DNA of 35,514 bases. Source: an uncultured bacterium (GTDB lineage Bacteria > Auribacterota > Erginobacteria > Erginobacterales > Erginobacteraceae). The stretch spans positions 1 to 35,514 of the forward strand of contig CAKZYZ010000027.1 of assembly GCA_937885075.1 (NCBI GenBank). Reading direction: 5' to 3'. How positions within the stretch are numbered: the stretch's first letter is position 1; the number at the start of each line of letters is the position of its first letter. The translations under genes and the position numbers were made by a program. This document shows positions 1 through 35,514 of the stretch, piece after piece. Under the pieces are notes generated by a model that had not been told where the DNA came from, did no database searches, and saw nothing but the letters and a program-made list of their open reading frames with translations.

Positions 1-28
1 CTTTCCCTACACGACGCTCTTCCGATCT
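1..28. other. Illumina adapter remnant (assembly artefact)
   Basis: The first 28 bases match the 3' part of the standard Illumina read-1 adapter, ending in the diagnostic CGCTCTTCCGATCT. This is not genomic sequence. Read on the minus strand it adds the residues DRKSVV and a TAG stop to the truncated ABC-transporter gene next to it, so the apparent end of that reading frame is artificial. Genomic sequence begins at about base 29. Confidence 0.97.
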
Positions 29-147
29 CCCATCAGCACCGGTTTCTTCCCGTATCCGGCGACGAGTCCCCGCGCGGCTAAGAGTTCCTGTTTCGGAATT
101 TTAACAAATTCCGAAACGGCTGATTTATTTTTAGAAGTTTGAATCAT
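29..147 (-). CDS. ABC transporter ATP-binding protein, N-terminal fragment
   Basis: The minus-strand frame encodes LLAARGLVAGYGKKPVLMG, which reads like the first beta-strands of an ABC ATPase, where an A-loop aromatic (here Y in GYG) stacks on ATP. The Walker A that should follow about 20 residues later is cut off by the adapter at the contig edge. The ORF track extends this frame upstream to base 300, but that part is dispersed repeat and probably not coding, so I use the ATG at 145-147. No clear ribosome-binding site precedes it. An 11 bp palindrome (TTTCGGAATTT/AAATTCCGAAA, 91-116) lies inside the first codons, so the exact start is uncertain. Substrate cannot be told from this fragment. 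Confidence 0.5.
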
Positions 148-300
148 AACCAATAAAGGAATATCCAGAATTTCCCTCCACTGCCTACTGCTCACTGCCT
201 GTGTTGGCGTCGAAGGTGAACAACTTTTATTATCCGCCATAGCTTTAGCGACGGAGGAAGGCACTTTAGCGCACTTTAGGCACTTTAAACTTTCTAACAC
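148..300. repeat. Intergenic dispersed-repeat stretch
   Basis: Holds a word-like repeat, TTATTATCCGCCATAGC followed by a GACGGAGGAAGGCACTTT segment, found again with small changes near 3250-3350 and in part near 26460. It also contains the phrase CACTGCCTACTG, seen again near 3113. The GTG-initiated ORF 7..300 translates this repeat and is not credible upstream of base 147. Confidence 0.6.
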
Positions 301-954
301 CTACTCCCCAACCAGTTCCTCCTCCACCTGATCGATCAACTTTTTCAGCATGGCTACTCCATCGTCACGGAGCAGATGGGAAAGTTCAACGGTATTCTTT
401 ACTGTCCGCAATGAAGAGAGCACCTTCTTCAGTGACTGCGTCCGCTTCCGCGCCCAGGCTTCTTCCGGGTCCATCTCGGCATCACGGGCGGATTGGAGCA
501 TGCTCCTGTATTGCCGGCCGACTTCCCGGGGTTCCGCTTCTTTATCTAAAACCGCCGAACGGAGTCTGGAGTATTCATCTTCGGAGATCGCTTTCTTCGC
601 CCGGGCCATCCGGAGGACATTGACACTCTCATAATCAGGAATCTCACCCGATTCATTTTTCTCGTCCATCTTTCTGGAGAGATAGATCGGCTCTTCTCGC
701 TTTAAAAAAATATATGATTTGAGGAGTTTCCCGACAGTCGCCGAGCGGAGTTTCAGTTCTCTGGTGCAGTAACCATCAAAGGTGGAAAAATCCCATTCTT
801 TAAACAGTTGTCTCTTCTGAACCAGCGAGATAAATCTCCCCAGATCCAGCCAGTTCCCCTTAAACTTCTGTACCGCCGACAGGACCTGGAAACGGAGACT
901 CTCCGGTTCCAGTTGCTCCATCTTTTCCTCAATTTCCCGCATTGACTTCGTCAT
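301..954 (-). CDS. Hypothetical helical protein with WLDLGRF/EWDFSTFDGYC domain
   Basis: A 217-residue soluble, highly charged, all-helical-looking protein with no signal peptide. The N-terminal half (about residues 35-95) has W-x-x-LGRF-x(n)-FKEWDFSTFDGYC-x-x-EL-x(n)-KLLKSYIFLK. I associate this pattern with small, possibly DNA-binding helical domains of unnamed proteins in uncultured bacteria, where it usually reads '..Y..WGY.SF..Y...EL..S..TA..L'. The C-terminal half is rich in Arg/Glu and may be coiled coil. Start ATG at 952-954 has a GGAG motif placed in the loop of a small hairpin. The gene precedes the truncated ABC ATPase on the same strand, with repeat DNA between. Function unknown; a regulatory role is only a guess. 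Confidence 0.75.
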   Translation of the reverse strand: MTKSMREIEEKMEQLEPESLRFQVLSAVQKFKGNWLDLGRFISLVQKRQLFKEWDFSTFDGYCTRELKLRSATVGKLLKSYIFLKREEPIYLSRKMDEKNESGEIPDYESVNVLRMARAKKAISEDEYSRLRSAVLDKEAEPREVGRQYRSMLQSARDAEMDPEEAWARKRTQSLKKVLSSLRTVKNTVELSHLLRDDGVAMLKKLIDQVEEELVGE

Positions 955-973
955 ATTTTTTCTCCGAAAAAAT
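955..973 (-). promoter_or_regulatory. AT-stem hairpin with CGGAG loop at the start codon
   Basis: On the minus strand ATTTTTT-CGGAG-AAAAAAT forms a 7 bp stem whose loop is the ribosome-binding motif GGAG, directly followed by the ATG of the 217-residue protein. The same CGGAG loop on a longer A/T stem lies upstream of ychF (15394-15420). Confidence 0.55.
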
Positions 974-1309
974 AGTTTTGAATTACATTAAGAAGTTTCG
1001 GTTATGTTTAACATAATCAGATTATTTTAACAGATATTATCGTAATTTTTGAGTGCTTTGAAAAATCCACCACCGACCCTGTGTCGGTGGAGATGTGATT
1101 GATTACTAACTCATCCAACCCACCCCAACCCCCCTCCTCCCGCGCCTGCGGCGCGGGAGGAGGGGGTGGGATTGGTCAACACAAAAAGTAGTTGCCAGTC
1201 ATATTTTCCACCGACGCAGGGTCGGTGGTGAATAAAGAATAATCAGAGAGCTCAAGTGTTACAGATTATCATGTTTGATTTTATACATCGCGAATAGTAC
1301 CATTCAAGA
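974..1309. repeat. Gene-free stretch with composite palindromic element
   Basis: Contains, in order, a 52 bp dispersed repeat with CCACCGAC-ccctgt-GTCGGTGG (1053-1104, inverted copy at 21252-21304), a 17 bp GC hairpin with 3-base loop (1130-1166), and a second small palindrome CCACCGAC-gcagg-GTCGGTGG (1208-1228). The rest is AT-rich and may hold the promoters for the flanking divergent genes, but no clear -10/-35 pair was identified. Confidence 0.75.
1130..1166. repeat. Long GC-rich hairpin, 17 bp perfect stem
   Basis: CCCCCTCCTCCCGCGCC pairs perfectly with its complement around a TGC loop. It sits between the two CCACCGAC palindromes. A structurally equivalent but sequence-different hairpin sits next to the other copy at 21179-21233. 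There is no trailing T-run on either side, so it is not a standard terminator. Confidence 0.85.
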
Positions 1310-1936
1310 ATGTTTAAGAATAATCTTAATACTGAGAAATCTCAGATGAGATTTCTCGATCGGAGTCATAAGCCGTTGATGTGTACTGTTGTGGTGTTGA
1401 TCCTGGCTTTCGCGCCCATCGGCAGGCCGATCCAGAAATTTCTTCGGGGAGAGCTTACTGCCGCGCTGGGACCGGGAGGGATGATGATATTCGTACTTGC
1501 CATCTTCCTCGGGGGCGGAATCTTCTTTATCTATACATCCCGGTTATGGAGACTCCCTCTAACAAATATACTTTCTACCGCGATCATCCTATTGGCCGGT
1601 ATCGGCTATTCCTTCTCTCTCCCTATCCCGGAAGAACGGATTCACCTGGTCCAGTTCGGCCTGCTGGGGCTATTGGCTTGCCCCAGCCTGAAAGGAAGTA
1701 ATCTCTCTGGATGGATCTGGCTCTGGAAGCCATTACTCTTTGTTTTTCTGGTCGGTCTGTCCGATGAGGTGCTGCAGTGGTTCCTCCCGGATCGCGTCTT
1801 CGATCTCAGAGATATCCTCTTCAATACCCTTGGCGGTATCTGGGGGATACTGCTGTACCTGGCAGTACAGCGAGGAGGGCGCGACAAAGCGGAGATCCCG
1901 CCGGTAGGTGGTGCATGGACCGAGGATAAAATGTAA
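1310..1936 (+). CDS. VanZ-like family membrane protein
   Basis: A 208-residue protein with about five hydrophobic segments (roughly 24-40, 58-76, 86-104, 112-124 and 140-190). The C-terminal half carries the VanZ-like signature: EERIHLVQFGLLGLL, then GLSDEVLQWFLPDR, then DLRDILFNTLGGIWGILL. VanZ itself gives low-level teicoplanin resistance, but most family members have no known role and are polytopic inner-membrane proteins. The start is uncertain: the ATG at 1310 has only a weak AAGA upstream. A second in-frame ATG at 1346 sits in an 11 bp perfect palindrome (GAGAAATCTCA, 1334-1357). The gene is about 120 bp upstream of the ComEC-like hydrolase on the same strand, with repeat DNA between, so co-transcription is possible but unproven. 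Confidence 0.85.
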   Translation: MFKNNLNTEKSQMRFLDRSHKPLMCTVVVLILAFAPIGRPIQKFLRGELTAALGPGGMMIFVLAIFLGGGIFFIYTSRLWRLPLTNILSTAIILLAGIGYSFSLPIPEERIHLVQFGLLGLLACPSLKGSNLSGWIWLWKPLLFVFLVGLSDEVLQWFLPDRVFDLRDILFNTLGGIWGILLYLAVQRGGRDKAEIPPVGGAWTEDKM

Positions 1937-1993
1937 ATATTCGGTAAACCCGTGCTCGTAGCGGGGTGCTGTAGCCGCGGTCGCTGACCGCGG
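1934..1993 (+). repeat. Fused half-element plus CCGCGGTC palindrome
   Basis: A partial copy of the TTTCAGTGAACCCC-type element (taaacccgtgctcgtagcgg) runs directly into the palindrome CCGCGGTC-gct-GACCGCGG (1975-1993) in the GTAG-CCGCGG orientation. The same palindrome occurs near 7840, 7881, 10444, 29795 and 29979. Confidence 0.8.
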
Positions 1994-2056
1994 AAGTCAA
2001 AGCCGAGGTCAACGACGTAAGATTTTAAAATACCTTTTCGAGTAAGCACAAGCTAG

Positions 2057-2908
2057 ATGCGATTATTAACACAATTATTCCTTATCCTCTCCTTCTTCGC
2101 TGATCTTGCCTTCTCATCTGAAGAACCCGGCGGAGCGTTGGAGCTGCATTTCATCGACGTTGGCTATGGGGACTCCATTCTGATTAAATCACCGGCAGGA
2201 CGGTACTCCCTGATTGATACAGGATATCCCCGGGCCTCTGAGGCACTCCTTAACTATCTCAGAGAGCAAAAAGTCGATACACTGGACTATCTGATCATGA
2301 CCCATCCCCATCCCGATCATCTGGGCGCGGCGGTCGAAGTCCTTAATAATTTCCAGGTCCATAACCTCAGGGATAACGGTCAGTCGATCGATCAGTTCGA
2401 CGAACGGCTCACTCAGAGAATGGGGAATGAATATGAAAAAAAGTTCCGGGGGCAACCGAACTACCGGACTCTTACGGCCGGGGACTCAATCAAATGGGGA
2501 GACATCATCATGGATATTCTCTGGCCGCCGATACCCCTCCCCTCCCCCGACTGGAATACCAACTCAATGGTGATAATGCTCCGCTACGGAAAATTCCGGG
2601 CGCTGCTGGCGGCTGACCTGAACCAGCGGGGAGAAAAGGAGTTGTTGAAGAATAAAGAACTTTCGCTCCGGGCCGACCTCCTGAAAGTCGGCCATCACGG
2701 CGCGGGAGATGCCACCGGTCCGGAATTCATAAAAGCCGTCTCCCCAAAATTAGCGGTCATCTCAGTCGGCAAGAACCCCTGGAGCTACCCCTCCCCGGTT
2801 GTCATCAGACGGTTGCAGGAAGCAGGCGTAAAAGTCTTCCGAACCGACCGGGACGGAAGTATCAAATTCCGATACCACCCAGATGAGGGGATAAGAATAA
2901 TGAATTAG
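2057..2908 (+). CDS. Secreted ComEC/Rec2-type metallo-beta-lactamase-fold hydrolase
   Basis: A 283-residue protein with an N-terminal signal peptide (about residues 1-20, ending near LAFSSEE) and one metallo-beta-lactamase domain. Visible motifs are FIDVGYGDSILI (strand 1), LIDTGY, the metal-binding THPHPDHLG, and LLKVGHHGAGDATGPEF with the late histidines. The ending RLQEAGVKVFRTDRDGSIKF is typical of the C-terminal hydrolase domain of ComEC. Stand-alone versions are common and are predicted extracytoplasmic nucleases or phosphodiesterases. None of the ComEC membrane channel is present, so DNA uptake cannot be inferred from this gene alone. Its stop codon lies inside a 46 bp perfect palindrome. 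No strong ribosome-binding site was seen. Confidence 0.9.
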   Translation: MRLLTQLFLILSFFADLAFSSEEPGGALELHFIDVGYGDSILIKSPAGRYSLIDTGYPRASEALLNYLREQKVDTLDYLIMTHPHPDHLGAAVEVLNNFQVHNLRDNGQSIDQFDERLTQRMGNEYEKKFRGQPNYRTLTAGDSIKWGDIIMDILWPPIPLPSPDWNTNSMVIMLRYGKFRALLAADLNQRGEKELLKNKELSLRADLLKVGHHGAGDATGPEFIKAVSPKLAVISVGKNPWSYPSPVVIRRLQEAGVKVFRTDRDGSIKFRYHPDEGIRIMN

Positions 2909-2949
2909 TGTACACTTCTTGCTCGTACGAGCAAGAAGTGTACACTAAT
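2904..2949. repeat. 46 bp perfect palindrome overlapping a stop codon
   Basis: ATTAGTGTACACTTCTTGCT... and its exact complement meet at CGT|ACG with no loop or mismatch. The TAG stop of the ComEC-like gene (2906-2908) lies inside the left arm. It could act as an intrinsic stem at the mRNA 3' end, but no U-tract follows. Confidence 0.95.
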
Positions 2950-3370
2950 GTTATCCAAGGGAAGAGAGTAATCAGTACGCAGTAATCGGTAATCAGTACC
3001 TCCAAACGTCCAACAACCAACTTCCAACTGCAAATTTTTAAGTAACCTTTGGCCTTGGCGCACACCACTTGGAAGTTGGCAGTTGGAAGTTGGTCATTGG
3101 ATATTTCTTGTCCACTGCCTACTCCCCATATGGATATCGATAAAATTCCGAAGCGGGGTCTTGACTCCCTTGGCATAACATCGTAGTGCCATTGGAATTC
3201 CGAATCAGCCAGTACTATGGCTTATCCGGAAAGCCAGTCGAAAGCGAATAACTTTTATTATCCGCCAGAGTGCTTGCACGACGGAGGAAGGCACTTTTCC
3301 GCCGGAGGCGGATCAGCCTCTGGCTGAAGCGCATTTCAAACTTTAGGCACTTTCAACTCCCCCTTCTCCC
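2950..3370. repeat. Gene-free repeat region
   Basis: Made of dispersed word-like repeats: AGTAATCAGTACGCAGTAATC; an inverted pair built on CCAACTTCCAACTGC and GGAAGTTGGCAGTTGGAAG (about 3008-3095); the phrase CACTGCCTACTCCCCAT; and the TTATTATCCGCC...GGAGGAAGGCACTTT unit shared with 220-290. There is also a small palindrome TCCGCCGGAGGCGGA near 3298. ORF 2862..3176 is a translation of these repeats. Confidence 0.8.
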
Positions 3371-5350
3371 CTATTTCGTCACTGGAAGATCAGAACCACC
3401 GCCGAAGTAAGCCCGGGTAACACCCTTGATGGCCCAGAGACCGGTTTCCGGCCGGAAGATGCCGGTTTTTTCAAGGGCGCTGCCGGTGAAATTCCCGGTG
3501 ACCGGGATGTCCCCCCTGCCGCCGAAATAGGAACGATCCCCGTTACGGATCGCCCAGAGGCCGGTGGAACCGCGGAAGATAGCGATCTCCGCCGCCCACT
3601 GATTCTGGCCTCCGTACCAGGTATAATCACCCGGCACCGGGGTATCGCCGCTTGTGCCGAAATAGGCCCGGGTGACACCCCGGATCGCCCAGAGTCCGCT
3701 GGCGGGACGGAAGATACCGGGATCAGTTACTCCGTCTCCGGTGTAATCGGCCGGGATTGGCATATCGTCGGTCGTGCCGAAATAGGCCCGGGTCAGATCC
3801 CGGACCGCCCAGAGGCCGGTGCTCTTCCCGAAGACGGCTATATCACAGGAACCGTCGCCGTTGTAGTCCCCCGGGACCGGCATCTGATCCGCCCCCCCGA
3901 AATAGACCCGGGTAATCTCCTTAATCGCCCAGAGGCCGGTAGCGGGCCGAAAGATTGAGACATCGGCATAGCCATCCCCGTTATAATCGCCGGAGACCGG
4001 GATATCACCCGCACCGCCGAAGTAAACCCGCCCTAACCCCCGGACCGCCCAGAGACCGCTCTCGGGCCGGAAGATGGCCAGGTCGGATTCGCCATCGCCG
4101 GTATAATCTCCGGAGGAGATTACCATATATGCCGGTGTCGGCGCCGGTGACGGCGTTGGAGATGGAAAGGCGTAAGAGAAGACCGCCCCGTAATCTAACT
4201 CCCCTCCAGACATGGTTGTCCCGTAGAGAGTGTTATTCTCAAAGAGGAGAGTACACCAGGGGGAGTTTCCATCGCCGGTCTGAGCGCTGAAATCATGGAG
4301 GATGGTATATCCGCTGCCGTCATTATTCAGGGCAAATAGAACTCCTCCACCTCCGTATGGCATCCCCCCGCCCCCGTAGAGGGTTGTCCCGTAGAGCCGG
4401 CTCCCATCGGAGACCAGGGATGCCACCGGCATCATGCCGTCGCCGGTAAAAGAGGAAAAACTATGGATGTTCGTGTAATCTGATCCGTCGATATTCACGG
4501 AGAAGATCGTGCCGTAAGAGTTGGGACCTCCGAAGGTGGTGGTTCCATAGAGGCGGGTGCTGTCGGAGAGCAGTCCGCCGACCACGAATGTCCCATCTCC
4601 GGTCTGAATTCCGAACTGATGAAGGAGGGTATAGCCGCTGCCGTCAGGACTCATTGAATACAATACTCCGCCGCTGGGACCGGAAGTAACCCAGGTAAAA
4701 GCAGTCGTCCCGTATAATGACCCGGCTTCAGCGATAACATTTGAATAAGGGAGATAACCATCCCCGGCAAAATCAGGGAAGCTATGCAGAACCATACTGG
4801 AAGACCCGTTAAAATCAAGGGAGAAGACAGTCCCTCCACCGACAGTCCCTCCGTTTGAAGTTGTCCCGTAGAGCGTTGAGCCAAGACTGATCAGACCGGA
4901 CTGGGGCATCATACCGTCACCGGTATAGGCGGAAAATGAGTGGATGTCCAGATAACCGCTTCCGTCAGTCTCCAGGGAGAAGACCGTTCCATAGGAATTG
5001 GAACCATAGTAGGAAGCCGTCCCGTAGAGAGTACTCCCGTCCGAGATGATGCTCCCCTTCGGGCCGGCCGCGCCGTCACTCTGGGCGGAGAACTCCCGCA
5101 GAACCGAGTAACCTGACCCATCAGGGTTGATGGAGAATATAGTACCGTAGTCATTGGTGCCCCCGTACGTTGTCGTGCCGTAAAGAGCACTCCCATCCGA
5201 GACCAACCCACCCTGGGAACTGGATCCATCGCTGTTAGTCTGCCCGCCGAAGCTGTGCAGAATTGTGTAACCGGACTGAGCCATCCCGGCGGAGAGGCAG
5301 GCTACGGAAAAAGCCAAAACTATCGCCAGAGAAACAATTCTCTTCATCAT
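3371..5350 (-). CDS. Secreted protein: seven GloVer repeats plus six-repeat FG-GAP-like C-terminal module
   Basis: A 659-residue exported protein. Residues 1-24 form a signal peptide (VSLAIVLAFSVACLSAG). About residues 27-400 hold seven repeats of the GloVer (Gloeobacter/Verrucomicrobia, TIGR03803-like) type. Each reads like 'LHSFS...GDG..P..GLISDGSTLYGTT..GG...GTVFSL', with seven heads from LHSFGGQ to LHDFSAQ, which suggests a seven-bladed propeller. A short Pro/Thr linker (PSPTPSPAPTP) follows. Residues about 415-659 are six 40-residue repeats, [31 protein letters not shown], shared with four other proteins here. The DYNGDG loops look like calcium sites. Start ATG has AAGGAG eight bases upstream and a good promoter. 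Probably extracellular; catalytic residues are not evident. Confidence 0.88.
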   Translation of the reverse strand: MMKRIVSLAIVLAFSVACLSAGMAQSGYTILHSFGGQTNSDGSSSQGGLVSDGSALYGTTTYGGTNDYGTIFSINPDGSGYSVLREFSAQSDGAAGPKGSIISDGSTLYGTASYYGSNSYGTVFSLETDGSGYLDIHSFSAYTGDGMMPQSGLISLGSTLYGTTSNGGTVGGGTVFSLDFNGSSSMVLHSFPDFAGDGYLPYSNVIAEAGSLYGTTAFTWVTSGPSGGVLYSMSPDGSGYTLLHQFGIQTGDGTFVVGGLLSDSTRLYGTTTFGGPNSYGTIFSVNIDGSDYTNIHSFSSFTGDGMMPVASLVSDGSRLYGTTLYGGGGMPYGGGGVLFALNNDGSGYTILHDFSAQTGDGNSPWCTLLFENNTLYGTTMSGGELDYGAVFSYAFPSPTPSPAPTPAYMVISSGDYTGDGESDLAIFRPESGLWAVRGLGRVYFGGAGDIPVSGDYNGDGYADVSIFRPATGLWAIKEITRVYFGGADQMPVPGDYNGDGSCDIAVFGKSTGLWAVRDLTRAYFGTTDDMPIPADYTGDGVTDPGIFRPASGLWAIRGVTRAYFGTSGDTPVPGDYTWYGGQNQWAAEIAIFRGSTGLWAIRNGDRSYFGGRGDIPVTGNFTGSALEKTGIFRPETGLWAIKGVTRAYFGGGSDLPVTK

Positions 5351-5401
5351 ATATCTTCTCCTTTTATAAGGTTATTCCCATTGAATATATCAATTTTTTC
5401 T

Positions 5402-5430
5402 ATATTACATAACTATAATATTACTGTAAA
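5402..5430 (-). promoter_or_regulatory. Probable sigma70-type promoter of the GloVer-repeat gene
   Basis: On the minus strand TTTACA (5430-5425), a 17 bp spacer and TAATAT (5407-5402) make a good -35/-10 pair. They leave a leader of roughly 45 bases before the ribosome-binding site and ATG at 5350. Confidence 0.45.
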
Positions 5431-5441
5431 CAAAAAAAATA

Positions 5442-5490
5442 GCCCCGCTGACGGCGGGGTTATTTTGTCTTTTGAAGAACGACCATCATG
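5442..5490. repeat. GCCCCGC hairpin linked to a GAACGACCATCAT motif
   Basis: A CCCCGC-tgacg-GCGGGG stem is followed about 10 bases later by TTTTGAAGAACGACCATCAT. The same pairing (hairpin, then GTTTTGAACAATGACCATCA) occurs at 28111-28161 upstream of the glycosyltransferase. Although a T-rich stretch follows, no plus-strand gene ends here, so I treat it as a dispersed element rather than a terminator. Confidence 0.6.
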
Positions 5491-5545
5491 ATTTTGTTAA
5501 AGCAATGCCGGGAAATACTTTAACAATATCCTCCTATTATATGTA

Positions 5546-5573
5546 TTGTTTTATCTTTAAGCCAGTATATTAT
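5546..5573 (+). promoter_or_regulatory. Possible promoter of the TPR gene
   Basis: TTGTTT, a 16 bp spacer and TATTAT lie about 37 bases before the ATG at 5610 in AT-rich DNA. Other -10 choices overlap, so this is tentative. Confidence 0.3.
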
Positions 5574-5609
5574 ATTCATCAACCGATAAACATATTGAAA
5601 TAGAGAACA

Positions 5610-7742
5610 ATGAAAAGACCTGCAAAAATTGGAATATCCGCGGCTCTTGTTCTTCTGATTGCGTTACTGCTAACCGCATTGATATATCGCGATGAATTAC
5701 TTGGGTATTACTATTCCAGAGCCGGCATCTACGATCTAAAGAATGGAGATAGTGAGTCGGCATTATATCATCTGAAAAAGGCGGTGGAGGCTACTCCATT
5801 CAATTGGCAGGCGAATAAAGAATTTAACCGCTGGATGCACTATTTCGGGAAGCAAAAGGATACGGTCAATTATTATCGCCATCTGGTAAAGAAGAATCCC
5901 CACGAACCACTTTTTCATTATTTCCTGGGGATGTCTCTATTAACCTCCTGTAAATATGCCGCTGGAGTCCGCGAACTGGAAAAAGCCCGGAAGATAGATC
6001 CTGACTTTTCCCCGGCTTATTACGGTCTCGGCATTTATTACACCCTGATGGGCGACGCGAAGTTAGCTGAGGAAACTTTCCTTAAATGCCGGAAACTTGC
6101 TCCGGATTCAGAACTATCTTATCTGGGCATGGGCTATCTTAATAGGTGCCGGCGATGGGAGAATGAAGCAATCGAAGCTTATGAAATGGCTCTTGAAAAA
6201 TCCCCTGACGACTTTAAATGCCACTATAGATTGTTCGCGTTATATTCTTCAACCAGGCAGAGAGATAAGGCAATCTCGGCGATGGAGGCGGCATTATCTC
6301 TCTGCCCCTATCTGCCGCGTTCCGATCTTATCCGGGAGCAACTAAGAAAGTATTCTTCCCGGGAATTAATACAGGTATGTTCATTGCCGCCGGAACAGGA
6401 AGAGCGGATTCGAGATAATGAGAGAGTCCTTCTCGATCATTGGCAGAGAAAAGTCGAAGAAGAGATAGACCCGACCCGAGCCAACCTCATTCTGGCGAAA
6501 AAGATCTATGGCGAGTTTGATGTTGAAAAATATCTAAAAGAGATTGACCGGATGGCCGAAGACCTGGGACCGGCGATCCTATTACTCCAATCACCCCGAG
6601 AAAAGATAGACCGGATCAATCATTATCTATTCCAGGAAAAAGGATTTACCAGACCCTGGATCAGAGGCGATCCGGACGATCTGTTTTTGAACCGGGTTCT
6701 GGAAAGAAAACAGGGTAACTGTGTTGGTCTCAGTTGTCTCTATATCTCATTAGGCCGGAGGTTGAATCTCCCTATTTACGCTGTATACGCTTACCGGCAT
6801 ATTTTCTGCCGATATGATGACGGTCGGGAGAGAATAAATATTGAAACCCAATCTCATGGAGAAGAATTTCCTGATTCATCTTATCGACTTGCTCTTTCGC
6901 CACCCTGGGTTAAGAGAGGGATCTATTTAAAGAATGTGACCTCTAACGAGTTGCTGGCTATTCTGCTTAATAATCGTGGTTGGGTGTTGACGGGGAATAA
7001 ACAGTACCCGGCCGCGATGGCCGATTTTGAAGAAGCGCTCAATCTAACATCTGATATATCCGCGCTCTGGAGCGGAGTGGGTCGCGTAAGTTATTTAACT
7101 AAAAATTATGGTGAAGCAATTGATTACCTTGAAGCCGCCCTTCAATTACAGCCCGGTTATGACATAATTCTTTACCAACTGGGGAAAGCCTATAATCGGA
7201 AGTGGCTGAGGTCAAAGATGGCAATTCAGAACCTGGAAAAGGCAGTCGCGGTCACCCACAACCGTTTCAGGTCTTTTCAGGCCTTCCGGGAACTGGGGGG
7301 CGCGTATCGAAGTAATCGTAACTATGAGAAATCAGTGGAATCCTATCAGGCCGCGTTACGGTTAAAACCGGATTCAATTTCCGCCGAGTGCGGGCTGGCA
7401 TTTACCTACCGCAGGTTCAAAAAACTGAATAAATCCGAAAAACTTTACCGGGAGATATTAGAAAAAGAACCGGAGAACAAGCGGGCCTTATCAGGTCTCG
7501 GCATGACCCTGACCGATTTGAATGATCATGAAGCGGCACTGCCCTATTTCAAGAAAGTCGTCGAGGCAAGCCCCGAAGACCCTTATCCCCATTACCGGTT
7601 AGGACTCTGTTACGTCAGCCTGGGTGATATGGAAAATGCCGCAACCCAGCAAGCGATACTAAAAGACCTGAAGCCTCGATATGCGGATAAGTTGTTGCGG
7701 GCCATGGAAAAAGCAGAAGACAAGCCCATAAAAACTAAATAG
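5610..7742 (+). CDS. Membrane-anchored TPR protein with embedded transglutaminase-like (SirB1-type) domain
   Basis: A 710-residue protein with one N-terminal membrane anchor (about residues 7-26). TPR-like helical repeats fill about 36-250. A middle domain (about 325-425) resembles the SirB1/Transglut_core2 family: FLNRVLERKQGNCVGLSCLY, YRHIFCRY, NIETQ. These supply a plausible Cys371/His397/Glu412 triad. A second TPR array covers about 455-695, with units such as 'AIDYLEAALQLQPGYDIILYQLGKAY'-type helices. TPRs scaffold protein-protein contacts. The central domain may be a peptidase or amidase or may bind a partner without catalysis. The start is supported by AATAGAGA upstream. It is a single-gene unit, flanked by repeat DNA on both sides. 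Periplasmic orientation is inferred from the anchor only. Confidence 0.85.
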   Translation: MKRPAKIGISAALVLLIALLLTALIYRDELLGYYYSRAGIYDLKNGDSESALYHLKKAVEATPFNWQANKEFNRWMHYFGKQKDTVNYYRHLVKKNPHEPLFHYFLGMSLLTSCKYAAGVRELEKARKIDPDFSPAYYGLGIYYTLMGDAKLAEETFLKCRKLAPDSELSYLGMGYLNRCRRWENEAIEAYEMALEKSPDDFKCHYRLFALYSSTRQRDKAISAMEAALSLCPYLPRSDLIREQLRKYSSRELIQVCSLPPEQEERIRDNERVLLDHWQRKVEEEIDPTRANLILAKKIYGEFDVEKYLKEIDRMAEDLGPAILLLQSPREKIDRINHYLFQEKGFTRPWIRGDPDDLFLNRVLERKQGNCVGLSCLYISLGRRLNLPIYAVYAYRHIFCRYDDGRERINIETQSHGEEFPDSSYRLALSPPWVKRGIYLKNVTSNELLAILLNNRGWVLTGNKQYPAAMADFEEALNLTSDISALWSGVGRVSYLTKNYGEAIDYLEAALQLQPGYDIILYQLGKAYNRKWLRSKMAIQNLEKAVAVTHNRFRSFQAFRELGGAYRSNRNYEKSVESYQAALRLKPDSISAECGLAFTYRRFKKLNKSEKLYREILEKEPENKRALSGLGMTLTDLNDHEAALPYFKKVVEASPEDPYPHYRLGLCYVSLGDMENAATQQAILKDLKPRYADKLLRAMEKAEDKPIKTK

Positions 7743-7794
7743 AACTACGAATTTCGCGAATTACACGAAAACAGCAAGTTAAGAAGAAGTAAGC

Positions 7795-7963
7795 TTTCAG
7801 TGAACCCCGTCAACCCGTACTCATGGCCCGGTGCTGTAGCCGCGGTCGGTGACCGCGGAATTGTCGGTAGCCATCGTTGTCCGCGGTCACCGACCGCGGC
7901 TACAGGACGAAATGGTCTCCAACAAATTGTGAGTAACCATTAAGACAATTGGGTTCACTGAAA
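7795..7963. mobile_element. 169 bp MITE-like element with TTTCAGTGAACCC inverted ends
   Basis: Perfect 13 bp inverted ends (TTTCAGTGAACCC at 7795-7807, GGGTTCACTGAAA at 7951-7963) enclose two CCGCGGTC-nnn-GACCGCGG palindromes (7840-7858 and 7881-7899). Those two palindromes are themselves in opposite orientations, giving a nested inverted repeat. Other elements here have the same ends but a different core. It contains no reading frame. Confidence 0.85.
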
Positions 7964-7988
7964 ACCTATATTAACAAGGAGGACCATC

Positions 7989-8318
7989 ATGTTAGTAGTA
8001 CTTGTCTTTATTCACGTTAAGCCCGAACATGTGGAAGCATTCAAAGAGATTACACTGTATAATGCCCGTAATAGTATTAAGGAAGATGGCATTGAGAGGT
8101 TCGACATCATCCGGCAGCGTGATGATCCCAACCGGTTTGTCCTGATCGAGGTATATAGCGATCCCGATGCTCCGGGACGCCATAAGGAGACCGAACATTA
8201 CAACCGCTGGCGGGAGACAGTGACCGATATGATGGCGGAGACCCGTTATAGCATCAAATACGACAATGTATTCCCGGATGATTCCGGGTGGGAGGGAAAG
8301 GTAATCGGTGATCAGTAA
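7989..8318 (+). CDS. Antibiotic biosynthesis monooxygenase (ABM)-fold protein
   Basis: A 109-residue cytoplasmic protein covering one ABM/LsrG-like ferredoxin-like beta-alpha barrel domain. It runs VLVFIHVKPEHVEAFKEITL, NARNSIKEDGIERFDII, RFVLIEVYSD, HKETEHYNRWRETV, and ends MMAETRYSIKYDNVFP. The conserved N-x-x-x-S near residue 28 and the H-K-x-T-x-H-Y motif are typical. Family members include small cofactor-free monooxygenases and the LsrG isomerase that acts on phospho-autoinducer-2. Substrate cannot be told here. The start is decided by an excellent AAGGAGGA seven bases upstream. It lies 164 bp upstream of an iron-containing alcohol dehydrogenase on the same strand. A shared pathway is possible, but repeat DNA separates them. 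Confidence 0.9.
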   Translation: MLVVLVFIHVKPEHVEAFKEITLYNARNSIKEDGIERFDIIRQRDDPNRFVLIEVYSDPDAPGRHKETEHYNRWRETVTDMMAETRYSIKYDNVFPDDSGWEGKVIGDQ

Positions 8319-8482
8319 ACGGTAATCTGTAAGCAGTAAGGCCGGTTGTCGAGTGGGCTTTACCAATAAATGATAACCGATCACTGGTTGCCGCCTATTA
8401 TTCCTTCGCGCCTCGCCGGGTGTTGCTTCACCGATAACTGATAACTGCTTACTGATTACTGTCCTTTAATAGCAATGCTAAA
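8319..8482. repeat. GATAACTGATTACTG-type dispersed repeats
   Basis: An inverted pair: GTAATCGGTGATCAGTAAAC near 8301-8330 and ACCGATAACTGATAACTGCT with TTACTGATTACTG near 8428-8460. The same word set recurs near 2970-3000. The right unit lies just before the dehydrogenase start and may include its leader. Confidence 0.65.
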
Positions 8483-9649
8483 ATGAATACAACGATACAT
8501 TTTGAATTCGCTACTTCAGGACGAATTCTCTTTGGACCGGGGACTCTCCGGGAAGTCGGCCCGATAGCGACTGGACTGGGGAATCGGGCTTGCGTGGTTA
8601 CGGGAGGGCGGCTTGATCGGGCGGCAGGGTTGATAGAGGAACTGGACCGGGCCGGGATAAGGCATATTGCTCTTCAGGTAAAGGGGGAACCAACCACTGA
8701 CCTCGCCTTGAGATTGACAGAAGAAGCCCGGGCGGCCAATTGTGACATTGTAATAGGGATCGGCGGGGGGAGTGTCCTCGATACCGGGAAGGTGGTCGCG
8801 GCGCTTCTGACCAACCGGGGGGAGTTGATGGACTACCTGGAGGTGATCGGGAAAGGAATTAAGATTGAACTTCCTCCCGTCCCCTATATCGCGATCCCCA
8901 CCACCGCCGGGACCGGGGCCGAAGTGACCCGGAATGGAGTTCTCCTCTCCCCCGAACACCGGGTCAAGATCAGCATGCGGAGCCCGATGATGATCCCCCG
9001 GGTAGCCCTGGTCGATCCTCTTCTAACGGCCTCAATGCCGCCGGCCATCACCGCCTCTACCGGCCTCGACGCCTTCACCCAGCTCTTAGAACCGTTTGTC
9101 TCCCGGAAAGCCAACCCCCTGACCGACGCGATCTGCCGGGAAGGGCTGGCCCGGGTTGCCCGATCTCTGCGCCGGGCATATCAAGATGGCGATGACATCT
9201 CGGCCCGGACGGATATGTCACTGGCCGGTCTCTTCGGTGGTATGGCCCTGGCCAATGCCGGGTTGGGAGCGGCCCACGGTTTTGCCGGGCCGCTGGGTGG
9301 AATGTTTTCGGCTCCCCACGGTGTCATCTGCGCCCGCCTCCTCCCTTTTGTGATGGAGGCTAATATCCAGACTCTCCGCCAAAGATCCCCCTCCTCCCCT
9401 GCCCTCTCCCGTTACCGTGAGGCCGCCGCGATCGTCACCGGCAACGAGAATGCCGCCGCCGAGGATGGAGTGGAGTGGGTAAATAATCTCTGTCGGGATC
9501 TGGCCATCCCCCCGCTATCCCGATTCGGAATCAAAACCGATGACATCGCAATGGTAGTGGCTAAAGCGAAGAATTCCAGCAGCATGAAAGGCAACCCGGT
9601 GGAGTTGAGCGAGAAAGGATTGGTTGAGATACTCACCCGTTCATTGTGA
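8483..9649 (+). CDS. Iron-containing (group III) alcohol dehydrogenase
   Basis: A 388-residue full-length member of the Fe-ADH family (usual length about 380-400). The N-terminal NAD(P)-binding half has FGPGTLREV, DIVIGIGGGSVLDTGKVVAA (the GGGS nucleotide-binding turn) and IPTTAGTGAEVT. The C-terminal metal-binding half has STGLDAFTQLLEPFVS, NAGLGAAHGFAGPLGG and SAPHGVICARLLP. The Asp and three His that bind Fe2+ or Zn2+ are thus all apparent. It would interconvert an alcohol and an aldehyde or ketone with NAD(P)H; the substrate is unknown. It may be a fermentation enzyme that complements the aldehyde oxidoreductase encoded 15 kb downstream, which is inference. The ribosome-binding site is weak. 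Confidence 0.93.
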   Translation: MNTTIHFEFATSGRILFGPGTLREVGPIATGLGNRACVVTGGRLDRAAGLIEELDRAGIRHIALQVKGEPTTDLALRLTEEARAANCDIVIGIGGGSVLDTGKVVAALLTNRGELMDYLEVIGKGIKIELPPVPYIAIPTTAGTGAEVTRNGVLLSPEHRVKISMRSPMMIPRVALVDPLLTASMPPAITASTGLDAFTQLLEPFVSRKANPLTDAICREGLARVARSLRRAYQDGDDISARTDMSLAGLFGGMALANAGLGAAHGFAGPLGGMFSAPHGVICARLLPFVMEANIQTLRQRSPSSPALSRYREAAAIVTGNENAAAEDGVEWVNNLCRDLAIPPLSRFGIKTDDIAMVVAKAKNSSSMKGNPVELSEKGLVEILTRSL

Positions 9650-9663
9650 ATCAGACTTCTATT

Positions 9664-9948
9664 TCAGGCATGAACTAACTCTCGTTTCAAATTTGAGAAA
9701 ATGTCCTCGGGGTTTTTCCCGGTTACTTCCAGGTAGAGGAAGTCAGGACAGAGATCGATTTTATCTCCCCATACCAACTCACCGGCATCTCCAATCTTGA
9801 CCTTTAGAAACTCATCATAATCGTCCCACCGAGAGAAAACACCATGACCCACAAGATCAGACAGATTAACAATTCCGCAGGTTCCATCGGCGAACGTAAG
9901 CTCAACCCGATATTGCTTCAGTATTTTTATATTAGTGATCTTGTGCAT
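9664..9948 (-). CDS. DUF2442 domain protein
   Basis: A 94-residue small protein that matches DUF2442 over its whole length: RVELTFADGTCGIVNLSDLVG, then GVFSRWDDYDEFLKVKIGD, then GELVWGDKIDLCPDFLYLEV. The family is often encoded beside a DUF4160 protein and has been suggested to act in toxin-antitoxin-like pairs. No DUF4160 gene is present here, so it appears orphaned. The start ATG at 9948 has GGAG with a nine-base spacer (atggagttttcgcATG). It is convergent with the dehydrogenase (14 bp apart) and divergent from an orphan antitoxin, with a 44 bp palindrome between the two. Confidence 0.85.
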   Translation of the reverse strand: MHKITNIKILKQYRVELTFADGTCGIVNLSDLVGHGVFSRWDDYDEFLKVKIGDAGELVWGDKIDLCPDFLYLEVTGKNPEDIFSNLKRELVHA

Positions 9949-9994
9949 GCGAAAACTCCATTTCTATAAATGAAATTGTACTCTCTAAAGCCAA

Positions 9995-10038
9995 CTTGTA
10001 GACATCTTCGGGACGATCGTCCGAAATATGTCTACAAG
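9995..10038. repeat. 44 bp near-perfect palindrome
   Basis: CTTGTAGACAT at one end and ATGTCTACAAG at the other enclose TTCGGGACGATCGTCCGAA. It lies between the divergent DUF2442 and antitoxin genes, where an operator would be expected, but it also looks like a dispersed palindrome. Confidence 0.85.
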
Positions 10039-10091
10039 TCTTAAACGCGGCAGCGCCATTGCAGGCAACGCCATTGGCACTTGACAATAAT

Positions 10092-10415
10092 ATGAAGGCC
10101 ATTCTAAATGATCACTATACATACCGTGTAACCTGGTCGGAAGAGGATCAGGAATATGTCGGTCTCTGCGCGGAGTTTCCAAGTTTAAGTTGGCTGGCAT
10201 CATCCCCCGAAGCCGTGCTTCGGGGCATCCGCGGTGTTGTCGCGGATGTTGTCACTGACATGAAGAAGTCCCATGAGCCCATCCCCGATCCGGAAATCGA
10301 CAGGCAATGGGCGGCAGTAGCGAAACGGCGATTGGAGGAGTTGCGATCCGGACGTGTTAACCCGGTCCCCGGGGAAGAAGTCTTTGCCAGAATACGTCAG
10401 CAGTTTACAACATGA
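10092..10415 (+). CDS. Chimeric orphan antitoxin: HicB-like N-terminus, addiction-module C-terminus
   Basis: A 107-residue protein. Residues 1-65 resemble HicB antitoxins: YTYRVTWSEEDQEYVGLCAE, then FPSLSWLASSPEAVLRGIRG, then a helix. The tail lacks the usual HicB ribbon-helix-helix. Instead, from about residue 75, AAVAKRRLEELRSGRVNPVP-GEEVFARIRQ resembles the C-terminal end of the 'putative addiction module component' (Unstab_antitox) family that partners RelE/ParE toxins. No HicA, RelE or ParE toxin is encoded on either side; downstream is repeat DNA. I start at the ATG at 10092 because the ORF-track start (TTG, 10059) lies in unrelated sequence. There is no clear ribosome-binding site. It may be a remnant or a solitary regulator. 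Confidence 0.7.
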   Translation: MKAILNDHYTYRVTWSEEDQEYVGLCAEFPSLSWLASSPEAVLRGIRGVVADVVTDMKKSHEPIPDPEIDRQWAAVAKRRLEELRSGRVNPVPGEEVFARIRQQFTT

Positions 10416-10443
10416 CGCTATAGCCAATGCTGTTTGCTTCGGC

Positions 10444-10462
10444 CCGCGGTCAGCGACCGCGG
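10444..10462 (-). repeat. CCGCGGTC palindrome, solitary copy
   Basis: CCGCGGTC-agc-GACCGCGG followed by CTACA, i.e. the minus orientation of the GTAG-CCGCGG unit, in the 110 bp between two convergent genes. It is followed by GGATATT-rich word repeats and the phrase CACTCCCTACTCCCCAT. Confidence 0.8.
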
Positions 10463-10525
10463 CTACAATGTCCTTGTCCATTGGATATTTCTTGTTGGAT
10501 ATTGGATATTCTGTCTTTCCACTCC

Positions 10526-13039
10526 CTACTCCCCATCCGGTATTTTCAGCACCTGCCCAACCTTTAAGTTATGGGGACTCTTCAGCTTATCCCGATTGGC
10601 GTTAAAGATCGGTTTCCAGGGGGCGGGCCGGCCATAAACCTTCCGGGCGATCCGGGAAAGGGTATCCCCGGGACGGACCGTGTAAAGGGTATATCGGCCT
10701 TCATAGGCCTTCTCCGGTTTTGCCGGAGAGGGAGTTACTGTGATGGTAACGGCCGGCGAGAGGGTCGCCTCAGGGGCCGGAGCAGGAACAGCTTGCTCGT
10801 TCTCCCGGGCCGGAGGTTTTTCGGCTCCCCGGTTCAGGACCGTTTCAGCCTCTTCCGACTCTCCTCCGGCTAAAGACTGGTAAGCGTGGTAGCGATCCGA
10901 GATGGAGCGGACGTACTTCACCGGCTCGCTCCCCCGGACATATCCATAGCGCGCTTTATTGGAATATTCCGGCCGGGCCAGGAGCAGCATGGCTTTCTCC
11001 ACATTGTCGAACCAGGCCAGGGGATCCCAGCCTTTCTGACCGGCCAACCGCCGGGCATCGGCCAGATGACCGATCCCGGCATTATAGGCCGCCAGGGCGA
11101 ACCAGATCCGATTTAAGAGATCCGGCTTATCGTCAAATCGGTCCCGGACCCAGTCCATGTATTTTACCCCGGCATGGATGCCGATCTCCGGGTCTTCCAG
11201 CCGGGTAAAACCAAACTCTTTCCCGGTCTTCGGCATTACCTGCATCAATCCCTTCGCGCCTACCCAGGACTTAGCCTTAGGATTAAATTTACTCTCCTGA
11301 TACATCTGGGCGGCAATCAGCCGCCAGATAAAACCGTACTGCCCGGAATATTGTTTTATCAATTCGTCATAGGGCGAGATCTCCCCTCCCTTCATTACAG
11401 CATTATATTCTTCAATGACGTCGCGAACTTTTTTGGGGTTTTTAAAGTATTTCTTATAAGTAATATTATAAAATAGACCGCGATACTCTTTTTTGAGAAA
11501 TTTATTTATCGCGGCGAGGAGTTCGGTATCATCCTTACGGACCGCCCACCCCTGGGAGACCTTTCCACTGATCGGAAATATCCCCTTGATATCATCCCGA
11601 TAACTCTCTTCGATCGCCAGAATTTGAGTGTCCGCTACGGTCAGGTCATACTCACCGCGGGCCACCATATCGACAATCTCCTCCGTCTCCATCGTCTCCG
11701 GCGCATCACCTATAATCAGATCGACCCCTTCCGCCTTCAGTCTCTCCAGGCTGACCCGGTAAGAACTGCCGGGCCGGACCACCACGGTTCGGCCCTTCAG
11801 ATCTTTCGGAGTCTTCAGCTTGTTCTCATCGGATCGGGCCACCAGCATCTCCTCAGCATAGTGGGATGGCCGGGAGAATCGGATACCTTTCTCTTCCCGG
11901 TCTTTACTGATAGTCATAAAGGCGGCGATAAGATCACCCCTCCCCTCCAGGAGCCAGGGAATCAGCTGGTCATAGGCGGGGACCACTACAACTTCCAGGC
12001 GGAGATCGAGCTCTTCGGCAAACTTCTTCACCAATTCGTATTCAAACCCCAGCAGTTTACCCCGGAGGAGAAAGTAGTTGGTGGCGTTATTGGTGGTAAG
12101 GAGCCGGAGGGTTTTTCTTTTTTTAATACCGGGGAGATCATCCCGGTATATCTTATCCCGATGCCCGGATAATGCTTTTATTTCCAGAAAGTTGTTAACC
12201 GATTTAAGGAGTTCCGGGTTATCTAATCGAACCGCCCAGGCAATAGAACGCTCGCCGGTCAGATCTAAGACCGGCTTGATATCGCTCCGGTAAGTAAGCT
12301 CCACGTCCAGGACATTACTATCCGTGACCGCCAGATCCACAGTCCCCGAAGCCACCTGGTCCATAATCTCATCGTTGGTAAAACTTCCCGCCAGAATCCT
12401 AATCTTTATCCCCGGGTATTGCTTACGCAGCTCTTCCATAGTCTCCAGAAAAGAGGTCCCCTCCTGCGCCCCGACCGTCCGGCCGGAGAGATCGGATATC
12501 TTTTTAATCTTCTTCTCCTCCGCCCGGGCCACAATCTCTTCCCGGGAATAATCCAGGGGCAGAGTAAAAGATATCCGCTTTTTCCGGGAATCGGTAACGG
12601 TCAGGTTGGCGGCGATGATATCTCCCTCCCCTTTCAGGAGGGCGGGGATCAGCTCATTAAAATTATCGAGATATACCAGGACCGGTTTCAGTTTTAATGA
12701 CCGGGCTAAGTCCACCGCCAGTTCGCGACTTCGCTCTAGCGGAGACCCCTGCCGGGGAAGATAACTTCCCGGTTCACGCTGAATCAGGATACGGAGTTTG
12801 CCATCTTTCTTTATCCGAGCCAGGTCGCCGGTTTCGGCCAGGGAATTTCCCGCCGCGATGACTTCAACCGGCTCGGCTTTTCCACTATCCGACTTCTCCC
12901 CTTCCCCCCCGCAGCCCCCGGCTATAATAAGAGCAGCCAGGGCCAACCAGACCCGGATATAACTTCTATTTTTTCTCCTTCGATTGATACTTCGGGCAGT
13001 GGAGGAAAAGAGATTAGGTAAAGAATTAATTAATCTCAT
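10526..13039 (-). CDS. MltF-like lipoprotein transglycosylase with two solute-binding domains and LysM
   Basis: An 837-residue protein from the ATG at 13039, which has AAAGG eight bases upstream; the ORF-track GTG start is less likely. Order: a signal/lipoprotein segment (LALAALIIAGGC, lipid-attachment Cys); two tandem type-3 solute-binding domains (about 60-290 and 295-535), each with an 'IAANLTVT/IAAFMTIS' strand, a 'GRTV' motif and a 'D...TVADTQIL' end; an SLT lytic transglycosylase domain (about 560-700) with catalytic Glu near 582 in AAQMYQESKFNP, then GAKGLMQVMP and ALAAYNAG; a Pro-rich linker; and a C-terminal LysM (TLYTVRPGDTLSRIARKVYG). MltF of E. coli has a single binding domain and no LysM. 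It should cleave peptidoglycan glycan strands in the periplasm, perhaps controlled by ligand binding. Confidence 0.92.
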   Translation of the reverse strand: MRLINSLPNLFSSTARSINRRRKNRSYIRVWLALAALIIAGGCGGEGEKSDSGKAEPVEVIAAGNSLAETGDLARIKKDGKLRILIQREPGSYLPRQGSPLERSRELAVDLARSLKLKPVLVYLDNFNELIPALLKGEGDIIAANLTVTDSRKKRISFTLPLDYSREEIVARAEEKKIKKISDLSGRTVGAQEGTSFLETMEELRKQYPGIKIRILAGSFTNDEIMDQVASGTVDLAVTDSNVLDVELTYRSDIKPVLDLTGERSIAWAVRLDNPELLKSVNNFLEIKALSGHRDKIYRDDLPGIKKRKTLRLLTTNNATNYFLLRGKLLGFEYELVKKFAEELDLRLEVVVVPAYDQLIPWLLEGRGDLIAAFMTISKDREEKGIRFSRPSHYAEEMLVARSDENKLKTPKDLKGRTVVVRPGSSYRVSLERLKAEGVDLIIGDAPETMETEEIVDMVARGEYDLTVADTQILAIEESYRDDIKGIFPISGKVSQGWAVRKDDTELLAAINKFLKKEYRGLFYNITYKKYFKNPKKVRDVIEEYNAVMKGGEISPYDELIKQYSGQYGFIWRLIAAQMYQESKFNPKAKSWVGAKGLMQVMPKTGKEFGFTRLEDPEIGIHAGVKYMDWVRDRFDDKPDLLNRIWFALAAYNAGIGHLADARRLAGQKGWDPLAWFDNVEKAMLLLARPEYSNKARYGYVRGSEPVKYVRSISDRYHAYQSLAGGESEEAETVLNRGAEKPPARENEQAVPAPAPEATLSPAVTITVTPSPAKPEKAYEGRYTLYTVRPGDTLSRIARKVYGRPAPWKPIFNANRDKLKSPHNLKVGQVLKIPDGE

Positions 13040-13054
13040 ATCGGTACCTTTCAC

Positions 13055-13460
13055 CTGAATTCATAGTTAAAATGCCTTTCAACCCGGATCTATTCCCGCC
13101 CCGGCTTCGACACTGAAAAAGTAATAATCCCTAACGGAAGGCAGTGTATCACAAGAGAATATGATTTGCAAACTATCTTAACCAATGTAAGCTTTCAGTA
13201 AACCCCGTTGCCTCGTGCTCGTAGCGGCGACCTTCAGGTCGCCATCGTGTGGCAGCCTAAAGGCAGCCGCTACGAGAGGATGGGGTTCACTGAAACCATA
13301 CAACCAATTTTCTTATTTTCTGGAGGGAAATGATTTATCGGGGGCGGACGTGAATCATCGGCGTCTATAGGACAGATAAAGAGCTGAAGAATTCCCCGAC
13401 CGGGTTACCCCCCGGATTATCCGGTGACCGGTGAAATTGATTGAAGGGCCCCTCCCTCAA
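13055..13460. repeat. Gene-free stretch between two minus-strand genes
   Basis: Holds a 103 bp MITE-like element (13193-13295) and otherwise unremarkable DNA. The part nearest 13055-13190 should carry the promoter of the transglycosylase. The part near 13430-13460 has CCCTCCCTCAATCAACGAGGGAG, a small hairpin just past the esterase stop that could help end its transcript. Confidence 0.6.
13193..13295. mobile_element. 103 bp MITE-like element, CTTCAGG core
   Basis: TTTCAGTAAACCCC at the left and GGGGTTCACTGAAA at the right form near-perfect inverted ends. The core has GCGACCTTCAGGTCGC and GGCAGCCTAAAGGCAGCC palindromes flanked by inverted CTCGTAGCGGC/GCCGCTACGAG. Relatives lie at 26281-26376, 31543-31628 and 32229-32342. 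Confidence 0.85.
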
Positions 13461-15155
13461 TCAACGAGGGAGCGGGAGATCGCCGGAGTTACCAAAATAT
13501 ACCCGGGTTATACCCCGGATGCCCCAGAGACCGGAGGCCGGACGGAAGATTCCGATGGAGTTAAGGAGTTTGCCGGAGTAGTCCGCCCCGACCGGGAGGT
13601 CATCCGATGATCCGAAATAGGCCCGGGTAGCGTCACGGACCGCCCAGAGACCGGAGGCCGGTCGGAAAATTCCGGCCTCCCAGGTTCCGTTCCAGTCATA
13701 ATCCCCCGGGACCGGGCTGTCACCCGCCGCTCCGAAATATATCCGGCTGATATTCCTCATTGCCCAGAGGCCGGAGGAAGGCCGGAAGACGGCGATGTCT
13801 TTTTCTCCGCTCCCGGCATAATTACCGGGGACCGGACTGTCTCCGCTGCTCCCAAAATATACCCGGGTTACCCCCCGGATAGCCCAGAGGCCGGTTGAGG
13901 GACGAAATAGAGCGATATCCGCCGAACCATCGCCATCGTAATCTCCCGGAACCGCCTGATCCGACGGACCACCGAAGTAGGCCCGGGTAACTCCCCGGAT
14001 CGCCCAGAGGCCGGAGCCTTTACGGAAGATCCCTCCGTCGGAAGTCCCATCGCCGTTAAAATCCCCGCAGACGGGACTGTCGTCCGATCCCCCGAAATAA
14101 TACCGGCTGACCCCCCGGATCGCCCAGAGGCCGGTCGCGGGCCGGAAGAGTGCGACATCGGAACTGCCGTCACCATTAAAGTCGGCCGGAACCGTCTGAA
14201 GCAACCGTTCTATGTAATTGGTCACCAGAATTACCGGTTCGGCGGTGGCGGTGGAAAAAGCCGCTATCTCGGAAGCGTGGTTATATTCATCCAGATAATC
14301 CCCGTATGAAGTCAGATTAAGAGATCGCAGTTTTGCCAAAAGTTCCTGACACTGATCAGCCAGAGAGGGAAGTTCTCCCTGGCAATAGAGCGCGTAGATT
14401 GGAGGGAAAACTACTCCGGCCTGTATCTTGGTGGAGGGGGAAGCATTATCGAGTTCTGATTGGTTATTAAAACAACCCCCGTGAAAAGTAGGATTAAGAA
14501 TAGGGCAGTAATAAATTTTATCAAGATTTTTTAAATCATAAGGGGGGCTCATCGCCACCACACCTTTTATACCTGACCGGAGAGATTGATAGCTGGGATC
14601 TACCGCCAGCATCAGGGCCAGATGAGCACCGGCAGACTGACCGAAGTCAAAGATATTATTCGGATCGCCTCCGTTATCCGCGATATGATTAACCGTCCAG
14701 TAATAGGCATCAGCCACATCTTCAATATTGTCCGGCCACCAAGCGGCTTTCTCTGTGGTGCCGGCCAGGGTGACTTCATTAGCAGTAAGCCGGTAGTCAA
14801 TCACCACCGTAACCCACCCCTTATCCCCGGTCAGGGAGAGGGCCATATAGCTATAATGATCCCGATAGCCGGTAGTCCAGCCGCCGCCATGAATGAAGAA
14901 GACCACCGGCTGATTATTAAGAAGCACTCCTCCATCAGCGGCCCGAAAGATACTTAGCGCCCGGGCCTCATAGTTTTGCTTGCCATCCCGGCTGTCGTCT
15001 ATTAAAAAACTATCACCATAGACATAGTCCTTCCGATAAATAGAATATCGGGTATTTACTTCGGTCCAGGTCTGTTCCCCCCAATCCGCCGGCGCCGAAT
15101 TAACCAGAGAGATTGGCATAAAAAGAAGGGTGAGACTGATTATTATAGTTTTCAT
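13461..15155 (-). CDS. Secreted alpha/beta-hydrolase esterase with six-repeat C-terminal module
   Basis: A 564-residue exported protein with signal peptide 1-20 (ISLTLLFMPISLVNSAPA). Residues about 60-310 form an alpha/beta-hydrolase of the carboxylesterase/BD-FAE type. The oxyanion motif HGGGW is at 89-93, the nucleophile Ser174 lies in FGQSAGAHLA, the probable acid is Asp267 (LPSLADQ), and the probable His is His293 (EYNHASEI). These enzymes hydrolyse acyl esters, often side groups on polysaccharides. After a short junction, residues about 322-564 are six 40-residue repeats such as DYDGDGSADIALFRPSTGLW, the same block found in four other proteins here. Repeats 5 and 6 have degenerate calcium loops. 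There is no Pro/Thr linker, unlike its relatives. No ribosome-binding site is evident. Probably surface-bound or extracellular. Confidence 0.88.
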   Translation of the reverse strand: MKTIIISLTLLFMPISLVNSAPADWGEQTWTEVNTRYSIYRKDYVYGDSFLIDDSRDGKQNYEARALSIFRAADGGVLLNNQPVVFFIHGGGWTTGYRDHYSYMALSLTGDKGWVTVVIDYRLTANEVTLAGTTEKAAWWPDNIEDVADAYYWTVNHIADNGGDPNNIFDFGQSAGAHLALMLAVDPSYQSLRSGIKGVVAMSPPYDLKNLDKIYYCPILNPTFHGGCFNNQSELDNASPSTKIQAGVVFPPIYALYCQGELPSLADQCQELLAKLRSLNLTSYGDYLDEYNHASEIAAFSTATAEPVILVTNYIERLLQTVPADFNGDGSSDVALFRPATGLWAIRGVSRYYFGGSDDSPVCGDFNGDGTSDGGIFRKGSGLWAIRGVTRAYFGGPSDQAVPGDYDGDGSADIALFRPSTGLWAIRGVTRVYFGSSGDSPVPGNYAGSGEKDIAVFRPSSGLWAMRNISRIYFGAAGDSPVPGDYDWNGTWEAGIFRPASGLWAVRDATRAYFGSSDDLPVGADYSGKLLNSIGIFRPASGLWGIRGITRVYFGNSGDLPLPR

Positions 15156-15393
15156 AATTATTTAATCGTATAGTATTCAGGATTGGTTACAAAATTAGCG
15201 GCGTCGCCGCGACCTCGTAGTGCAGGACTTCATTCCTGCCTTCGTTGGGTCCCGCGGGGCACTACGAACTTATTGTCCCGATACTTTTTATTTTAAAATA
15301 CAATAAATCGGGATCCCGAAGGATTTCGGGAAAATTTCGAAGCATCCGATTATATTTAAATATACCCGAAATATTGATTCAATGCTTGCACAA
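15156..15393. repeat. Intergenic region with small inverted repeats
   Basis: Contains an inverted pair CGTAGTGC/GCACTACG (15216-15266) with a nested GCAGG...CCTGC, and a CCCGAAGGATTTCGGG hairpin near 15316. Promoters of the divergent esterase and ychF genes should lie here. Confidence 0.6.
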
Positions 15394-15420
15394 TATTATT
15401 TTTTCGGAGAAAAAATAATA
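15394..15420 (+). promoter_or_regulatory. A/T-stem hairpin with CGGAG loop upstream of ychF
   Basis: TATTATTTTTT-CGGAG-AAAAAATAATA is a perfect 11 bp stem with a five-base loop, 15 bases before the ychF start codon. The loop matches that of the hairpin at 955-973. Here the working ribosome-binding site (AAGGAG, 15419-15424) overlaps the hairpin's 3' edge, so folding could mask it. Confidence 0.6.
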
Positions 15421-15435
15421 AGGAGTAAAAATATA

Positions 15436-16497
15436 ATGGCCATACAAGCCGGTCTACTGGGTCTGCCGCAGTGCGGGAAGACCACTATCTTTAACGCGAT
15501 TACCGGCGCTGCTGCTGCTGGTTTCAGCGCTACCGAGATGAACCGGGCGATCATCAATGTCCCCGACAATCGGATTGAACCACTGGTAGAACTCTATCAT
15601 CCGGAGAAGACTATCTATGCCACCCTGGAGGTCGTTGATATCCCGGGCCTCCAGGCCGGGAGCACCTCCGAAGGCGGGCGGGGAAACCGGCTGCTGGGCC
15701 ATATTAAAGATGTCAACGCGCTGCTTCATGTGGTCCGCTGTTTCGAGAGCGGCGGCGCGATTGATCCGGCCGGGGATGTGGAGATCATCGATCTGGAGAT
15801 GGTGACCGCCGATCTCCAGACCCTCGAAAATAAGATTAACCGCCTGGAAAAGAAATCCCGGAGCGGAGATAAAGAAGCCATCCGGGAGTTGGAACTCTGC
15901 CGGAAAGTCCAGAGCAGATTGGATACCGGAATCCCGGCCCGGAAACAGAACCTCTCCCAGGCCGAGCTTAAAGCCATCGCGGACTGCCACCTGGCTTCGG
16001 TCAAACCGGTTCTCTATATCGCCAACCTCGGCGCCATGGATAATGCCGATGACCCTCCGGCAAAAAAACTGCGGGAGATCGCCGCCGAAGAAGGAGCGGA
16101 GATGATAGTGGTCGCCGGAAGAGATGAAGCCGATCTGATTGAACTGGATGAGGATGACCGGCAGCTTTTCACGGAGGAACTGGGGATTACCGAATCATCG
16201 ATGGCCCGGCTGATCCGGGCGACCTACCGGCTGCTGGGGCTGATCACATTCCTCACCACCGGACCGGACGAGGTCCATGCCTGGACCTGCCGGGATGGCG
16301 ATCCGGCCCCGGTGGCGGCCGGGAAGATTCACTCCGATATGGAAAAAGGGTTTATCCGGATGGAGGTTATCCGTTACCCCGACCTGATCGAACTGGGGAG
16401 CGAGGAGGCCGCGGCCCGAGCCGGGAAGATGCGGTTAGAAGGAAAGGAATACCTGGTCCGTGATGGAGATGTGGTTGTGGTCAGGTTCAGCAAATAA
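15436..16497 (+). CDS. ychF: YchF/OLA1-family P-loop NTPase
   Basis: A 353-residue protein starting at the ATG at 15436, which has AAGGAG upstream; the ORF-track start at 15382 is in a hairpin and too early. The P-loop GLPQCGKTT (residues 9-17) has Gln-Cys where most members have Asn-Val. The Walker B/G3 motif DIPGLQ is followed by the YchF-specific GRGNRLLGHIKDVNALLHVVR. The G4-like site is YIANLGAMDN. A coiled-coil hairpin (about 125-190) and a C-terminal TGS domain (about 265-350) follow, ending AGKIHSDMEKGFIRMEVI and MRLEGKEYLVRDGDVVVV. YchF proteins bind ribosomes and hydrolyse ATP as well as or better than GTP; they are cytoplasmic. The gene stands alone, and its stop codon sits in a hairpin. 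Confidence 0.95.
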   Translation: MAIQAGLLGLPQCGKTTIFNAITGAAAAGFSATEMNRAIINVPDNRIEPLVELYHPEKTIYATLEVVDIPGLQAGSTSEGGRGNRLLGHIKDVNALLHVVRCFESGGAIDPAGDVEIIDLEMVTADLQTLENKINRLEKKSRSGDKEAIRELELCRKVQSRLDTGIPARKQNLSQAELKAIADCHLASVKPVLYIANLGAMDNADDPPAKKLREIAAEEGAEMIVVAGRDEADLIELDEDDRQLFTEELGITESSMARLIRATYRLLGLITFLTTGPDEVHAWTCRDGDPAPVAAGKIHSDMEKGFIRMEVIRYPDLIELGSEEAAARAGKMRLEGKEYLVRDGDVVVVRFSK

Positions 16498-16526
16498 GTT
16501 ATCCCCGCCGATGGCGGGGCTAACTT
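16496..16526 (+). terminator. Stop-embracing hairpin after ychF
   Basis: AAGTTA-tCCCCGCC-gat-GGCGGGGc-TAACTT is a 14 bp stem with one mismatch that begins within the TAA stop. No U-run follows, so termination efficiency is uncertain. The core is the dispersed GCCCCGCCGACGGCGGGGC-like palindrome. Confidence 0.5.
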
Positions 16527-16593
16527 AGTGAAAAAGCGCTGAACTAACTCAATTTGAAAAATAATAATTTTCAGACAATGCGGAACCTATTCA

Positions 16594-16700
16594 ATAACCT
16601 CTAAGGAAAGCAGGAAGGCAGGAGGGGGAGTGTTTTGTGTTTTCCTGCTTTCATGCTTTCCTTAGAGGTAAAGTTGCCCGAGCGAAGTGAACGCAATGTT
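16594..16700 (+). repeat. 107 bp palindromic repeat, copy 1
   Basis: Internally inverted: CTAAGGAAAGCAGGAAGGCA near one end and TTTCATGCTTTCCTTAG near the other. It continues into AAGTTGCCCGAGCGAAGTGA. An almost identical copy in inverted orientation lies at 19334-19440. Both copies sit just upstream of a gene in the same relative direction. Confidence 0.9.
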
Positions 16701-16771
16701 ATGGTTTGAAAAATGACTATTGCGGTTACATTGATGCAATGATAAATAATATTTCAGGAGGAGATAGTAAT

Positions 16772-17104
16772 ATGACAGAGAAAGAAGAGATGGCCGGAGC
16801 GGAGGCTATTCGCCTGGTTGATTTGATTGACTACCAGCGGGACGCGGTTGTTAGTCGGACACTGATTGACAAACCGCAGGGGACAATAACCTGTTTTGCC
16901 TTTGATAAGGGCCAGGGGTTGAGCGAGCATACCGCTCCCTTTGATGCCGTGGTCAATATTATTGAAGGCGGAGCGGAGATCACCATCTCGGGGCGCACAC
17001 AACGGGTGGAGACGGGCGAGATGATAATCATGCCGGCTAATGATCCCCACGCTTTAAGGGCGGTTGAGCGTTTCAAGATGGTGTTGACTATGATAAAAGC
17101 CTAA
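16772..17104 (+). CDS. Small cupin-domain protein
   Basis: A 110-residue protein from the ATG at 16772, chosen over the ORF-track start because AGGAGGA lies nine bases upstream. It is a single conserved beta-barrel cupin: TCFAFDKGQGLSEHTAPFDA, then VVNIIEGGAEITISGR, then TGEMIIMPANDPHALRAVERF. The metal ligands of cupin motif 1 are reduced (one His, SEHTAPFD), while motif 2 keeps PANDPHA, so metal binding is uncertain. Such stand-alone cupins are often sensor or isomerase-type proteins of unknown substrate. Cytoplasmic. It ends in a good terminator-like hairpin. Confidence 0.9.
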   Translation: MTEKEEMAGAEAIRLVDLIDYQRDAVVSRTLIDKPQGTITCFAFDKGQGLSEHTAPFDAVVNIIEGGAEITISGRTQRVETGEMIIMPANDPHALRAVERFKMVLTMIKA

Positions 17105-17134
17105 TTCGATTTGGAAAAAAATCGAATTAGTTTT
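17101..17134 (+). terminator. Rho-independent terminator overlapping the cupin stop codon
   Basis: CTAATTCGATTT-ggaaaa-AAATCGAATTAG is a perfect 12 bp stem followed by TTTT. The TAA stop of the cupin gene lies in the left arm. Confidence 0.75.
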
Positions 17135-17384
17135 GAACCAGGATTGACGCCGTTTGCGATTTTCAGGGCTGATACCTTTTGCTATTCCCAGGGGTAACGC
17201 CCTTCGCTATTTCTTTTGAATAGCCAAAAGCTACGAACCCGAATATCCAATAACCAACTGCCAATTTTCAATTGACCTAGTGAATTTGGAAATTGGCAGT
17301 TGGAAGTTGGTCATTGGATATTCCCCTTCCCTCCTTCTCCATCCTATTTTCTCTTCACATTCTCTTGGTGTCTTTGTGGCAGAT
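17135..17384. repeat. Gene-free word-repeat stretch
   Basis: Includes a phrase set GCTATTCCCAGGGGTAACGC and GCTATTTCTTTTGAATAGC. An inverted repeat (17241-17323) follows, whose arms carry AATATCCAATAACCAACTGC and TTGGTCATTGGATATTC. Last comes TCTTGGTGTCTTTGTGGC, a phrase repeated near 18063. ORF 17280..17849 overlaps this and is a shadow of the methyltransferase. Confidence 0.7.
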
Positions 17385-17963
17385 TCAGACGATCCAGGTC
17401 AGGACAAAGGCGGGGGGGATATTGGCCATAACCGGCTTACTGCGATAAAAGGTAGTCGAAATTTCGTCCATTCTCCGACGGAAACGGGCCGCGAGGGGGA
17501 GCCGGTATGTATGGAGATACTGGAAGGTCCGGAAGATAGATCCGGGCGGCAGCAACCGTCGAAGATCATCCACTATCTTGATCTGGGCATTATCCTTCAC
17601 CAGGGCGAAAGGGATACTGGAGATAACAGCTTTCACCGGTTTATATCCGGAATCGAGATGGATCTGATGGGTATCTTCCGCTTGACCGACAATAACCCTG
17701 AGACCCGGGAATTGATTGTTCAGAACCTCTACAAACTTAACATCCTGCTCAATCCCAAGATAATCATCAGAATCCGGTATTATTTTATCTATATAACCGG
17801 TAAACGCACCCGTCCCCGGACCCAGTTCTATAACGGTATCACCAGGTGATAGTTCCAAGCCATTAGTCATAGCCCGAGCCAGAATCCTGCTGCTGGGACA
17901 GACCGCGCCAACGCCGATCGGATCCCTCAGGAATCTGGTTAAAAATATCCATCCTCCGTTCAT
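17385..17963 (-). CDS. Class I SAM methyltransferase, PmtA (phospholipid N-methyltransferase)-like
   Basis: A 192-residue protein from the ATG at 17963, which has TGGAGG upstream. The N-terminal FLRDPIGVGAVCPSSRILAR is typical of PmtA-like enzymes, which resemble rRNA dimethylases. SAM motif I is VIELGPGTGAFTGYI, followed by acidic YLGIEQD. The substrate-side motif is VISSIPFAL, where rRNA dimethylases have NxPY. The usual length is about 190-200, so it appears complete. The likely role is N-methylation of phosphatidylethanolamine or a related lipid at the membrane face, though other small acceptors are possible. Its ribosome-binding site sits in the loop of a hairpin. It is encoded tail to tail with the cupin. 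Confidence 0.85.
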   Translation of the reverse strand: MNGGWIFLTRFLRDPIGVGAVCPSSRILARAMTNGLELSPGDTVIELGPGTGAFTGYIDKIIPDSDDYLGIEQDVKFVEVLNNQFPGLRVIVGQAEDTHQIHLDSGYKPVKAVISSIPFALVKDNAQIKIVDDLRRLLPPGSIFRTFQYLHTYRLPLAARFRRRMDEISTTFYRSKPVMANIPPAFVLTWIV

Positions 17964-17968
17964 ATGAA

Positions 17969-17987
17969 TTAGCGCCTCCAGCGCTAA
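17969..17987 (-). promoter_or_regulatory. Hairpin with ribosome-binding motif in its loop
   Basis: On the minus strand TTAGCGC-TGGAG-GCGCTAA is a perfect 7 bp stem. The loop is the GGAG motif of the methyltransferase, six bases before its ATG. It may modulate translation. Confidence 0.55.
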
Positions 17988-18247
17988 CACTAAAAAATAA
18001 AGACATTAAAGATCGTTGAAGACCGTTAGACGCCTCATGAAATACGGGGCAAGAGTCTTTTTTCTTAGTGTCTTTGTGCCTTTGTGGCGGATTTATCGCC
18101 CCGAGACTCAATATGAAACAACTCGGGAGAGAAAATTTCGATAGAGGGGCCTTAATGTTGAGTTTCTTTACCACTATTGGGACAAAACTTGCAACCCCTT
18201 ATTTTTTCGGTCCTCTCCCCCATTCCGAGGTATTAATCGAAGAAGTA

Positions 18248-19381
18248 TTAATCAGGGCGGGAAAAAATAAGATGGTTGGCCGTGATGGAGGAGATAAAAT
18301 TTACGGCTATAGCGCCGGTAAGCAAAAATAAACCTGGCTGTATTTTGGTGGAAATCAGCGCGTCCCCCTCGATTAGGAATACCAGCAGGGCCAATCCGAA
18401 GACATCCAGCATGGACCAGTGCGAGAGAAATCCCACTAATGCCTCTCCCCTCTTCCGGTGTACCGGATTAAATTTACCGAACCAGATCACCATTGACGCG
18501 GAAGCGGAAAGAAGCGGAAAGATAATTAGAAAGAACAGGACAACCAGAGACAGTAGCCAGGTTGCCGGGGCAAAGAGGGCTATAAAAGAGCGAAAAATAC
18601 TGTAGGTATGGCTCGACAATAAGAACTGGGAGATCTGAAGGAAGGGGATATCGATAGCGGCGATTAAAGTAGCGACCGAAAGCAGCATAAGTCCGGGGAT
18701 GATAAATCTCCGCCAACCGTTAAGCTCCGATAATCTTTTTTTAGTTAACCGAAGCGCGGCGGTGCGCGGCAATATATCGGGGTAGAGAAGCTTGTTGATG
18801 AATTCAGCAACTGCCAGACTGAGTATAATCGCGGCGAGAAAGAAATATATCCCGCTGAGCGGGGTTGTACTGATAAAGGTCTGATGATCGGTTAGAACCA
18901 GAATAATAATAACCACGAAGACATCGAGCAGTGACCATTTCCCTAAAGGTTTTACTTTCTTGAGGAGCCGCTTCCGTTCTTTGATCGAGGTACTGACAAA
19001 CCAGATATAACTTAGAACGCTAATCTTTACGAATGGGAAGATAATCGAAAAGCCCAGGATGAGCAGGGCTATGGCATAAAGCCGGGCATGCCACATCAAG
19101 GCTACCGAGTGGGGAAGACTGTATATCTTCTCGGATGAGAGGAATGTGTCTATCTTCAGGAACGGGACTATCAGAGCGATTACGTTAAAAACAAAGGAGA
19201 CCAGCAGCAGCCACGGAATCAGCTTAGTCCGCCCGGCAGAACCCAAGGAGAGAGTCCCCGGCTGGTTCAGCCTTGACCGGATCAGAACAAATATATTCTG
19301 GTTCACAGTCATGTTGTAGTCATTGTTAAAAAGAACATCGCCCTCACTTAGCTCGGGCAACTTTACCTCTAAGGAAAGCAT
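18248..19381 (-). CDS. PqiA-like (paraquat-inducible protein A family) duplicated membrane protein
   Basis: A 377-residue polytopic membrane protein with about eight hydrophobic helices arranged as two PqiA-type halves. Half 1 has NVIALIVPFLKI, IIFPFVKISVLSYIWF and LGKWSLLDVFVVIIILVL. Half 2 has IAAIDIPFLQI, LIIFPLLSASASMVIWF and SHWSMLDVFGLALLVFLI. The repeated 'W-S-[ML]-L-D-V-F' signature is diagnostic. PqiA works with the MCE proteins PqiB/PqiC in inner-to-outer membrane lipid transport; no MCE gene is in this window. The N-terminal zinc-binding cysteines of E. coli PqiA are absent. The first residues (LSLEVKLPELSEGDV) are encoded by a dispersed repeat, so the true start may be a later ATG, e.g. 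at 19312. Confidence 0.82.
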   Translation of the reverse strand: MLSLEVKLPELSEGDVLFNNDYNMTVNQNIFVLIRSRLNQPGTLSLGSAGRTKLIPWLLLVSFVFNVIALIVPFLKIDTFLSSEKIYSLPHSVALMWHARLYAIALLILGFSIIFPFVKISVLSYIWFVSTSIKERKRLLKKVKPLGKWSLLDVFVVIIILVLTDHQTFISTTPLSGIYFFLAAIILSLAVAEFINKLLYPDILPRTAALRLTKKRLSELNGWRRFIIPGLMLLSVATLIAAIDIPFLQISQFLLSSHTYSIFRSFIALFAPATWLLSLVVLFFLIIFPLLSASASMVIWFGKFNPVHRKRGEALVGFLSHWSMLDVFGLALLVFLIEGDALISTKIQPGLFLLTGAIAVNFISSITANHLIFSRPD

Positions 19382-19440
19382 GAAAGCAGGAAAATTTTAA
19401 ATACTCCCCCTCCTGCCTTCCTGCTTTCCTTAGGGGTTAT
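19334..19440 (-). repeat. 107 bp palindromic repeat, copy 2, overlapping two genes
   Basis: Inverted copy of 16594-16700. It encodes the last residues and stop codon of gatB (YNP and TAA) at one end and the putative first codons of the PqiA-like gene at the other, so it fills the whole gap between them. Confidence 0.9.
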
Positions 19441-20911
19441 ATAACTTATCTCGGAGAAGCTGATTAACCAGCCCGGGGTTGGCCTTTCCCCGGGTTGCTT
19501 TCATAATCTGGCCGACCAGAAAACCTAATGCCTGCTTCTTCCCCCCCCGGTAGTCATCTACCGGGCCCGGATTATTAGAGATTACCTCTTCAACGATCCG
19601 ATCGAGTTCTCCGGTATCGCTGATCTGGAGAAGTCCTTTCTCCTCCACGACTACCTCAGCCTCTTTCCCGGTCTTGAACATCTCGGCAAAGACCTGCTTT
19701 CCTATCTTCCCGCTGATCGCGCCTTTCTCGATCAGGGAGATAAGACCGGCCATCTGAATAGGCGATACAGGACTGTCTTTGATCTCCAGATCCGCCTCGT
19801 TAAGTTTCCCTAACAGTTCCACCATAATCCAATTACTGAGAGTTTTATATTTGGTGGTTAGAGCGGCAGCGGCTTCAAAATAATCGGCCAACTGCCTTTC
19901 CGCGGTCAGAACTCCGGCATCATACTCAGGCAATCCATACTGTTCCTGGAATCGGTCGCCGCGGGGATCAGGGAGTTCGGGAAGGGATGAGCGTATCCCT
20001 TCAATCCATTCCCTCTCCAGGACAATCGGAGTAAGGTCAGGATCGGGGAAATAACGGTAATCATGGGCCTCCTCCTTACTTCTCATGGAGAAAGTCTTCT
20101 GACTATCGGCGTTATAGAGGCGGGTCTCCTGGATAATCTCCTCCCCGCTTTCCAGCGCTTCCCGCTGCCGTTCCACTTCATAAGCTATCGCCCGCTCCAC
20201 TCCCTTGAATGAGTTCATGTTCTTTATTTCAACCTTGACACCCAGCTTCTCCGATCCGACCGGACGGAGCGAAATATTCGCGTCACAGCGAAAACTCCCC
20301 TTCTCCATATCACAGTCGCTGACATCGATATACCGCATGATAGATCGAATGGCCTTTAAATACCCGGATGCCTCTCGGGGGGAACGGAGATCGGGATCGC
20401 TGACAATCTCCAGGAGCGGGACCCCGGTCCGGTTGTAGTCGACCCCGCTGAAACCATCATTTTCGAAGTGAACCAGTTTCCCGGCATCCTCTTCCAGATG
20501 GGCCCGGGTGATACCGATTCGTCTGGTCTTCCCTTCAAGCCGGAGATCGAGATAACCGGGTCCGTTTAAAGGAAGGTCAAACTGTGATATCTGATAGGCC
20601 TTGGGGAGATCGGGATAAAAATAGTTCTTCCGATCGAACTTACTGAATTCGGAGACCTCACAGTTCAGCGCCAACCCGGCCCGGACAGCCAACTCCAGAA
20701 CCTTCCGGTTGAGCACCGGGAGGACACCGGGGAATCCCAGGCAGATCGGGCAGACCCGGGTGTTCGGCTCACCCCCCGAACCGGCCGCGCACCCGCAGAA
20801 GATCTTGGTCCGGCTCTTCAGCTGAACGTGAACTTCCAGTCCGATTACGGTCTCATATAATTTTTTCTTTGAAAAAATTAGATTTGTTTCATGACGATGT
20901 TTAGTTGTCAT
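19430..20911 (-). CDS. gatB: Aspartyl/glutamyl-tRNA amidotransferase subunit B
   Basis: A 493-residue protein that matches GatB over its full length. The N-terminal catalytic/tRNA-binding part has [20 protein letters not shown], a zinc-site region CGCAAG...[30 protein letters not shown] and HLEEDAGKL. The middle has [16 protein letters not shown] and the C-terminal YqeY-like tail has [16 protein letters not shown]. GatB with GatA and GatC converts Glu-tRNA(Gln) or Asp-tRNA(Asn) to the cognate amide form in the cytoplasm. gatA and gatC are not in this window. The first 16 or so residues ([16 protein letters not shown]) are encoded by a tandemly duplicated palindromic segment that precedes the gene, so the native start may be nearer to KLYETVIG. 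No ribosome-binding site precedes the ATG at 20911. Confidence 0.96.
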
Positions 20912-21060
20912 AATGGTAATTTCAACTATAAACTAACTTAAAAACTTTGTGCTTTGCAATTGGCGCCGGATTACTTATCTAATTTTTTCTTCGAAGAAAT
21001 TAGATTTGTTTCTGGCTGATCTTTCATTGTGATAATCCTGATTTCAACTATAAACTAACA
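20857..21060 (-). repeat. Imperfect direct duplication over the gatB start region
   Basis: Two units of about 83 bp (20857-20940 and 20979-21060) share TAATTTTTTCTT...AAATTAGATTTGTTTC at one side and ATTTCAACTATAAACTAAC at the other. Each begins with an A/T palindrome of the CTAATTTTTTC/GAAGAAATTAG type. The first unit includes the 5' end of gatB and the second lies wholly upstream. Confidence 0.8.
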
Positions 21061-21178
21061 TAATACGATTAAGGGAAACTGTAAATTAAAATTGAGTAAT
21101 GCCCCAGTTGATATTATAGTAGTATTTTCCGAACTTAGCCTTCGCTTCTTCGGCAACTAATTGGGGACTCCCTCACAT

Positions 21179-21233
21179 CCCCTCCATCCCCCGCCTTCCG
21201 CGCCGGAGGCGCGGAAGGCGGGGGATGGAGGGG
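21179..21233. repeat. Very long GC hairpin, 26 bp perfect stem
   Basis: CCCCTCCATCCCCCGCCTTC(CGCGCC) pairs perfectly with the right arm around a GGA loop. It shares its layout but not its stem sequence with 1130-1166, and again lies beside a CCACCGAC repeat. Confidence 0.92.
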
Positions 21234-21251
21234 AGCTGATATGATCTTAGG

Positions 21252-21304
21252 AATCAATCACATCTCCACCGACACAGGGTCGGTGGTGGATATTTTCAAA
21301 GCAC
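21252..21304 (-). repeat. 53 bp dispersed repeat, copy 2
   Basis: The inverse complement of 1053-1104, with only a few differences. It contains CCACCGAC-acagg-GTCGGTGG and ends in TTTCAAAGCAC. Confidence 0.9.
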
Positions 21305-21817
21305 TAAACAGCAAAGCCGCCAATCCAAGGCGAAACAATCAGTGAAATCCGTGTACCCGCAAAATGACCTTCGGTCATCGCGGGTTAAAAATCCGTGGGC
21401 ACAAAGGGGCCGAGGTAGGGGAGAAAGAACGTTGACGGCCCTGCCCGCCATAGCCTTGGCGAAGGCTGGTTGACAGTTGTCAGTTGACGGGGAAAGAGCA
21501 GAGGAAGTTAGGATAGATATTCTCATCCTTTAAATTCGTGTCCCCGAAAAATGACTTCGTCATCTCGGGGTAAAAATTCGCGAAATTCGTAGTTCATTAA
21601 AAGGGCCGAGGGGGGGGAGAAATGGAATATCCAATGACCAATAACCAATGTCCAAATGCAATTTGGAAATTGGGAATTGGGAGTTGGCCGTTGGAAATTA
21701 GTTATGGGCCGAGGTAGGGGGAAACAATCAGTGTAAATCCGTGTAATCCGTGGACAAAAACAAGGGGGCGAGGCGGGGGGGAAGATAGAGTTTTACTTTT
21801 AAATCAGGACGTAACAG

Positions 21818-23476
21818 ATGGAAAATAGATTTTCAAAAAACAAGCAGCTCCGGTTCGGGACCAGCGGACTGCGGGACCAGGTTGTATATATGACGGATCT
21901 GGAATGTTATATAAATGCCCGGGGGTTTATCTCTTTCTTAATGGAACGGGGAGAACTCTCCACGGGAGGACAGGTCGCGGTTGGAGGAGACCGAAGAGAG
22001 AGCACACCGAGGATAATGGCCGCGGTGGGACGGGCGATTGAAGATAGCGGTTGCGGGATAATCTGCTGCGGCCTGGTACCGAGTCCGACCCTGGCGTATT
22101 TCGCGATGGAGCGAAAAATCCCAAGTATAATGGTGACGGGGAGCCATATCCCGGAGGATCGCAACGGGATTAAATTCACCAAGCGTTCCGGTGAAGTTCT
22201 AAAATCGGACGAGTCCGATATTCTCCGTAATGTCGACCGGGTACGGAATGAACTGTACGGTCAATCGGAAGCGGAGAGTATCTTTGATGAGGACGGCCGG
22301 TTCAAAGTATCACCGGGTTTCTTGACTCCGGACCACCAGGAAGAGGCCATCAATCTCTATATCCAGCGCTATCTGAGCGTATTCCCCGAGGACGGACTGA
22401 AAGGGATGAAACTGGTCTTCTATCAGCACTCCGCCGTGGGCAGGGATATCATTCAATCGATCTTCGAGGGGTTAGGAGCGGAAGTTATTCCGGTCAGTAG
22501 AAGTGATAAATTTGTTCCGGTAGATACGGAAAAGATCTCTCCTCAAACCAGGTTGTTTCTGGAAGAGACAGCCCGGAAACAGAAGCCATTCGCTATCATC
22601 TCGACCGATGGGGATTCTGACCGGCCTCTCCTGACTGATGAAGATGGTTTATTTCTTCCGGGGGATAAGCTCGGAGCGCTTGCTTCGCTTTACCTTGAAC
22701 CGGATGGAGCAGCTCTCCCGATCAGCTCAAATGACGGTATTGTCAGGATGTTGCGCGACAACGGAGTAACTGTCCGGCTGACCAGGATCGGCTCCCCTTA
22801 TGTCATTAAAGCGATGGTTGATCTGCTCACTGAGAATCCCTCCGGGCGGGTAGATGGCTGGGAGGTCAACGGCGGATTTCTTCTGGGAAGTCCGCGGGAG
22901 ATCAATGGTAAAATCCTTAAATCCCTTCCCACCCGGGACGCGGTTCTTCCCATTTTAGCCGTACTGCTCCTGGCGCGCCGGGAAGGGATCTCCCTTTCTG
23001 AATTAATTGATCGACACCTCCCGGCCCGATACACCCACGCCGATATCATCGATAACACCGCTCCGGGGTGCGAGAGCTATGCGCCGGAGATCGGGAAGCG
23101 GATCATCAATCTCTTTACTCCTGCCGACAGCGAGATAATCCAGGCTGAATTCTCTCAGAACTCCTGCACTATCCGTCGGATGGATGGAACAGTGCGGGAA
23201 GCGGATCAGGATGAATCCGATGGATTAAGAGAAATCAAAATCCGGATCGGAGAATACTTCAATGGTGAGAATGGATTCGGGGAGGTCATCGCGCTAAATT
23301 TTATCGATGGGGTTAAGATCACCTTTTCCAATGGGGATATCTCTCATCTAAGACCATCGGGGAACGCCCCGGAATTCAGAAATTACGCGTCAGCAAACAC
23401 GACTGAAAGAGCCGTTAAGATAGTTGAGGCGGGAAAAATAATTCTTCCCCGGATCATTGCCGATCTTAAAATATAA
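21818..23476 (+). CDS. Phosphomannomutase/phosphoglucomutase family enzyme
   Basis: A 552-residue alpha-D-phosphohexomutase. Sugar entry is LRFGTSGLRD (13-20s). The catalytic phosphoserine loop VTGSHIPEDRNGIKF puts Ser at about 109, with the TGSHIP form rather than TASHNP. The metal loop is STDGDSDRP, the sugar-specificity loop is GWEVNGGFLLGS in place of GEESGG/GEMSGH, and the phosphate-binding loop is RPSGNAPEFRNYAS. The TGSHIP/WEVNGGF pairing is the variant I recall from one phosphomannomutase subfamily (e.g. alphaproteobacteria), so mannose-6-P to mannose-1-P is the first guess, feeding GDP-mannose and surface polysaccharide. The length is longer than the usual 450-470. The start has AGGA ten bases upstream. 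Confidence 0.9.
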   Translation: MENRFSKNKQLRFGTSGLRDQVVYMTDLECYINARGFISFLMERGELSTGGQVAVGGDRRESTPRIMAAVGRAIEDSGCGIICCGLVPSPTLAYFAMERKIPSIMVTGSHIPEDRNGIKFTKRSGEVLKSDESDILRNVDRVRNELYGQSEAESIFDEDGRFKVSPGFLTPDHQEEAINLYIQRYLSVFPEDGLKGMKLVFYQHSAVGRDIIQSIFEGLGAEVIPVSRSDKFVPVDTEKISPQTRLFLEETARKQKPFAIISTDGDSDRPLLTDEDGLFLPGDKLGALASLYLEPDGAALPISSNDGIVRMLRDNGVTVRLTRIGSPYVIKAMVDLLTENPSGRVDGWEVNGGFLLGSPREINGKILKSLPTRDAVLPILAVLLLARREGISLSELIDRHLPARYTHADIIDNTAPGCESYAPEIGKRIINLFTPADSEIIQAEFSQNSCTIRRMDGTVREADQDESDGLREIKIRIGEYFNGENGFGEVIALNFIDGVKITFSNGDISHLRPSGNAPEFRNYASANTTERAVKIVEAGKIILPRIIADLKI

Positions 23477-23569
23477 AACTTCCGGTTTTGATTTTTTCCT
23501 CGACCTGAAATTAATATTCTATATAGTTTAAAGTTTGTTCTTATAAACCCTTTATATACAGGCAGAAAA

Positions 23570-24106
23570 ATCAGCAAAAAACTAACAGTCATACCGGAAC
23601 TTTGTTCCGGCTGCCATATCTGCGAACTGGTCTGCGCGGCAACTCACTTCGGAGTCAATAACCCGAAGAAGAGCGCGATCAGGGTCCTGATCACATATCC
23701 CCATCCCGTCATCCGGATGCCGGTTGTATGCAGTCAGTGTAAGGAACCCCCCTGCGCTGATGTCTGCCCGGTGAACGCCCTGAGCCGGATCGACGGCGTT
23801 GTCAGGCTGGATAAGGACCTCTGCATCTCCTGCTATAAATGCGTGGACGCGTGTCCCTTCGGCGCGTTCTTTGCTCACGATGACTGTAAGGCGCCGATTA
23901 AATGCGATATGTGCGGGGATAATGATCCGGCCTGTGTCGCCGCCTGCCCCAAGGAAGCCATCCGGCTGATCCCCGAGCAGGCACTGGGTGAGACCCGACG
24001 TCTGGGAAACCTGCTCAGCTATACCCATATGAAAGAGATCGAGTTCTATGAAAAGGGAGAGAAGAAGGTTATTCATTATACTGAAGTGGGGAAAGAGAAG
24101 TTGTAA
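23570..24106 (+). CDS. Four-cluster [4Fe-4S] ferredoxin-like electron-transfer protein, start codon non-canonical
   Basis: The ORF track starts at the ATG at 23717, but the frame stays open upstream to a TGA at 23489. It encodes another full cysteine cluster, LCSGCHICELVCAATHFG, preceded by ISKKLTVIPE. The intact protein is about 178 residues with four ferredoxin clusters: C-x2-C-x2-C-x3-C, then CSQCKEPPCADVC, CISCYKCVDAC, and CDMCGDNDPACVAAC. This is the DmsB/HycB-like arrangement used by electron-transfer subunits. No in-frame ATG, GTG or TTG exists before the first cluster. I place the start at ATC 23570 (or a nearby ATA/ATT), or an ATG has been lost by mutation or error. The neighbouring aldehyde oxidoreductase suggests it is the electron acceptor subunit. 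Confidence 0.85.
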   Translation: MSKKLTVIPELCSGCHICELVCAATHFGVNNPKKSAIRVLITYPHPVIRMPVVCSQCKEPPCADVCPVNALSRIDGVVRLDKDLCISCYKCVDACPFGAFFAHDDCKAPIKCDMCGDNDPACVAACPKEAIRLIPEQALGETRRLGNLLSYTHMKEIEFYEKGEKKVIHYTEVGKEKL

Positions 24107-24390
24107 TTAATGACGAAATCCGAATGAGGAATGACGAATGAATGTCCAAATCCCAATATCCAAAGGGACAGCAGCACGTTCAAGGGCTTGGGGATTGCTT
24201 GCATTTGGCTTCGGCCTTCCGGGATTTGGCATGGTTTGGTCATCCGCCTTCCCGTCGGCGCACTATAGCGCTATGGCGGAAGCAGCTGGCGAAGAAGGCC
24301 TGGCGAAAGCACTTCGACATTTTGGTTTTGTCATTCATTCGTCATTCGTCATTCGGGTTTCGTCATTTGAATTATGGTTTCGTCATTAAC
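24107..24390. mobile_element. 284 bp MITE-like element, TTAATGACGAAATCCG ends
   Basis: TTAATGACGAAATCCGAATG begins right after the ferredoxin stop codon. Its degenerate inverse (GTTTCGTCATTAAC with several GTCATTCGTCATTCG units) ends at 24390. The interior has a GGATTTGG/CCAAATCCC-type set and CGCACTATAGCGCTATGGCGG. The ORF track's N-terminal extension of AOR (24142-24438) is a translation of this element. Related to 27065-27277. Confidence 0.75.
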
Positions 24391-24438
24391 ATTTGCAGAC
24401 AACCGACAAGATGTAGTGGAGCATCAAAAATAGATATC

Positions 24439-26271
24439 ATGATACAGAGTGGTTACTTCAAAAAGCATCTCAGAGTTGACCTGACGGCGGATAAGGCGGA
24501 ACGGCTGGATCTGCCGGATTCGTTCCTGGAGGAGTATATCGGCGGACGGGGGTTCGGCGCCAGACTGGTCTGGGATAATCTCCGCCGACATAATTTTAAG
24601 ATCGATCCGCTGGGGCCGGAGAACCTATTGGTTGTAGCTCCGGGACCATTCACCGGCGCCTACCTTCCCGCGTCCGGGAAGACCTCGTTCATTACCATCT
24701 CCCCCGCCACCGGGATCTACGGGGATTCCTCCATGGGAGGGGCATTCGGGGTTGAACTCCGACAGACCGGTGTCGATCTTCTCTCCATTACCGGACGGGC
24801 GAAGGAGCTCTCGATCCTCTTTATTGATAATGATGAAACTACCGTTATCCCCCTTCCCAGATTAAAAGGGAAGAGCTGTCTGGAAGCGGAGGGGATGATC
24901 AAAACTCATCTCGGTACTCACGGGATCAGTATCGCCGTTATCGGTGTCGCCGGGGAGAAACTGGTTAACTTCGCCTGTATCAATACCGACTGGAGCCGGA
25001 ATGCCGGCCGGACCGGGATCGGCGCGGTGATGGGCTCCAAGAACATTAAAGCGATCGTGATCCGGGGCGATAAAGACCTGCCGATCCATGATCTGGACGG
25101 ACTGATTGAGGAATCAGACCGGGCCAGCAATTACCTCCGCAAACACCCGTACTTCAAGCTCTGGCAGAGGGAGGGCTTGATGACGGTAATTGATTATGCC
25201 AACAGTATCGGGATCCTTCCCACCTATAATTTCAAGGACAGTGTCTTCTCCAAACATGAAAAGATCAACAGTCAGGTAATGCTCGACCATCACAAGATCG
25301 GGGATACCGCCTGCTTTGCCTGCCCGATGGGCTGTGGAAATATCTGCCTGGTTAAAAACGGCAAATACGCGGGAGTGGTTACGGAGGGGCCGGAATATGA
25401 GTCCTGCGCCATGCTCGGCTCCAACCTGGGAGTGGACAATTACTCGGCTATCCTTGCCGCCAACCAACTCTGCGATGAACTGGGGATCGATACCATCTCG
25501 ACCGGGAACCTGATCGGAGCGATAATAGAGGGTTATGAAACGGGAATACTCACGCTCGATGATCTGGACCGTCAGGAGATTACCTGGGGAGATGATGACG
25601 CGATCCTGGAACTTATCCGGAAGATAGCCTACCGGGAAGGAATAGGCGATATTCTGGCCGGAGGGGCAACAGCCGTTATCAAACGGTGGCCGAAAATGGA
25701 TAAGCTCATCCTTCAGGTAAAAGGTCTGGAACAGTCCGCCTATGACAGCCGGGCGGCCATCTCGATGGCCCTGGCGTATGCTACCTCCGATATCGGCGCC
25801 CATCATACCCGGGCCTGGACTATCGCCCGGGAACTGGAAGAAGGGAAAGACTGGTCGATCGAGGAAAAGATCGATCTGGTTATATACCACCAGACCCTGC
25901 GGCCGCTCTTTGATATGCTTGGCGCCTGCCGGCTCCCCTGGATCGAGCTGGGATTGAATGAACGGCATTACGAGAACTTCTACCAGCATATTACCGGAAA
26001 TATGCTGACCCTGGAGGATATGCTGGAACTTTCCCGCCGGATTTACGACCTGACCCGTCTGATCAATACGCACCTCGGGATCAGCCGCAAAGACGATACT
26101 CTCCCCTACAAGGTTAGTTCCTGCCCGGTCCTTACCGGACCCAACGCGGGAAAAGTTATCGACCCGGAGGAGTTCGAAAGAGCGCTCTCTTTATATTATC
26201 AGAAGAGAGGCTGGGATGAAGATGGCCGCGTCTCTCCTGAAGCGGCAGAATATTTTGGAAGCAAGACTTAG
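24439..26271 (+). CDS. aor: Aldehyde:ferredoxin oxidoreductase (tungsten/molybdopterin)
   Basis: A 610-residue protein from the ATG at 24439; upstream codons belong to a repeat element. The N-terminal tungstopterin-binding domain has GGRGFGARLVWDNL, GPFTGAYLPASGKT, ISPATGIYGDSSMGGAFG and GRTGIGAVMGSKNIKAI. The [4Fe-4S] ligands fit Pyrococcus AOR well: Cys292, Cys295 and Cys299 in ACFACPMGCG, plus a fourth Cys near 502 in MLGACRLPW. The length matches the family (about 600-620). It oxidises aldehydes to carboxylic acids and passes electrons to ferredoxin, or runs in reverse, in anaerobic cytoplasm. The four-cluster ferredoxin gene immediately upstream is the natural electron partner, although a 284 bp element separates them. 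The ribosome-binding site is weak. Confidence 0.95.
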   Translation: MIQSGYFKKHLRVDLTADKAERLDLPDSFLEEYIGGRGFGARLVWDNLRRHNFKIDPLGPENLLVVAPGPFTGAYLPASGKTSFITISPATGIYGDSSMGGAFGVELRQTGVDLLSITGRAKELSILFIDNDETTVIPLPRLKGKSCLEAEGMIKTHLGTHGISIAVIGVAGEKLVNFACINTDWSRNAGRTGIGAVMGSKNIKAIVIRGDKDLPIHDLDGLIEESDRASNYLRKHPYFKLWQREGLMTVIDYANSIGILPTYNFKDSVFSKHEKINSQVMLDHHKIGDTACFACPMGCGNICLVKNGKYAGVVTEGPEYESCAMLGSNLGVDNYSAILAANQLCDELGIDTISTGNLIGAIIEGYETGILTLDDLDRQEITWGDDDAILELIRKIAYREGIGDILAGGATAVIKRWPKMDKLILQVKGLEQSAYDSRAAISMALAYATSDIGAHHTRAWTIARELEEGKDWSIEEKIDLVIYHQTLRPLFDMLGACRLPWIELGLNERHYENFYQHITGNMLTLEDMLELSRRIYDLTRLINTHLGISRKDDTLPYKVSSCPVLTGPNAGKVIDPEEFERALSLYYQKRGWDEDGRVSPEAAEYFGSKT

Positions 26272-26280
26272 GTGTTTTTT

Positions 26281-26376
26281 TAACCCCGTCCTCTCATAGC
26301 GGCTGCCTTCAGGCTGCCACACAGTGGCCCCGCCGTCGGCGGGGCCTCTACGAGTACGAGGCAACGGGGCGCACTG
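26281..26376. mobile_element. Degraded MITE-like element with GCCCCGCCG insert
   Basis: TAACCCCGTCCTC...GGCTGCCTTCAGGCTGCC on the left and CTACGAG...CAACGGGGCGCACTGAA on the right. The left TTTCAGTG is missing. The second palindrome of the core has been replaced by GCCCCGCCGTCGGCGGGGC, the palindrome also seen near 5442, 16503 and 28111. Confidence 0.8.
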
Positions 26377-26515
26377 AATCATTATCATTTTGGTGCGGGA
26401 ATAATCTTCATTATTCCTTTGTTATCTATAACCTAAGTTGAACGATTATCGCGGACACGCCCGCCATAGCTTTAGCGACGGCTGGTGAAATGTGCTAAGA
26501 TTATGAGGCTGCATC

Positions 26516-26568
26516 GGTTGCAAAAAACGCAGACGCATTAATAAATGCGAACGAGTATTTTTGCAACC
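26516..26568. repeat. Stem-loop with 11 bp perfect arms
   Basis: GGTTGCAAAAA at the left and TTTTTGCAACC at the right, with a nested GACGCATT-aat-AAATGCG. It is not next to any stop codon. Confidence 0.7.
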
Positions 26569-26685
26569 TAGTGTCGTAGCGTAGCGGAGATCCCGCATAC
26601 TTGCGGGGCAGACCATAAGATTGGTGCAGGTCGACGCATAGAATCGCTCAATTTAGGTTTAATTTAATAATACCCGGGGGATGAT

Positions 26686-27063
26686 ATGACGCATACAGAT
26701 ACCGAAACACTGAGGAAAGAGCTGGAGGATTTTCAAAAGGAGAAGGAGAAAATCCGCCAGCTGGTCGGGCAGATCGGCGGCAAGAACCTGGCCAAACGGG
26801 ATCGAATCATTAATATCTTATTTATCGCCCTGATCGCCATAGTATTCACCATCGATATCTTACGCTACTTTACCTCGTTTTACATCCCCCTCCCCCCCCT
26901 GCTCCTGATAGACCTGGGGGTATTCCTGGTCTCAATCAAAATAATCTGGATGATCCACAAGCAGAGCAAGGTCGAACATTTTCAGTTCTGGATACTCTCA
27001 GCGATGGAGTGGAGGCTGAATGAGATCATAACCGAACTGAAAGAACACCATAAGAAACAGTAA
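26686..27063 (+). CDS. Small membrane protein with N-terminal coiled coil
   Basis: A 125-residue protein I do not recognise by family. Residues 5-38 are a charged helix likely to form a coiled coil (TLRKELEDFQKEKEKIRQLV). Residues about 42-62 and 68-89 are two membrane helices (ILFIALIAIVFTIDIL; LLLIDLGVFLVSIKIIW) separated by a Pro-rich turn (YIPLPPLL). The C-terminal 35 residues form another charged helix. Both ends are probably on the same side of the membrane. A GGGGG ribosome-binding-like run lies seven bases before the ATG. It stands alone between repeat elements; a 213 bp element begins directly after its stop codon. Confidence 0.75.
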   Translation: MTHTDTETLRKELEDFQKEKEKIRQLVGQIGGKNLAKRDRIINILFIALIAIVFTIDILRYFTSFYIPLPPLLLIDLGVFLVSIKIIWMIHKQSKVEHFQFWILSAMEWRLNEIITELKEHHKKQ

Positions 27064-27064
27064 C

Positions 27065-27277
27065 GTTAATGACGAAATCCGAATGAGGAATGACGAACGA
27101 ATGACGAAGCCCGAATGACCATAAGACTTGGGCGGGGGTGACTATTACGCCTTTCTGGACCGCCAGAGCTCAAAGAACGATGGCTGGGTCGCGCCTTAAA
27201 AGGGGCTGAGGTAGGGGGATTAGTCATTCATCATTGGGATTTCTTTCGTCATTCCTCATTCGGATTTCGTCATTAAC
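27065..27277. mobile_element. 213 bp MITE-like element with 33 bp perfect inverted ends
   Basis: The left end (27065-27097) begins GTTAATGACGAAATCCGAAT and the right end (27245-27277) is its exact inverse complement over 33 bases. It starts one base after the stop codon of the small membrane protein. Its right end encodes the last residues of the glycosyltransferase on the other strand. The interior has AAAAGGGGCTGAGGTAGGGG and no gene. Confidence 0.9.
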
Positions 27278-28105
27278 ATTATTTAACTTTCCAGATAATT
27301 CAGGGATTCGAAGATACCGCCTCCCCTCCTCCTCTCTCCCCCACTTGATACAGCCATTTCCATAGATCCGGCATTTTTTTCTGAGTTCCGTCACTGCCTG
27401 CTCCCTCTGTTCTACACTTAATATTTCCTTCTCCAACAGATTAACAATCGATTGGATCCGAAACCGGTCCATCCCGACCCGATATATCACGGAGACCTGA
27501 TCCGCTCTTCCACCTTCCTTGAAAGTCAGCGGTTGATCAACCAGCAGAAAGGGATATTGGAGGGATGCCCTCAGCCAGAGATCATAATCTTCGCAGCAGG
27601 GTAATCTTTCATCGAAATAGCCGATATTATCAAATAGCTCTCGACGGGCTATTACAGTTGACATGCTTACCATGCACATGGAGAGAGACCTTTCAAATAT
27701 GTATCCGGGGAGTTTTTCGTGTTTCTTCTTCTGCCGCAGCAGTTCGCCATTTCTATACCAGACCTCCCCTGTATGAGAGATAAGGTATCCCGGTTCCTCT
27801 TCCATGGCCTCAACCTGGATAAGCAGTTTATCCGGATGCCAGCGGTCATCCGAATCAAGAAAAGCCACCAGGTCCCCCCGGCTCAATTCAATCCCCCGGT
27901 TCCGGGCGGCAGAGGGGCCTTGATTATCCTGCTTGAGATAAACCAGGGAATCCCCATAACTTCTGATCAGGTCAATAGTATTGTCAGTAGAACCATCATC
28001 TACCACAATCAACTCAAAATCCCGGTATGTCTGAGAAAGAACCGAATCAATAGCAGCCTTCAGAAAATCGCATCGATTATAAGTTGGAATAACTACTGTG
28101 ATCAT
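27224..28105 (-). CDS. Family 2 glycosyltransferase with repeat-derived C-terminal tail
   Basis: A 293-residue protein from the ATG at 28105; the ORF-track extension upstream reads through a hairpin and a repeat. It has a classic GT-A fold N-terminus: MITVVIPTYNRCDFLKAAID, then ELIVVDDGSTDNT, GPSAARNRGI, and the metal-binding VAFLDSDDRWHPDKL. The acceptor side has YFDERLPCCEDYDLWLRAS. It transfers a sugar from an NDP-sugar donor, probably in polysaccharide or glycolipid synthesis. The final 20 or so residues (NVNDEIRMRNDERNPNDE) are encoded by a mobile-element end, so the native C-terminus was altered by insertion. No other glycan genes are adjacent, though a phosphomannomutase is 4 kb away. 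Confidence 0.92.
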   Translation of the reverse strand: MITVVIPTYNRCDFLKAAIDSVLSQTYRDFELIVVDDGSTDNTIDLIRSYGDSLVYLKQDNQGPSAARNRGIELSRGDLVAFLDSDDRWHPDKLLIQVEAMEEEPGYLISHTGEVWYRNGELLRQKKKHEKLPGYIFERSLSMCMVSMSTVIARRELFDNIGYFDERLPCCEDYDLWLRASLQYPFLLVDQPLTFKEGGRADQVSVIYRVGMDRFRIQSIVNLLEKEILSVEQREQAVTELRKKCRIYGNGCIKWGREEEGRRYLRIPELSGKLNNVNDEIRMRNDERNPNDE

Positions 28106-28110
28106 AAAAT

Positions 28111-28161
28111 GAGCCCCGCCGACGGCGGAGCAACTTTTATGTTTTGAACAATGACCATCAT
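28111..28161 (-). repeat. GCCCCGCC hairpin with GAACAATGACCATCA motif
   Basis: The hairpin (CCCCGCC-gac-GGCGGaG) lies directly before the glycosyltransferase ATG on the minus strand. The adjoining GTTTTGAACAATGACCATCA matches 5471-5490. It could form a structured leader for the glycosyltransferase mRNA. Confidence 0.6.
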
Positions 28162-28290
28162 AACCAGATTCCTGCGACACCGAAAATTGCCCAATCATCC
28201 TAATCGAAATTATTTATGTTACCGGCGATAAGATTTTATGATATATTTATTTGTTGCTATAATAGATTAATGTTGGTCGTTGTTCAAAAC
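28141..28290. repeat. 150 bp interval bounded by 21 bp inverted repeats
   Basis: GTTTTGAACAATGACCATCA(T) at 28141-28161 and its inverse (19 of 21 matching) at 28270-28290 bracket the space between the divergent glycosyltransferase and kinase genes. The AT-rich interior probably holds both promoters. Confidence 0.7.
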
Positions 28291-28319
28291 TAAATTAGCG
28301 ACCAACGGGAGCTAATTTA
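28291..28319 (+). promoter_or_regulatory. Start-site hairpin with CGGGAG ribosome-binding motif
   Basis: TAAATTAGC and GCTAATTTA form a perfect 9 bp stem that ends on the A of the kinase ATG. The loop and its edge carry CGGGAG. Folding would hide both the ribosome-binding motif and the start codon. Confidence 0.55.
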
Positions 28320-29794
28320 TGACCTATCGACCCATAATCCTCATCGCCGATGATGATCCCGCCTGGCGGGATCTGGTAAAACTCTGGTTCCCGGAGGAAG
28401 AGTACATCCTGGAATCTGCCGGGGACGGGGTAGAATGCGTTAGACAGGCATTGCAGCTGAATCCTGATATAATCTTACTGGATGTTATGATGCCCAATAT
28501 GGACGGTTTTGAAGTCTGCCGTATCCTCCGCCGCGAACCGGAATTGGCCGAGATTCCAATTATAATGCTTTCCGCTTCCGCCGATCCGAACACGCACCAG
28601 CAATGTATCGAAGCGGGCGCGGATGATTTTATCCCAAAACTGATTGGCCGGCACGAGTTTCAGGCCCGGATTCGATCCATAACCAGGCTTAACCGATACC
28701 GAATACTGCTGGCCGAACGCGAACGTTTTAAATGGGTGATCGACCAATCTGAAGATGGGTTTTTAATTCTAAATGAGAAGAATGAACTGATCGACGCCAA
28801 TCCCCGGGCACGTTTATTCCTTGGTCTGCCGAGAGATCCCAGTCTGCCGCCAGGACTTCATTTTCTTGAGCTCGCCGGAAAAGAATATCGATTTGAGCCC
28901 GAGATCGCCTGGGCCGGATGGATGGATGAGATTCATAAGCCATCTCCATCCAAACGCTACCTGATCCGGCCTCAGACTGAGAACTCCGAGGCGTTCTGGC
29001 TTGAGGTATCGGTGCTGGAACAGGCTTCCGGAGATAAAGTTAACCGCTTGATCCGACTCCATGATGTTACCGAGGAGAAGAAAGGACTCTGCCGAATTCA
29101 CTCTTTTGAATCGGCTATATCTTATAAATTTCGAACCCGTCTGACGGGGATGGTCAGCATAATCAACACTCTGGCGCGGAAAGACATCGAACTCGAACAA
29201 TCGGAATTCAGCGAACTCTTTCAAGTTGTGGTAAGTAATGCCCGCATCCTCCAGGATGAATTGATCGAGATATTGAAGTATCTGGAATCCCCCAATCTCC
29301 TCTACTCCGATACCGGTTTCCACTTTGATCAGCTAAAAGCACTTGTCATGCAGATCAGTGATGGTCTGGGAATAGCTCCTCCCCGCATCGATGAAGTTAA
29401 GGATCATGCCAGAGTGCAGACCGTGATCTCCGATCTGGCAATGGAGTCAATATTATGGGAACTCTTCCAGAACTCTAAAAAATTCCACCCCGCGAAACTT
29501 CCTGAAATAATAGTCACCCTGGATCGCCCTGATCCCGGGAATATCATAATCCGAATCACCGATAACGGAATCTCATTATCTCCCGGCCAACTCAGCCGGG
29601 TCTGGAGCCCTTACTACCAGGGAGGCTCATTTCTCTATGAAAAATCAGAAGGCCTTGGTTTGGGACTCCCGACCATAGCTTCTTATGTCTGGCATTGGGG
29701 GGGAAGATGCCGTCTCTATAACCGGGAAGACCAACCGGGGGTAGTAGTGGAACTGGTTCTACCGGTAAAAATGGGGAATGGACCGCCCCTGTAG
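28319..29794 (+). CDS. REC-PAS-histidine-kinase-like protein lacking the phospho-acceptor His
   Basis: A 491-residue soluble protein. The receiver domain (5-125) is complete: acidic pair in LIADDDPAW, phospho-acceptor Asp55 in LLDVMMPNMDG, Ser85 in IIMLSAS and Lys107 in FIPK. A PAS-like domain (about 138-252) runs from IDQSEDGFLILNEKNELIDA to IRLHDVTEEKK. The dimerisation helix reads AISYKFRTRLTGMVSIIN, with Tyr269 where the autophosphorylated His of 'SHELRTPLTG' should be. The ATPase domain (about 370-485) keeps an N-box-like LWELFQNSKKF, a DNG box and GLGLGLPTI. It may be a pseudokinase or a receiver-controlled scaffold. The last codons and TAG stop run into a CCGCGGTC repeat. Its ribosome-binding site is in a hairpin. 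Confidence 0.88.
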   Translation: MTYRPIILIADDDPAWRDLVKLWFPEEEYILESAGDGVECVRQALQLNPDIILLDVMMPNMDGFEVCRILRREPELAEIPIIMLSASADPNTHQQCIEAGADDFIPKLIGRHEFQARIRSITRLNRYRILLAERERFKWVIDQSEDGFLILNEKNELIDANPRARLFLGLPRDPSLPPGLHFLELAGKEYRFEPEIAWAGWMDEIHKPSPSKRYLIRPQTENSEAFWLEVSVLEQASGDKVNRLIRLHDVTEEKKGLCRIHSFESAISYKFRTRLTGMVSIINTLARKDIELEQSEFSELFQVVVSNARILQDELIEILKYLESPNLLYSDTGFHFDQLKALVMQISDGLGIAPPRIDEVKDHARVQTVISDLAMESILWELFQNSKKFHPAKLPEIIVTLDRPDPGNIIIRITDNGISLSPGQLSRVWSPYYQGGSFLYEKSEGLGLGLPTIASYVWHWGGRCRLYNREDQPGVVVELVLPVKMGNGPPL

Positions 29795-30001
29795 CCGCGG
29801 TCGCTGACCGCGGAATGGGGAGTAGGCATTGGGCAGTAGACTGCATTGGTAAGCAGTGAGGCAGGAATATCCAATCAAGTTTCTCTTAGTTGTCTCTGTT
29901 TTAATTCGCGTAATTCGCGCAATTCGTAGTTTATTAAAGGGTCCGAGGTAGAGGGATCAATTGACCGGGCCCCGGGTTCCGCGGTCAACGACCGCGGCTA
30001 C
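29791..30001. repeat. Pair of CCGCGGTC palindromes in inverted orientation with word repeats between
   Basis: GTAGCCGCGGTCgctGACCG (29791 on) and its inverse ending CGGCTAC (29979-30001) bracket phrases seen elsewhere: GGGGAGTAGGCATTGGGCAG, AATTCGCGCAATTCGTAGTT, and AAGGGTCCGAGGTAGAGGGA. The left copy supplies the stop codon of the kinase-like gene. Confidence 0.75.
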
Positions 30002-30024
30002 AATGCCGGACCACCACCCATTCC

Positions 30025-31416
30025 CTATTCCTCATTAGATAGACCTGACTTAACCACCGGAATATCTCCAATTGTACCAAAATAAACTCTGCTTAATCCT
30101 CTGATTGCCCAGAGTCCGGATCTTTCGCGGAAGATGGCGATCTCAGAAGTTCCCGTGCCCCGGTAATCGGATGGGACCGGTTCATCAGTGCTTGACCCAA
30201 AATACACCCTGGTTACTCCCCGGATCACCCACAAACCGGAACCTGGACGGAAGATCCCGATCACGGAGGTTCCGTTCCCCTGATAATCGGAGGAGACCGG
30301 GATATCGGAGAGTCCTCCGAAATAACCCCGGGTAACTCCCCGAATCGCCCACAATCCGGAAGCAGCGCGGAAGATCGCCGGGTCGGCCGAACCGTCACCG
30401 TTATAATCTCCAGGCACCGGCTCATCATTCACCCCCCCGAAGTAGGCCCGGGTAACTCCCCGAATCGCCCAGAGGCCGGAGGTCCCCCGGAAGATTCCGA
30501 TATCACATGAGCCGTCTCCGTTATAATCAGCCGGTTCGGGTTCATCACCGGCACCTCCATAGTAAACCCTGGTTAATCCCCGGATCGCCCATAATCCGGA
30601 AGCAGCGCGGAAGATCGCGATATCGTAAGTTCCATCGCCATTATAATCTCCCCGAACCGGCCAATCCCCTCCCCCTCCGAAATATACCCTGGTAGCGTTC
30701 CTGATCGCCCAGAGCCCGCTGCCCGGCCGAAAGATCCCGACCTCCACCGGTCTCGGGGTTGGGCTGAATTGAGGTGTCGAAGTGCGAACCGGGCTCAGAG
30801 TTGGGCTGGGAGAAGGAGGGGTTGGCTGTATCATGGTCGGAGTCGGGGCAATTGAAGGTGTTGGCGATGCGGTCGCTGACGGTATGGGAGATGGCGTGGG
30901 GGTACTAGGCAAATCGATGGCTAGGTCACGCTCGATCGCGAACGTACCGGCTTCAAAGTTTAAGGTGGGATCGGCCGCGAACTCACCAACCCGGACAGTA
31001 ATATAAATCCGATAAAAGATAGTAGCCCCAGTAACCAAACCTTCAGAGAGCTCCCCAGGTGAATCAGGGTCGTCCCCAAAGATATTGAGTGCGTAAGCAT
31101 GATCATCCGCCATCTGCTGGGTAATCCCGATCACACCAACCAAGATATCATCCGTACCGTTATTCCAGAACGCACCTGTCTCATCTCCTACTTCCGGAAT
31201 ATAATTATTATAATAACCATCCACGGATGTGAAATACCCGCCGGTAGCCATCATCTTAAGTTGAGTCGGACTGCCGGTATTGGGAACCGCATTATAATGC
31301 CCCTCGAAGTAGCCTGGAGAAGGAGTAGGAACCGGAGTCGGCGTGATCTGGCCCATGGCAGCGGTAGCCGGGAGTAAAAACACAGAAATAATTAATGAGA
31401 GTGAAATATCTTTCAT
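30025..31416 (-). CDS. Secreted protein of unknown N-terminal fold with six-repeat C-terminal module
   Basis: A 463-residue exported protein with signal peptide 1-21 (LIISVFLLPATAAMGQ). A short Thr/Pro spacer follows, then an unrecognised domain of about 125 residues (37-165) with GDETGAFWNNGTDDILVGVI and DDHAYALNIFGDDPDSPGEL, which looks beta-rich. A long Pro/Thr/Ser linker (about 172-225) leads to six 40-residue repeats (about 227-456), e.g. DYNGDGSADPAIFRAASGLW. Repeat 1 lacks its calcium loop, starting at EVGIFRPGSG. A short acidic tail SGLSNEE follows the last repeat. Same C-terminal block as its four relatives. Probably displayed outside the cell; no catalytic motif seen. Confidence 0.85.
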   Translation of the reverse strand: MKDISLSLIISVFLLPATAAMGQITPTPVPTPSPGYFEGHYNAVPNTGSPTQLKMMATGGYFTSVDGYYNNYIPEVGDETGAFWNNGTDDILVGVIGITQQMADDHAYALNIFGDDPDSPGELSEGLVTGATIFYRIYITVRVGEFAADPTLNFEAGTFAIERDLAIDLPSTPTPSPIPSATASPTPSIAPTPTMIQPTPPSPSPTLSPVRTSTPQFSPTPRPVEVGIFRPGSGLWAIRNATRVYFGGGGDWPVRGDYNGDGTYDIAIFRAASGLWAIRGLTRVYYGGAGDEPEPADYNGDGSCDIGIFRGTSGLWAIRGVTRAYFGGVNDEPVPGDYNGDGSADPAIFRAASGLWAIRGVTRGYFGGLSDIPVSSDYQGNGTSVIGIFRPGSGLWVIRGVTRVYFGSSTDEPVPSDYRGTGTSEIAIFRERSGLWAIRGLSRVYFGTIGDIPVVKSGLSNEE

Positions 31417-31680
31417 GAGTTTAGAAGTTAGCTTTGCAATTGCGGGAGCAAATTATATCCGCAATTATCGGGAATGGGGGTCTCTTCCCACAGAAGTTTT
31501 GGAATTACGCACCAGGGAGAAACTTAGCGCTTGCAACACAACCTCGTAGCGGCTGCCTTCAGGCTGCCACACGATGGCGACCTGAATGTCGCCGCTACAA
31601 GCGCGGAGATAACGGGGTTCACTTAAAACCTACACATTATCACACCGCTATCTATACCAACTCCAAGATTGTTCAAGACT
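31417..31680. repeat. Intergenic region with a MITE-like element
   Basis: An element at 31543-31628 (CCTCGTAGCGGCTGCCTTCA ... AACGGGGTTCACTTAAAACC) has the usual right end but a truncated left end. Upstream of it, AT-rich DNA next to 31417 should hold the promoter of the minus-strand secreted protein. Confidence 0.7.
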
Positions 31681-31706
31681 AACCCGATTTATGAATAAAT
31701 CGGGTT
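31681..31706 (-). terminator. 26 bp perfect palindrome overlapping the stop codon
   Basis: AACCCGATTTAT pairs with ATAAATCGGGTT around two bases. The TAA stop of the coiled-coil gene is in one arm. This repeats the pattern of stop-embracing hairpins seen after the cupin, ychF and ComEC-like genes. Confidence 0.6.
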
Positions 31707-32145
31707 AAACCAATTCAAGGCTACCTATTCTCTCCTCGTGTTCTTCGGTCTTTGCAATAAACCGGTCCATCTTCCGATCATGCTCATTAATTCGTTCCCG
31801 GTTCTCATCCACTTTCCTTCCCGCTTCCTCTATTTCTTCTCGATTTTTATCAATGGATTCCCGGTTCTTACTAATCTCTTCCCGGTTCTTACCAATCTCT
31901 TCCCGGTTCTTAACAATCTCTTCCCGGTTCTTAACAATCTCTTTCCGGTTGCCGGCGATCTGATCGCTTAGGTTCGTTGACACCAGGTCTAATTTGGTAT
32001 TTATGGCTATGTGGTTCGTGTCAACCTTATCAGCAAGTCGGTCTATTTTCCCATCCAGCAACTGAAAACCTTCCGCAATAATATCTAATTTTTGATCCAT
32101 CTGCTCCTGGAGGATTTCGAATCTTTCTTTTTCGCTTTCAGTCAT
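31705..32145 (-). CDS. Coiled-coil protein with tandem heptad repeats
   Basis: A 146-residue soluble protein, almost wholly predicted coiled coil, with no recognised enzyme domain. The middle (about residues 65-103) contains five or six near-identical seven-residue units of the form K-N-R-E-E-I-x, encoded by 21 bp tandem DNA repeats. The N-terminal part (EQMDQKLDIIAEGFQLLDGK) resembles DUF-type 'hypothetical coiled-coil' proteins often found singly in genomes. The start ATG has TAGGGA eight bases upstream. The heptad units could vary in number between strains by slippage. Function unknown; oligomerisation is the only safe inference. Confidence 0.8.
   Translation of the reverse strand: MTESEKERFEILQEQMDQKLDIIAEGFQLLDGKIDRLADKVDTNHIAINTKLDLVSTNLSDQIAGNRKEIVKNREEIVKNREEIGKNREEISKNRESIDKNREEIEEAGRKVDENRERINEHDRKMDRFIAKTEEHEERIGSLELV
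31835..31953. repeat. 21 bp tandem repeat coding for heptads
   Basis: CTTCCCGGTTCTTAMCAATCT repeats about five times in phase with the codon frame. The outer copies have diverged. It corresponds to the KNREEI(V/G/S) units. Confidence 0.85.
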
Positions 32146-32441
32146 AATTAATTCCCTATATTTTAATGTCTTGAAACAAAAATATAGCAGTTACAATCAA
32201 ATAAATCAAATCTTACTTTAAAAAATACGTAAGGTTTCAGTGAACCCCGTCCTCTCGTAGCGGCTGCCTTTAGGCTGCCACACGATGGCGACCTGAAGGT
32301 CGACTCTACGAGCACGGAGCAACGGGGGCACTGAAACCTTACAAAAATACGAGGTCCAAGAAATAACCAAACACAAAAGCTTCGCTTTCGCCCAGCTCCG
32401 GCATCCGGCACTTTTAACTTTTTACTTTTGTATTTTAACTT
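32146..32441. repeat. Intergenic region with the best-preserved MITE-like element
   Basis: Element at 32229-32342, then AAAGCTTCGCTTTCG and ACTTTTAACTTTTTACTTTTG word repeats also found at 34630-34700, close to the protease stop. Confidence 0.7.
32229..32342. mobile_element. 114 bp MITE-like element with 14 bp perfect inverted ends
   Basis: GTAAGGTTTCAGTG (32229-32242) and CACTGAAACCTTAC (32329-32342) are perfect inverse complements. Inside are GAACCCCGT/ACGGGGGC, GTAGCGGC and CTACGAG arms, GGCTGCCTTTAGGCTGCC and GCGACCTGAAGGTCG palindromes. No reading frame. Confidence 0.9.
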
Positions 32442-34595
32442 TTACTTCGTAACCGGTATATCCCCCTCCGAACCAAAATAAACCCTGGTTGCTCCTCTAA
32501 TCGCCCATAGCCCTGAATCCTCCCGGAAGATGGCTAAACCGGAAGTTCCATCCCCGGTATAATCCGCCGGTTCCGGACGATCCCGGCAACTGCCGTAATA
32601 AGCCCGGGTCATGCCTCGAATAGCCCAGAGACCGGTACAGGGACGGTAAATGCCGATATCCGCGGTCCCATCTCCGCTATAATCCGCGGTAGCCGGACGA
32701 TCACCCTCGCCGCCAAAGTAAACCCGGGTCACCCCCTGGATCGCCCAGAGGCCGGAAGACGACCGGAAAAACGCGATTTGAATACCGCCATCACCTCGAT
32801 AATCCCCGGCTACCGGCCAATCGTCAACCCCACCGAAATATATTCTGGTCCGGCCCCGAATCGCCCAGAGACCGGAAGCCTCCCGGAAGATCGCGATATC
32901 CGCTCTCCCGTCGCTGTCATAATCGCCGGGGATCGGGATATCTCCATATCGGCCGAAGTAGGACGGATCGGAACCCCAGACCGCCCAGAGACCGGATGAT
33001 GGTCGAAAGATCGCCATATCAGTACTTCCGTTTCCATCATAGTCCGCCGGAACCGGCAGATCGGAGTTTCCCCCGAAATATAACCGGGTTATATCCCGGA
33101 CCGCCCAGAACCCCGAGAGTCCCCGATAAATAGCGATATCGACCGTCCCGTCACCGTTATAGTCTCCCGAACCGATAGAGTACATTTCCGGCGAAATAGT
33201 CGGACCGCAGGTGGGCGTCGGAGTAACGGTAACCGTCGGACTCGCCGTAGAACCGGGAGTCGCGGTAATCCGTGGTGATGGTGTCGGACTGACCGTAGCT
33301 GAAACAGTTAAACTGGGACTGGGAGACGGCGGCGGCGAAAGAGTCGGGGATGGGGTTGGCTCTGGAGTTGGAGTCCGTGAAGGAACAACCGTGGGAGTAA
33401 CGGTTAGAGTCGGCGCGGGCGTAGGAGGAGAAGTCGGAGTCACGGAGAAAGTAGGCGTGGGCGACGGGATTACCGGCGATGGCGCTACGGCTGTAGCGGT
33501 CGGTGTGGCGCTCGGGGACGGGGCAGGAGTTGAGGTTGGAGTCGGAGTGATTGATGGAGATGGAGAACTTGATGGGGTCGGAGTGGGAACCGGTGTTGGG
33601 GTGGAATATACCAGATACGCGGCCTCACAGGCCACCCGGGCGGATGTATATCGGATCCGCATGTAACCACTCTCCCCCCAGCTATCCCCCCAGGAATTTC
33701 GGAGAATCCAGCATCCTCCCCCTCCTTCCGGAGGTGTATCATCCCAACCTACCAGGGCGATGATATGGTCGGTAGGGGTCTCATAGCAGGGATAAGAACC
33801 ACAGGTTGTTTTTAAGTCCTCATAAACTCCGCTGCTGTAGGCGGAAAAGGCACCAATGGACACTACCGCGGCATCAACCACCCCATAGGTCATAATCGCG
33901 GTCTTGATCGCGGTAACGTCATTACAGGAGATCCTATGCCATGAGGAGAAGGCCGTGGTCTGATCGCCCCAGTGGGTACACCCCGGATCGCCCTCCACAT
34001 AGGGGAAGTCGGCCTCATTCGCCACCCCTTCAACAGTCAGAGCGGTGAGTTCCGCGTAATCATAATCGGACCCCTTACAGCCGAAGAAATGGGGGTTATA
34101 CGCCGCCAGCCTCCCCAGGCACCAGATGATGTATGACTCCGAGAAATCGACGCAGTTCCCGTCATAAAGCCCCATGGCAAAGTTGTAAGTCCCTTCGGCC
34201 GAAGCGCAGGCGCCAAAGGCGTAACAGGAGCCGCAGCCTCCCTGATCGCGGATCGGTCCGATGTAAGAGTGGCCATTGTAATCCCGCCAATCAAACTCTT
34301 CCGGAGGGTCAACCGTCCCCAATCGTCCGGCCAGAGGACCAATCCCGGTGGTCTGAACTGATCTGCGGGGAACAGTAGAAGCATGGCGGCTGAAAAAACG
34401 GCTCTTCTCTTCCGGAGTAAGAGAGAATATCGGGTTATCGCTTACGGTAAAGTCATACCCGTTATGGTCGATCTTGTACCGAATCTCCTCCAGCGTATCG
34501 TCCGGCTGAAAAGGGAGAATACTCTCCGGCGAGGCAGCAAAAGCGGTCAGGGTAAAAATAAAAAAGATGATTGTTGTGAGGACAAGATTTTTCAT
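32442..34595 (-). CDS. Secreted papain-family (C1A) cysteine protease with six-repeat C-terminal module
   Basis: A 717-residue exported protein with signal peptide 1-20 ([18 protein letters not shown]). A short propeptide-like segment (about 30-95) precedes the C1A peptidase domain (about 98-330). Gln118 and catalytic Cys124 lie in [16 protein letters not shown], His277 in [12 protein letters not shown], and Asn300 in [15 protein letters not shown]. All papain active-site residues are present, with many cysteines for disulfides. A Pro/Thr/Ser linker of about 140 residues ([16 protein letters not shown]...) follows. Residues about 475-717 are the six 40-residue repeats, e.g. [20 protein letters not shown]. 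The linker's DNA is repetitive. The protease should act outside the cytoplasm, tethered by a flexible linker to the repeat block. Confidence 0.93.
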
Positions 34596-34718
34596 TTCTA
34601 CTAAACAGATAGATATGAAGTAAAAAGTTAAAATGCAAAAGTTAAAAGTTTCGCTTTCACCTCGATGCCCTGTACTTTTTACTTTTAACTTTTATGTTTT
34701 TACTTTGTTTTTAAGCTT
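34596..34718. repeat. TTTTAACTTTTACTTT word-repeat spacer
   Basis: Inverted sets of AAAAGTTAAAATGCAAAAG and ACTTTTTACTTTTAACTTTT surround AAGTTTCGCTTTCACC, matching 32375-32440. No gene. It may carry the promoter of the protease gene. Confidence 0.6.
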
Positions 34719-35514
34719 TTACTTTGCTCTTATCGGAATATCGTTTAAAGTTCCAAAATATATCCGGGTCACGCCCCGGATAGCCCAGAGGCCTGATGCC
34801 TCCCGGAAGATCCCGATTGAATCGGTATTATTGCCGATATAATCACCCGGAACGGGTCTATCCGAACCACCCCCGAAATATGACCTGGTCACGCCCCGGA
34901 CTGCCCAGAGACCGGAGGACGGTCGGAAGATCCCGACCGACCATTGACCGTTACTACCATAATCCCCCGGAACAGTCTCGTCAGTGGAAGACCCGAAATA
35001 TATCCGGGTCACACCCCGGATAGCCCAGAGTCCGGATGAACCGCGGAAGATCCCGATATTTCTGTTCTCATCTCCGGCGTAGTAACCGGAGACCGGTATA
35101 TCGCCAGTTCCCCCAAAATAAGCCCGGGTTACCCCACGAACCGCCCAGAGGCCCGATGCCTCCCGAAAGATCCCGATATCCGAGGTCCCGTCTCCATTGT
35201 AATCTCCCGGTGCGGGAAAGTCGGTATCACCACCGAAATAGGAACGGGAGACTCCCCGGACCGCCCAGAGACCGGATGATCCCCGGAAGATCGCGATATC
35301 GGAAGTTCCATTGCCGTCATAATCTCCCGTGACCGGCTGGTCGTCATAGCCTCCGAAATAGGCCCTGGGTATTCCCCGGACAGCCCCGAGGCCCGATGTC
35401 TCCCGAAACATCGCGATAGCCGGGGTCCCATCTCCATTAAAATCCGGGTTGGGGAGGGGGGGGGTGGGGGTGGGGAATGGGGGCGCCGGAGGCCGGGCGG
35501 TTGGCACCGAAGTG
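34719..35514 (-). CDS. Six-repeat C-terminal module protein, N-terminus missing
   Basis: The frame is open to the contig end, so the start listed in the ORF track (GTG in the linker) is not real. About 20 residues of a Pro/Thr-rich linker (RPPAPPFPTPTPPLPNP) remain, then six full 40-residue repeats from DFNGDGTPAIAMFRETSGLG to [20 protein letters not shown], ending NDIPIRAK. As in the relatives, repeats 5 and 6 have degenerate loops. Repeat 1 is unusual: GLGAVRGIPRAYFG lacks the Trp of GLWAVRG. The missing N-terminal domain would be the fifth cargo type. The C-run in the linker probably broke the assembly. Confidence 0.85.
   Translation of the reverse strand, partial: TSVPTARPPAPPFPTPTPPLPNPDFNGDGTPAIAMFRETSGLGAVRGIPRAYFGGYDDQPVTGDYDGNGTSDIAIFRGSSGLWAVRGVSRSYFGGDTDFPAPGDYNGDGTSDIGIFREASGLWAVRGVTRAYFGGTGDIPVSGYYAGDENRNIGIFRGSSGLWAIRGVTRIYFGSSTDETVPGDYGSNGQWSVGIFRPSSGLWAVRGVTRSYFGGGSDRPVPGDYIGNNTDSIGIFREASGLWAIRGVTRIYFGTLNDIPIRAK

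Follow-up and report, generated by a model that had tools for sequence, protein, structure and literature searches.

A C-terminal six-unit block with position-specific units, predicted to form a closed beta-propeller, on diverse secreted proteins of an uncultured Erginobacteraceae bacterium

Five minus-strand proteins (A-E) encoded in the analysed window (35,514 nt; contig 27 in a draft genome of 4.4 Mb) each end in a block of six short repeats, as identified by translation and segmentation. The question raised by this locus is whether such a block is built by repeats multiplying within each protein or, as the original prediction proposed, evolves as one domain in which unit n resembles unit n of the other proteins. 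The features concerned are as follows.

3374..4117, minus strand: protein A, C-terminal block of six units (translation and segmentation; FG-GAP PF01839, 42 bits)
3998-4117, 3878-3997 and 3758-3877, minus strand: protein A, units 1-3
3638-3757, minus strand: protein A, unit 4
3503-3637, minus strand: protein A, unit 5 (45 aa, Trp loop)
3374-3502, minus strand: protein A, unit 6, including the tail VTK
4118..5350, minus strand: protein A, N-terminal part, with a signal-like start, seven GloVer repeats and then a Pro/Thr linker (NCBIfam TIGR03803, E 1.5e-60, seven stretches)
13464..14192, minus strand: protein B, C-terminal block of six units (unit 1, 14073-14192; unit 6, 13464-13592; segmentation and AlphaFold)
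14193..15155, minus strand: protein B, N-terminal part, an alpha/beta-hydrolase esterase (BD-FAE; PF20434, E 6e-18)
30028..30777, minus strand: protein C, block of six units with a longer C-terminal tail (segmentation and AlphaFold)
30778..31416, minus strand: protein C, N-terminal part, a secreted domain plus Pro/Thr/Ser linker (no family above cut-off)
32445..33173, minus strand: protein D, block of six units, units 5 and 6 near-canonical (segmentation)
33174..34595, minus strand: protein D, N-terminal part, a papain-family cysteine protease with a long Pro/Thr linker (PF00112, E 1.3e-41)
34722..35453, minus strand: protein E, block of six units; the gene runs past the contig end and the partner domain lies outside (segmentation)

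Units in the window are spaced at 40 aa, the sole exception being unit 5 of protein A. Matches to PF01839 exceed the 22.1-bit cut-off in proteins A, B, D and E, and protein C remains below it (15.3 bits). The five blocks are 58% identical among themselves and 59% identical to those in the rest of the genome, so local tandem duplication is rejected as their origin. Dispersed palindromic intergenic repeats (1944-1995, 7809-7908 and 10444-10467; e.g. TGTAGCCGCGGTC..GACCGCGG) and a 107-nt inverted pair (16594-16700 with 19334-19440) also occur in the window, and possibly represent a small mobile repeat family.

Each unit comprises strand A (PVPGDY), a DxNGDG loop, and strands B (DIAIFR), C (GLWAIR) and D (TRVYFG). 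The body GLWAIRG.TR.YFG is conserved across every unit, strand D ends in the consensus YFG at all six positions, no GW motif is found in loop DA', and the last unit is followed by a short, nearly invariant tail, DIPVTR/K. Loops differ by position, as counted in 69 non-redundant blocks (414 units) from the window's own genome: all three putative calcium ligands (D, D/N, D) are present in 87, 70 and 83% of units 1, 2 and 3, and in 39, 41 and 16% of units 4, 5 and 6. Trp is found in 25/69 unit-5 loops and in 0-7/69 at the other positions, and long insertions gather at the step from unit 4 to unit 5 (~48 aa in six copies). The sequences originally singled out in the window (DYTWYGGQNQW, DYDWNGTWEAG and DYGSNGQWSVG at unit 5; NFTGSALEKTG, DYSGKLLNSIG and DYIGNNTDSIG at unit 6) are all present at those positions. 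Early units were expected to keep the loop and units 5 and 6 to be always off-consensus; decay is real and strongest at unit 6, and units 1-3 mostly retain the loop, but the break falls after unit 3, not unit 4, and 'always' is too strong. Strictly canonical loops are found genome-wide in 26/69 copies of unit 4 (one of five in the window), 22/69 of unit 5 and 5/69 of unit 6, and in protein D the loops of units 5 and 6 (DYSGDGTAD and DYTGDGTSG) deviate from the motif at the third residue only. Calcium sites had been predicted in the first blades only; the putative loops lie mainly, though not exclusively, in units 1-3.

A tree of the 30 window units did not reveal grouping by position, the signal being at chance level (20 changes for position labels vs 19.9 under the null; 20 for protein labels vs 18.8 expected; nearest neighbour at the same position in 27% of cases, null mean 17%, null maximum 43%). 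In the genome-wide tree of 414 units, position labels require 147 changes, compared with 267 on average after shuffling (minimum 254), and protein labels 374 vs 378 expected, so that units resemble their counterparts at the same position in other proteins and do not cluster by protein. The nearest neighbour outside the unit's own protein lies at the same position in 52% of cases for the 69 blocks (17% by chance, null maximum 22%); with 112 blocks from the family the share is 57% (17% by chance). A nearest neighbour inside the same protein was found in only 2% of cases. When blocks were aligned to each other with circular shift, register 0 was best in 1322/2346 pairs. The same-position signal resides mostly in the D-loop columns (48%) and less in the unit body (31%).

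The proposal that the whole block evolves as one domain, with no recent internal tandem expansion, is borne out by two further results. From one protein to the next, the two halves of the block vary together (Mantel r 0.35; null maximum 0.22), and none of 1035 within-protein unit pairs from the 69 blocks reaches at least 90% identity, which rules out recent amplification of units. Together these indicate that the block has been inherited as one piece and is old, without recent expansion. An internal 3+3 duplication was also considered, and has left no trace (lag-3 score 115.7 vs 116).

AlphaFold models, built with 113 natural sequences, predict that the six units fold into a closed six-bladed beta-propeller, in agreement with the closed toroid originally suggested. 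The model of block B (mabf777a97be6; pLDDT 95, pTM 0.90) is all-beta and six-fold, and that of block C (m31299646b841) has pLDDT 93 and pTM 0.87. Closure is read from strand assignments. Unit 1 of protein C lacks any D-loop and begins at strand B, the next strand; in the block C model the first strand is lengthened to seven residues (12-18) and the tail turns into a strand of six (240-245), which is what pairing of the two ends, with the tail completing blade 1, would produce.

For both models the best Foldseek match is UmbA4 (E 6.5e-7 and 5e-6; identity 14-17%, a moderate TM-score of 0.63-0.67), of the Streptomyces umbrella particle, which falls within the VCBS/FG-GAP propeller supercluster and whose C-terminal six-bladed propeller is a lectin binding a cell-wall polymer (PMC13274773). 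Next are VCBS/FG-GAP propellers, including PVL-type and GlcNAc-binding fungal lectins. The viral structure library gave no match at E 0.001 or better, and a PDB sequence search with the family profile gave none. By fold similarity to lectins, glycan binding would be the most likely activity of the block. Protein-binding propellers of integrin, BBSome and KICSTOR are on the list too, and these, with the GLWAIRG.TR.YFG body kept in every unit, would suit an integrin-like protein-protein scaffold or protective cap through which every cargo protein attaches to the same surface protein. Lectins, however, provide the best structural match and several of those ranked after it, and we regard such a scaffold as unlikely.

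Searching the window's own genome with a profile of the five blocks gave 117 matches, ~60 of them full length. Relatives of the same family have 35-70 matches each, three other genomes of the phylum 2-3 weak matches each, and the remaining ones none. Blocks 55-67% identical are found in Ca. Euphemobacter frigidus and Ca. Erginobacter occultus, both members of the phylum Auribacterota (PMC12057145), and in a PVC bacterium. The window's own genome comes from the Auribacterota family to which Ca. Euphemobacter and Ca. Erginobacter belong. Most loci were fetched and segmented with the unit profile, and counts were made on closed ORFs of the window's own genome (n=87): 66 carry six units, a single one carries twelve, and the other 20 carry between one and five. 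'Exactly six units' is thus correct for the five window proteins, with rare exceptions genome-wide (1-5 or 12 units); twelve-unit proteins, in this genome and in relatives, consist of two six-unit blocks with a 15-16 aa spacer between them.

The block is C-terminal in 59 of the 66 intact six-unit proteins, with exactly three residues past the last unit in 50/66. The final residue is Lys or Arg in 57/65 C-terminal blocks vs 21/106 control ORFs, and a hydrophobic N-terminus is present in 59/66 six-unit proteins vs 59/132 controls. Partners of the C-terminal block are diverse secreted proteins and include a protease, an esterase, a phosphatase and other propellers. One single 4283-residue ORF (L170:585-13433), a giant secreted protein with DUF7901 in the scanned part, ends in a six-unit block.

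This nearly invariant position, the fixed three-residue tail with Lys/Arg last and the very diverse cargo might also be read as a C-terminal sorting signal for a dedicated secretion or anchoring machine (type IX-like) that recognises the PVTR end. Such a signal seems distinctly unlikely: the genome has no match to Por_Secre_tail (TIGR04183), which was matched in control genomes, and ring closure alone accounts for the last strand. A full block is moreover N-terminal in L153 (GH114 domain) and L181 (GH5 domain), so the block is not strictly a C-terminal tag. A search of the genome for SprA_N gave no match, and the control genomes gave none either.

Many short fragments finish in the last unit and terminate in PVTR, PVAR or PVGR (L197:5013-5412, L169:7424-7754 and L215:1107-1581 (strand offsets); L244, L248). 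In some of them unit 1 is fused straight onto the end of unit 6, and they resemble remnants of recombination or collapsed assembly. The draft genome also contains sequencing adaptor contamination, seen as adaptor-like translated sequence (FFFFKQKTAYEIYQCDWSSDVCSSDL, IGRASCRERV, RSEEHTSELQS) where contigs end (L173:1-717; C-termini of L203 and L217). That the block has no shared function, and is a mobile, easily recombined stable domain spreading by gene fusion in a repeat-rich lineage, would fit the many remnants ending in the last unit and the continuous amplification and decay known for beta-propellers (PMC9218822), but is improbable: dozens of divergent copies (~59% pairwise identity) from four genomes have retained the intact register of six, the placement and the tail, which points to selection.

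The reading we favour, and consider probable, is that of an asymmetric closed six-bladed VCBS/FG-GAP propeller, inherited as a unit and serving as a shared C-terminal binding module on secreted proteins. Each unit would supply strands A-D plus a putative calcium loop to one blade, and the C-terminal tail DIPVTR/K would begin strand A of blade 1, thereby closing the ring. The ring would be asymmetric, with the calcium loop kept in blades 1-3 and largely lost or rebuilt in blades 4-6, blade 5 often carrying a Trp loop. The block may have been shuffled as a unit and added at the C-terminal end of dozens of secreted proteins unrelated to one another, where it would hold its cargo on a cell-surface or matrix glycan. 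Calcium binding, glycan binding and the attachment role are functions that we infer for it. Folds of this kind are known, but finding one as a standard C-terminal addition on ~70 proteins of one genome is unusual.

Shorter versions are also present. Two-unit versions sit directly after the signal peptide (L212, L213, L215 and L183 in the window's own genome; L233, L234, L243, L229 and L262 in relatives), and 7/12, from four genomes, are located upstream of fibre-type regions: collagen (L212), YadA head (L234, weakly L183), S74 chaperone (L262) and tail-fibre profiles (L213, L243, weakly L233). The rest of the 12 precede Lcl_C (L236), a lamin tail domain (L229) or, in three cases, regions without a family. 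Three-unit N-terminal versions mostly precede Lcl_C (DUF1566; L159, L208, L209, L226, L238, L260, L261), and copies with one, two and four units exist as well (L220, L236). Two units per chain in a trimer would give six blades (3 x 2), and trimerisation of the two-unit forms into a six-blade ring is possible by analogy with the lectin RSL. A strict rule that unit numbers are divisors of six is weakened by proteins with four units (L236, intact) and five (L233), and by the three-unit Lcl_C fusions, for which a trimer, as formed by the Legionella Lcl domain (PMC11162425), would give nine blades. Completion of the ring by oligomerisation is therefore a lead, not a result. A broader proposal, in which the block is a common currency of lineage-specific surface display, usually ending in PVTR, so that every protein bearing the ring would be retained at the cell surface, and two-unit fibres complete the same ring by trimerising, is tentative and rather doubtful.

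With ~70 paralogues in one genome, the block offers a view of how a symmetric ring acquires position-specific units at a constant copy number of six, and a natural test set for the idea that propellers arise by amplification of single blades followed by divergence. If it is a surface-attachment module, it would account for where dozens of secreted enzymes of an uncultured phylum are located. From the two-unit forms on trimeric fibres, a clear-cut prediction follows, namely ring completion through oligomerisation. A precedent for this is RSL of Ralstonia solanacearum, in which a trimer of two-bladed chains makes one six-bladed propeller (PMC10306066), as proposed for the two-unit fibre proteins; RSL is absent among the listed Foldseek hits and no sequence relation was found, and oligomerisation of the two-unit proteins is putative.

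Loci of Acidobacteria, Chloroflexi and several Actinobacteria have comparable blocks, mostly of exactly six units (40-45 aa each) and usually C-terminal with a short tail. Singulisphaera (ten units) and Kribbella (seven) are among the exceptions, and register is kept in 272/378 pairs of Acidobacteria blocks. Units of the latter are mostly 44-45 aa with consensus TGTWYILRS, compared with 40 aa in the window, and carry the trace of 3+3 duplication (lag-3 135 vs 120) that is absent here. The Acidobacteria loci L106-L141 (e.g. L110) have a three-unit period in which units 2 and 5 are most alike. The C-terminal VCBS block of six units is thus widespread, though apparently without a name, and the window block is a compact form specific to its lineage.

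Likeness to VCBS/FG-GAP (PF13517, PF01839) lies in the DxDxDG loop between strands A and B and in the predicted propeller, and PF01839 matches over cut-off in four of the five window proteins, as in the VCBS/FG-GAP supercluster, whose defining motifs have been described (PMC8023676). GW, the sugar-pocket motif of PVL and tachylectin, is replaced here by YFG; as none of the supercluster motifs is universal, its absence does not bar membership (PMC8023676). PVL, integrin alpha, TcB and AUDH are seven-bladed (PMC8023676), whereas the block has six compact 40-aa units. UmbA4 (PDB 9oee) belongs to a toxin particle, while no toxin partner is known for the block here, and its calcium loops are reported to be conserved across blades (PMC13274773), whereas here they are mostly kept only in blades 1-3. 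UmbA4 and the block as predicted share six blades, a C-terminal propeller on a secreted multidomain protein and the positions of the putative calcium loops.
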